Assembly (NCBI GenBank): GCA_016871015.1
Contig: VFZX01000033.1
Coordinates: 1 to 35,372 of the forward strand
From: Acidobacteriota bacterium
Lineage (GTDB): Bacteria > Acidobacteriota > Terriglobia > Bryobacterales > Bryobacteraceae
DNA length: 35,372 bases
Reading direction: 5' to 3'
Shown: piece by piece, positions 1 through 35,372 of the stretch
How the letters are laid out: every line of letters begins with the position of its first letter
How positions within the stretch are numbered: the stretch's first letter is position 1
Translations under genes and position numbers: made by a program
Notes under the pieces: generated by a model
Told to the model about the DNA's origin: nothing
Seen by the model: only the letters and a program-made list of their open reading frames with translations
The model's database searches: none

Positions 1-48
1 ATAGCCTACCGCTGCGAGTGTGGAAGACTCGACGGCTGTGATTGTCAT
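1..48 (-). CDS. KTSC-domain-like small protein, N-terminal fragment (cut by window edge)
   Basis: Sixteen codons are visible, reading MTITAVESSTLAAVGY on the minus strand from an ATG at 48-46. The VESS..L..VGY pattern matches the opening of small KTSC-domain proteins, whose function is not well established. A near-ideal Shine-Dalgarno (AAGGAGG) lies 7 nt upstream of the ATG, which strongly supports the start. That Shine-Dalgarno is buried in a hairpin (see 49-76). The assignment rests on a short stretch, so the gene is likely real but the family is tentative. Confidence 0.55.
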   Translation of the reverse strand, partial: MTITAVESSTLAAVGY

Positions 49-76
49 GCGATCGCCTCCTTGTGGAGGCAATCGC
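49..76 (-). promoter_or_regulatory. Hairpin sequestering the ribosome binding site of the KTSC-like gene
   Basis: Two 12-nt arms (49-60 and 65-76) are complementary at 11 of 12 positions around a 4-nt loop. Read on the minus strand, the 3' arm holds the GGAGG Shine-Dalgarno and ends immediately before the ATG, so the folded form would hide the ribosome binding site. That is the geometry of a translational switch. Whether it acts as one is inference; it could also be a chance GC-rich palindrome. Confidence 0.45.
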
Positions 77-118
77 CCTAAAACAGGATATCACAAAAAT
101 GTTCTTAAGTGAACAGTA

Positions 119-1765
119 TTGGGGCTAGCCACCTACCTGCTGGGGGAAGTCAGCGCTGGTGAGCAACGCTTCACTCCGGCGTTCGCCTTCCATAACTGGA
201 CTCACGCCACGTTCGTGCAGGACGACTTCAAGATCACGCGGCGCCTTACCCTGAACCTGGGCCTGAGGTACGACCTCGTCTCCGGGCCCGCCGAGCGCTG
301 GAACCAGTTCTCGAATTTCGAGCCGTACACCCGCAATCCGGAAACCGGCCTCGACGGACGCCTTACCTACGCGGGCGTGGATCATCCCCGCCACTTCGTG
401 AAGCGTAACTACGACAAGATCGGACCGCGGTTCGGATTCGCCTACGACCTGACGGGGGACGGCAAGACATCGGTTCGCGGCGGCTACGGCATCATTTTCG
501 TGGGAGTGGAATCGGGTGACACCGAAGGCGACACGTCGAACTCGCTCGGCTTCACCGCCGTCACCACCTTCGACGCGATCGGACCCACGCGGGCGTTTTT
601 GTTCAGCGCCGGCCCAGCGTCGTTGAACCGGCCCCGCGGCTCAGCGGGCGGGCCCTCGGCGTTCCGGGGCCAGGACGTCCGCGTGCAAGTGTTCGATGCG
701 CCGTCTCCGTATCTCCAGCAGTGGAACTTCACGCTTCAGCGCGCGCTACCCGGCGGTTGGACGGCCACGGGCGCCTACGCGGGGAACCGCGTGGTGAAGG
801 GATTCGGCGCCAACTACGACCTCAATCAGCTCGATCCGCGCCACTACGCGCTCGGACTAGCTCTGCAGAATCTGGTTCCGAACCCGTTCCGGGGCCAGAT
901 CGCCACCGGTCCGCTTGCGGGCGCGACGATCCCACGCTCCCAATCGCTGAAGCTGCTGCCGGATTACCTGGCCGTTTCGACATTGGCCAACCACGGGGCG
1001 TCGACCACATACCACTCGGCGCAGATCACGATTGAGAAGCGATATTCGAAAGGACTCACGGCGCTGTTGTCGTACACGGGCGCGAAGCTGATTGGTGACA
1101 GCTTCACGAGTCTGGGAAGCGGCGGCGGAGCGCTGTTGGGAGTCCAGTCGGATCTTCGGATTGGGGCGTACAACCGGCGGCTTGACCGCTCCTTGGACCA
1201 GGAGGACATCACCCACCGGCTGGTGGTCAGCGGCGTGTGGGAGCTTCCGTTTGGTCCCGGCAAGGCGCTGCTTGGCGGATCGCGCGGACTGGTGGCGCAG
1301 CTCGCGCAGGGATGGCAGATCAACAGCGTGACCACGATTCAGACGGGCATTCCCTTGGCAGTCCGCGGGGCGAACAACTTCACCGGCGTGAACTACCCGG
1401 ATGTGCTCAGCGACCCGACGCTGCCGCGCGGGCAGCGGACTCCGGAACGCTGGTTCGACACCAACGTGTTCCGGAATCCGCCGAACTTCGTGATCGGCAA
1501 TGCGCCCCGGACTCTGCCCGGAACACGTGGTCCCGGGCTTTTTGACATGGCGCTGTCGGCGTTCCGCAACTTCCGGATCAAGGAGCGCGCGGACCTCGAG
1601 TTCCGGTTCGAGAGCTTCAACGCGCCCAATCATGTGAACTACGCGAATCCGGGCGTCGGCTTCTCGCCCGGTCCGGATGGATTGAACCGGGCCGCTGGAT
1701 TCGGACGGATCACTTCGGCGTTAGGAGCCCGTACGATTCAACTGGGGCTGAGGCTTTCGTTCTGA
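119..1765 (+). pseudogene. Oar-like TonB-dependent receptor, 5'-truncated (C-terminal beta-barrel half only)
   Basis: The 548 codons correspond to roughly the C-terminal half of an Oar-type outer-membrane receptor. The sequence opens at a conserved mid-barrel motif (LATYLLGEVS), continues through TFVQDDFKITRRLTLNLGLRYD, PRFGFAYD and RGGYGI, and ends in a terminal aromatic residue (LSF), as outer-membrane barrels do. Intact relatives, including the 1068-residue receptor at 2642-5848, begin with a signal peptide, a carboxypeptidase-regulatory-like domain and a plug. All three are missing here. The nominal start is a TTG with no ribosome binding site, and an in-frame stop lies at 110-112. Homology therefore appears to begin near position 121, at a deletion or rearrangement breakpoint next to the divergent KTSC-like gene. 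The frame is intact over 1.6 kb, so truncation may be recent. A very unusual short barrel protein is the less likely alternative. Confidence 0.8.
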
Positions 1766-1768
1766 AAA

Positions 1769-2107
1769 CTACTCGTCGTCGTCCCAACGGCCAACAGCAG
1801 CGGGAACCGGTGCCCCGCCAGATTCCGCGGCCCGGCGCTCACGCCGGACACGGTTCCGCTCGAGGTACTCCGACAATTTGAGCAGCGACGTGGACCCACG
1901 GTCCACGTTGCGCTGGACAGCCTTCTGGTAACGCCGCAGGATTTCCCGGCGGTTCGCGTCGCGGAGATTGCAGCCCTCGATGTCCAGCAGCAGGTCAATC
2001 TCCCACGGCCGGAACGTGTTCCGGTTCAGGCTTCCGCGGAGCAGGTCCTGCATGAGCTTGTTGAACTGCATCAGGAGCGCGTCTGTATCTGGAGTGAAGT
2101 CCGACAT
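1769..2107 (-). CDS. Small conserved-looking protein of unknown function
   Basis: This is a 112-residue soluble, charged protein starting at an ATG at 2107 (MSDFTPDTDALL). A longer in-frame extension to 2215 exists but would overlap the GNAT gene. The N-terminal two thirds look helical, with the phrase RPWEIDLLLDIEGCNL followed by RREILRRYQKAVQ. The C-terminus is rich in Arg and ends in an acidic WDDDE tail. I do not recognise the family. It is the last gene of the minus-strand run that starts at 10187 and follows the acetyltransferase gene by 62 nt. It is convergent with the truncated receptor, with only 3 nt between the stops. The low-complexity acidic end and compact size would suit an adaptor or nucleic-acid-associated protein, but nothing shows that. 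Confidence 0.6.
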   Translation of the reverse strand: MSDFTPDTDALLMQFNKLMQDLLRGSLNRNTFRPWEIDLLLDIEGCNLRDANRREILRRYQKAVQRNVDRGSTSLLKLSEYLERNRVRRERRAAESGGAPVPAAVGRWDDDE

Positions 2108-2169
2108 TGGCCTCACTCTTGGATCGGCGGAACCCGGACGGGACTTTAGTATTGCTCCGGAGGTACCGG

Positions 2170-2640
2170 CTACAGATCCCGGAGTGCGTCGCCGCTCACC
2201 CGGAACTTGGTCCACTCCTCCATCGGAACCGCGCCCATCCGCTTGTAGAATCCGATTGCTGGCGTATTCCAGTCAAGCACCATCCACTCGAACCGGCCGC
2301 AGTTCCGCTCCCGGGCGATCCGCCCCAGTTCACCCAGCAGCGCCTTGCCGTAGCCGCGGCCCCGGAACTCCGGCTTGACGAAGAGGTCTTCGAGGTACAA
2401 TCCACGGCGGCCCAGCCAGGTCGAGAAATTGTGGAAAAAGACCGCGAACCCGACCGCCTGCACGCCTTCGCACGCCAACAAGACCTCAGCCGAGGGCCGC
2501 TCCCCGAACAGCGAATCCCGCAGGTCGTCCTCGGTGACGGAAATATCCCCCGGCCCCGCCTTTTCGTACTCGGCGAGGCCGTGGATCAACTCAAGGATGA
2601 CGGCGGTATCAGACGGCTCGGCGGTCCGGATCCGGAACAT
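2170..2640 (-). CDS. GNAT-family N-acetyltransferase (diamine/SSAT-like)
   Basis: The 156-residue protein has the full single-domain GNAT layout. The start (FRIRTAEPSD) is the usual beta1 region. LYLEDLFVKPEFRGRGYGKAL carries motif A, where the RGRGYG loop binds the acetyl-CoA pyrophosphate. The WNTPAIGFYKRMGA segment is motif B. The order and wording (GLAEYEK, YLEDLFV, DWN.PAI.FY) resemble the spermidine/spermine and thialysine acetyltransferases, so a small-amine substrate is plausible but unproven. The protein is cytoplasmic, with no signal peptide. The start codon lies 1 nt past the stop of the large receptor gene, so it is almost certainly cotranscribed and translationally coupled with it. 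Confidence 0.88.
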   Translation of the reverse strand: MFRIRTAEPSDTAVILELIHGLAEYEKAGPGDISVTEDDLRDSLFGERPSAEVLLACEGVQAVGFAVFFHNFSTWLGRRGLYLEDLFVKPEFRGRGYGKALLGELGRIARERNCGRFEWMVLDWNTPAIGFYKRMGAVPMEEWTKFRVSGDALRDL

Positions 2641-2641
2641 C

Positions 2642-5600
2642 CTACCAGTTTAGGCGCAGCGCGAACTGGAGAATGCGCGGGTCGTACGCGGTCCGCGTCA
2701 CCATGAACGTCCGCGAGGACTGGTTGCCATCCGGGCCCGTCAGGTTCACGCGATTGAAGGCGTTGAACACCTCGAAGCGGAACTGGGCATAGACGCGCTC
2801 GGCATGGATCGGGAAGTTCTTGTGGAGGCCGAGGTCGGTGCTGGCGATGCCGGGTCCGCTGAACATGTTGCGCCCCTGGTTGCCGAACGTGCCGAGGGCA
2901 TTCGGCAGGAAGGCGGAAACGTTCAGCCACTGGGCGATGCGGTCCCCGCGGCTGCGGCCGCTGGCCAGGATCGGATTCCCCACCAGGTCGGCGCGCTGTC
3001 CGCTGGTGCCGGTGCGGGCGTTGTCGACGCCGCTGCCGACCGTGAACGGATATCCGCTTTGGAGGGTGAGAATTCCGGACAGGTTCCAGCCGCCGAGGAC
3101 GAACTTGGCGGCGGTGCTGTCGAACTTGCCGGGAACCCGCCAGAGGCTCGATGCGGTGAAGACGTGGCGGTGATCGAAGTCCGCGAGGCCTTTGTCGAAC
3201 GACTGGTTGAACGGATTGATGCGGCCCGGTCCGGCTTTGTTCGCCGAGCCGTCGTCAATCGCCTTCGACAATTGATAATTGGCAAGCAGCGAGAAGCCTG
3301 TTGAGAAGCGCTTTTCGACTGTTGTCTGCCAGGAGTGGAACGTCGAATTCGCGGTCGGCTCAAGCAGCGTGATGTTGGCGTAGAGCGGCGCCAGGGGGCG
3401 CCGCTGGTTCGTCGTGGCGGTGGTCGCGCCCGGAGCATAGATGGCCGGGTTCAGCTCGCGCTGAGCCAGCAGCCGGGTCCCCTTGGATCCGGCATAAGCC
3501 GTGCAGACGACGAATCCGCCCGTTACTTCGCGCTCAATCGTCAGGTTCCACGACTGCTGATACGGGTTGCGCATATGCTCCTCATACACGGTGGCAACGT
3601 GCGGACGCACGAATGCCACTTCGCGCGGCGGATTGGTGGGCGCCGGGAATGGATTCGTGGCCCCTGCGTAGGGGTCGGCGAAACTGTTCACGTTGTTGCC
3701 ATTCACGCTGACCACGGTTCCGAACGGACCCTGGTTGGCCTGGCCGTTGGTGACGAGGGTGTTTTGGCGGTCGAAGAAGATTCCGTAGCCTCCGCGCAAC
3801 GCCGTCTTGCCGTCGCCGAACACGTCGTAAGCGAAGCCGAGGCGTGGACCCAGGTTGCTCCAGCGGGTGGGATAGCCGCCGTCCGGGAATCCGGGGTCGC
3901 CGGGGTAGAGCACGCCGGGAGGCGCATTGATGTAGCGCGAGGACTGCGCGCCCGCCCGCCAGCCGGCGAGTTTGCCGTCGACATCGGTGTAGGGGAAGAA
4001 GGGCTCCCAGCGGACGCCCAAGTCGAACGTCAACCGGCGCGTGACCTTCATCGAGTCGTTGAAAAAGAACGACACGATGTTGAAGCGCGTCTTCTTGTAT
4101 TCACCGATTCCCTGGCTGAGCGAAGCGAACTTGCCGACGAAAAAGTCGGCCAGGGCGTCGCTGGTGAACGGCGCCACGCCGTTCCATGCGAACTGGCCGT
4201 TGGCGCGGAAGTTGTTCACGATGTCGCCGATGCCGCGCCCGTATTCGCCACCGAAGCTCATGTTGTGCCTGCCGCGGGTCCAGCGGGCGGTGTCGCTCAC
4301 CTGGTATTCGTCGCGGAAGAAGTTGTTCGTGTCGCCGGTGTTGATCTGGAAGTATCCGTTCACTGTCAAGTGGTACTGGGGCCGGTCGTCATTGAACATC
4401 TTGACGCCCAACTGGGCCAGGCTCTTCTCCGGGAAAATCCGGACCACCGGGCCGTCGGTGTGGTTGTAGCTGAACAGCACGGTGTTGAGCACCCTGGGCG
4501 ACACCGTGTGTGTGTCGGTGACCGTGGTCGAGTGGTTGAACCACCGGCGTCCGCCCACCGAGTTCAGGTAGTTCTTCGGATCGAGGAAGGCCGGCGTCGA
4601 GGCCCAGGACTTCCAGAAGCGTCCGCTCAGCCGGTGGCGCGAGTTGAGCTGGTGATCGCCGCGGATCAGCGTCTGGTCGTCGTTGAGACGGTTGGGAACC
4701 TGAAAGCTCACCGTGGTTCCGCTCTGCGGCAGCGGCAGGTGGTTGTCCGCAATGGAGCGCGAAATCGGGCTGTACTGCGACAGCGGAATCTGGTTGCCGG
4801 GATACGGGGCGTTGGCGAATGGATCGCGTAGCGGACGGGTGAGCGCGGAGAAGTCGCCCCGCTTCTGGGCGGCGGTGGGAACCACCACCGCGGCGTCGGC
4901 CGGAGCCTGGCGGACGCGGGTCCCCTGATAGGAGAAGAAGAAGAAGCTTTTGTCCCGGCCGTTGTAGAGCTTGGGGATCCACACGGGTCCGCCGGTGGTG
5001 AGTCCGAACTGGTTGCGCTTCAGTCCGTCGTCGACCCGGCGGCCGTTGGTGATCGGGTTGAAGAAGTTGGCCGCGTTCACCGCTTTGTTGCGCAAGTATT
5101 CGAACGCCACGCCGTGCAGGTCATTGGTGCCCGACCGGGTGATTGCGTTGACGATACCGCCGGAGTTGCGTCCGAACTCGGCGCTGAAGTTGTTGGTCTG
5201 GACACTGAACTCCTGGAGCGCGTCCGGGTTCGGCATGGGATTGGCCGCGTTGGAATAGTGGTCGTTGTTGTTGGCGCCGTCCAGAATGTAGTTGGTCGAG
5301 TTGCCGCGGCTGCCGTTGACGCTGACTCCCTGTGCTCCGGGATAGGTGGTGCCGGAGGTGACGTCGGCGCGTGTGTCAAGCTGGACGCCAGCCACGAGCC
5401 GCATCAGTTGGGTTGGATTGCGGCCGTTCAACGGCAGGTCCTCGATGCGCTTCTTGTCGACCACGGTCTTGAGCGTCGCGGTGGTGGTGTCGACGGTGAC
5501 CACGTCGGCGGTGACGCTGACGGTTTCCGCGGTCTCGCCGATCGCCAGATTGACGTTCACGCGGGCGATCTCATTCACTTGCAGGCGCACGCCGCGTGTC

Positions 5601-5848
5601 TCGAACTTCTTGAATCCGCTGACCGTGGCGGCGAGATCATAGGTTCCTGCCGGAAGCGCGCGGAACCAGTAGACTCCATTTTCATCCGACGCCGTCGTGA
5701 ACCGGGCGTTGGTGGCGGAGTTGGTTGCGGTGACGGTGGAGTTGGGAACCACAGCCCCGGCGGGATCGGCTACCGTTCCGGTGATGGATCCGGTGACGTC
5801 GGCCCACACCAAGGACGTGAGTGCCCCGAGGCACAGGAGAAGACGCAT
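2642..5848 (-). CDS. Oar-like TonB-dependent outer-membrane receptor with carboxypeptidase-regulatory-like domain
   Basis: A complete 1068-residue receptor. It has a signal peptide (MRLLLCLGALTSLVWA), then a carboxypeptidase-regulatory-like beta-sandwich (about 17-100; GTVADPAGAVVPNSTVTATN...AGTYDLAATVSGFKKFE). A plug domain follows (about 105-250; LPLNGRNPTQLM, NYILDGANNND, EFSVQTNNFSAEFGRNSGGIVNAITRSGTN). The rest is a large beta-barrel with repeated DLGVRWE, PRLGFAYD and RGGYGIFFD strands and a C-terminal RLNW. This layout is typical of the expanded acidobacterial Oar family, thought to import glycans or other large substrates with TonB energy; no ligand can be read from sequence. The ATG at 5848 has an AAGGGGG ribosome site that overlaps the stop of the upstream FMN dehydrogenase (9-nt gap). 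That places the receptor within the operon and links uptake to the periplasmic redox pair. Confidence 0.93.
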   Translation of the reverse strand: MRLLLCLGALTSLVWADVTGSITGTVADPAGAVVPNSTVTATNSATNARFTTASDENGVYWFRALPAGTYDLAATVSGFKKFETRGVRLQVNEIARVNVNLAIGETAETVSVTADVVTVDTTTATLKTVVDKKRIEDLPLNGRNPTQLMRLVAGVQLDTRADVTSGTTYPGAQGVSVNGSRGNSTNYILDGANNNDHYSNAANPMPNPDALQEFSVQTNNFSAEFGRNSGGIVNAITRSGTNDLHGVAFEYLRNKAVNAANFFNPITNGRRVDDGLKRNQFGLTTGGPVWIPKLYNGRDKSFFFFSYQGTRVRQAPADAAVVVPTAAQKRGDFSALTRPLRDPFANAPYPGNQIPLSQYSPISRSIADNHLPLPQSGTTVSFQVPNRLNDDQTLIRGDHQLNSRHRLSGRFWKSWASTPAFLDPKNYLNSVGGRRWFNHSTTVTDTHTVSPRVLNTVLFSYNHTDGPVVRIFPEKSLAQLGVKMFNDDRPQYHLTVNGYFQINTGDTNNFFRDEYQVSDTARWTRGRHNMSFGGEYGRGIGDIVNNFRANGQFAWNGVAPFTSDALADFFVGKFASLSQGIGEYKKTRFNIVSFFFNDSMKVTRRLTFDLGVRWEPFFPYTDVDGKLAGWRAGAQSSRYINAPPGVLYPGDPGFPDGGYPTRWSNLGPRLGFAYDVFGDGKTALRGGYGIFFDRQNTLVTNGQANQGPFGTVVSVNGNNVNSFADPYAGATNPFPAPTNPPREVAFVRPHVATVYEEHMRNPYQQSWNLTIEREVTGGFVVCTAYAGSKGTRLLAQRELNPAIYAPGATTATTNQRRPLAPLYANITLLEPTANSTFHSWQTTVEKRFSTGFSLLANYQLSKAIDDGSANKAGPGRINPFNQSFDKGLADFDHRHVFTASSLWRVPGKFDSTAAKFVLGGWNLSGILTLQSGYPFTVGSGVDNARTGTSGQRADLVGNPILASGRSRGDRIAQWLNVSAFLPNALGTFGNQGRNMFSGPGIASTDLGLHKNFPIHAERVYAQFRFEVFNAFNRVNLTGPDGNQSSRTFMVTRTAYDPRILQFALRLNW

Positions 5849-5857
5849 AGAACCCCC

Positions 5858-7057
5858 TTACTGGTACTTCAACAGGCTATGGTCAATGCTAGCGAGATTC
5901 GAGCGTCCGCTCAAGCCCATGGCCAGCGCAAGCTCGCTCTGGAGCAGCTCAAGCACGCGGACCACACCCTGCTCGCCGTAGGCTCCCAAGCCCCAGAGCG
6001 GCGGACGGCCGACGCAAACGGCCTTGGCGCCGATCGCCAGCGCCTTGAGGATATCGGTGCCGCGGCGGAATCCGCTGTCGACGAGAACGGGGATCCGGCC
6101 GTTCACAGCTTTGACGACTTCCGGCAGCATCTCGATGGTCGCCGCGGCGTAGTCGAGATAACGCCCGCCGTGGTTTGACACAACCACTCCGTCGGCGCCA
6201 TGCTTGACCGCCAGCGCGGCATCCTCGCCGGTCATGATGCCTTTGATGATCACCGGAACTTTGGCGTACTTCTTCAAGTCGGCGAAAAACCGCCAGTCAA
6301 GCCGGTGCATCAATGTGGTCGACAGCCGGTACGGCGGAGGCTTTTGCGGCTCCTCGCCTTCCCGCTGCCGCCGCCGGGCCGACTGCGGCGAATTGACGCC
6401 GGGCGGCGTTTGGGTGCGCAACCGGTTGCGGAGCAGCCGTTCCCGATGCGAGTTCCAGCCGGCGTCGACCGTGAGGCAAATGAGCTTGAACCCGGCGCCG
6501 ACGGCGCGTTCGACGCGTTCACGAGTACCTTCGAGGTCGGGTCCAGGGTAGAGCTGGAACCACTTGGGGAACGTGCTGGCCTGGGCGACCTTCTCGTAAG
6601 GCTGGGTCGAGTTGGTGCTCAGAATCAGGATCGTCTTGACGTGCGCGGCCGCCTTGGCAGTGGCCACTTCGCCTTCCGGATTGGCCAGACCATGACCCGC
6701 GGTCGGTGCGATCAGGATCGGCATTTCGAGCTTGTCGCCGAACACGGTCGTCGAGACGTCGAGCCCGCTGGTGTCGACCATCATCCGCGGACGCAGGGCG
6801 ATCTTGTCGAACGCCTCGCGGTTATGCCGCAGGGACCACTCGGCATCAACGCCTCCCGCGATGAAATCGTAGTTCTGCTTCGGGATCCGGGCGCGGCAAA
6901 TGGGCTCGAACTCAAACACGTTCACCAACTCGTCAAGCGAGGGGACATGCGCCGCCGTGTACGGAAGGTCCAGTTGCGCCTTGGCGAGGGGCGAGGCAGC
7001 GAACAGCGCCGCGAGATTCCGCAGGGCGGACCGCCTGGAGTAGTTATCGTTGGTCAT
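5858..7057 (-). CDS. Tat-exported FMN-dependent alpha-hydroxy-acid dehydrogenase (lactate/glycolate oxidase family)
   Basis: A 399-residue FMN TIM-barrel enzyme of the glycolate oxidase / lactate dehydrogenase / flavocytochrome b2 family, which oxidises 2-hydroxy acids to 2-oxo acids. The visible active-site set is the FMN/substrate Tyr in WFQLYPG, Asp in LTVDAG, Arg in SHRERLLRN, the FMN-binding Lys in VIIKGI, and the catalytic His and substrate Arg of SNHGGRYLD (about 294-302). The start is the ATG at 7057. It gives an N-terminus with twin arginines (NYSRRSALRNLAALF) and an Ala-rich stretch ending AKAQ, a plausible Tat signal. An upstream extension would run through the cytochrome gene. The start overlaps the end of that cytochrome gene by 14 nt, so the two are translationally coupled. 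A periplasmic dehydrogenase passing electrons to the heme protein is the simplest reading. The exact substrate is unknown. Confidence 0.9.
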   Translation of the reverse strand: MTNDNYSRRSALRNLAALFAASPLAKAQLDLPYTAAHVPSLDELVNVFEFEPICRARIPKQNYDFIAGGVDAEWSLRHNREAFDKIALRPRMMVDTSGLDVSTTVFGDKLEMPILIAPTAGHGLANPEGEVATAKAAAHVKTILILSTNSTQPYEKVAQASTFPKWFQLYPGPDLEGTRERVERAVGAGFKLICLTVDAGWNSHRERLLRNRLRTQTPPGVNSPQSARRRQREGEEPQKPPPYRLSTTLMHRLDWRFFADLKKYAKVPVIIKGIMTGEDAALAVKHGADGVVVSNHGGRYLDYAAATIEMLPEVVKAVNGRIPVLVDSGFRRGTDILKALAIGAKAVCVGRPPLWGLGAYGEQGVVRVLELLQSELALAMGLSGRSNLASIDHSLLKYQ

Positions 7058-7547
7058 GGCAAAGCAGGCATTCGTTGGATGCGCCTTTGGCGCGGTGGCA
7101 GTCCATGCATCCCGCCATCGAGATGTCCTTTTCCCGGCGCAGAACGTCGTACGTGGCCACCTCTCCGTGGCAGGTGGCGCACTTGACTCCTTCAACGCCG
7201 AGGTGCTTCTTGTGGCTGAACGAGACCCAGTCCGGAACCCGGTAGACAGGCGCCCACGGAATCTTCTTGGCCTCGGCATGGAATCCGGCCAGCTTCTGGA
7301 TGTGCGGGCTGTCCTTCTTGACGGCCTGATGGCAGCCCATGCAGACCTGTGTTTTTGGAATCGTGGCGAAGTCGCCAGGATCGGGGACCGGGTGGCAATG
7401 CGCGCAGGCGGTCTTATTGATCCCGGCGTGTGTCTTGTGGCTAAACGGCAACGGCTGCTCGGGAGCGGGCCGGGGAATCTTGACGTCAGGCAGTTGTGCG
7501 AAGAGGATAGCCGACACGGAGATCGCGGCGGCGGCGAACCACCTCAT
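7044..7547 (-). CDS. Pentaheme c-type cytochrome (cytochrome c3/c7-like)
   Basis: A 167-residue exported protein with a signal peptide (residues 1-18, WFAAAAISVSAILFAQ) and five CXXCH heme-attachment motifs: CAHCH (48-52), CMGCH (69-73), CATCH (123-127), CMDCH (147-151) and CLLCH (160-164). Extra His residues such as those in PFSHKTH and SFSHKKH are spaced like the distal ligands of c3/c7 multiheme cytochromes. It should be a periplasmic electron carrier. Its 3' end overlaps the start of the FMN dehydrogenase by 14 nt, which points to an electron-transfer partnership. The ATG at 7547 lies 20 nt past the acyl-CoA mutase stop. No quinone-oxidase or membrane-anchor gene is adjacent, so the final acceptor is not visible. 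Confidence 0.9.
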   Translation of the reverse strand: MRWFAAAAISVSAILFAQLPDVKIPRPAPEQPLPFSHKTHAGINKTACAHCHPVPDPGDFATIPKTQVCMGCHQAVKKDSPHIQKLAGFHAEAKKIPWAPVYRVPDWVSFSHKKHLGVEGVKCATCHGEVATYDVLRREKDISMAGCMDCHRAKGASNECLLCHDQR

Positions 7548-7567
7548 GGGTGTTATGGTATCTCACT

Positions 7568-9067
7568 TCACAGGACGGCCCGCTCGGTCCACAGTCCGAA
7601 GACGTCGCCCATGGCGGCGCAAATCTCACCAGTGGTCGCGTATGCCCGGACGGCGTCCAGGATGTAGGGCATCGTGTTGGCATCGCCTTCGCAACAGCGG
7701 CGAAGTGCGCCGAGCGTGCGGTCCACCGCGGCCTGGCTGCGGGACTGCTTCAGCTCTGCCAGCTTGCGCCGCTGGGCATCCGCGGCTTCCTCGCCGATTT
7801 GCAACAGCTCGATCGGCTTTTCCGATTCCACCTGGTAGGCCGTGACGCCAACCACGGTGCGTTCTCCCCCCTCGATTTCCCGCTGGTACTGGTAGCTCGC
7901 GTTGGCGATCTCCTGCTGCGGGAAACCGCGTTCGATAGCCGGAATCATCCCGCCCATTCCGTCGATTTGGCGAATGTAGTCCTGCGCCGCCTCCTCGACT
8001 TCGTTGGTCAGGTTTTCAAGGTAGTAGCTGCCGCCAAACGGGTCCGGTACCGCGGGAATCCCGCTCTCATACGCGATGATCTGCTGGGTGCGCAACGCGA
8101 TCGTTACGGCGTGGTCGTTCGGCAGGGCGAACGCCTCGTCGAGGGAGTTGGTGTGCAAGGACTGGCATCCGCCGAGGACCGCGGCCATCGCCTGCAGTGT
8201 TGTCCGCATCACGTTGTTGTAGGGCTGCTGCCAGGTGAGCGAGCAGCCGGCGGTCTGGGCGTGGAACCTGAGTTTCCAGCTTCGCTCGTCCCGTGCGCCG
8301 AAGCGGTCGCGCATGATGTAGGCCCACATGCGCCGCGCGGCACGGTACTTGGCGATCTCTTCGAAGAAGTGATTATGCGCGTTGAAAAAGAAGCTGAGAC
8401 GGCCGGCGAAGGTGTCGACGGGGAGCCCGCGGGCGAGGACCCAGTCCACGTATTCGATGCCGTCGCGCAGGGTGAACGCCAGCTCCTGCACGGCCGTCGA
8501 CCCGGCTTCGCGGATATGGTATCCGCTGATGGAAACTGGATTGAATTTCGGGACCTGCCCGGTCGAGAACACGATCGAGTCCGTCACCAGCCGCATGGAC
8601 GGCCGCGGCGGGTAGAGAAACTCCTTCTGCGCGATGTATTCCTTGAGCGCGTCGTTCTGGAGTGTCCCGTTGAGCTGCGTCCATGAGGCTCCCTGCTTTT
8701 CCGCGACGGCCAGGTACATCGCGTAGAGGATCGAGGCGGGCGAGTTGATGGTCATCGACACGCTCACCTGAGACAGCGGGATGCTGTCGAACAGCGTCTC
8801 CATATCGGCGAGTGAGGAAACAGGCACGCCGCATTTGCCGACTTCGCCGAGCGAGCGGGGATCGTCGGAATCCTGGCCCATGAGCGTGGGCAGGTCGAAG
8901 GCGACCGACAGTCCGGTCTGGCCCTGTCCGAGCAGGTAGCGGTATCGCTGATTGGTTTCCTCGGGGGTCGAGAATCCCGCGAACTGGCGCATGGTCCAGA
9001 GCTTGCCGCGGTACATCGTGGCGTGGATGCCGCGCGTGTACGGAAATTCGCCGGGGACTGCCTTCAC
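7568..9067 (-). CDS. B12-dependent acyl-CoA mutase large subunit, isobutyryl-CoA-mutase-like
   Basis: A 499-residue catalytic subunit of the methylmalonyl-CoA mutase family: the TIM barrel without the C-terminal B12-binding domain, so it needs a separate small subunit that is not in this window. Family motifs are clear: [59 protein letters not shown]. Against the well-studied propionibacterial MCM the numbering offset is a constant 60. His184 matches His244, but the two carboxylate-recognising residues are changed: Phe29 replaces Tyr89 and Gln147 replaces Arg207. Phe/Gln is the known signature of isobutyryl-CoA mutase. The start is a GTG at 9067, 4 nt after the preceding gene, with an in-frame stop just upstream. 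The usual N-terminal arm is therefore absent. Annotation pipelines will probably call it methylmalonyl-CoA mutase; I favour an ICM-like branched/linear acyl-CoA interconversion. Confidence 0.85.
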
Positions 9068-9071
9068 AATT

Positions 9072-10187
9072 CTATGGTGCCACTGTCAAAGGGGCACGGG
9101 GCGCACGGGCCGCCAGCACGATCAGGAACGCGTAGAGGCTCAGCGCGGAAACCGCGGTCAACGGCTTGTCAGCCAGGTTCATCAGATACGGGATGGGCGT
9201 GGTGAGCAGCACGGCGGCGATCCGGACCGGCTTGTCAGTGGTCGAGAAGATGGCAAGCCACAGCGGCAGCAGCAGCAGTCCGGCGTCGTAGCCGTAGACA
9301 TGGGGGACGATCAGCAGTCCTGTGACAGCGGTCGCGGTCCACCACAGCCACAGGGGCGCGTTGCGGATGGCGATCCACCACAGGAGCAGCGCGGCGGCGC
9401 TCAGCAGGGCCGTGGGAATCAGGGCGTCGTTGAAGAAATTCGCGCTGATTCCCTGGATGTTCAGCATGATCTCGGGAGAGGGGGACAGCCGCTCGAGGTC
9501 CTTCTTGCGCAGAAGGGCGATGTAGCGCCCGGCACCGGTCCAACCGCCGAGGGCGAGTGAAACGATGGCTTCGGCGGCGGCGCCGGCTCCCATTCCGGCA
9601 AGGAACCTCCAGCGGCGTGTGGCGATCGCGGCCAGGGGCCAGAGCAGGAACAAGTGGAACTTCGCGAATCCCAGGGCAAGCACCGCACCCGAACGGAACC
9701 AGCGGCTGTCACGTGCAAACGAGTAAGCTGCCAGCGAAACCGCGAGCATCAGCGCGCAGTCCTGTCCGTGCGCGATTCCGAGCGCCGTGGGGAGGAACAG
9801 CGCGGCAAAGACCAGCGCCTCGTGTCCGAACCAGCGGTATCCCGTGTACCAGCAGCCGGCCAGCACAAGCGTCTGGAAAACGAGCCAGAGCGCGAACGCG
9901 GTCCTGTAGTGAAACCAGGAGAGCGGCGCGAGAAACAGCGAATAAAAGTGCGGGCGCACGAACGGAACGACAGGCTTGGTGTCTCGCACCAGGCGCCGCT
10001 CGTATTCGAGCTGGACTTCCGGCAAGTGCATGTCCGCGAAGCGTGCTTCCCGCGCCAGCCATCCGCCCGTGTAGAGGTTCAGGAAATCGTGTTTCCGGGC
10101 GGAATCGATCACGAGTGAACCTGCTCCAGCCCAAAGCGCACTCACCAGGATCACGAGCGCCCAAGTCGAAAGCGGAACTTTCTTCAC
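9072..10187 (-). CDS. GT87-like polytopic membrane glycosyltransferase (DUF2029 family)
   Basis: A 371-residue integral membrane protein with about nine or ten hydrophobic segments. The first extracytoplasmic loop carries [14 protein letters not shown], matching the DF..YY.G motif of GT87/DUF2029 polyprenyl-phosphate mannosyltransferase-like proteins. The conserved Asp there is the presumed catalytic residue of this GT-C fold. Further typical features are [14 protein letters not shown] and [14 protein letters not shown], where the known family has a P...K/H pattern. It is the first gene of the minus-strand run, with an ATG at 10187, and lies 24 nt from the divergent adenosyltransferase start. 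The donor and acceptor cannot be inferred. Its place ahead of a CoA mutase and redox genes has no obvious pathway logic. Confidence 0.8.
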
Positions 10188-10211
10188 CCGGTCTCAGGAT
10201 ACAGTGGTGAA

Positions 10212-10823
10212 GTGAGCGAAGGAAAGATCTATCATGCCCCCCACGTTGCGTTGAACCGGATCTACACCCGGAGGGGGGATGGAGGCCAGACGAGCCTCGT
10301 GGGCGGGCAGCGGGTGGGGAAAGACGCGTTGCGTATCGAATGCTACGGAACGGTGGATGAGCTCAACTCCTTCGTCGGGATGGCCCGCTTCACCGCGGCC
10401 GCGGACTCGCGCCTGGACTGGCTGGAGGCGATTCTGTTGCGGGTCCAGCATGAGCTGTTCAATCTGGGATCGATCCTGGCGACGCTGCCGGAGGACGTGC
10501 ACCCGAAGCAGCCGCGGGTGACGCAATCCGAGATCGATCGGCTGGAGCGGGAGATCGATCTCGCCAACGAGCCCCTGTCCGGATTGCGGTCGTTCGTGTT
10601 GCCGGGCGGCTCACGGATCAATACCGAGCTGCACGCGGCGCGCACGGTCTGCCGGCGGGCGGAGCGGATCGCGGTCGCTTTGGCGAAGGAGGAGCCGGTG
10701 CCAGCGGAGACGATCGGGTATCTCAACCGGCTGAGCGACGCCTTGTTTGTTTGGAGCCGTTGGGCGAACTTCGCCAGCGGCGCACCGGAGGTCCTATGGG
10801 ACCCCAATCACGGGGCCGGTTGA
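10212..10823 (+). CDS. PduO-type cob(I)alamin adenosyltransferase
   Basis: A 203-residue cytoplasmic enzyme that adenosylates cob(I)alamin with ATP to make coenzyme B12. The N-terminal ATP-binding signature is intact: IYTRRGDGGQTSLVGG followed by VDELNSFVG. The helical-bundle motifs also match the PduO/MMAB family: ILLRVQHELFNLGS, FVLPGGSRINTELHAARTVCRRAER, YLNRLSDALFVWSRWAN. The start is a GTG at 10212; no in-frame ATG comes earlier and the ribosome site is weak. It is divergently arranged, 24 nt from the operon containing the B12-dependent mutase, and is the natural supplier of that enzyme's cofactor. In known organisms PduO-type enzymes also act as chaperones for mutase loading. Confidence 0.93.
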   Translation: MSEGKIYHAPHVALNRIYTRRGDGGQTSLVGGQRVGKDALRIECYGTVDELNSFVGMARFTAAADSRLDWLEAILLRVQHELFNLGSILATLPEDVHPKQPRVTQSEIDRLEREIDLANEPLSGLRSFVLPGGSRINTELHAARTVCRRAERIAVALAKEEPVPAETIGYLNRLSDALFVWSRWANFASGAPEVLWDPNHGAG

Positions 10824-10997
10824 TCCGGGCTTCCTACGCCGGCCGTGGCCGCAGGGTCAGGTACCTTCCCGACCCGGCGCGAACGTTCGTCTTGATTGTC
10901 ATCGCGTCATCCTCACCTGGATACGCGCAAACGGCAAGAATAAGGATCATCGAGCCGGATTCCCACGGAAGTTCCGATCCGCGGTATCGTCATAAGA
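10824..10997. other. Intergenic stretch between adenosyltransferase and receptor genes
   Basis: No convincing gene lies here. On the plus strand, from a TTG at 10892, a signal-peptide-like run can be read (LIVIASSSPGYAQTARIRI) in a different frame from the receptor that starts at 10998. It continues only into receptor DNA out of frame. It may be chance, or a remnant of an older leader. No terminator with a T-tract is visible. Confidence 0.4.
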
Positions 10998-13583
10998 GTG
11001 TTTCTTCGTCTGGCGGCGGCATGCGCGATCGCGGCCCTGGCGGGGTTGGCGCAGAAGGCGGAGACCGAAGCGGCCAAGCCGGCGGCGGCGCCCGAGTCAC
11101 GCCGTACCGAGTTGAATCTGCTGGGAAAGACCGACACCGGCGAAGGCGAAAGCCGCCGCAACGAGAACGTCCAGTTCAACCTGATCGACAACAACGCGCT
11201 CAAGGAACTGAACGTCCGCCTGGGGACCTCCGCCACGCTCATCCAAGAGTTTCGCGCCGACCGCGGCTACTTCGGCACCGAGTACGGTAACCGGCCGCCC
11301 TCGCCCATCCACCTCACAGGTTCGAAGCTGAACGGCGGGATTCACGGAAGCCTGTTCGAAGCGCACACGAATAGTGTCTTCAACGCGCGGTCATTTTTCC
11401 AGGTGGGCGGCGTCAAGCCGGCCCACGAGAACCAGTACGGCGCGACCATCGTCATGCCTGTCTGGCGCGGCGCACACCTGACGGTCGACGGGGGAGGACA
11501 GCGGATCCGCGGCAACGTGAATGGCAACGTGCTGGTCCCCAAGGCCGACGAGCGGACCCCGCTGGTGACGGATCCCGCCAAGCGCGCCCTGATTCAGAAG
11601 CTGATCGACGGATTCCCCGCCGAACTGCCGAATCGCACCGACATGAACGAGCGTGCACTGAACACCAATTCAACGCAGCGGATCAACGACAACTCGCTCG
11701 GCGGCCGGATCGACCAGAAGCTCGGCGCGCGGGATTCGCTGTTCCTGCGGTATGGCTACACGGCGCAGAATGTGGTCGCGTTCCAACTCGCCGCCGGACA
11801 GAATCCCGACACCACCACCCGCGCCCACAACGCGTCGGCCACGTGGCTGAGGAACTGGAGCGCCGCCACGATTTCCACCGCCAGCGCGAGCTTTGACCGT
11901 GCGGGATCGGTGCTGGTGCCGGAGCCGGACTCGCCGGGGCCCTCAGTCACGTTCGCGAACATTTTTGCCAAGCTTGGCCCGAGTTCGTCCGTGCCGATCG
12001 ACCGGGCACTCAACCGTTTCCGGTACGGCGGGGCGGTGAGGCAGAATCGCGGCAACCATAACTGGTATGCGGGCGGCGACCTGGTCCGGCGCCAGGTGAA
12101 CGGCAGCGAGGTGAGCAGCCACCGGGGCAACCTGCATTTCCGGAACGACTTCGGCCGCACGGCGATCCAGAACTTCCTCCTGGGGATTCCGACCCGGTTC
12201 TCGGGAGCCACGGGCGATGTCCACCGTGGATTCCGCGTCTGGGAGTCCGCGCTGCACGTGGGCGCGGCTTCGCGTCTCAGACCCGATCTGACGCTCAGCT
12301 ACGGGATCCGCTATGAGCTCAGCACCCGGCCCATCGAAGTGAACGGCATCAATGCCTTGCCCTATCCCTGCGACTGCAACAATTTCGCGCCACGGTTCGG
12401 ATTCGCCTACCGGCTTCCATCGAACGGCGGAACTTTGCGCGGCAACTATGGAGTTCATTTCGGCGAAATCTACACCGTCACCTTCCAGCAGGTCCGCTAC
12501 AATCCGCCGCACACACGCAAGTTCGAGGTTCTGGCTCCGGACCTCTTGCTGCCCTTCCAGCAATTGAATGTCCCGGTGGAGCCGGGCGTCCGAAGCGCGG
12601 TATTCGACATTTCGCCCAACCTGAAGACGCCCTACTCCCACCAATACAACCTCAGTTGGGAGCGCCCGCTGGGGAACCGCGCGCGGCTCCAGCTAGGATA
12701 CGTGGGAAGCCGGGCGCACAAGCTGTTCATCCTCTGGTACACGAACCGGGCGGTTCCGGTTCCGGGAATTCCGCTCATTACATCCACCGTCAACGAACGG
12801 CGGCCGGACGTGACCAAATTCGACGTGCGCCGGATCGTGAACGGCTCGCGAGCCTACTTCGACGCGGGCCGCGTGTCGCTGATCACGCAACGCTGGCATG
12901 GATTCTCCGTGGATGCATCGTACTGGCTGAGCAAGTCGATCGACTGGGGATCCGCGTATAGCAACACGGGAACCGGCGACGACGGGACGCAGTCGCAGAG
13001 CCAGACCGAGCTGAATTCGCGGGAGGATACCAAGGGCGTCAGCGTGTTCGATCAGCCGCATGCCTTCCTGATGCGGGCCTCGTACACTTCGCCCAGCCTT
13101 GCGGGTTGGCTGCTGCGTGGTTGGGAAATTTCCGGCGTGATCCTGTTGAAGACGGGGACCCCGTTTACGGTGATCACCGGCGCCGACGGACCGGGATTCG
13201 GCAATGTCGACGGCGACAACGGCGACCGTCCGAATCTCGTCGATCCCTCTGTGCTCGGGAGAAGCATCGGGAACCCGGACACGTCCCGTGCGCTGCTGCC
13301 GGCCACCGCGTTCGCCTACATCCGGCCGGGCGAGGAGCGCGGGAACCTGGGTTCCAACACGTTCCGCAAAGGCGGCATCCGGAACGTCAACGCCTCCCTC
13401 GCGCGGCAGTTTCCCCTTCGCGGCGACCGCAGGCTTGAGCTGCGCGCGGAGTCAGTGAACTTCTTCAACACGCCTCAGTTCGCCGCGCCATGGGTGGAAC
13501 TCAGCAGTCCCGGCTTCGGCTCGATCACCAACACACTCAACGACGGACGCGCGTTCCGGTTCCAGTTGAAATTCGTGTTCTAA
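10998..13583 (+). CDS. TonB-dependent receptor-like outer-membrane protein lacking the carboxypeptidase-regulatory domain
   Basis: An 861-residue member of the acidobacterial Oar-type family. A GTG start at 10998 gives a signal peptide (VFLRLAAACAIAALAGLAQ). Next comes a short polar stretch and a compact plug-like segment: TELNLLGKTDTGEGESRRNENVQFNL, ATLIQEFRADRGYFGTEYGN, LNGGIHGSLFEAHTNSVFNARSFFQ. The remainder is a large beta-barrel ending RFQLKFVF. Strand motifs LSYGIRYEL, APRFGFAYR, GNYGVHFGE, YSHQYNLSWER and LRGWEISGVILLKTGTPF mirror the full-length receptor at 2642-5848. The N-terminal beta-sandwich is absent, and no clear TonB box is visible. It stands alone on the plus strand and converges on the VWFA gene with 7 nt between stops. 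Substrate unknown. Confidence 0.88.
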   Translation: MFLRLAAACAIAALAGLAQKAETEAAKPAAAPESRRTELNLLGKTDTGEGESRRNENVQFNLIDNNALKELNVRLGTSATLIQEFRADRGYFGTEYGNRPPSPIHLTGSKLNGGIHGSLFEAHTNSVFNARSFFQVGGVKPAHENQYGATIVMPVWRGAHLTVDGGGQRIRGNVNGNVLVPKADERTPLVTDPAKRALIQKLIDGFPAELPNRTDMNERALNTNSTQRINDNSLGGRIDQKLGARDSLFLRYGYTAQNVVAFQLAAGQNPDTTTRAHNASATWLRNWSAATISTASASFDRAGSVLVPEPDSPGPSVTFANIFAKLGPSSSVPIDRALNRFRYGGAVRQNRGNHNWYAGGDLVRRQVNGSEVSSHRGNLHFRNDFGRTAIQNFLLGIPTRFSGATGDVHRGFRVWESALHVGAASRLRPDLTLSYGIRYELSTRPIEVNGINALPYPCDCNNFAPRFGFAYRLPSNGGTLRGNYGVHFGEIYTVTFQQVRYNPPHTRKFEVLAPDLLLPFQQLNVPVEPGVRSAVFDISPNLKTPYSHQYNLSWERPLGNRARLQLGYVGSRAHKLFILWYTNRAVPVPGIPLITSTVNERRPDVTKFDVRRIVNGSRAYFDAGRVSLITQRWHGFSVDASYWLSKSIDWGSAYSNTGTGDDGTQSQSQTELNSREDTKGVSVFDQPHAFLMRASYTSPSLAGWLLRGWEISGVILLKTGTPFTVITGADGPGFGNVDGDNGDRPNLVDPSVLGRSIGNPDTSRALLPATAFAYIRPGEERGNLGSNTFRKGGIRNVNASLARQFPLRGDRRLELRAESVNFFNTPQFAAPWVELSSPGFGSITNTLNDGRAFRFQLKFVF

Positions 13584-13602
13584 CCGCGCGTCACATGCGC
13601 GG
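13584..13602. terminator. Possible bidirectional hairpin between convergent genes
   Basis: A perfect 6-bp CCGCGC/GCGCGG stem with a 7-nt loop starts directly after the receptor stop and covers the stop of the VWFA gene. It has no T-tract on either side, so factor-independent termination would be weak. The position is the only argument beyond the pairing. Confidence 0.25.
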
Positions 13603-14535
13603 AGCGTAGTAGCCTTTGCGGGCCCGCACGACCATGAACTTGCGGCCCCTCACCTTGACATCCACCGCGTGGTAAAGCCCGTCCGCCTTCAGCGGCTCAG
13701 GACGGTAAAAGATGTTGTACTGGTGCCGCAGCTCGTTGGCGATGTTCTCAAAGTGCTGGGTCAGGTCGTCGACCTTGAAGGGGAAGAACGTGATCCCGCC
13801 GGTCTCGACGGCGAAGTAGTTCAGGATCTTGTCCCCGTCGCTCTGGTTGCGCGAGATGTTGGTCGAGATCGAGTAGATCACCACATCCGCTTTGTGGGCT
13901 TGTTCGAGCGCCTGGTCGCGCGAATAGCGGCTGTTATTGTCGTCACCGTCGCTGATGATGATCATCGCGCGGCGGAACTTGTGGCGCGGCTGGTCCTTGC
14001 TCAGCTTGTCGCGGCAAGCGAAGAAGATCGCGTCGTAGAGCGAGGTGCCGCCACCCGGGCGCAGGTTGCGGACGCCCTTTTCGAGGTCGCCCAGGTTGTC
14101 CGTCAGATCCGCCACCAGCGCGGCTTCGGTATCAAATCCGACGACAATTGCCCGGTCCACCTTCGGCCGCATCACCTGGCGCAGGAACTCAAGCGCTGCT
14201 TCCTGCTGGAACTTGAACCGGTCGCGGATCGAGTTGCTGGTGTCGACGAGGATTGCCAGCCGCAACGGGAGGTCGCTCTCCGACATGAACTCGGCGATCG
14301 ACTGCCGGTTCTTGCCCTCGAACACCTCGAAGTCTTCCTTCTTGAGGTCGGTGATGAAACGGCCCCGCTTGTCCGACACGCTGAAAAGGATATTGACGCG
14401 CGTGACGTCCATGATGATGCGGCCTGCGTCATCGGGGACCACGGGTTGTTGCGGCTGCACGGTGGAGGGTTGTTGTGCGATCACGGCGACAGCAGCGGCG
14501 CCCAGGGCAACGGTGATGAGCAGGGCAGATTTCAC
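13591..14535 (-). CDS. Exported VWFA-domain protein of the acidobacterial type
   Basis: A 314-residue protein with a signal peptide (about 1-20, SALLITVALGAAAVAVIAQ). A short N-terminal beta domain follows, typical of acidobacterial VWFA proteins (VTRVNILFSVSDKRGRFITDLKKEDFEVFEGK). The von Willebrand A domain begins at LRLAILVDTSNSI, whose DTSNS is the DxSxS metal-ion-dependent adhesion motif. GGGTSLYDAI supplies the conserved Thr and AMIIISDGDDN the second Asp. The start is GTG at 14535 with an AGGAG ribosome site 8 nt upstream. Function is unknown; these proteins are presumed to bind proteins in the periplasm or at the surface. It lies 21 nt downstream of the pseudouridine synthase gene and may be cotranscribed with it. 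Confidence 0.88.
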   Translation of the reverse strand: MKSALLITVALGAAAVAVIAQQPSTVQPQQPVVPDDAGRIIMDVTRVNILFSVSDKRGRFITDLKKEDFEVFEGKNRQSIAEFMSESDLPLRLAILVDTSNSIRDRFKFQQEAALEFLRQVMRPKVDRAIVVGFDTEAALVADLTDNLGDLEKGVRNLRPGGGTSLYDAIFFACRDKLSKDQPRHKFRRAMIIISDGDDNNSRYSRDQALEQAHKADVVIYSISTNISRNQSDGDKILNYFAVETGGITFFPFKVDDLTQHFENIANELRHQYNIFYRPEPLKADGLYHAVDVKVRGRKFMVVRARKGYYAPRM

Positions 14536-14556
14536 GGCAGGAACTCCTGCCCTCGA

Positions 14557-15453
14557 TTATAGGGGTCCGCCGAGGTAGTGCTCAAGCCCGGGCGGCAGCG
14601 GCGAAACCACGGTTACGCGCTGTCCGGATGCGGGCGAGGTGAAGCTGATCCGGTAGGCGTGCAGGAATTGGCGCCCCAGTTCACACTTCGGAGCGCCGTA
14701 CAAAGTGTCGCCGGCGATGGGGTGGCCGATCGAAGCCAGATGCACCCGGATCTGGTGGGTGCGCCCGGTGTGGATGTCCACTTCGAGGTAGGTGTGGCGC
14801 GCGAAACGGCGGATCACGCGGAATTCGGTGTGGGCGGCGCGGCCGCGGCCGGTCTTCGTGGTCATACGGGTGCGGCGGACCGGATCCCGCTCGATCGGAG
14901 TCCGAATGTGGCCCCAGTCCTGCCGGACCACCCCGTGGACCAGCGCGAGGTACGTCTTTTCCACCGTCCGAGCGGCGAACTGCGACGCCAGCGCCCGGTG
15001 CGACGCATCGTCCCTGGCAACCAGCAACACTCCGCTCGTGTCCTTGTCGATCCGGTGGACGATCCCGGGACGAAGCGGGCCGCCGGTGGCCGAAAGCGAC
15101 TGGAAGCGATGCAGGAGCGCATTGACCAGCGTTCCCGAGTATGTTCCGGCGCCAACATGGACCACCATGCCCGCGGGTTTGTCCACCGCCACCACGGCCG
15201 GGTCCTCGTACAGGAACCGCACCGGCAGATCCTCGGCGAAGGCGCGGAGCGGGGGCGGGGCGGCAGCGGGCTCCACCTCGATCACCTGGCCCGCACGCAC
15301 TGCCATGGACGCACGTGCCGGTCCGCCGTCCACGCGGACGCGGCCCGCCTTGATCCATTCCTGGATGCGGGAACGGCTGAAGTCCGCCAGCTCGCGTTGC
15401 AGGTAGTGGTCGAGCCGCTGTCCCGCTGAGGATGCGGACGGCACAAGTTTCAT
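14557..15453 (-). CDS. RluA-family 23S rRNA pseudouridine synthase (RluD-like)
   Basis: A 298-residue two-domain enzyme. The N-terminal S4 RNA-binding domain (about 12-60; RLDHYLQRELADFSRSRIQEWIKAGRVRV) precedes the RluA catalytic domain, which contains GIVHRIDKDTSGVLLVARD with catalytic Asp136. It also contains THTGRTHQIRVHL-type (VDIHTGRTHQIRVHLA) and HPIAGDTLYG motifs. It isomerises uridine to pseudouridine, most likely at the helix-69 sites of 23S rRNA as RluD does; the exact target is inference. The ATG at 15453 is the right start because it places the S4 domain at residue 10; the open frame upstream runs antisense through galU. The gene is divergent from galU with a 30-nt gap. Confidence 0.9.
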   Translation of the reverse strand: MKLVPSASSAGQRLDHYLQRELADFSRSRIQEWIKAGRVRVDGGPARASMAVRAGQVIEVEPAAAPPPLRAFAEDLPVRFLYEDPAVVAVDKPAGMVVHVGAGTYSGTLVNALLHRFQSLSATGGPLRPGIVHRIDKDTSGVLLVARDDASHRALASQFAARTVEKTYLALVHGVVRQDWGHIRTPIERDPVRRTRMTTKTGRGRAAHTEFRVIRRFARHTYLEVDIHTGRTHQIRVHLASIGHPIAGDTLYGAPKCELGRQFLHAYRISFTSPASGQRVTVVSPLPPGLEHYLGGPL

Positions 15454-15483
15454 GGCTTCCGTGCCGCCGGATAAACTGGAATT

Positions 15484-16368
15484 GTGGTTCGTAGCGCTAT
15501 TGTACCGGTAGCCGGGTTGGGCACCCGGCTGCTTCCCGCGACCAAGTCGCAGCCCAAGGAGATGCTTCCGGTGGCACGGAAGCCGATCGTGCAGTATGTC
15601 GCCGAGGAACTGGTGGCCAGCGGCGTGGAAGACATCCTGTTCGTCACAGGCCGGGGCAAGTCCTCGATCGAGAATCATTTCGACGCCGACCCGGAGCTTT
15701 CCAACCAGCTTGCGGCGGCAAAGAAGGCAGACCTGCTGCGCGAAGTCGATTTCGCCGACATGCCGTGCAATTTCTTCTACACCCGCCAGCGAGTCCAGCG
15801 CGGACTGGGAGACGCTATCCGGTGCGGCGAGAACTTCGCGGGTGAGCAGCCGTTCGTGGTGGCGCTCGGCGATTCGATTCTCGGGTTGCACGCGCAGTCG
15901 CAGACCCTGCGGCGGATGATTGAGTTGTTTGAGTCCAAGCGCGCCAGTTGCGTCGTAGCGGTGGAAGAAGTGCCCGAACACGAGGTCTCGCAGTACGGCA
16001 TCATCCAACCCGTCGACGCGGACGGTGATGTGTACCGCGTGTCGAACCTGGTCGAGAAGCCCGCCGCCGGCTCCGCGCCCAGCCGTCTGGCGATCGCCGG
16101 GCGATACGTGTTCGCGCCGATCATCTTCGACATGATCCGCAACGTGGAACCGGACCGCCGCGGCGAGATCCAGCTTACCAATGCCATGCGGCTGTTGTGC
16201 GAGGAGGGACGGCGCGTGTTTGCCGTCAAGCTCGCGCCCGGGGAGAAGCGGTACGACATCGGCAACTTCCCGAGCTATTACGAGACTTTTGCCGAATTTG
16301 CTCTCGCCGACCCGGATCACGGACCCGCGTTCCGGGCCCGTTTGCTGGAACTGTTGGGCGTCAAATAG
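15484..16368 (+). CDS. galU: UTP--glucose-1-phosphate uridylyltransferase
   Basis: A 294-residue cytoplasmic nucleotidyltransferase that makes UDP-glucose. The nucleotide-binding loop is GLGTRLLPATKSQPKEMLPV, followed by KPIVQYVAEELVASGVEDILFVTGRGK. The QRGLGDAI and FVVALGDSI (metal-binding Asp) segments, VSNLVEKP, GRYVFAP and GEIQLTNAM complete the bacterial GalU pattern at the usual length. The start is GTG at 15484, giving VRSAIVPVAGLGTR. The next gene begins on the base after its stop, so UDP-glucose synthesis is directly linked in expression to a GT39-like membrane transferase. No promoter was identified in the 30-nt gap to the divergent pseudouridine synthase gene. Confidence 0.95.
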   Translation: MVRSAIVPVAGLGTRLLPATKSQPKEMLPVARKPIVQYVAEELVASGVEDILFVTGRGKSSIENHFDADPELSNQLAAAKKADLLREVDFADMPCNFFYTRQRVQRGLGDAIRCGENFAGEQPFVVALGDSILGLHAQSQTLRRMIELFESKRASCVVAVEEVPEHEVSQYGIIQPVDADGDVYRVSNLVEKPAAGSAPSRLAIAGRYVFAPIIFDMIRNVEPDRRGEIQLTNAMRLLCEEGRRVFAVKLAPGEKRYDIGNFPSYYETFAEFALADPDHGPAFRARLLELLGVK

Positions 16369-17703
16369 ATGGCCTCAGCCGGGCGGTGGGCCGTACTGGC
16401 TGTCATCGTCTGCGCGGCGCGGTTCGCTCACAGCGGGATTATCTGGGTCGAGGAGGCCTACCCGGGATCCGCAGCCGTCCAGATGTTGCACGGCGCGGTT
16501 CCGTACCGCGACTTTTTCTACGACAAGCCGCCGCTATCCGCCGCGATCTATGTTCTGTGGGGCGCCTGGCCGGGCGTGGCCTCGCGGCTGGCAGCGTCCT
16601 TGTACGTGCTGCTCTGCGCGTGGCTCGCTCACCGCCTGGCCGGGGGCTGGGCGGGCGCACTGATGGCGTTCTTCCTGACGTTCTACGTTCCCGCGGCGGT
16701 GATCCCCCTTGCACCGGACCTGCTCCTCGCAGCACCGCACCTGGCCGCGATGGTGCTGGCCAGAGAGGGCCGTCCGTTCGTGGCGGGCGCCATGGCCGGG
16801 TTGGGACTGCTGATCCACGTGAAGGCTGTGTTCGTGGCGCCGGTGCTGATTCTATGGTGTCCGGCCGGCGTGCTGCGAGTGATCGCGGGATTCGCGGGTG
16901 TCACGGCGGCGTCGCTCGCGCTTCTGGCCGCGGCAGGAGCGCTCCAGGGATATTGGGATCAGGTGTGGGTGTGGGGCCGGGGATATGCTGCTGACCCTTT
17001 GTACGAAGCACCGGTTCGCGAGGGGTTGATGCGAACTCTCAACTGGCTCGGATTCCACGCCGCCGCGGTGGTTGGTGGACTCGCGGCGATCCGGCGCGAT
17101 TGGAAATTGGCGGCTTGGTTTGGAATCGCTCTAGCCGGTGCGCTGCTGGGAGCACGGTTCGCGCCGCGCTACTACTTTCTGCCGCTGGTTCCGCTCGTGG
17201 CCGCGGCAGCCCGGGGACCTGCGTTGTGGATGGCTGTGCTGGCATTGATTCCGCTGGTGCGGTTCGGGCCAAGATACGTGCAGGTGGCGGCTGAGGGCGG
17301 CGCGAACTGGGCCGACACTGCGATGGCACGCGACAGCCACGCGGCGGCAGCGCGGATCCTGGAGCGGTCCACTCCAGCGGACACGCTATTCGTTTGGGGA
17401 TACCGTCCGGAGATCCTGTGGGAGACGCGTCTGCGGCTGGGCGCTCCATTCCTCGATTCGCAGCCGCTCACGGGAGTCCTGGCGGACCGGCACCTGCGGG
17501 ACAGCCGCCCCACGTTCGCCGCGCTCGGCGCCCGGAACCGCGCCCGCCTTGTCGCGTTGCGGCCTACGTTCGTTGTTGACGGACTGGGGCCGTACAACCG
17601 GGAACTCGCGATTACCACATATCCGGAGCTCGCCCGGTGGATCGGCGAAAATTACCAGGAGATTGCGCGGACGCCGGGGTGCATTGTCTACCGTCTTCGT
17701 TGA
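16369..17703 (+). CDS. GT39/PMT-superfamily polytopic membrane glycosyltransferase-like protein
   Basis: A 444-residue membrane protein with about ten hydrophobic segments and a C-terminal soluble part. The hallmark is in the first periplasmic loop: IIWVEEAYPGSAAVQM followed by VPYRDFFYDKPPLSAAIY. This is the acidic catalytic motif and the P-YRDFFYDKPP element seen in ArnT/PMT-type GT-C transferases, which use polyprenyl-phosphate sugars. The C-terminal region (ARILERSTPADTLFVWGYRPEI) is the periplasmic tail typical of the family. The ATG at 16369 immediately follows the galU stop with no intervening base, so the two genes are coupled. Acceptor and donor are unknown; cell-envelope glycan modification is likely. 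Confidence 0.82.
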   Translation: MASAGRWAVLAVIVCAARFAHSGIIWVEEAYPGSAAVQMLHGAVPYRDFFYDKPPLSAAIYVLWGAWPGVASRLAASLYVLLCAWLAHRLAGGWAGALMAFFLTFYVPAAVIPLAPDLLLAAPHLAAMVLAREGRPFVAGAMAGLGLLIHVKAVFVAPVLILWCPAGVLRVIAGFAGVTAASLALLAAAGALQGYWDQVWVWGRGYAADPLYEAPVREGLMRTLNWLGFHAAAVVGGLAAIRRDWKLAAWFGIALAGALLGARFAPRYYFLPLVPLVAAAARGPALWMAVLALIPLVRFGPRYVQVAAEGGANWADTAMARDSHAAAARILERSTPADTLFVWGYRPEILWETRLRLGAPFLDSQPLTGVLADRHLRDSRPTFAALGARNRARLVALRPTFVVDGLGPYNRELAITTYPELARWIGENYQEIARTPGCIVYRLR

Positions 17704-17735
17704 ATCCGCGCCCGTCAGCCGTTCATCAGAGAGAC

Positions 17736-18203
17736 ATGAAACCCAATACAGGATTGACTGACGCGCAGCGGTCCGGACTGGTGGCGATTCTCAGCCACAC
17801 GCTGGCCGACTTGCACGTGCTGTACGTGCAGACACGGGGATTCCACTGGAACGTCACGGGTCCGCACTTCAACGATCTGCACAAGTTCTTCGAAGCCCAG
17901 TATGACGAGCTTGCCGGGAGCATTGATGAGGTGGCCGAGAACATCCGGTATCTCGGAGAGAAGGCGCCCGCGAGCATGGCGGCGTTCCTGTCGCTCGCCC
18001 GGATTCAGGAGAGCGCCGGTGCGCCTTCCTCGCGCGAAATGATTCAGGCTCTGCTGAGCAACCACGAGTCCGTGGCCCGCTCGTTACGGGGAGATATCGA
18101 GAAGGCAGGGGGGCTCGGCGCCGCTGATGTCCAGGACTTCCTGACCGGACTGCTCGAACAGCACGATAAGATGGCGTGGATGCTCCGGGCTATGCTCGAA
18201 TAA
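17736..18203 (+). CDS. dps: Dps ferritin-like DNA-protection / iron-storage protein
   Basis: A 155-residue four-helix Dps protomer expected to assemble into a dodecamer that oxidises Fe(II) with peroxide and protects DNA. The inter-subunit ferroxidase ligands match E. coli spacing: His37, His49, Asp64 and Glu68 correspond to His51, His63, Asp78 and Glu82, and Glu53 takes the place of Asp67. Segments FHWNVTGPHFNDLHKFFEAQYDELAGSIDEVAENIRYLG are standard. The ATG at 17736 follows an AGAGAG ribosome site; an upstream open frame has no family similarity. There is no Lys-rich N-terminal extension, so direct DNA binding is less certain. It is monocistronic by appearance; no OxyR or Fur site was identified. 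Confidence 0.94.
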   Translation: MKPNTGLTDAQRSGLVAILSHTLADLHVLYVQTRGFHWNVTGPHFNDLHKFFEAQYDELAGSIDEVAENIRYLGEKAPASMAAFLSLARIQESAGAPSSREMIQALLSNHESVARSLRGDIEKAGGLGAADVQDFLTGLLEQHDKMAWMLRAMLE

Positions 18204-18283
18204 ACCGCGAGCCCATTCGTCGTTGACAGTCCACTGATATCGCCGCCAACCCCAGTGCGCTGGAGTTGTTATCCTGGAGCCCG

Positions 18284-18695
18284 ATGGACTCATCCGTGCT
18301 CGCCGCGGGACTCGCGAGCCTGGGGTATCCGGGGTTTCGCCATTTGGCCGGCGGCACTGCTCCGGATCCAGGGACGCTCCTCCTATCGGTGGTCAGCTCG
18401 GACGACGTCGAGGTCCGGGTCCTGGAGGCGCTGCCGTGGCTAGTGCTCGAGTTCAGCGAGATGGACTGGGACAGATTGGTGGCGGGCAACCGCGGCGATC
18501 GGGGAATTGTGGATCAGCTTGTTGCGGTGGAGGGGACAACTCGAACGCCTGCGGTCGGGCCGGGAAGATACGCTTTGCCAGGCTTCAATGACGGATGCTG
18601 AGCGAAAGTGGCTGCGCGGTCAGCGGTCGAGTGAGGCGCGGCGGTCGAATCTGTTGACGGATCTCGGTCCCGGATTGCTTCACTATGCCAGGTGA
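18284..18695 (+). pseudogene. Partner gene of a nucleotidyltransferase module, frameshifted
   Basis: The N-terminal part reads in one frame from an ATG at 18284 with a GGAG ribosome site: MDSSVLAAGLASLGYPGFRH, LAGGTAP, VRVLEALPWLVLEFSEMDWD. The C-terminal part continues in another frame, without its own credible start, from about 18537 (GQLERLRSGREDTLCQASMT, DAERKWLRGQRSSEA, NLLTDLGPGLLHYAR) to a TGA at 18695. Together they look like one protein of about 130-150 residues that has lost a short internal stretch and its frame. It overlaps the start of the downstream nucleotidyltransferase gene by 11 nt, the coupling expected of a toxin-antitoxin-like pair. The role is inferred from that arrangement only. 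Confidence 0.6.
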
Positions 18696-18925
18696 GCAGC
18701 TGCCAGAGCCGTGGCTCTCGTTCCTCACCGGGATCGATGCGGCGCTGGATCAACCCGTAGTCATTCACTGTATTGGCGGGTTCGCGATTGTGATGCTCTA
18801 CGGTAAGCGAGGCGGAATTCCTCCAGAGGCTGGCCGGAGACGGATCAGAGTTCCACGACCGGCATGGGGTGCGCCTGCAGATCGTTGGAGTTGCCACCGT
18901 TCCTGAGAACTACGAGGACCGGCTA

Positions 18926-18949
18926 TTGAGTCTCGCCTAATATAGTGAC
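18926..18949 (+). repeat. Left terminal inverted repeat of the IS630 element
   Basis: Begins TTGAGTCTCGCCTAATA and pairs with the reverse complement of 20017-20040, with three mismatches over 24 nt. It abuts the TA target at 18924-18925. Confidence 0.93.
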
Positions 18950-18978
18950 ACGCGCGCCAGTCGGCGCTACAATGGTGC

Positions 18979-20009
18979 ATGGTGACTCACCGCCGCGATT
19001 TCCAAGCACTCGAGCAAAGGCGCAAGCAGGCTGCCCGTCTGTTCGCCAATGGGGAAACCGTCCTAGCTTCTGTGGCCCGTCAACTCAAGGTCAGCCGGCA
19101 GAGCGTCTGCCGCTGGTATCACGAGTGGAAGGAAGGTGGAGCCAAAGCCTTAAAGGCAGCAGGCCGGGCGGGGCGCAGGCCGCGGCTTTCGGCGGCACAA
19201 CTCCGCAAGGTAGAAAGGGCGCTCCGGCAGGGACCCGCTGCACATGGCTTCAGCGGTGAACTGTGGACGCTGCCACGGGTGGCCAAGACGATCGAGCAGG
19301 TCACTGGCGCCAAATTCCATTCCGGCCATGTTTGGAAGATCCTGGGATCGCTCAACTGGACCGTCCAGAAACCCACCGAGCAAGCCAAGGAACGGAACGA
19401 AGACAAGATCCAGTATTGGAAGGACGTCCGCTGGCCCGAGCTAAAAAAAACGCTGCACGGCAAAAAGCCTGGATCTTCTTCCAGGATGAATCAGGTTTCA
19501 CCCAAAAGCCCGCGGTCCGCACCACCTGGGCACCCAAAGGCAAGACCCCGGTCCTGAAATCACGCGGCAACCACTGGAGCAAGACCTCGGTGGCAGCGGC
19601 CCTGGGTTACCGCTGGGATGGCAGCCGTGCCCGGTTGTTCGCCCGTACCAAGCCGGATAGCTTCGACGCCGCCAGCCTGACCGGCTTTCTGAAGCAACTC
19701 AAGAAATTTGTGGCTGGCAGCCCGGTCATCCTGGTCTGGGATCATTTGCCGGCGCATCGCAGCAAATTCATGCAGCACTTCCTGTTGAAACAGCGGTCCT
19801 GGCTGACGATTGAATGGTTGCCCAGCTACGCGCCCGATCTCAATCCCACCGAAGGAGTTTGGTGCAACATCAAGGGGCGCGAGATGGCCAACTTCTGTCC
19901 GGACCGGATGGAGGAGGCGGTCTCGCGGTTCCGGCGAGGCCTCCAGCGCGTCAGCCATACTCGCGGGCTCGCATTTTCCTTTCTCCATCATGCGGGGCTC
20001 TTTTTTTGA
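18979..20009 (+). CDS. IS630-family DDE transposase, expressed by -1 frameshifting
   Basis: The first frame (from ATG 18979) encodes a helix-turn-helix N-terminus (RRKQAARLFANGETVLASVA, VSRQSVCRWYHEWKEGG) and a winged-helix/linker region (HGFSGELWTLPRVAKTIEQV, SGHVWKILG). At a run of eight A (19443-19450) a -1 shift leads into the second frame. That frame encodes the catalytic domain: AWIFFQDESGF (first Asp), ILVWDHLPAHRS (second Asp) and YAPDLNPTEGVWCNIK (Glu), the complete DDE triad of IS630 transposases. The fused product is about 343 residues, normal for the family. Without the shift, the first frame would stop at 19557. All catalytic residues are present, so the element may still be active. 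Confidence 0.9.
19443..19450 (+). other. Programmed -1 ribosomal frameshift site (A8 slippery run)
   Basis: Eight consecutive A follow a CT (CTAAAAAAAACG) exactly where the transposase passes from the first to the second frame. A 6-bp hairpin (CCTGGA/TCCAGG, 19468-19485) lies 17 nt downstream and might stimulate the shift, although this is farther than usual. A-run slippage is well known in IS630-group elements. Confidence 0.7.
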
Positions 20010-20016
20010 CAACGTC

Positions 20017-20040
20017 GTCACCGTATTATGCGAGACTCAA
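20017..20040 (-). repeat. Right terminal inverted repeat of the IS630 element
   Basis: Its reverse complement begins TTGAGTCTCGCATAATA and matches the left end at 21 of 24 positions. It abuts the duplicated TA at 20041-20042. Confidence 0.93.
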
Positions 20041-20307
20041 TAATTCCAATGTTCGCTGATGCGTTTCGTTGGCTTAAGCTGTTCGCACTCGAAGCACACG
20101 ATTTGGCGCTGTCGAAACTCGATCGCAATTCGGCTCGCGACCGTGAGGACGTGAGGTTCCTCGCCAGCCGCGCGCCGCTCGATCCTGTGATCCTGGTGGA
20201 CCGGTATCACTCGGAGATGCGGCCGTATCTTGTGAATGTCGACCGGCACGACCTCACCATCCATCTGTGGCTGGACATGTTGGAGGGATCGTGACCCGCC
20301 CGGACTA

Positions 20308-21513
20308 CTAGGCGGCTCCGAAGATCTCCTTCATCCGGCGCGCGGCAAACTTCTCGTCACCCGGGTCGTTCATAAACACCGTGAACTCCAGACCCTTGCC
20401 GCCTGCCGCGCGCAGGACCACGATCCGTGGATCACCATCGCGGAGCTGCTGTTCCACTTGACGGACGGTGAGCTTTATGCGGGTCTCGTCCCATGTGACC
20501 TTCACGCGGTGAACCCGGCGCGTCCGGTCAAACGGCGTCTTCTCGGCGTTCAATCCGATCTTCTTGAACGCGTCGATGAGGAAGGCCGCCTGGCGCGCCG
20601 ACTCGCGGTCCACTGCGTCGAAATCGGTCTTGGCGTATTTCTCCAGCGCCACCCAGAGCCCGATCATCTCCTCGCGGTTGACCTTCATCCCGCGGCCCAG
20701 GGAGTCCGAGTGCGGACTCGAATTGAGCCACGCGGCCCGGATCAGATCTTTGCGGCCGGCGAGAATCCCCGAGCTCTGCGGACCCCGGATGTGCTTTCCA
20801 CCGCTTACGGCGATCAGGTCGATACCGAGCGCGGCCAGCTTGGTGATGTTGCCCCAGGGCGGCAGCATGTTGGCGGCGTCGATCAGCACCGGGACGCCAG
20901 CCTTCTTCGCGATCCGCATCGTCTCCTCGATCGAAACGCCCGGATCCTTTTCCCAGTCGTGAGAGGTTCCGCCGAGGAAGTAGATCATCGCGGTCTTGGG
21001 TCCCAGCGCGGCGGCCAGGGCGGAGGCGCCTTCCACTTCGACGATCTTGACGCCGGTGTTGCGTACCGCGTGATCGTAGCCGTTGCGATGTCCCTTCTGG
21101 ATCACGACGTCCGCCTTCATGCCGGTCAAATCCGGAAGCTGGCGGACCTTGGCGTTGTCCTCTCCGGTCAGGCAGGCGCACGTGCCGAGGCAGATCGCTC
21201 CCGCGGCGCCTGAGGCCACCAGGGCGGACTCGGTGCCCGCGAGCTTGGCGATCCTCTCGCCGACGGCGTCCTTCACTTCCTCGAGATACACGTAGTCGCG
21301 CGAGGCTTCCGCCATCGCAGCGTGGATCTCCGGCGACATCTTCGATGCGCCAATCGTGGTCATGGTGCCCTGAAAGTTGATCAGGGGACGGATTCCCAAT
21401 TGCGAATAGATTCCCGCTGTGGGCGCCTTCTTGGCGGCGGAGATGCCGAGCTTGGAAAGCGGGCCTGAGGCGGCGAGCGCGGCGATGGCTTTTCTGCGGC
21501 TGGTCATGTTCAT
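20308..21513 (-). CDS. SelA-like PLP-dependent protein with a Tat-type signal
   Basis: A 401-residue fold-type I PLP enzyme of the SelA/DgaE-like group: L-seryl-tRNA(Sec) selenium transferase relatives, which include D-glucosaminate-6-phosphate ammonia lyase. The PLP lysine is in AVSGGKHIRGPQSSG, the preceding Asp in PVLIDAANMLPPW, and substrate/PLP contacts in LVASGAAGAICLGTCACL. The order and length fit the family. The N-terminus MTSRRKAIAALAASGPL, then a hydrophobic stretch, reads as a twin-arginine signal, which suggests the folded holoenzyme is exported. ATGs at 21513 and 21507 are both possible; a frame up to 21573 overlaps the divergent barrel gene and is less likely. A true SelA role is doubtful because SelA is cytoplasmic and no selenocysteine genes are nearby. 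The reaction is unknown. Confidence 0.82.
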   Translation of the reverse strand: MNMTSRRKAIAALAASGPLSKLGISAAKKAPTAGIYSQLGIRPLINFQGTMTTIGASKMSPEIHAAMAEASRDYVYLEEVKDAVGERIAKLAGTESALVASGAAGAICLGTCACLTGEDNAKVRQLPDLTGMKADVVIQKGHRNGYDHAVRNTGVKIVEVEGASALAAALGPKTAMIYFLGGTSHDWEKDPGVSIEETMRIAKKAGVPVLIDAANMLPPWGNITKLAALGIDLIAVSGGKHIRGPQSSGILAGRKDLIRAAWLNSSPHSDSLGRGMKVNREEMIGLWVALEKYAKTDFDAVDRESARQAAFLIDAFKKIGLNAEKTPFDRTRRVHRVKVTWDETRIKLTVRQVEQQLRDGDPRIVVLRAAGGKGLEFTVFMNDPGDEKFAARRMKEIFGAA

Positions 21514-21571
21514 GATTAGATCACACTCGCAAACTTGAAACGGGGATAATCGTTGGAGCGTCGCAAATGCC

Positions 21572-22219
21572 ATGAAGCGCGCCCTCCTCTGCCTGGCGGC
21601 CCTCGGTGCCGCACCCCTGCTCGCCCAGCGCGAGTACCGCCCGTTCCGGGATTACCGCCGGCACTATCTGTCGGTTGGCGCGGGCGCGGCGCAACCGGGC
21701 GCCGACATCAAGCCTCTGCTCGCCAATAGTCCGCTGTTCCGGTTCACGTACGGATACCGGTTCCACCGCTACTTCCAGGCCGAGTCAGGGCTCGACTCCG
21801 TGTTCTACGCGGCCAAGGTGCGCGACTTCTACGAATCGCGGTTCGGCGATCTGCGGATCCGGGACTATCAGTTCATGTGGCCGTCCGGCGGACGCGCGAT
21901 CGTGCCGCTGGCGGGCAACAAGCTGTTGCTTTCGGCAGGTGGCGGCGGAGCCTATCTCCGGTACCAGGAGCGGATCCGGCAGCCGTTCGGCGATTCGTTG
22001 CGGCTCGATTGTCCCGTGTGCGCGGCCCGGAGCGGATGGGGATACTACGGCCTGTTGGGAGCGAGCGTGGCGCTGGACCGGGCGCAGCAGTTGCGGCTCG
22101 GCGTGTCCACGCGGGTCGTACGCGGCGACACGCGCGGGGATCCGTTCGGCAACATCCCGGGCACCACGACGAAAGACACCTGGATCAACTCCGCGGTGGA
22201 ATTTACGTTCAGTTTTTGA
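21572..22219 (+). CDS. Small outer-membrane beta-barrel protein of unknown function
   Basis: The 215-residue protein has a signal peptide (MKRALLCLAALGAAPLLAQ). It is followed by alternating-hydrophobicity strands rich in Tyr, Arg and Gly (FRFTYGYRFHRYFQAESGLD, KLLLSAGGGGAYLRYQERI, QLRLGVSTRVVRG) and ends NSAVEFTFSF, with the terminal Phe recognised by the BAM machinery. This is the profile of an 8-stranded OmpW/OprF-like barrel, but no family is recognisable. A CPVC pair at about 150 lies in a loop and could form a disulfide. The ATG at 21572 is in divergent orientation to the SelA-like gene; the SDR gene follows 24 nt downstream. Confidence 0.7.
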   Translation: MKRALLCLAALGAAPLLAQREYRPFRDYRRHYLSVGAGAAQPGADIKPLLANSPLFRFTYGYRFHRYFQAESGLDSVFYAAKVRDFYESRFGDLRIRDYQFMWPSGGRAIVPLAGNKLLLSAGGGGAYLRYQERIRQPFGDSLRLDCPVCAARSGWGYYGLLGASVALDRAQQLRLGVSTRVVRGDTRGDPFGNIPGTTTKDTWINSAVEFTFSF

Positions 22220-22243
22220 GCGGATCGTCCGACAATAGAGGGA

Positions 22244-22999
22244 ATGAGTCCCAATCTTTCCGGCCGTGTTGCCCTGGTCACCGGCGCATCGCGAGGCCTT
22301 GGAGCCGCGATCGCGACCAAGCTCGGCGCGTGTGGCGCGCGGGTGTGCGTCAACTATTGGGCCAGTGAAGCCAAGGCGCGCGCGGTGTGCGCGGCGATCG
22401 AGCAGAGCGGTGGCGCCGCCGCGGCATGCAAGGCCGACTCGCGGGACGAGGCGCAGGTGCGCGGAATGGTGGAGGGGATCCGGAAGCTGTGGGGGCCGGT
22501 GGACATCCTGGTGGTCAACGCAACTGGGCCGCAGCCTTTCCTGTCTGTCGAGGAGCAGACCTGGCAGTCGTATCTGGATCAGTTGGAGTTCTTCGTCAAG
22601 TCCCCGCTGATCCTGCTGAAAGAGTGTCTGCCGGCGATGAAGGAACGGCGCTACGGCCGCGTGATTCAGATCGGCAGCGAGGTGTTCGAACTGGGCAATC
22701 CACGGTTTGCCAACTATGTCGCCGCCAAGGGAGCGCAATATGGCCAGACACGTTCCTGGGCACGCGAACTCGCGCCGTGGGGCATTACCGTGAACCTGGT
22801 TGCTCCGGGCTGGATTCCGACCGAACGCCACGACGGCACCAGTCCGGCGGATCTTGCGATCTACGCCGCGGCAGTTCCCATGAAGCGGCAGGGCGTGCCC
22901 GACGACGTCGCCGCGGCCGTGGCCTACCTGGCATCAGCGGAGGCCAATTTCGTGACTGGCCAGAAGATCGCGGTCAACGGCGGGAACACACTGGAATAA
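22244..22999 (+). CDS. Short-chain dehydrogenase/reductase (FabG-like SDR)
   Basis: A 251-residue classical SDR. It has the cofactor loop TGASRGLGAAIA, the VVNAT segment in place of the usual NNAG, and the catalytic Ser in IQIGSEVFE. The YVAAKGA motif supplies the Tyr and Lys, and PGWIPTERH and VTGQKIAVNGG close the fold. An acidic residue after beta2 is absent and VNYWASE follows, which favours NADPH. The substrate is unknown; such proteins are often annotated 3-oxoacyl-ACP reductase. Its last 47 nt form the start of a 373-bp direct repeat and are found again at 24821-24867, so the gene end marks one border of the Fic island. The gene itself is intact. Confidence 0.9.
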   Translation: MSPNLSGRVALVTGASRGLGAAIATKLGACGARVCVNYWASEAKARAVCAAIEQSGGAAAACKADSRDEAQVRGMVEGIRKLWGPVDILVVNATGPQPFLSVEEQTWQSYLDQLEFFVKSPLILLKECLPAMKERRYGRVIQIGSEVFELGNPRFANYVAAKGAQYGQTRSWARELAPWGITVNLVAPGWIPTERHDGTSPADLAIYAAAVPMKRQGVPDDVAAAVAYLASAEANFVTGQKIAVNGGNTLE

Positions 23000-23325
23000 C
23001 CGGTCAGACCGGCCGGCGCAGCAGTAGCAAAAAGAACGGACCACCCGCCAGCGCCGTAATCACGCCCACTGGAATCTCGGCCTGCGGCAACGCCGTCCGC
23101 GCCACCGTGTCGCACACCACCAGAAACGCCGCCCCAAGCAGGAATCCGCAAGGAATCAGGAGCCGGTGATCGGCGCCCGCGCGCAGCCGCAGCGCATGGG
23201 GCACGATCCAGCCGAGGAAGCCGATCGGTCCGGTGAGGCAGGTGACCGAGGCGGTGAGCAGCGATCCCGCCACGTACCCCAGCCGGACCAGCGGCGCGGT
23301 GTCCACGCCACGCGATTCGGCCCAT
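22953..23325 (+). repeat. Direct repeat copy A (373 bp), duplicating SDR and BtuC 3' ends
   Basis: This block begins in the SDR gene (TGACTGGCCAGAAG) and ends within permease coding sequence (GATTCGGCCCAT). It matches 24821-25193 with no indels and about 12 substitutions (roughly 97 percent identity by hand count). The two copies flank 1495 bp carrying the Fic module and a truncated recombinase. Confidence 0.95.
23004..23325 (-). pseudogene. C-terminal fragment of a BtuC/FecCD-type permease (duplicate of the gene at 24872)
   Basis: The fragment encodes about 107 codons identical or nearly so to the end of the intact permease, from WAESRGVDTAPLVRLGYVAG to FLLLLRRPV, with an intact stop at 23004. 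Its upstream end is replaced at 23326 by island DNA, so neither start nor transmembrane core is present. The frame runs open into the island to 23393 or beyond, but that part has no permease similarity. It is a by-product of the duplication, not a gene. Confidence 0.92.
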
Positions 23326-23597
23326 AATGCCTTCAATGACCGGGAAGCGAATGCCCTGCTGCGGCTCATTAAGGGCAGCTGTCCAGGCGACAAATAGTTC
23401 CAGCGAGTGCTTCGCCAGACGCGAAGTTGGATACGCGGTAGCGATACGCGACGTCAAGTGATGGGAGCGACCGCTCGAGCTGCAAAAGACGAAAAGAGTG
23501 TGCGCCCCCACACTCCTTCCTATATCTCTGATTGGTTGGTCACAGATGTGGCTGAACCATTCGGCGTGTCATCCGAGGCCCCATTTCCGTCGATTGA
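23326..23597. other. Left end of the Fic island, no recognisable gene
   Basis: The 272 bp have no credible ORF. A minus-strand open frame reads into the permease fragment but has no family resemblance. A perfect 6-bp AGTGTG/CACACT hairpin with a 6-nt loop lies at 23497-23514, without a T-tract. The stretch may contain the promoter of the downstream three-gene set, but I could not place one with confidence. Confidence 0.5.
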
Positions 23598-23873
23598 ATG
23601 ACTGCGGTTTGGGCGCCTCCGCTACGCACTACCATAGAAGACGTGGAAGGACCTACGATAACGGCGATTCTAGACTTGGCCCGGCGTCACGGCGTCACCT
23701 ATCAGCCCACCGAAGCGGACGCCTGGGCGAACCACGTAACCCGGTTGGCGGACGACGATGTCGTTCTCGACGAGATTGAGCTGCTTCTGGTTGAACTGGA
23801 GCGTTCGGGGTACCTCAGTGGTCCGGACGCGGCGCGTCTCCAGGTGAACTATCTGCGGGAAGCCAGGTTGTGA
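23598..23873 (+). CDS. Small partner protein upstream of Fic (putative antitoxin)
   Basis: A 91-residue protein with an ATG at 23598; a GTG at 23643 would give a 76-residue form starting nearer the conserved-looking core. The core is helical and acidic (TITAILDLARRHGVTYQPTE, then VVLDEIELLLVELERSGYLS). Its stop overlaps the Fic start (GTGA), which is the arrangement of Fic antitoxin-toxin pairs. The known inhibitory motif of Fic antitoxins, (S/T)xxxE(G/N), is not present in an obvious form. It may therefore neutralise Fic another way or have another role. I do not recognise the family. Confidence 0.6.
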   Translation: MTAVWAPPLRTTIEDVEGPTITAILDLARRHGVTYQPTEADAWANHVTRLADDDVVLDEIELLLVELERSGYLSGPDAARLQVNYLREARL

Positions 23874-24640
23874 GCTTCGACCCGTTCAACGATTTCGACT
23901 CACGCGGCTACCTTCGGAATGCGTTCGGAGAGAAGGACCCGGACATCATCAAGCATCTGGAGCACCGGTCCTTCGTCGCGGGCATTTCGAAGGCGTTCGG
24001 ACACCTGGGGTCGATTCCCTATCTCACGTACCGCGACGTCCTCCAGGTCCATCAGATTTTGTTCGGCAGTGTTTACCCCTGGGCCGGACAGGATCGGCGG
24101 CAGACGGCTCCCGACATTGCCGTGAGCAAAGGGTCTGTGCTCTTTGCTCACCCTAACGACGCTGAAGCCGCTGTCTCCTACGCGCTGAACCTCGGGACCG
24201 ACAAATCGGCGCTGGCGGCAAAGCCCGGTGAAGTGTTGGGCTACTTGGCCTACGGGCACCCTTTTCTCGACGGCAATGGGCGAACCATCATGGTCGTTCA
24301 TACGGAGCTCGCCAACCGTGCCGGCATTAGCATCGACTGGGCCGCCACGAGCAAGACGGCCTATCTGAACGCCCTCACCCAAGAAATCGAGCGGCCAGGA
24401 GCCGGGCACCTGGACAACTACCTCAGGCCCTTTCTTCGTGAGGCTGTCGGTATGGAGCGACTGGCCGAGCATGTGCTCACGGCCAGGGGCCTCGACGGCC
24501 GCGCGAGCGGCAGGGCCAAGGATGAGAACCGGGTGGCAGGCAGAGTGTCCGACCCCGAGGTCCGCGCTCGCTACAACGAACAGAGGATGTACCGGCAAGG
24601 AGTAGAAAAGGAGCGCGACGCCGATGAATGGGAACGGTGA
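23870..24640 (+). CDS. Fic-domain protein (probable AMPylating toxin) with incomplete Fic motif
   Basis: The 256-residue protein starts with a GTG at 23870 overlapping the preceding stop. The N-terminal half shows the Fic/DOC helices (FNDFDSRGYLRNAFGEKDPD, YRDVLQVHQILFGSVYPWAG). The active loop reads HPFLDGNGRTIM, so the catalytic His, the acidic metal ligand and the GNGR anion hole are present, but the terminal Arg of the HxFx(D/E)GNGRxxR consensus is replaced by Met. Canonical family members transfer AMP to target proteins. Activity may be altered here. The C-terminal 60 residues are charged and Arg-rich, with no clear domain. The 3' end overlaps the recombinase fragment by 17 nt, so the three genes form one transcription unit. 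Confidence 0.85.
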   Translation: MSFDPFNDFDSRGYLRNAFGEKDPDIIKHLEHRSFVAGISKAFGHLGSIPYLTYRDVLQVHQILFGSVYPWAGQDRRQTAPDIAVSKGSVLFAHPNDAEAAVSYALNLGTDKSALAAKPGEVLGYLAYGHPFLDGNGRTIMVVHTELANRAGISIDWAATSKTAYLNALTQEIERPGAGHLDNYLRPFLREAVGMERLAEHVLTARGLDGRASGRAKDENRVAGRVSDPEVRARYNEQRMYRQGVEKERDADEWER

Positions 24641-24820
24641 ACGGGTACCAACGAAGCGCACTCTGACGGTCCAGCAGCGAAGCGCTCTCAATGAAGTCCC
24701 GCCTGAACTCGAGTGGCTGGCCAACATCGCCAACGACAAAACGCGGCGGGCATACGAGAACGACGTTGGGGAGTTCTCCGCCTTCATGGGCATTCGCTGC
24801 CCGGCGGAACTTCGGACGAT
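24624..24820 (+). pseudogene. Tyrosine recombinase (phage-type integrase), N-terminal fragment
   Basis: About 65 codons from an ATG at 24624 encode the start of a core-binding (SAM-like) domain: PPELEWLANIANDKTRRAYE, then DVGEFSAFMGI and PAELRTI. This is the opening typical of XerC/D-like integrases. At 24821 the sequence switches to repeat copy B (former SDR 3' end), and the frame runs on to 25037 as nonsense. The catalytic domain with the RHRY tetrad is absent, so the element cannot move by this enzyme. The start lies inside the Fic gene, so the two were co-expressed. Confidence 0.78.
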
Positions 24821-25193
24821 TGACTGGCCAGAAGATCGCGGTCAACGGCGGGAACACACTGGAATAACGGTTCAGACCGGACGGCGCAGCAGCAGCAAGA
24901 AGAACGGACCACCCGCCAGCGCCGTGATCACGCCCACTGGAATCTCGGCCTGTGGCAACGCCGTCCGCGCCACCGTATCGCACACCACCAGAAACGCCGC
25001 CCCAAGCAGGAATCCGCAAGGAATCAGGAGCCGGTGATCGGCGCCCGCCCGTAGCCGCAGCGCGTGGGGCACGATCCAGCCGAGGAAGCCGATCGGTCCG
25101 GTGAGGCAGGTGACCGAGGCGGTGAGCAGCGATCCCGCAACGTACCCCAGCCGGACCAGCGGCGCGGTGTCCACGCCACGCGATTCGGCCCAT
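24821..25193 (+). repeat. Direct repeat copy B (373 bp), inside the intact permease gene
   Basis: Matches 22953-23325 without indels. Its first 47 nt are a second copy of the SDR 3' end including its TAA (24865-24867). The rest is the genuine 3' end of the intact permease gene. Confidence 0.95.
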
Positions 25194-25831
25194 TCCTCAC
25201 CCACTGCCAGCAGATTCCACTGGCGCGCCCGGGCAAACACCACCGCGGCCACCGCCACCACCACACCGGCCAGCAACGCCACCGTCCCATAGCCCGACGG
25301 CTCGATCCCGCCCATCAGCCACCGGACGATTGTGAACGACTGCCCGTAGTCGGCCAGGCTGTGCAGGAAGAGAATCAGCGCGATGTTGATGCTGTTCGCC
25401 GTGACGCCCGCCAGCAGCAGCGTGTGCGGCGACATACGCCGCCCCGCCGATGCCACCCGCATAACGGCCAGCAGAACGAGCGCCGCTCCCGCCAGTCCGG
25501 TGACACCGGCCCACTGCTGGACCCCGAAGAAGATCGCCGACACGGCCCCCAATGAGGCGCCACTCGATACCCCCAATGTGTAGGGATCGGCAAGCGAATC
25601 CCGGACGAGCGTCTGGAACAGGAGTCCAGCGGTGGCGAGCGCGCCTCCGGCAAGCGCCGCAAGCAGCACGCGCGGCAGGCGGATCGTGAACAGGATCGAG
25701 TGCGCCTCGGTGCCCGGAGTCCAGGCACGGCTCCAATCAAGACGGGCCGGGCCGAGCAGGGGCGCTACGGCGAGCACCAGCGCCAGGACACCCGCTGAGG
25801 CGGCCACCCACAGGATCACGCGCCGAGCCAT
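24872..25831 (-). CDS. btuC: BtuC/FecCD-family ABC transporter permease (vitamin B12-type)
   Basis: A 319-residue membrane protein with about ten hydrophobic segments. Motifs of the family are ILFTIRLPRVLLAALAGGAL, GLLFQTLVRDSLADPYTLGV-SSGA, MSPHTLLLAGVTANSI, CLTGPIGFLGWIVPHALRL and DHRLLIPCGFLLGAAFLVVCDTVAR. It forms the channel of a type II importer for cobalamin or siderophores. The start at 25831 overlaps the ATPase end by 16 nt. Assignment to B12 rests on the BtuF-like binding protein in the same operon and on B12-dependent enzymes elsewhere in the window; heme or siderophore uptake remains possible. The last 322 nt are duplicated at 23004-23325. Confidence 0.88.
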   Translation of the reverse strand: MARRVILWVAASAGVLALVLAVAPLLGPARLDWSRAWTPGTEAHSILFTIRLPRVLLAALAGGALATAGLLFQTLVRDSLADPYTLGVSSGASLGAVSAIFFGVQQWAGVTGLAGAALVLLAVMRVASAGRRMSPHTLLLAGVTANSINIALILFLHSLADYGQSFTIVRWLMGGIEPSGYGTVALLAGVVVAVAAVVFARARQWNLLAVGEEWAESRGVDTAPLVRLGYVAGSLLTASVTCLTGPIGFLGWIVPHALRLRAGADHRLLIPCGFLLGAAFLVVCDTVARTALPQAEIPVGVITALAGGPFFLLLLRRPV

Positions 25832-26538
25832 GGCTCCGGATCCACGTCGAACACACGCGCGAACGTTGACGGATCGAGGTCCCAGGCGTCGATCCGGCCC
25901 GCGCGCAGTGCGATTGTCCGGGTTGCGAAACGGCGCGACAGGCGAAGATCGTGCGTCACAGCGGCCACCAGGGCGCCGGACTTCGCACGCGCCGCGAGCA
26001 ACGAATAGACCGCGAGCTGGTACTTGGGGTCCAGGTGTGCGGCGGGCTCGTCGAGCAGAAGAACCGGCGCGCTCTGGGCAAGTGCCGCGGCCAGGACGAC
26101 GCGCTGCTTTTCGCCGCCGCTCAGGGTGCGGAAGTCGCGGTCCCGAAGCTCAAACGTTCCGGTCTCGCGCATGGACTGCTCGACATGCGCATGGTCGGCG
26201 GGGGATTCGAAGAGCCGGTCGGCGTGGGGCGCGCGTCCCATCAGCGCCACTTCGTAGGCGGTGAACGGAAACTGCAGGTCCACCGATTGTGGCACGAACG
26301 CGGCGGCGCGGCTCAGTTCCGTCCGCGTCCAGGCACGCAGCGGCCGCCCGTCGAGCTCGCAGATTCCGCCGTACCGCCGCAACCCGGCAAGCAGTGCCAC
26401 CAGCGTCGACTTGCCCGCGCCATTGGGCCCCACGATCACGGTGAGCTCACCGGGGGACAAATCGAGCGCGTCTACGCTGAGCGCCAGGTGCGATCCGTAC
26501 CGCACCGACGCTCCCGACAGCCGGTATCCCCGGCTCAC
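25816..26538 (-). CDS. btuD: ABC transporter ATPase of the BtuD/FecE type
   Basis: A 240-residue ATPase with Walker A GPNGAGKST, Q-loop AAFVPQSVDLQFPFTAYEVA, signature LSGGEKQRVVLA, Walker B VLLLDEPAAHLD and switch His in AAVTHDLRLSRRF. The FPFTA.EVALMGR segment is the usual mark of the FepC/BtuD subfamily. The start was set at the GTG at 26538, which overlaps the binding-protein stop as GTGA. The longer open frame to 26664 lies entirely inside the binding-protein gene. It powers the adjacent permease. Confidence 0.92.
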   Translation of the reverse strand: MSRGYRLSGASVRYGSHLALSVDALDLSPGELTVIVGPNGAGKSTLVALLAGLRRYGGICELDGRPLRAWTRTELSRAAAFVPQSVDLQFPFTAYEVALMGRAPHADRLFESPADHAHVEQSMRETGTFELRDRDFRTLSGGEKQRVVLAAALAQSAPVLLLDEPAAHLDPKYQLAVYSLLAARAKSGALVAAVTHDLRLSRRFATRTIALRAGRIDAWDLDPSTFARVFDVDPEPWLGA

Positions 26539-27362
26539 CGGAGCATCTCCGCGAACAGACGCGCGGCTTCCACCATTCTCGGTCCGGCGACGACGAAGGC
26601 GTCGTTCGACACGGGAATCACCTTCTTCGTCCGGACCGCCCGCAGCGTTGGGTACTTGCCCCAAAGCCGGATGATCCCGTCGCGTTTCTCCGGGCTCAAA
26701 GCCTCGCCCGACGCCATCTCCGCCATATCGATCAGGATGTCCGGGTCGCCCGCGATCAAGTGTTCAGCCGAGATCTTTGGGTAAGGAGCGGCGGATCCCG
26801 AGAACACGTTCCGCCCGCCGGCGGCTTCGAGAATCTCGTTGAGGTAGGATCCCGGGCCGGTGGCGATCAGCCCTTCCACCGTCCCCGGATTCCGTCCAAC
26901 AATGAACGCCACCTTGCGCGCGGGCCGCTTTGAGGTTTGGGCCCGGATCTGATCCAGATCACGCTGAATCGCGGTGGCCAGGCCAGCCGCCCGCTCTTGA
27001 GTTCCAGTGGCAGCGCCGATCGTGCGGATCGCATCGAGCACTTCGCGCACCGATCCATGGCGGACATCGACTGTCCGCCATCCCAGCCGCCGCATCTTGT
27101 CCGGAATGCCCAGGCCGTTGTTCTCGGCGGCAATCAAATCCGGCTTCAGCGCTGTCACCCGCTCGAAGTCGATTTGGGCGAAGCTGCCGATCTTGGGCAG
27201 CGCCCGCGCCTGCGCCGGATACCGGCAGTATGTCGTGACACCCACGGTCCGGTCTCCGAGCCCCAGGGCAAAGAGCATTTCGGTAATGCTCGGTGACGTC
27301 GAGACGATTCGCCGTGGCGCGGCGTCACCTGCCCACGCCAGCAGAAATGCGCGGCGGTACAT
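26535..27362 (-). CDS. btuF: BtuF-like periplasmic cobalamin-binding protein
   Basis: A 275-residue helical-backbone substrate-binding protein. The N-lobe has RIVSTSPSITEMLFALGLGD, VGVTTYCRYPAQARALPKIG and VTALKPDLIAAENN; the C-lobe has KVAFIVGRNP, YLNEILEAAGGRNVF, PKISAEHLIAGDPDILID and VVAGPRMVEAARLF. This is the standard BtuF/FhuD-type pattern. The start ATG at 27362 overlaps the methyltransferase stop (ATGA). The N-terminus (YRRAFLLAWAGDA) has a twin-arginine but an unusually short hydrophobic core, so the export route is uncertain; no lipobox is visible. It is followed by the ATPase and permease genes with overlaps. B12 is the best ligand guess. Confidence 0.85.
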   Translation of the reverse strand: MYRRAFLLAWAGDAAPRRIVSTSPSITEMLFALGLGDRTVGVTTYCRYPAQARALPKIGSFAQIDFERVTALKPDLIAAENNGLGIPDKMRRLGWRTVDVRHGSVREVLDAIRTIGAATGTQERAAGLATAIQRDLDQIRAQTSKRPARKVAFIVGRNPGTVEGLIATGPGSYLNEILEAAGGRNVFSGSAAPYPKISAEHLIAGDPDILIDMAEMASGEALSPEKRDGIIRLWGKYPTLRAVRTKKVIPVSNDAFVVAGPRMVEAARLFAEMLR

Positions 27363-28801
27363 CAGGCGTCGACCAGCCGGATCATGCTGATGTTGACGGT
27401 AAGAACGCGGTCGTCCGGTGGCGCCATCCAGGTTGGCGACGCGCTGATCTCAACCGCGTATTCAGGCGCGTCCCCAACCGGAGCTTCGATCACGAACAGT
27501 CCGCTGCGGTCCAAGTTCCACGGGCCGGCGTCTGAGCCGTTCACCGACACTTGCACGCGCACCGGCTGTCCCTGCCGGAACATCGTCTCGTGCGCGTAGC
27601 CGCGGATCCGCAGCTTTTGCCGGCCCGGCTTGACCCGCCGGAGCCGGGCCGATGCCCGCTCGGCGATCCAGCGGTACTTGTTGCCGAAGACGCCCTCGAG
27701 GCCGTACCATCCGGAGCCGAGCTTCCCGGCGTGCCCAGGCAGGGTGAAATCGATCAGATCCTCGCGATCTCCAGGGTACAGCTCCTTTCGTTCGTCGGAC
27801 CGGATCAGGTTGTAGACTCCTCCCTCGTTCGCGGCACTGTAGCCGCAGGAGCGGCAGCGGAGCGTCTCCTCGGGATCGCGCTCCACCGGACCCCGGCAAT
27901 CCGGGCAACGCAACAGCGTCTCGAACTGGCGGAACCGTGGCGCACCGGCCGGCGCGGTCCCTTCCTTGCGGCAGAATGCGGCGATGGTTCCGCCCAGTAG
28001 GCGCGCCGGAACCCAGTCCGATCCGTGCCGGTCAATTCTGCGTCCCGCCTGGACAATGGCCCGCTCGGCCCATCCACGTTGGGGAAGGAACACCTCGTAT
28101 TCCTTGGCGGGAAAGTGGCGTTCGATCAGGAGCTGCCAGTCCTTGAGACCCATCCGGTGGTTCTGCCGGATGCCGAAGCTCTCCTCCTGATCCGCGCCAA
28201 TGACGTCCTTGACCAGGAATCCGAGCAGGCCCCGGTCATACAGCCACCGCTCCCACGGCTTCATCTTCTCGTAATAGGGACACCGGTAGAGCCGCAGTGT
28301 CAGCAGCCGCCGGATGGGTTCGTCGCCAAACAGGAACACCCCGCCCGGCATCAGCACGCGCTTGGCCTCGCGGAACACGGCGTCGAGATCCTGAAACTGG
28401 CTCAGGGTCTGGAAGGTCATGACGAAGCGGAGCGAGCCGTCCGGAAACGGAAGGTTCAGCGCGTCTCCCGCCATCCGGACCGGGGCTCGCGACAGTCCCC
28501 AGTGATCCATCAGGAACACGCCGTGGCGCAGTGCGTCCGCCGAGATGTCCAGTGCGAATCCGTCGGCGCCGAACTCATTGGCCAGCATATAGCTGGTGTG
28601 GCCGGCGTTGGCTCCGATCTCGAGGAACGGCGACAGCTCTCCGGCGAAGGCCAAGTGGTTGCGGATCAGCGTCCCGCGCTTCAAGTTGTCCTGCGCGTAG
28701 TCCTCGATGGCCCGTTCCGGCTCGCCGAGCGAGGCGAAGTTGTGGAACTCCACCTGGGCCCGTTTCACCGATATCGCTTGCGGCTCCATCACCTGGTCCA
28801 T
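27362..28801 (-). CDS. SAM-dependent methyltransferase with C-terminal zinc ribbon and beta domain
   Basis: The product is 479 residues in three parts. Residues about 45-250 form a class I methyltransferase (FLEIGANAGHTSYML motif I, then FALDISADALRHGV, PVRMAGDALNLPFPDGSLRF and AKRVLMPGGVFLF). Residues about 300-345 form a four-Cys zinc ribbon (CPDCRGPVERDPEETLRCRSCGY, Trm112-like). The last 115 residues look like a beta-sandwich (ISAS, TVNISMIRLVDA end). Methyltransferase plus Trm112-like ribbon recalls enzymes of surface polysaccharide or lipid modification. ATGs at 28801 and 28789 both fit; the latter would give a TGATG overlap, but a GAGGG site favours the former. It sits directly before btuF with an ATGA overlap. 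Substrate unknown. Confidence 0.78.
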   Translation of the reverse strand: MDQVMEPQAISVKRAQVEFHNFASLGEPERAIEDYAQDNLKRGTLIRNHLAFAGELSPFLEIGANAGHTSYMLANEFGADGFALDISADALRHGVFLMDHWGLSRAPVRMAGDALNLPFPDGSLRFVMTFQTLSQFQDLDAVFREAKRVLMPGGVFLFGDEPIRRLLTLRLYRCPYYEKMKPWERWLYDRGLLGFLVKDVIGADQEESFGIRQNHRMGLKDWQLLIERHFPAKEYEVFLPQRGWAERAIVQAGRRIDRHGSDWVPARLLGGTIAAFCRKEGTAPAGAPRFRQFETLLRCPDCRGPVERDPEETLRCRSCGYSAANEGGVYNLIRSDERKELYPGDREDLIDFTLPGHAGKLGSGWYGLEGVFGNKYRWIAERASARLRRVKPGRQKLRIRGYAHETMFRQGQPVRVQVSVNGSDAGPWNLDRSGLFVIEAPVGDAPEYAVEISASPTWMAPPDDRVLTVNISMIRLVDA

Positions 28802-29145
28802 TGTCCCTCTTTCATGGTCCGCTCGGGGCGCGGGGCGGGATTGGCGCGTGGGTCGGAGGCGAAGAGCAGGAGATTCGCGGTGACGCCAGGTTCGAGCTTG
28901 GCGGACGGAGGGTCGGCCGTCACAAACTTGTTCCAGGCGGCGAGCTTTTCGGATCCGGCCGGGATGGGGGTTTCGGCTTGGGTTCCGATTCGCTGGACGC
29001 GGGTCCCCGAGACTACAACCGCCGATGGGGCCACGGAGTCCATGCCGGGGTTCAGCAGGGTCGCGCCGAGGATCACGATCGCCGGATCGGGAGCCGGCGC
29101 GCAGCCCCACGGAATCAGGAGAAGTGCCAGCAGAACCTGCTTCAT
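28789..29145 (-). CDS. Miniature amidohydrolase-shell lipoprotein (composite beta-sandwich without the catalytic barrel)
   Basis: The product is 118 residues long. It begins with a signal of the lipoprotein kind (MKQVLLALLLIPWGC, Cys15, weak lipobox). The next 50 residues match the N-terminal strand set of metal-dependent amidohydrolases (AIVILGATLLNPGMDSVAPS, AVVVSGTRVQRIG). The last 40 residues match their C-terminal strand set (LEPGVTANLLLFASDPRANP, then MKEGQW). The roughly 300-residue metal-binding TIM barrel that normally lies between is absent, and there are no HxH or other metal ligands. The frame is intact, and ATGA/TGATG overlaps link it to the HAD and methyltransferase genes. It may be a binding domain or a neat internal deletion. 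It should not be called an active amidohydrolase. Confidence 0.65.
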   Translation of the reverse strand: MKQVLLALLLIPWGCAPAPDPAIVILGATLLNPGMDSVAPSAVVVSGTRVQRIGTQAETPIPAGSEKLAAWNKFVTADPPSAKLEPGVTANLLLFASDPRANPAPRPERTMKEGQWTR

Positions 29146-29834
29146 GCGTCCAACAGCGTCTCAACCGTTAGCGAACTGAGCGTATCGACGAGCAAGTCCG
29201 GTTGCGCCCGGCGCAGCTCCTCGGCGGGAGCTACACCCGTCGCCACGGCAACCGACCGGACACCGTTCGATTTGGCGGCGTACACGTCGTTGGGATGATC
29301 GCCGACGAGCCACACTGGGGTGGCCGGGCCAGTCCAGCCGGCCCGTGCCGCCTGGCGTAGCGCCAGGTGAACCAGCCCGGCCCGCTCGTGCGCCTGCTCC
29401 GCGAACGCGCCGAAGCGGAAGTGCCGCCGCAGCCCCGCGCGTTCCATCTTGCGCCAGCCGATGCGGCTGAGGTTGCCGGTCACGAGCGCCGCCGGGATTC
29501 CGCGCCGCGACAGTTTGGCGAGGAGCGGGCGCACGCCCGGGCACACCTTGTCGTGGAGTGCTGGAGGCGAGTTGCGCAGATAAATTCTCTGAGCTGCGGC
29601 GACCAGCGCTGGCATGTGGCGGGCGATATCCCGGGGAGGCGCTCCAGCGCGCCGCAGCATTTCTTCGAGGATCTTGCGGTCGAGCATCCCCTGAACAGGG
29701 ATTCCGTCCGTGCTGGTTGCCAGTCCGGTGATATTGCGGACGGCGGCTTCGAGCGCCTGGCGATGGTGTGGTCCGGCCTTGCGGATCAAGGTCCCGTCAA
29801 TGTCGAACAGGATCAACGCGGCCGCGGCTGCCAT
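29142..29834 (-). CDS. HAD-superfamily hydrolase (phosphoglycolate-phosphatase-like)
   Basis: A 230-residue HAD enzyme. Motif I is LILFDIDGTLIRK with the nucleophile Asp and acid/base Asp. Motif II is the Thr in AALVTGNLSRIGWRKMERAGL. Motif IV is VWLVGDHPNDVYAAKSNGVR, with two Asp for Mg2+. The helical cap between residues 20 and 90 (HHRQALEAAVRNITGL) makes it C1-type, like phosphoglycolate phosphatase and beta-phosphoglucomutase. The substrate is unknown. Its start at 29834 lies within the end of the upstream membrane-protein gene (38-nt overlap), and its stop overlaps the next gene by 4 nt. It belongs to the operon ending in the B12 importer. Confidence 0.87.
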   Translation of the reverse strand: MAAAAALILFDIDGTLIRKAGPHHRQALEAAVRNITGLATSTDGIPVQGMLDRKILEEMLRRAGAPPRDIARHMPALVAAAQRIYLRNSPPALHDKVCPGVRPLLAKLSRRGIPAALVTGNLSRIGWRKMERAGLRRHFRFGAFAEQAHERAGLVHLALRQAARAGWTGPATPVWLVGDHPNDVYAAKSNGVRSVAVATGVAPAEELRRAQPDLLVDTLSSLTVETLLDA

Positions 29835-30528
29835 CCTCTCCAGGGTAGCAGCGGAACACCAGCAGGTGGCCGAAGAGCGCCGTGGTCACCAGGAACGTGG
29901 GCAGCCAGATGTAGGGCGCCTCGGCCAGGATCGCGTTGGACGGATCGTCCGTAAACACGCGGAACGGGCTGGGAAAGGTGAGCATTCCCATGCCGGCGAC
30001 GTTGAGCAGCAATCCGAGTCCGAGCAGGTTCCACCCGATCAGCACGGGCCGGGTGAGCTTCCCCTTCCACGCGAGCCAGGCCACCCCTGCCGCCGTGACT
30101 GCGGTCACGGCATCGAAGTTCCGGCCCAGGTAGGTCATGTGGACTGGCAGCAACCCCTCGGAGTACAGGGAATGCAACAGCAGCTCCACCGGGAGCCGGA
30201 ACACCTGATAGCCCACCAGGACCCACAGCGGGAGTCCGGTGGCCAGCCGTCTCCCGTAGGGGGAGAGTGCCAGGGCCACCGTGGTCCCGGCGCAAACCAG
30301 CATGAGCCGCAGCATGTTTGGCGGCGTGCCGCTGAAATCGGTGGTGACACCGCTCTGCGCGAGGAACGCCGGAATCGCCAGTACCGCCACGATCGCCCCT
30401 GCGGCGATGAACAGGTCGCGGCTGAGCTTTTCCTTGGGATGCTTCAGGCGTCTACCGGAGAATCCCGCGGCCGCCAGATGTGCAACCGCCATTACCAACG
30501 CGACTACGGTGAACAGCAATGCAGTCAT
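29797..30528 (-). CDS. Seven-TM-like membrane protein of unknown function
   Basis: A 243-residue integral membrane protein with about seven hydrophobic segments (TALLFTVVALVMAVAHLAAA, LFIAAGAIVAVLAIPAFLAQ, MLVCAGTTVALAL, PLWVLVGYQVFRLPVELLLH, FDAVTAVTAAGVAWLAW, LIGWNLLGLGLLLNVAGMGM, YIWLPTFLVTTALFGHLLVF). Conserved-looking polar residues (YQVFRLPVELLLHSLY, TYLGRNFDAVTA) sit in membrane segments. I have the impression of a family common in Acidobacteria and Bacteroidetes but cannot name it. The start was set at ATG 30528; an upstream open frame to 30645 is not hydrophobic and covers the leader inverted repeat. It is the first gene of the operon. Confidence 0.75.
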   Translation of the reverse strand: MTALLFTVVALVMAVAHLAAAGFSGRRLKHPKEKLSRDLFIAAGAIVAVLAIPAFLAQSGVTTDFSGTPPNMLRLMLVCAGTTVALALSPYGRRLATGLPLWVLVGYQVFRLPVELLLHSLYSEGLLPVHMTYLGRNFDAVTAVTAAGVAWLAWKGKLTRPVLIGWNLLGLGLLLNVAGMGMLTFPSPFRVFTDDPSNAILAEAPYIWLPTFLVTTALFGHLLVFRCYPGEDGSRGRVDPVRH

Positions 30529-30769
30529 GGAACGCCATTGTACCGTGGGCCAAAAATTTTCCTGGGGAAGGAACAAACCGAACCCGGACTTCGTCGTCAG
30601 GTTAACAAAGGGACGAACATCTCCGCGCGAACACCCTTTCCCCAACCATCCAAATGATCGCGCGGAGATGCCCTCAGGTTGCTACATCACTATAACACCG
30701 TTTGAATATTCCCGGTTGCAAAAAAATGTGTTTCGCCACGATTTTTGCCCGGATCACCCCTCGAACCGG
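30529..30769. other. Leader region upstream of the 30528-24872 operon
   Basis: The 241 bp are noncoding and AT-richer than their surroundings. They contain a perfect 13-bp inverted repeat (30618-30670) and, on the minus strand at about 30690-30695, a TATAGT hexamer that could be a -10 element; no good -35 was found. If that is the promoter, the operon has an mRNA leader of about 150 nt containing the inverted repeat. I do not see a cobalamin riboswitch consensus. Confidence 0.45.
30618..30670 (-). promoter_or_regulatory. Perfect 13-bp inverted repeat in operon leader
   Basis: CATCTCCGCGCGA at 30618-30630 is repeated exactly as its reverse complement at 30658-30670 with a 27-nt spacer. In RNA it would form a very stable stem with a large G-rich or C-rich loop. 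It lies 90 nt upstream of the first operon gene and 100 nt past the aminopeptidase stop. It could be a leader structure, a dyad operator or an aminopeptidase terminator; there is no T-tract. Confidence 0.6.
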
Positions 30770-31990
30770 TTACTTGCGGCGCATCGCTTTCTCGATATCG
30801 GCTGGTTTCCGCGGCAACCTGCGGGATAACACCTCGGCTCCATTCTTCGTGATGAGGACCATGTCCTCGATCCGGACGCCGATCTGTTCCTCCGCGATGT
30901 AAACACCGGGCTCGATCGTGATCACCATTCCGGGCTTGAGCTCGAGCGCTGGATCCGTCAAGTCATGGACATCCAGGCCGACGTGGTGGCCGAGGGAATG
31001 CAGATAGAACTTCTCCAGTCCATGGGCGTTGACGTACTTGAGCGCGATGCCGTTGAGGGAGTCCTCCCCGGTGCCGAGCAGTTTCATCCCCGGTTTCGCC
31101 GCCTGGATGGCGGCCTCCTGCGCGCCGATGACCACCTCGTACACTTCCCGTTGGCGTGGGGTGAACCGGCCGCTCACAGGGATCGTGCGCGTCAGATCGG
31201 CCGCGTAACCAGTGCATTCCGCCCCAACGTCCATCAGCAACAGTTCGCCCCGGTCCATACGCCGCCGATTCAAAGCGTAGTGCAGGATTACCGCGTTGGG
31301 GCCGGCGGCTACGATCGGGGAGTAGGCGCTGCGCTCGCAGCCTTGTTCGAGGTAAACCTGGGTCATTGTCGCCGCGACCTGGTACTCATAGAGTCCCGCG
31401 GCGGTCCGGCGCCAGGCGGCCAGATGGGCATCGACACTGGCGTCGGTAGACCGGCGGATCAGCTCGATCTCGCGGTCGGACTTGATCATGCGGAGTCCGG
31501 CGATTGGTTTGGTGAGATCCTCCGTGGCGCGGCCCGCGGCCTTGGCGGCTCTTTCCGCGGCGGCCGATTTCGGCATGGCGTAGACCGGCGCGGAACCGCC
31601 GGCCAGGTCCTTGAGAATCTCATCGAACCGCTGCGTGCTCGTGACTTCCTGAAATCCGGTGGCTTTGGGAGCGTCCGGATCGCGGGAGTCGAGCTTGCGC
31701 CCGGTGTAGCGCTCGCGGACTTCGTTGCGGTCCGGCAGCAACAGGATCTCCCGTTCGGGCGCCAGGATCAGCCAGGCGTTCGGCTCCCGCCAGCCGCTCA
31801 GATACAGGAAGTTGGACTCTTGGAAGAATCCGCCACGCAGGCCGCCCTTTTCCTGTTCGGTGGCGCCGTCGAGGACAATGACCGCACCCGGAAGCGCTTG
31901 TTTCAGCGCGCCTCTCCGCTGCTGATGCTCGGAATGGGAAATGCTCGCCTGGAGCCATCCGGCGAAAATCAGACACAGGATCAGAAGCAC
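30770..31990 (-). CDS. pepP: Exported Xaa-Pro aminopeptidase-like M24 metallopeptidase
   Basis: A 406-residue aminopeptidase P-type protein. An N-terminal AMP_N domain (RGALKQALPGAVIVLDGATE, FFQESNFLYLSGW) precedes the pita-bread catalytic domain. The five dinuclear metal ligands are present: Asp in LLLMDVGAE, Asp in YAADLTRTIP, His in HSLGHHVGLDVHD, Glu in VITIEPGVYI and Glu in GVRIEDMVLIT. It removes an N-terminal residue before proline. The start was set at GTG 31990, giving VLLILCLIFAGWLQAS, a signal peptide, so the enzyme is probably periplasmic. The open frame continues far upstream, but only as antisense to the divergent PQQ dehydrogenase gene. A TATACT lies only 8 nt upstream of the GTG, so the message could be nearly leaderless. 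Confidence 0.87.
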   Translation of the reverse strand: MLLILCLIFAGWLQASISHSEHQQRRGALKQALPGAVIVLDGATEQEKGGLRGGFFQESNFLYLSGWREPNAWLILAPEREILLLPDRNEVRERYTGRKLDSRDPDAPKATGFQEVTSTQRFDEILKDLAGGSAPVYAMPKSAAAERAAKAAGRATEDLTKPIAGLRMIKSDREIELIRRSTDASVDAHLAAWRRTAAGLYEYQVAATMTQVYLEQGCERSAYSPIVAAGPNAVILHYALNRRRMDRGELLLMDVGAECTGYAADLTRTIPVSGRFTPRQREVYEVVIGAQEAAIQAAKPGMKLLGTGEDSLNGIALKYVNAHGLEKFYLHSLGHHVGLDVHDLTDPALELKPGMVITIEPGVYIAEEQIGVRIEDMVLITKNGAEVLSRRLPRKPADIEKAMRRK

Positions 31991-32074
31991 TGTTCCCCAG
32001 TATAGGCTGGGCTCCGCTGCCGGTTTGGGAAATCGATCGGGATGGGCTATCCTGGTGCCGTAGCAGAAGCAATC

Positions 32075-33901
32075 ATGAAGCGCAGTTTTCAAGCGGCTGT
32101 CCGGCTGGCCGCGGTTCTCCTCCTCGCTAACGCATTCGCGCAGGATCCGCCGGAATCGGTCACGCGCGGCACCAAAAGATTCAAGAAGACGGTGGTCGTA
32201 TCCGGGCTCGACGGACCCTGGGAGATCACCCTTGGGCCCGACCAGTGGCTGTGGGTTACTGAGCGGACCGCGGGCCGCATCACCCGCGTCAACCCAGCCA
32301 CTGGCGAGCGCAAGGTGGCGATCACGATCCGGGAGTCGTCCGCTCCAGGCGGGCAGGACGGGCTGCTCGGAATGGCGATCGAGAGCAGTGGCAAGGTCTA
32401 TGCCGCCTACACCTACGTCGACAAGACCAAGGCGCCAGACGCGCGGGTGGCGGACCCGGCCAGTCCGTACCGCAACCTGTACGGCAAGATCGTTCGCCTG
32501 ACCTACGACGCCACCACTGGGACACTCTCCAATCCCGTGAACGTCATCACCGGACTCCCCGCGGGCAACGACCACAACGGCATGCGGCTGGCCATCGCCC
32601 CAGATGGCAAGCTCCACTTGAGCATCGGCGACCAGGGTAACAATCAACTCGGCAATTTCTGCCACCCGGTCCTTTCGCAACGGCTGCCGGTGCAGGCTGA
32701 GATCGCACGCAATGACTTCGCCGCCTACGAGGGCAAAACGCTCCGGATGAATCCCGATGGATCCATTCCAAAGGACAACCCGAAGCTGAACGGCGTGGTG
32801 AGCCACGTCTACACCTACGGCCACCGGAATCCGCAGGGACTCGCTTTCGGACGCGGCGGTGTCCTGTACTCAACCGAGCATGGTCCGAAGACCGACGACG
32901 AAGTGAATGTGCTCACCTCCGGTTCCAACTACGGATGGCCCAATGTCGCCGGAATGCGGGATGACAAGGCGTACCGTTTCGCGCGCTGGGCAGAAGCCAC
33001 AACACCCTGCTCCCGGCTCCGGTTCAGCGACCTGGCGATCCATCCCACAGTTCCGAACGAACCCGAAACGGCGTTCAAGCAGCCAATGGCCGATCCGATC
33101 GCGACGATGTTCACGGTCGCAACGGGATTCAATTTCGAAGATCCGAAATGCAAGGGCGTCAACTACATCTGCTGGCCGACCACCGGTGTGTCGGGCGTCG
33201 AGCATTACACCGGCGGCATTCCCGGTTGGGATTCGGTGCTGTTGATCCCGACTCTGAAGCGCGGGTCGCTCTACGTGCTTCCGCTCACCAAGGATGGGAA
33301 AAAGGCGGCTGGACATATGAGCCGCTACTTCCAGTCCGAGAACCGGTACCGCGACACGGCGGTGAGTCCGGACGGCAAGACCATCTACATCGCCACGGAT
33401 CCGGACGGTTTGACGGAATCCCGGTCCGGTAGCGTGACGACGGAGATGCGCGACAAGGGTGCGATTCTGGCATTCACCTACGTGAGTGAGGACGGGCCGG
33501 AAACAGTCGACGAGCAGCCGGCGGTCACCCGGGCCGAGCCTGCCGCGCCGCCAACGGTGGCCGCCGGACAGGGAATCGCCCCGCAGTTCACCGCGCGCCA
33601 GGTGACAGACGGAAAGAAGGCGTACGACACCTACTGCGCGGTCTGCCACGGCAGCACGCTCACCAACGGGACGTTCGGGACGCCGCTGGCGGGTCCGTAC
33701 TTCAATGGCAAGTGGCGCGGCCGGACGGTGGCGGCGTTCCATGAAAAGTCGCGGACCATGCCGCCCGCTTCCCCGGGGTCGCTGCCGGCCAAGGCGTACG
33801 CGGAGATCGTCGCTTACATGCTCGAGGTCAACGGATTCAAGCCGGGCGCGGCGGAGTTGCCGACCGGTGGGGATGGGCTCGGGCGGATGGTGATCCGTTA
33901 G
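32075..33901 (+). CDS. Soluble-type PQQ sugar dehydrogenase fused to a C-terminal cytochrome c domain
   Basis: A 608-residue exported protein with a signal peptide (1-23, ending ANAFAQ). Residues about 30-470 form the six-bladed propeller of soluble glucose dehydrogenase (GdhB-like). The catalytic His167 is in NDHNGMRLAIAPDG and is followed by LHLSIGDQGNNQLG. The PQQ-binding Arg is in YTYGHRNPQGLAF, and TEHGPKTDDEVNVL and GSNYGWPNVAGM give further cofactor and calcium contacts. After a Pro/Ala-rich linker, a monoheme cytochrome c domain has CAVCH at 521-525 and a likely Met ligand in RTMPPASPG. Electrons from the sugar (aldose to lactone) would pass to the heme within the same chain. The ATG at 32075 gives a normal signal peptide. 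The aminopeptidase gene is divergent. Confidence 0.92.
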   Translation: MKRSFQAAVRLAAVLLLANAFAQDPPESVTRGTKRFKKTVVVSGLDGPWEITLGPDQWLWVTERTAGRITRVNPATGERKVAITIRESSAPGGQDGLLGMAIESSGKVYAAYTYVDKTKAPDARVADPASPYRNLYGKIVRLTYDATTGTLSNPVNVITGLPAGNDHNGMRLAIAPDGKLHLSIGDQGNNQLGNFCHPVLSQRLPVQAEIARNDFAAYEGKTLRMNPDGSIPKDNPKLNGVVSHVYTYGHRNPQGLAFGRGGVLYSTEHGPKTDDEVNVLTSGSNYGWPNVAGMRDDKAYRFARWAEATTPCSRLRFSDLAIHPTVPNEPETAFKQPMADPIATMFTVATGFNFEDPKCKGVNYICWPTTGVSGVEHYTGGIPGWDSVLLIPTLKRGSLYVLPLTKDGKKAAGHMSRYFQSENRYRDTAVSPDGKTIYIATDPDGLTESRSGSVTTEMRDKGAILAFTYVSEDGPETVDEQPAVTRAEPAAPPTVAAGQGIAPQFTARQVTDGKKAYDTYCAVCHGSTLTNGTFGTPLAGPYFNGKWRGRTVAAFHEKSRTMPPASPGSLPAKAYAEIVAYMLEVNGFKPGAAELPTGGDGLGRMVIR

Positions 33902-33933
33902 GGCGCGGACGGAAGCGGTGTACAATCTCCATC

Positions 33934-34191
33934 GTGAGGCGAACGCAGCTCTTTCTTGACGAACCCACATGGGAGGCCCTACACCGTCTTGCCAAGCAGG
34001 AGGGCACTACCATTTCCCACGTCGCGCGAACAGTGTTGCGTGAGAAAGTCCTCGGCTCCCCAGCCGCGAGAGCCCAGGCGATGGAGGCGGTCATCGGGCT
34101 CTGGGCAGATCGCACCGACATTCCTGATTCCACCAAGTTCGTCCGCAGCTTGCGGCGTGGCAGCCGCTTAGAGAGGATCATCGGCAAGTGA
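33934..34191 (+). CDS. Ribbon-helix-helix-like antitoxin (VapB-type)
   Basis: An 85-residue protein starting at GTG 33934. The N-terminus RRTQLFLDEPTWEALHRLAK and EGTTISHVARTVLREKV has the strand-helix-helix pattern of RHH repressor antitoxins. The C-terminus (RTDIPDSTKFVRSLRRGSRL) is the flexible part that would bind a PIN toxin. The stop overlaps the toxin start as GTGA. VapB-type antitoxins repress their own operon, although no palindrome was identified upstream. The gene is intact while its toxin is broken. Confidence 0.78.
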   Translation: MRRTQLFLDEPTWEALHRLAKQEGTTISHVARTVLREKVLGSPAARAQAMEAVIGLWADRTDIPDSTKFVRSLRRGSRLERIIGK

Positions 34192-34560
34192 CGGTTTTGG
34201 TGGATTCCGACATCCAGATTGAAGTGCTGCGTGGCCGCGATGCCGATTGTTGACCGGTGGAGGGAACTCGCCGAGCCTTGGCGGAGTGTCGTTTACTCGC
34301 CAGTCTCGTGCGCGGAAGTGTGGGCTGGGGCAAGGCCCCTGGAATTCGACCGGATAACGGCGCTGTTCGCGAGTATGAAGTCGTGCCGATCGATGCCTCG
34401 ATAGGGCGGCTGGCTGGCGACTTCGTGCGGCTCTACCGAAAGAGCCATTCGGTTGAGCTTCCCGACGCTTTGATCGCGGCAACGGCGGTCGAACATCGCG
34501 CCCCGTCTATGGACCAGGAATCGCAAGCATTATCCGATGAAGGACGTCGAATTCTATTGA
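34188..34560 (+). pseudogene. PIN-domain toxin (VapC-like) with three frameshifts
   Basis: Read across three frame changes, the region encodes an almost complete PIN ribonuclease. It begins VTVLVDSDIQIEVLRGRDA (first catalytic Asp). After a shift near 34240 it reads IVDRWRELAEPWRSVVYSPV, then SCAEVWAGARPLEFDRITAL. After a shift near 34381 it reads VVPIDASIGRLAGDFVRLYR, then ELPDALIAATAVEHRA (second acidic patch). After a shift near 34503 it reads RLWTRNRKHYPMKDVEFY and stops at 34560. Acidic residues and family length are preserved, so decay is recent, or the indels are assembly errors. The stop overlaps the convergent neighbour by 7 nt. Confidence 0.85.
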
Positions 34561-35372
34561 GTGGGAATCCGGTTGAGCGTGTAGTACCCGGCCGGGTGCA
34601 CCAGCGGCTCACCGGTCTCCGACCTCACCCCTTCCGCATGGACCTCGTGGACGTAGGTGGGCCGCAATCCGTCCACAGCCAGGTGCACGGACCGGCGGTC
34701 CGCTGACAACTTCGCGGATCGCACCTTCAGTTCCTGGGTGTTGATCTCCGGACTCCCATACGCCGGGTGGTACAGATACGTGTAGCTGCTCACCCGGTAG
34801 GATCCGGGCGATTCCGCGCTCCGTGGATCCACCGGCTTGGTGAACACGAGCTCGAAGCCGTCGGGACGGGCGGGCATCCGCAGGATCTCGAACGGCGTCT
34901 TCCCGGTCCAGACGAGCCGCTGCAGCCCGTACGAACTCGTCCCAAGCGAGTTCCAGCCGCGATTGGTCAGGCCCGCGAACAGGGATCCGTCCCGGCCCCA
35001 GCCCAGCCGCACGACCGCGCTATCGAAGCCTTCGCGGAACGGAAAACAGGCGCCCTGGTAGTCGCCATCCACCTTCTCGAGCCACACGCGCATCACCAGC
35101 GACAGGGTGAAATCGCCAACAAACAACTGGTCCCCGAACGGGCCGAACTTGCCGCCGGTCCGGTCGCACACGGCATCGGTCGCGCTCATGCCCATCTTGC
35201 GGTAGGGGAACCAGACGGCGGGCATCACCAGGTCCGGCACGCGGCGCAGGGCTTCGTCCAGCGGAATCCCGCGGGCGACATCGCTGGCGTTGCGGCCGGC
35301 ATGCTTGAGCGCGTCCGGATGGCCGTGGAACGCACCGGAACGGATATGGTGCAGACTGTTGGTAGGCACCCA
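34554..35372 (-). CDS. C-terminal part of a large exported PQQ/heme-type dehydrogenase-like protein (continues beyond window)
   Basis: At least 271 residues are visible, ending with TAG at 34554-34556. The phrases HHIRSGAFHGHPDALKHAGR, AVWFPYRKMGMSATDAVCD, GPFGDQLFVGDFT, RVWLEKVDGDYQGACFPFRE, VRLGWGRDGSLFAGLTNRGW and LVWTGKTPFEILRM match the end of a beta-propeller domain seen in large membrane-bound dehydrogenase-like proteins of Planctomycetes, Verrucomicrobia and Acidobacteria. YTYLYHPAYGSPEINTQELK, then VDGLRPTYVHEVHAEGV and VHPAGYYTLNR form the terminal Ig-like module. The N-terminus lies outside the window; the nominal start near the edge is not a real one. The substrate is unknown. Confidence 0.8.
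   Translation of the reverse strand, partial: WVPTNSLHHIRSGAFHGHPDALKHAGRNASDVARGIPLDEALRRVPDLVMPAVWFPYRKMGMSATDAVCDRTGGKFGPFGDQLFVGDFTLSLVMRVWLEKVDGDYQGACFPFREGFDSAVVRLGWGRDGSLFAGLTNRGWNSLGTSSYGLQRLVWTGKTPFEILRMPARPDGFELVFTKPVDPRSAESPGSYRVSSYTYLYHPAYGSPEINTQELKVRSAKLSADRRSVHLAVDGLRPTYVHEVHAEGVRSETGEPLVHPAGYYTLNRIPTQ

Follow-up and report, generated by a model that had tools for sequence, protein, structure and literature searches.

A pentaheme c-type cytochrome gene paired with a Tat-type FMN-dependent 2-hydroxy-acid dehydrogenase gene in Acidobacteriota: a candidate periplasmic redox module

The acceptors named for the FMN-dependent 2-hydroxy-acid dehydrogenase family (FMN_dh) in the available part of PMC8491902 are O2, cytochrome c (in flavocytochrome b2) and quinone. 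On the cytochrome side, the pentaheme subunit ActA of alternative complex III is described, in the portion of PMC5928083 at hand, as carrying four bis-His hemes and one His/Met heme, with heme potentials from -45 to +230 mV. A search of the open-licence literature, covering titles and the openings of abstracts, returned no description of a bacterial enzyme of this family to which a c-type cytochrome is linked or in which one is built in; no FMN_dh/c-type cytochrome pair occurs in the sections of PMC12442390 that were consulted, and the main text of an Acidobacteria genome survey (PMC5900883) contains no lactate dehydrogenase, multiheme, PQQ, glycolate or alternative complex III. Here we describe such a pair in a window of 35,372 nucleotides (the whole stretch of DNA that was analysed) from a genome of the family Bryobacteraceae. 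The two genes probably form a periplasmic respiratory module, a 2-hydroxy-acid:cytochrome oxidoreductase whose location, substrate and electron transfer we infer from the sequences and their genomic context.

Anatomy of the gene pair

The cytochrome gene comes first and the FMN_dh gene second, both on the minus strand (Table 1). The 14-nt overlap between them and the five CXXCH motifs of the cytochrome, both noticed in a preliminary description of this DNA, were confirmed, the motifs lying at residues 48, 69, 123, 147 and 160. The start codon of the enzyme overlaps the His codon of the fifth heme motif (CAT-G). Of the 14 pair loci compared, 8 have an ATG at exactly -14, a conservation that is partly explained by the heme motif itself supplying the ATG, and five of these eight loci also offer an alternative ATG or GTG, which makes the actual start ambiguous there; at the remaining six loci, the enzyme starts 2 to 19 nt past the cytochrome stop. 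A 473-aa ORF opening at 7279 was rejected as the true start of the enzyme, since its extra residues fall inside the cytochrome gene in another frame; conservation with orthologues sets in near the ATG given in Table 1, just ahead of an invariant RR. Consensus scans, which are weak evidence in this respect, found no promoter or terminator pattern at the pair.

Table 1. Coordinates of the features of the gene pair and of the adjoining outer-membrane protein gene
Feature	Coordinates	Strand	Remarks
ActA-like pentaheme c-type cytochrome	7044..7547	-	167 aa; Sec-type N-terminus by eye; five CXXCH; Pfam C7/CIII
FMN-dependent 2-hydroxy-acid dehydrogenase family (FMN_dh, PF01070)	5858..7057	-	399 aa; start ATG at 7057
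14-nt overlap of cytochrome and dehydrogenase genes	7044..7057	-	dehydrogenase ATG inside fifth heme motif (CAT-G)
Twin-arginine signal peptide MTNDNYSRRSALRNLAALFAASPLAKA	6977..7057	-	enzyme residues 1-27; cleavage site inferred by eye
Heme motif 1, CAHCH	7392..7406	-	
Heme motif 2, CMGCH	7329..7343	-	
Heme motif 3, CATCH	7167..7181	-	
Heme motif 4, CMDCH	7095..7109	-	
Heme motif 5, CLLCH	7056..7070	-	
Outer-membrane beta-barrel protein, carboxypeptidase-regulatory and plug domains	2642..5848	-	starts 9 nt past dehydrogenase stop

The cytochrome matches the Pfam families Cytochrome_C7 (6.8e-11) and Cytochrom_CIII (1.8e-8), and its N-terminus is hydrophobic and without RR, the Sec signal having been judged by eye alone. 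Its best matches in the PDB are to alternative complex III chains (8k9e, 1.6e-29; 6f0k, 2.5e-27; 6btm, 5.2e-25; 6lod, 2.3e-19), and it is thus a pentaheme c cytochrome homologous to ActA. The multiheme character given to it in the preliminary description stands on the five CXXCH motifs, but the simple c3/c7 label was dropped because the PDB sequence matches place ActA-type cytochromes nearer. Nine His (five in the CXXCH motifs and four elsewhere) and M144, which lies outside the motifs, are invariant in an alignment of 14 cytochromes that includes two paralogues from the source genome itself, and these candidate ligands would fit, by count only, four bis-His hemes and one His/Met heme. AlphaFold modelled the cytochrome with low confidence (pLDDT 68.1, pTM 0.37), and the single Foldseek match that this model gave under E 0.001 was again alternative complex III (6btm_A), at a low TM-score of 0.27. 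The NCBIfam model of QrcA also matches (E 2.5e-23), at 82.6 bits and below its equivalog cut-off of 180. No act operon lies beside the cytochrome gene, whose neighbours are the FMN_dh and a methylmalonyl-CoA mutase; a separate ActA-like gene of the same genome stands within an operon resembling that of alternative complex III (L061; genes named by eye).

The enzyme begins with MTNDNYSRRSALRNLAALFAASPLAKAQ, an N-terminus of the twin-arginine type in which the RR motif, a hydrophobic stretch and an AXA-like cleavage site were recognised by inspection of the sequence. This agrees with the preliminary description; R8, R9, S22, P23 and Q28 are invariant in 13 aligned enzyme sequences, and TatC is encoded in the source genome. 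The remainder is an FMN_dh barrel (residues 54-396; Pfam 2.9e-119, 398.7 bits against a gathering score of 24.9) with spinach glycolate oxidase (1gyl/1gox) among its best PDB matches, and only FMN_dh and related barrel profiles of Pfam match it, with no match to a cytochrome b5 domain. Applying to the active site the residue numbering and roles that we take to be those of spinach glycolate oxidase, the equivalence itself being given by alignment, we found the counterparts of Y24, S106, Q127, Y129, T155, D157, R164, K230, H254, R257, D285 and R309 in all 14 pair enzymes, so that the full set of FMN active-site residues claimed earlier is indeed present. Because these canonical residues are kept throughout, L-2-hydroxy-acid oxidation is the likely chemistry of the enzyme. 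The position of Trp108, a residue said to be unique to glycolate oxidases in the part of PMC10153336 that was available, is occupied by Asn in 13 of the 14 pair enzymes and by Val in the other; the Trp that marks glycolate oxidases is therefore absent, which makes glycolate less likely as substrate. The Leu161 position is likewise variable (Asn in 10, Gly in three, Ser in one), and the substrate may, as a weak guess, be a 2-hydroxy acid of polar character, possibly a sugar acid.

Conservation and surroundings of the pair

The preliminary description had left it to a search of other genomes whether the adjacent pair is peculiar to its source; it is not, and the pair recurs amid different flanking genes. 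A sample of 150 genomes of the bacterial family contained 24 with a match to the enzyme at E 1e-100, corresponding to 32 listed places. Among the best-scoring 30 of these, which were fetched, a pentaheme ORF lies directly upstream of the enzyme in 14; all 14 enzymes are at least 60% identical to that of the window, and L027 (62%) is the sole fetched place at that level without the cytochrome. A contig scan for relatives of the enzyme, which overlaps with the family sample and contains several records from the same assemblies, gave 69 loci, and here the pentaheme ORF is found directly upstream of 16 of the 21 enzymes that reach 59% identity. The other five (L108, L110, L112, L113 and L159) have no adjacent cytochrome and an N-terminus that is still Tat-like, and none of the nine enzymes at 45-55% identity has one, although their N-termini look Tat-like. 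The linkage of enzyme and cytochrome is therefore not absolute. Further away, no multiheme ORF was found near any of 39 distant enzymes from Chloroflexota, Gemmatimonadota, Verrucomicrobiota and Proteobacteria, which, judged by eye, start with the barrel and are without a typical Tat signal; a few of them (e.g. L128, L129, L147, L149, L155 and L160) show RR in frame upstream, with the hydrophobic stretch absent. When 299 genomes of the class were searched with a profile, 5 of the 30 loci fetched had the pair; four of these had already been seen, and the new one (L260) belongs to a different family of the order. Finally, when the protein was searched for in 396 genomes from across the phylum, with four candidates scored per genome, only the source genome gave a match at E 1e-110.

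The genes around the pair vary from locus to locus; among them are an acyl-CoA dehydrogenase, an alpha/beta hydrolase and a HGSNAT-type acyltransferase with a GlcNAc 2-epimerase. When the called neighbours at the 14 pair loci were compared all against all, no gene was shared more widely than the cytochrome: copies were called at eight loci, each matching the seven others (the gene caller dropped the rest owing to the overlaps), and any other neighbour is common to no more than three other loci, as cross-checked by tblastn. The conservation of the pair is thus not general synteny. Pairing also exceeds chance, since only 3 of the 143 called neighbour genes other than the pair partners contain three or more CXXCH.

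Two sets of adjoining genes were considered as further members of the module and set aside. The outer-membrane protein gene that follows the dehydrogenase in the window has a relative directly downstream at none of the other 13 pair loci; a 33% identical protein is encoded directly upstream of the pair in L051, and related ones lie further downstream in L055 and L056, that of L056 being 71% identical and about 3.3 kb from the pair. The methylmalonyl-CoA mutase and a cobalamin adenosyltransferase have no relative near the pair at the 13 other loci. Within the window, these two genes (7568-9067 and 10212-10823, respectively) lie close to each other and plausibly have a functional link of their own. 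What we take to be HflC/HflK-type membrane proteins, labelled by eye, are encoded upstream of the pair at L053:8283-10144 and L057:2329-4190.

Other dehydrogenases associated with c-type heme motifs

The source genome has five clear FMN_dh genes (that of the window and those of L042, L043, L044 and L045), and the association with heme motifs extends beyond the pair. At the clade B locus of the source genome (L043:3273-4939), the stop codon of the enzyme gene overlaps the start of a 6-heme cytochrome gene, and at its clade C locus (L042:1010-2717), the end of the enzyme gene overlaps a 4-heme cytochrome gene; the FMN_dh of L045 stands without a cytochrome. In the family sample, a multiheme ORF directly follows 27 of the best 30 of 37 clade B matches (six CXXCH in 26 of them, three in one) but not the other three. 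For clade C (best 30 of 35), the first motif of a 4-heme ORF lies no more than 400 nt downstream in 12 cases and no more than 1200 nt downstream in 19. Both clades have the S106 and Y129 positions replaced, and because of these changes their chemistry may differ from that of the clade of the window.

A fourth type, clade D, has the motif inside the enzyme itself. The FMN_dh at L044:6096-7253 (C48 of the source genome) contains a CXXCH in loop 4, between the strand of the TVD motif and that of the KG motif, and the motif occurs at the same place in all 30 fetched enzymes of this type (L064-L093; best 30 of 68), none of which has an adjacent ORF with at least three CXXCH. C208, C211, H212 and M225 are invariant in 25 aligned sequences. 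In the phylum sample of 396 genomes, 22 of the 30 fetched matches (41 listed) contain the CXXCH and represent 11 families; the eight without it are seven weaker matches and L240, which scores above some that have the motif, and in L238 the Met was not seen beside the CXXCH. The combination of CXXCH and Met suggests a covalent heme c with His/Met ligation, and clade D is possibly a built-in flavocytochrome c. The rival reading of the motif is a zinc site or a disulfide; the model of the L044-type enzyme has a mean pLDDT of 84.8, with loop 4 at low confidence. Tat exports folded proteins, and heme c is usually attached to unfolded ones, which is in tension with a heme in loop 4, but a surface loop might escape it.

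In a tree of 74 enzymes, in which types B (L043), C (L042) and D (L044) are represented by one row in three, B, C and D each form one branch (100% bootstrap) and B and C are sisters (97/98), while the pairs of the window's type fall in a 17-row clade (95/86) that includes three cytochrome-less enzymes. The separation of all four types from the outgroup has weak support (87/61), so that any count of independent pairings is tentative.

The pentaheme cytochrome is not confined to FMN enzymes either. A paralogue in the source genome directly follows a PQQ dehydrogenase gene (L060:4197-6532, C422), and among 30 fetched loci with relatives of this PQQ enzyme (L284-L313), a 5-heme ORF follows within 400 nt in 23 but not in the other seven. 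The cytochrome tree is poorly resolved, with weak support in places; most of the FMN-linked and PQQ-linked cytochromes form separate groups, and a long-branched ActA row and L302 fall among the FMN-linked ones. L302 (G033) is labelled PQQ-linked in this tree, though its 5-heme cytochrome gene is near, and not directly downstream of, the PQQ dehydrogenase gene. Taken together, the ActA-like cytochrome looks like a reusable electron acceptor for dehydrogenases.

On balance, we favour the view that Acidobacteriota moved an FMN 2-hydroxy-acid dehydrogenase to the periplasm and wired it to c heme in at least four ways: an upstream pentaheme, a downstream hexaheme or a downstream tetraheme cytochrome, or a heme in loop 4. 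This general pattern and the loop-4 group outrank the single pair in interest, the loop-4 group being the boldest lead.

Proposed function and comparison with known systems

In the mechanism that we propose, the FMN enzyme would fold around its flavin in the cytoplasm, would be exported in folded form by Tat and would then oxidise an L-2-hydroxy acid, yielding the 2-keto acid. From its reduced FMN, single electrons would pass to the separately exported ActA-like pentaheme cytochrome, which would in turn deliver them to the respiratory chain. The periplasmic redox pair envisaged in the preliminary description appears supported, because the pair is conserved and because FMN_dh and PQQ enzymes have parallel arrangements with multiheme cytochromes; the best evidence that the cytochrome would accept electrons from the dehydrogenase is the reuse of the same type beside PQQ dehydrogenases. 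If this is correct, a dedicated periplasmic multiheme c cytochrome joins the acceptors of a textbook flavoenzyme family. The module also points to hydroxy-acid oxidation by these bacteria on the outer side of the cytoplasmic membrane, with no need for import. Since the pairing recurs within one bacterial family, it can be tested directly whether FMN_dh enzymes that are exported use, as a rule, a c heme. Direct-electron-transfer sensors would profit from a small flavoenzyme with a c heme of its own.

Three other readings were weighed. The one that survives best, though improbable, has the periplasmic enzyme reducing O2 or, like mandelate dehydrogenase, a membrane quinone, with the cytochrome co-expressed to serve another partner. 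Such acceptors are well known in the family (PMC8491902, part of the text) and some Tat-like relatives have no adjacent cytochrome, but no neighbour is shared as widely as the cytochrome, and multiheme cytochromes of other types follow further FMN_dh clades of this bacterial family. Slightly less probable still is that the FMN_dh modifies some other substrate, for example a peptide, like the pre-mycofactocin synthase MftD of the same family: the MftD model (TIGR03966) does match the enzyme, though at 218.5 bits it falls below the cut-off of 470.85, and the replaced residues of clades B and C point the same way, whereas the clade of the window keeps the canonical set in every pair enzyme. That the two genes are chance neighbours and the enzyme a cytoplasmic oxidase is strongly disfavoured: many characterised FMN_dh family members are soluble oxidases and relatives in Chloroflexota and Proteobacteria look cytoplasmic by eye, but the overlap or close linkage is kept in many genomes amid differing flanks and the RR motif is invariant.

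The respiratory module that we propose can be compared with six described systems. With glycolate oxidase and the other (S)-2-hydroxy-acid oxidases, the enzyme of the window shares the family and the canonical active-site residues; unlike glycolate oxidase, it has a Tat-type signal, Asn in place of Trp and a linked cytochrome gene. Flavocytochrome b2 (L-lactate:cytochrome c oxidoreductase) is built on the same FMN barrel family and also sends electrons to heme, but there through a fused cytochrome b5 domain, whereas the heme protein is here a separate pentaheme c cytochrome. ActA has five heme motifs, the nearest solved sequences and a compatible ligand inventory; it is membrane-anchored according to the available part of PMC5928083, whereas the cytochrome of the window shows by eye a short N-terminal hydrophobic stretch only and is encoded outside an act operon. 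QrcA, the cytochrome subunit of menaquinone reductase, differs in that the cytochrome of the window scores under its cut-off and has neighbours other than Qrc genes. The periplasmic modules of PQQ dehydrogenase and cytochrome c likewise have their own cytochrome gene, which in this bacterial family is of the same 5-heme type, but an FMN barrel here replaces the PQQ propeller and the gene order is reversed. Finally, the system of PMC12294151, as described in the part of that paper at hand, also couples periplasmic 2-hydroxy-acid oxidation to cytochrome c, but its enzyme is FAD- and Zn-dependent and acts on D-2-hydroxy acids.
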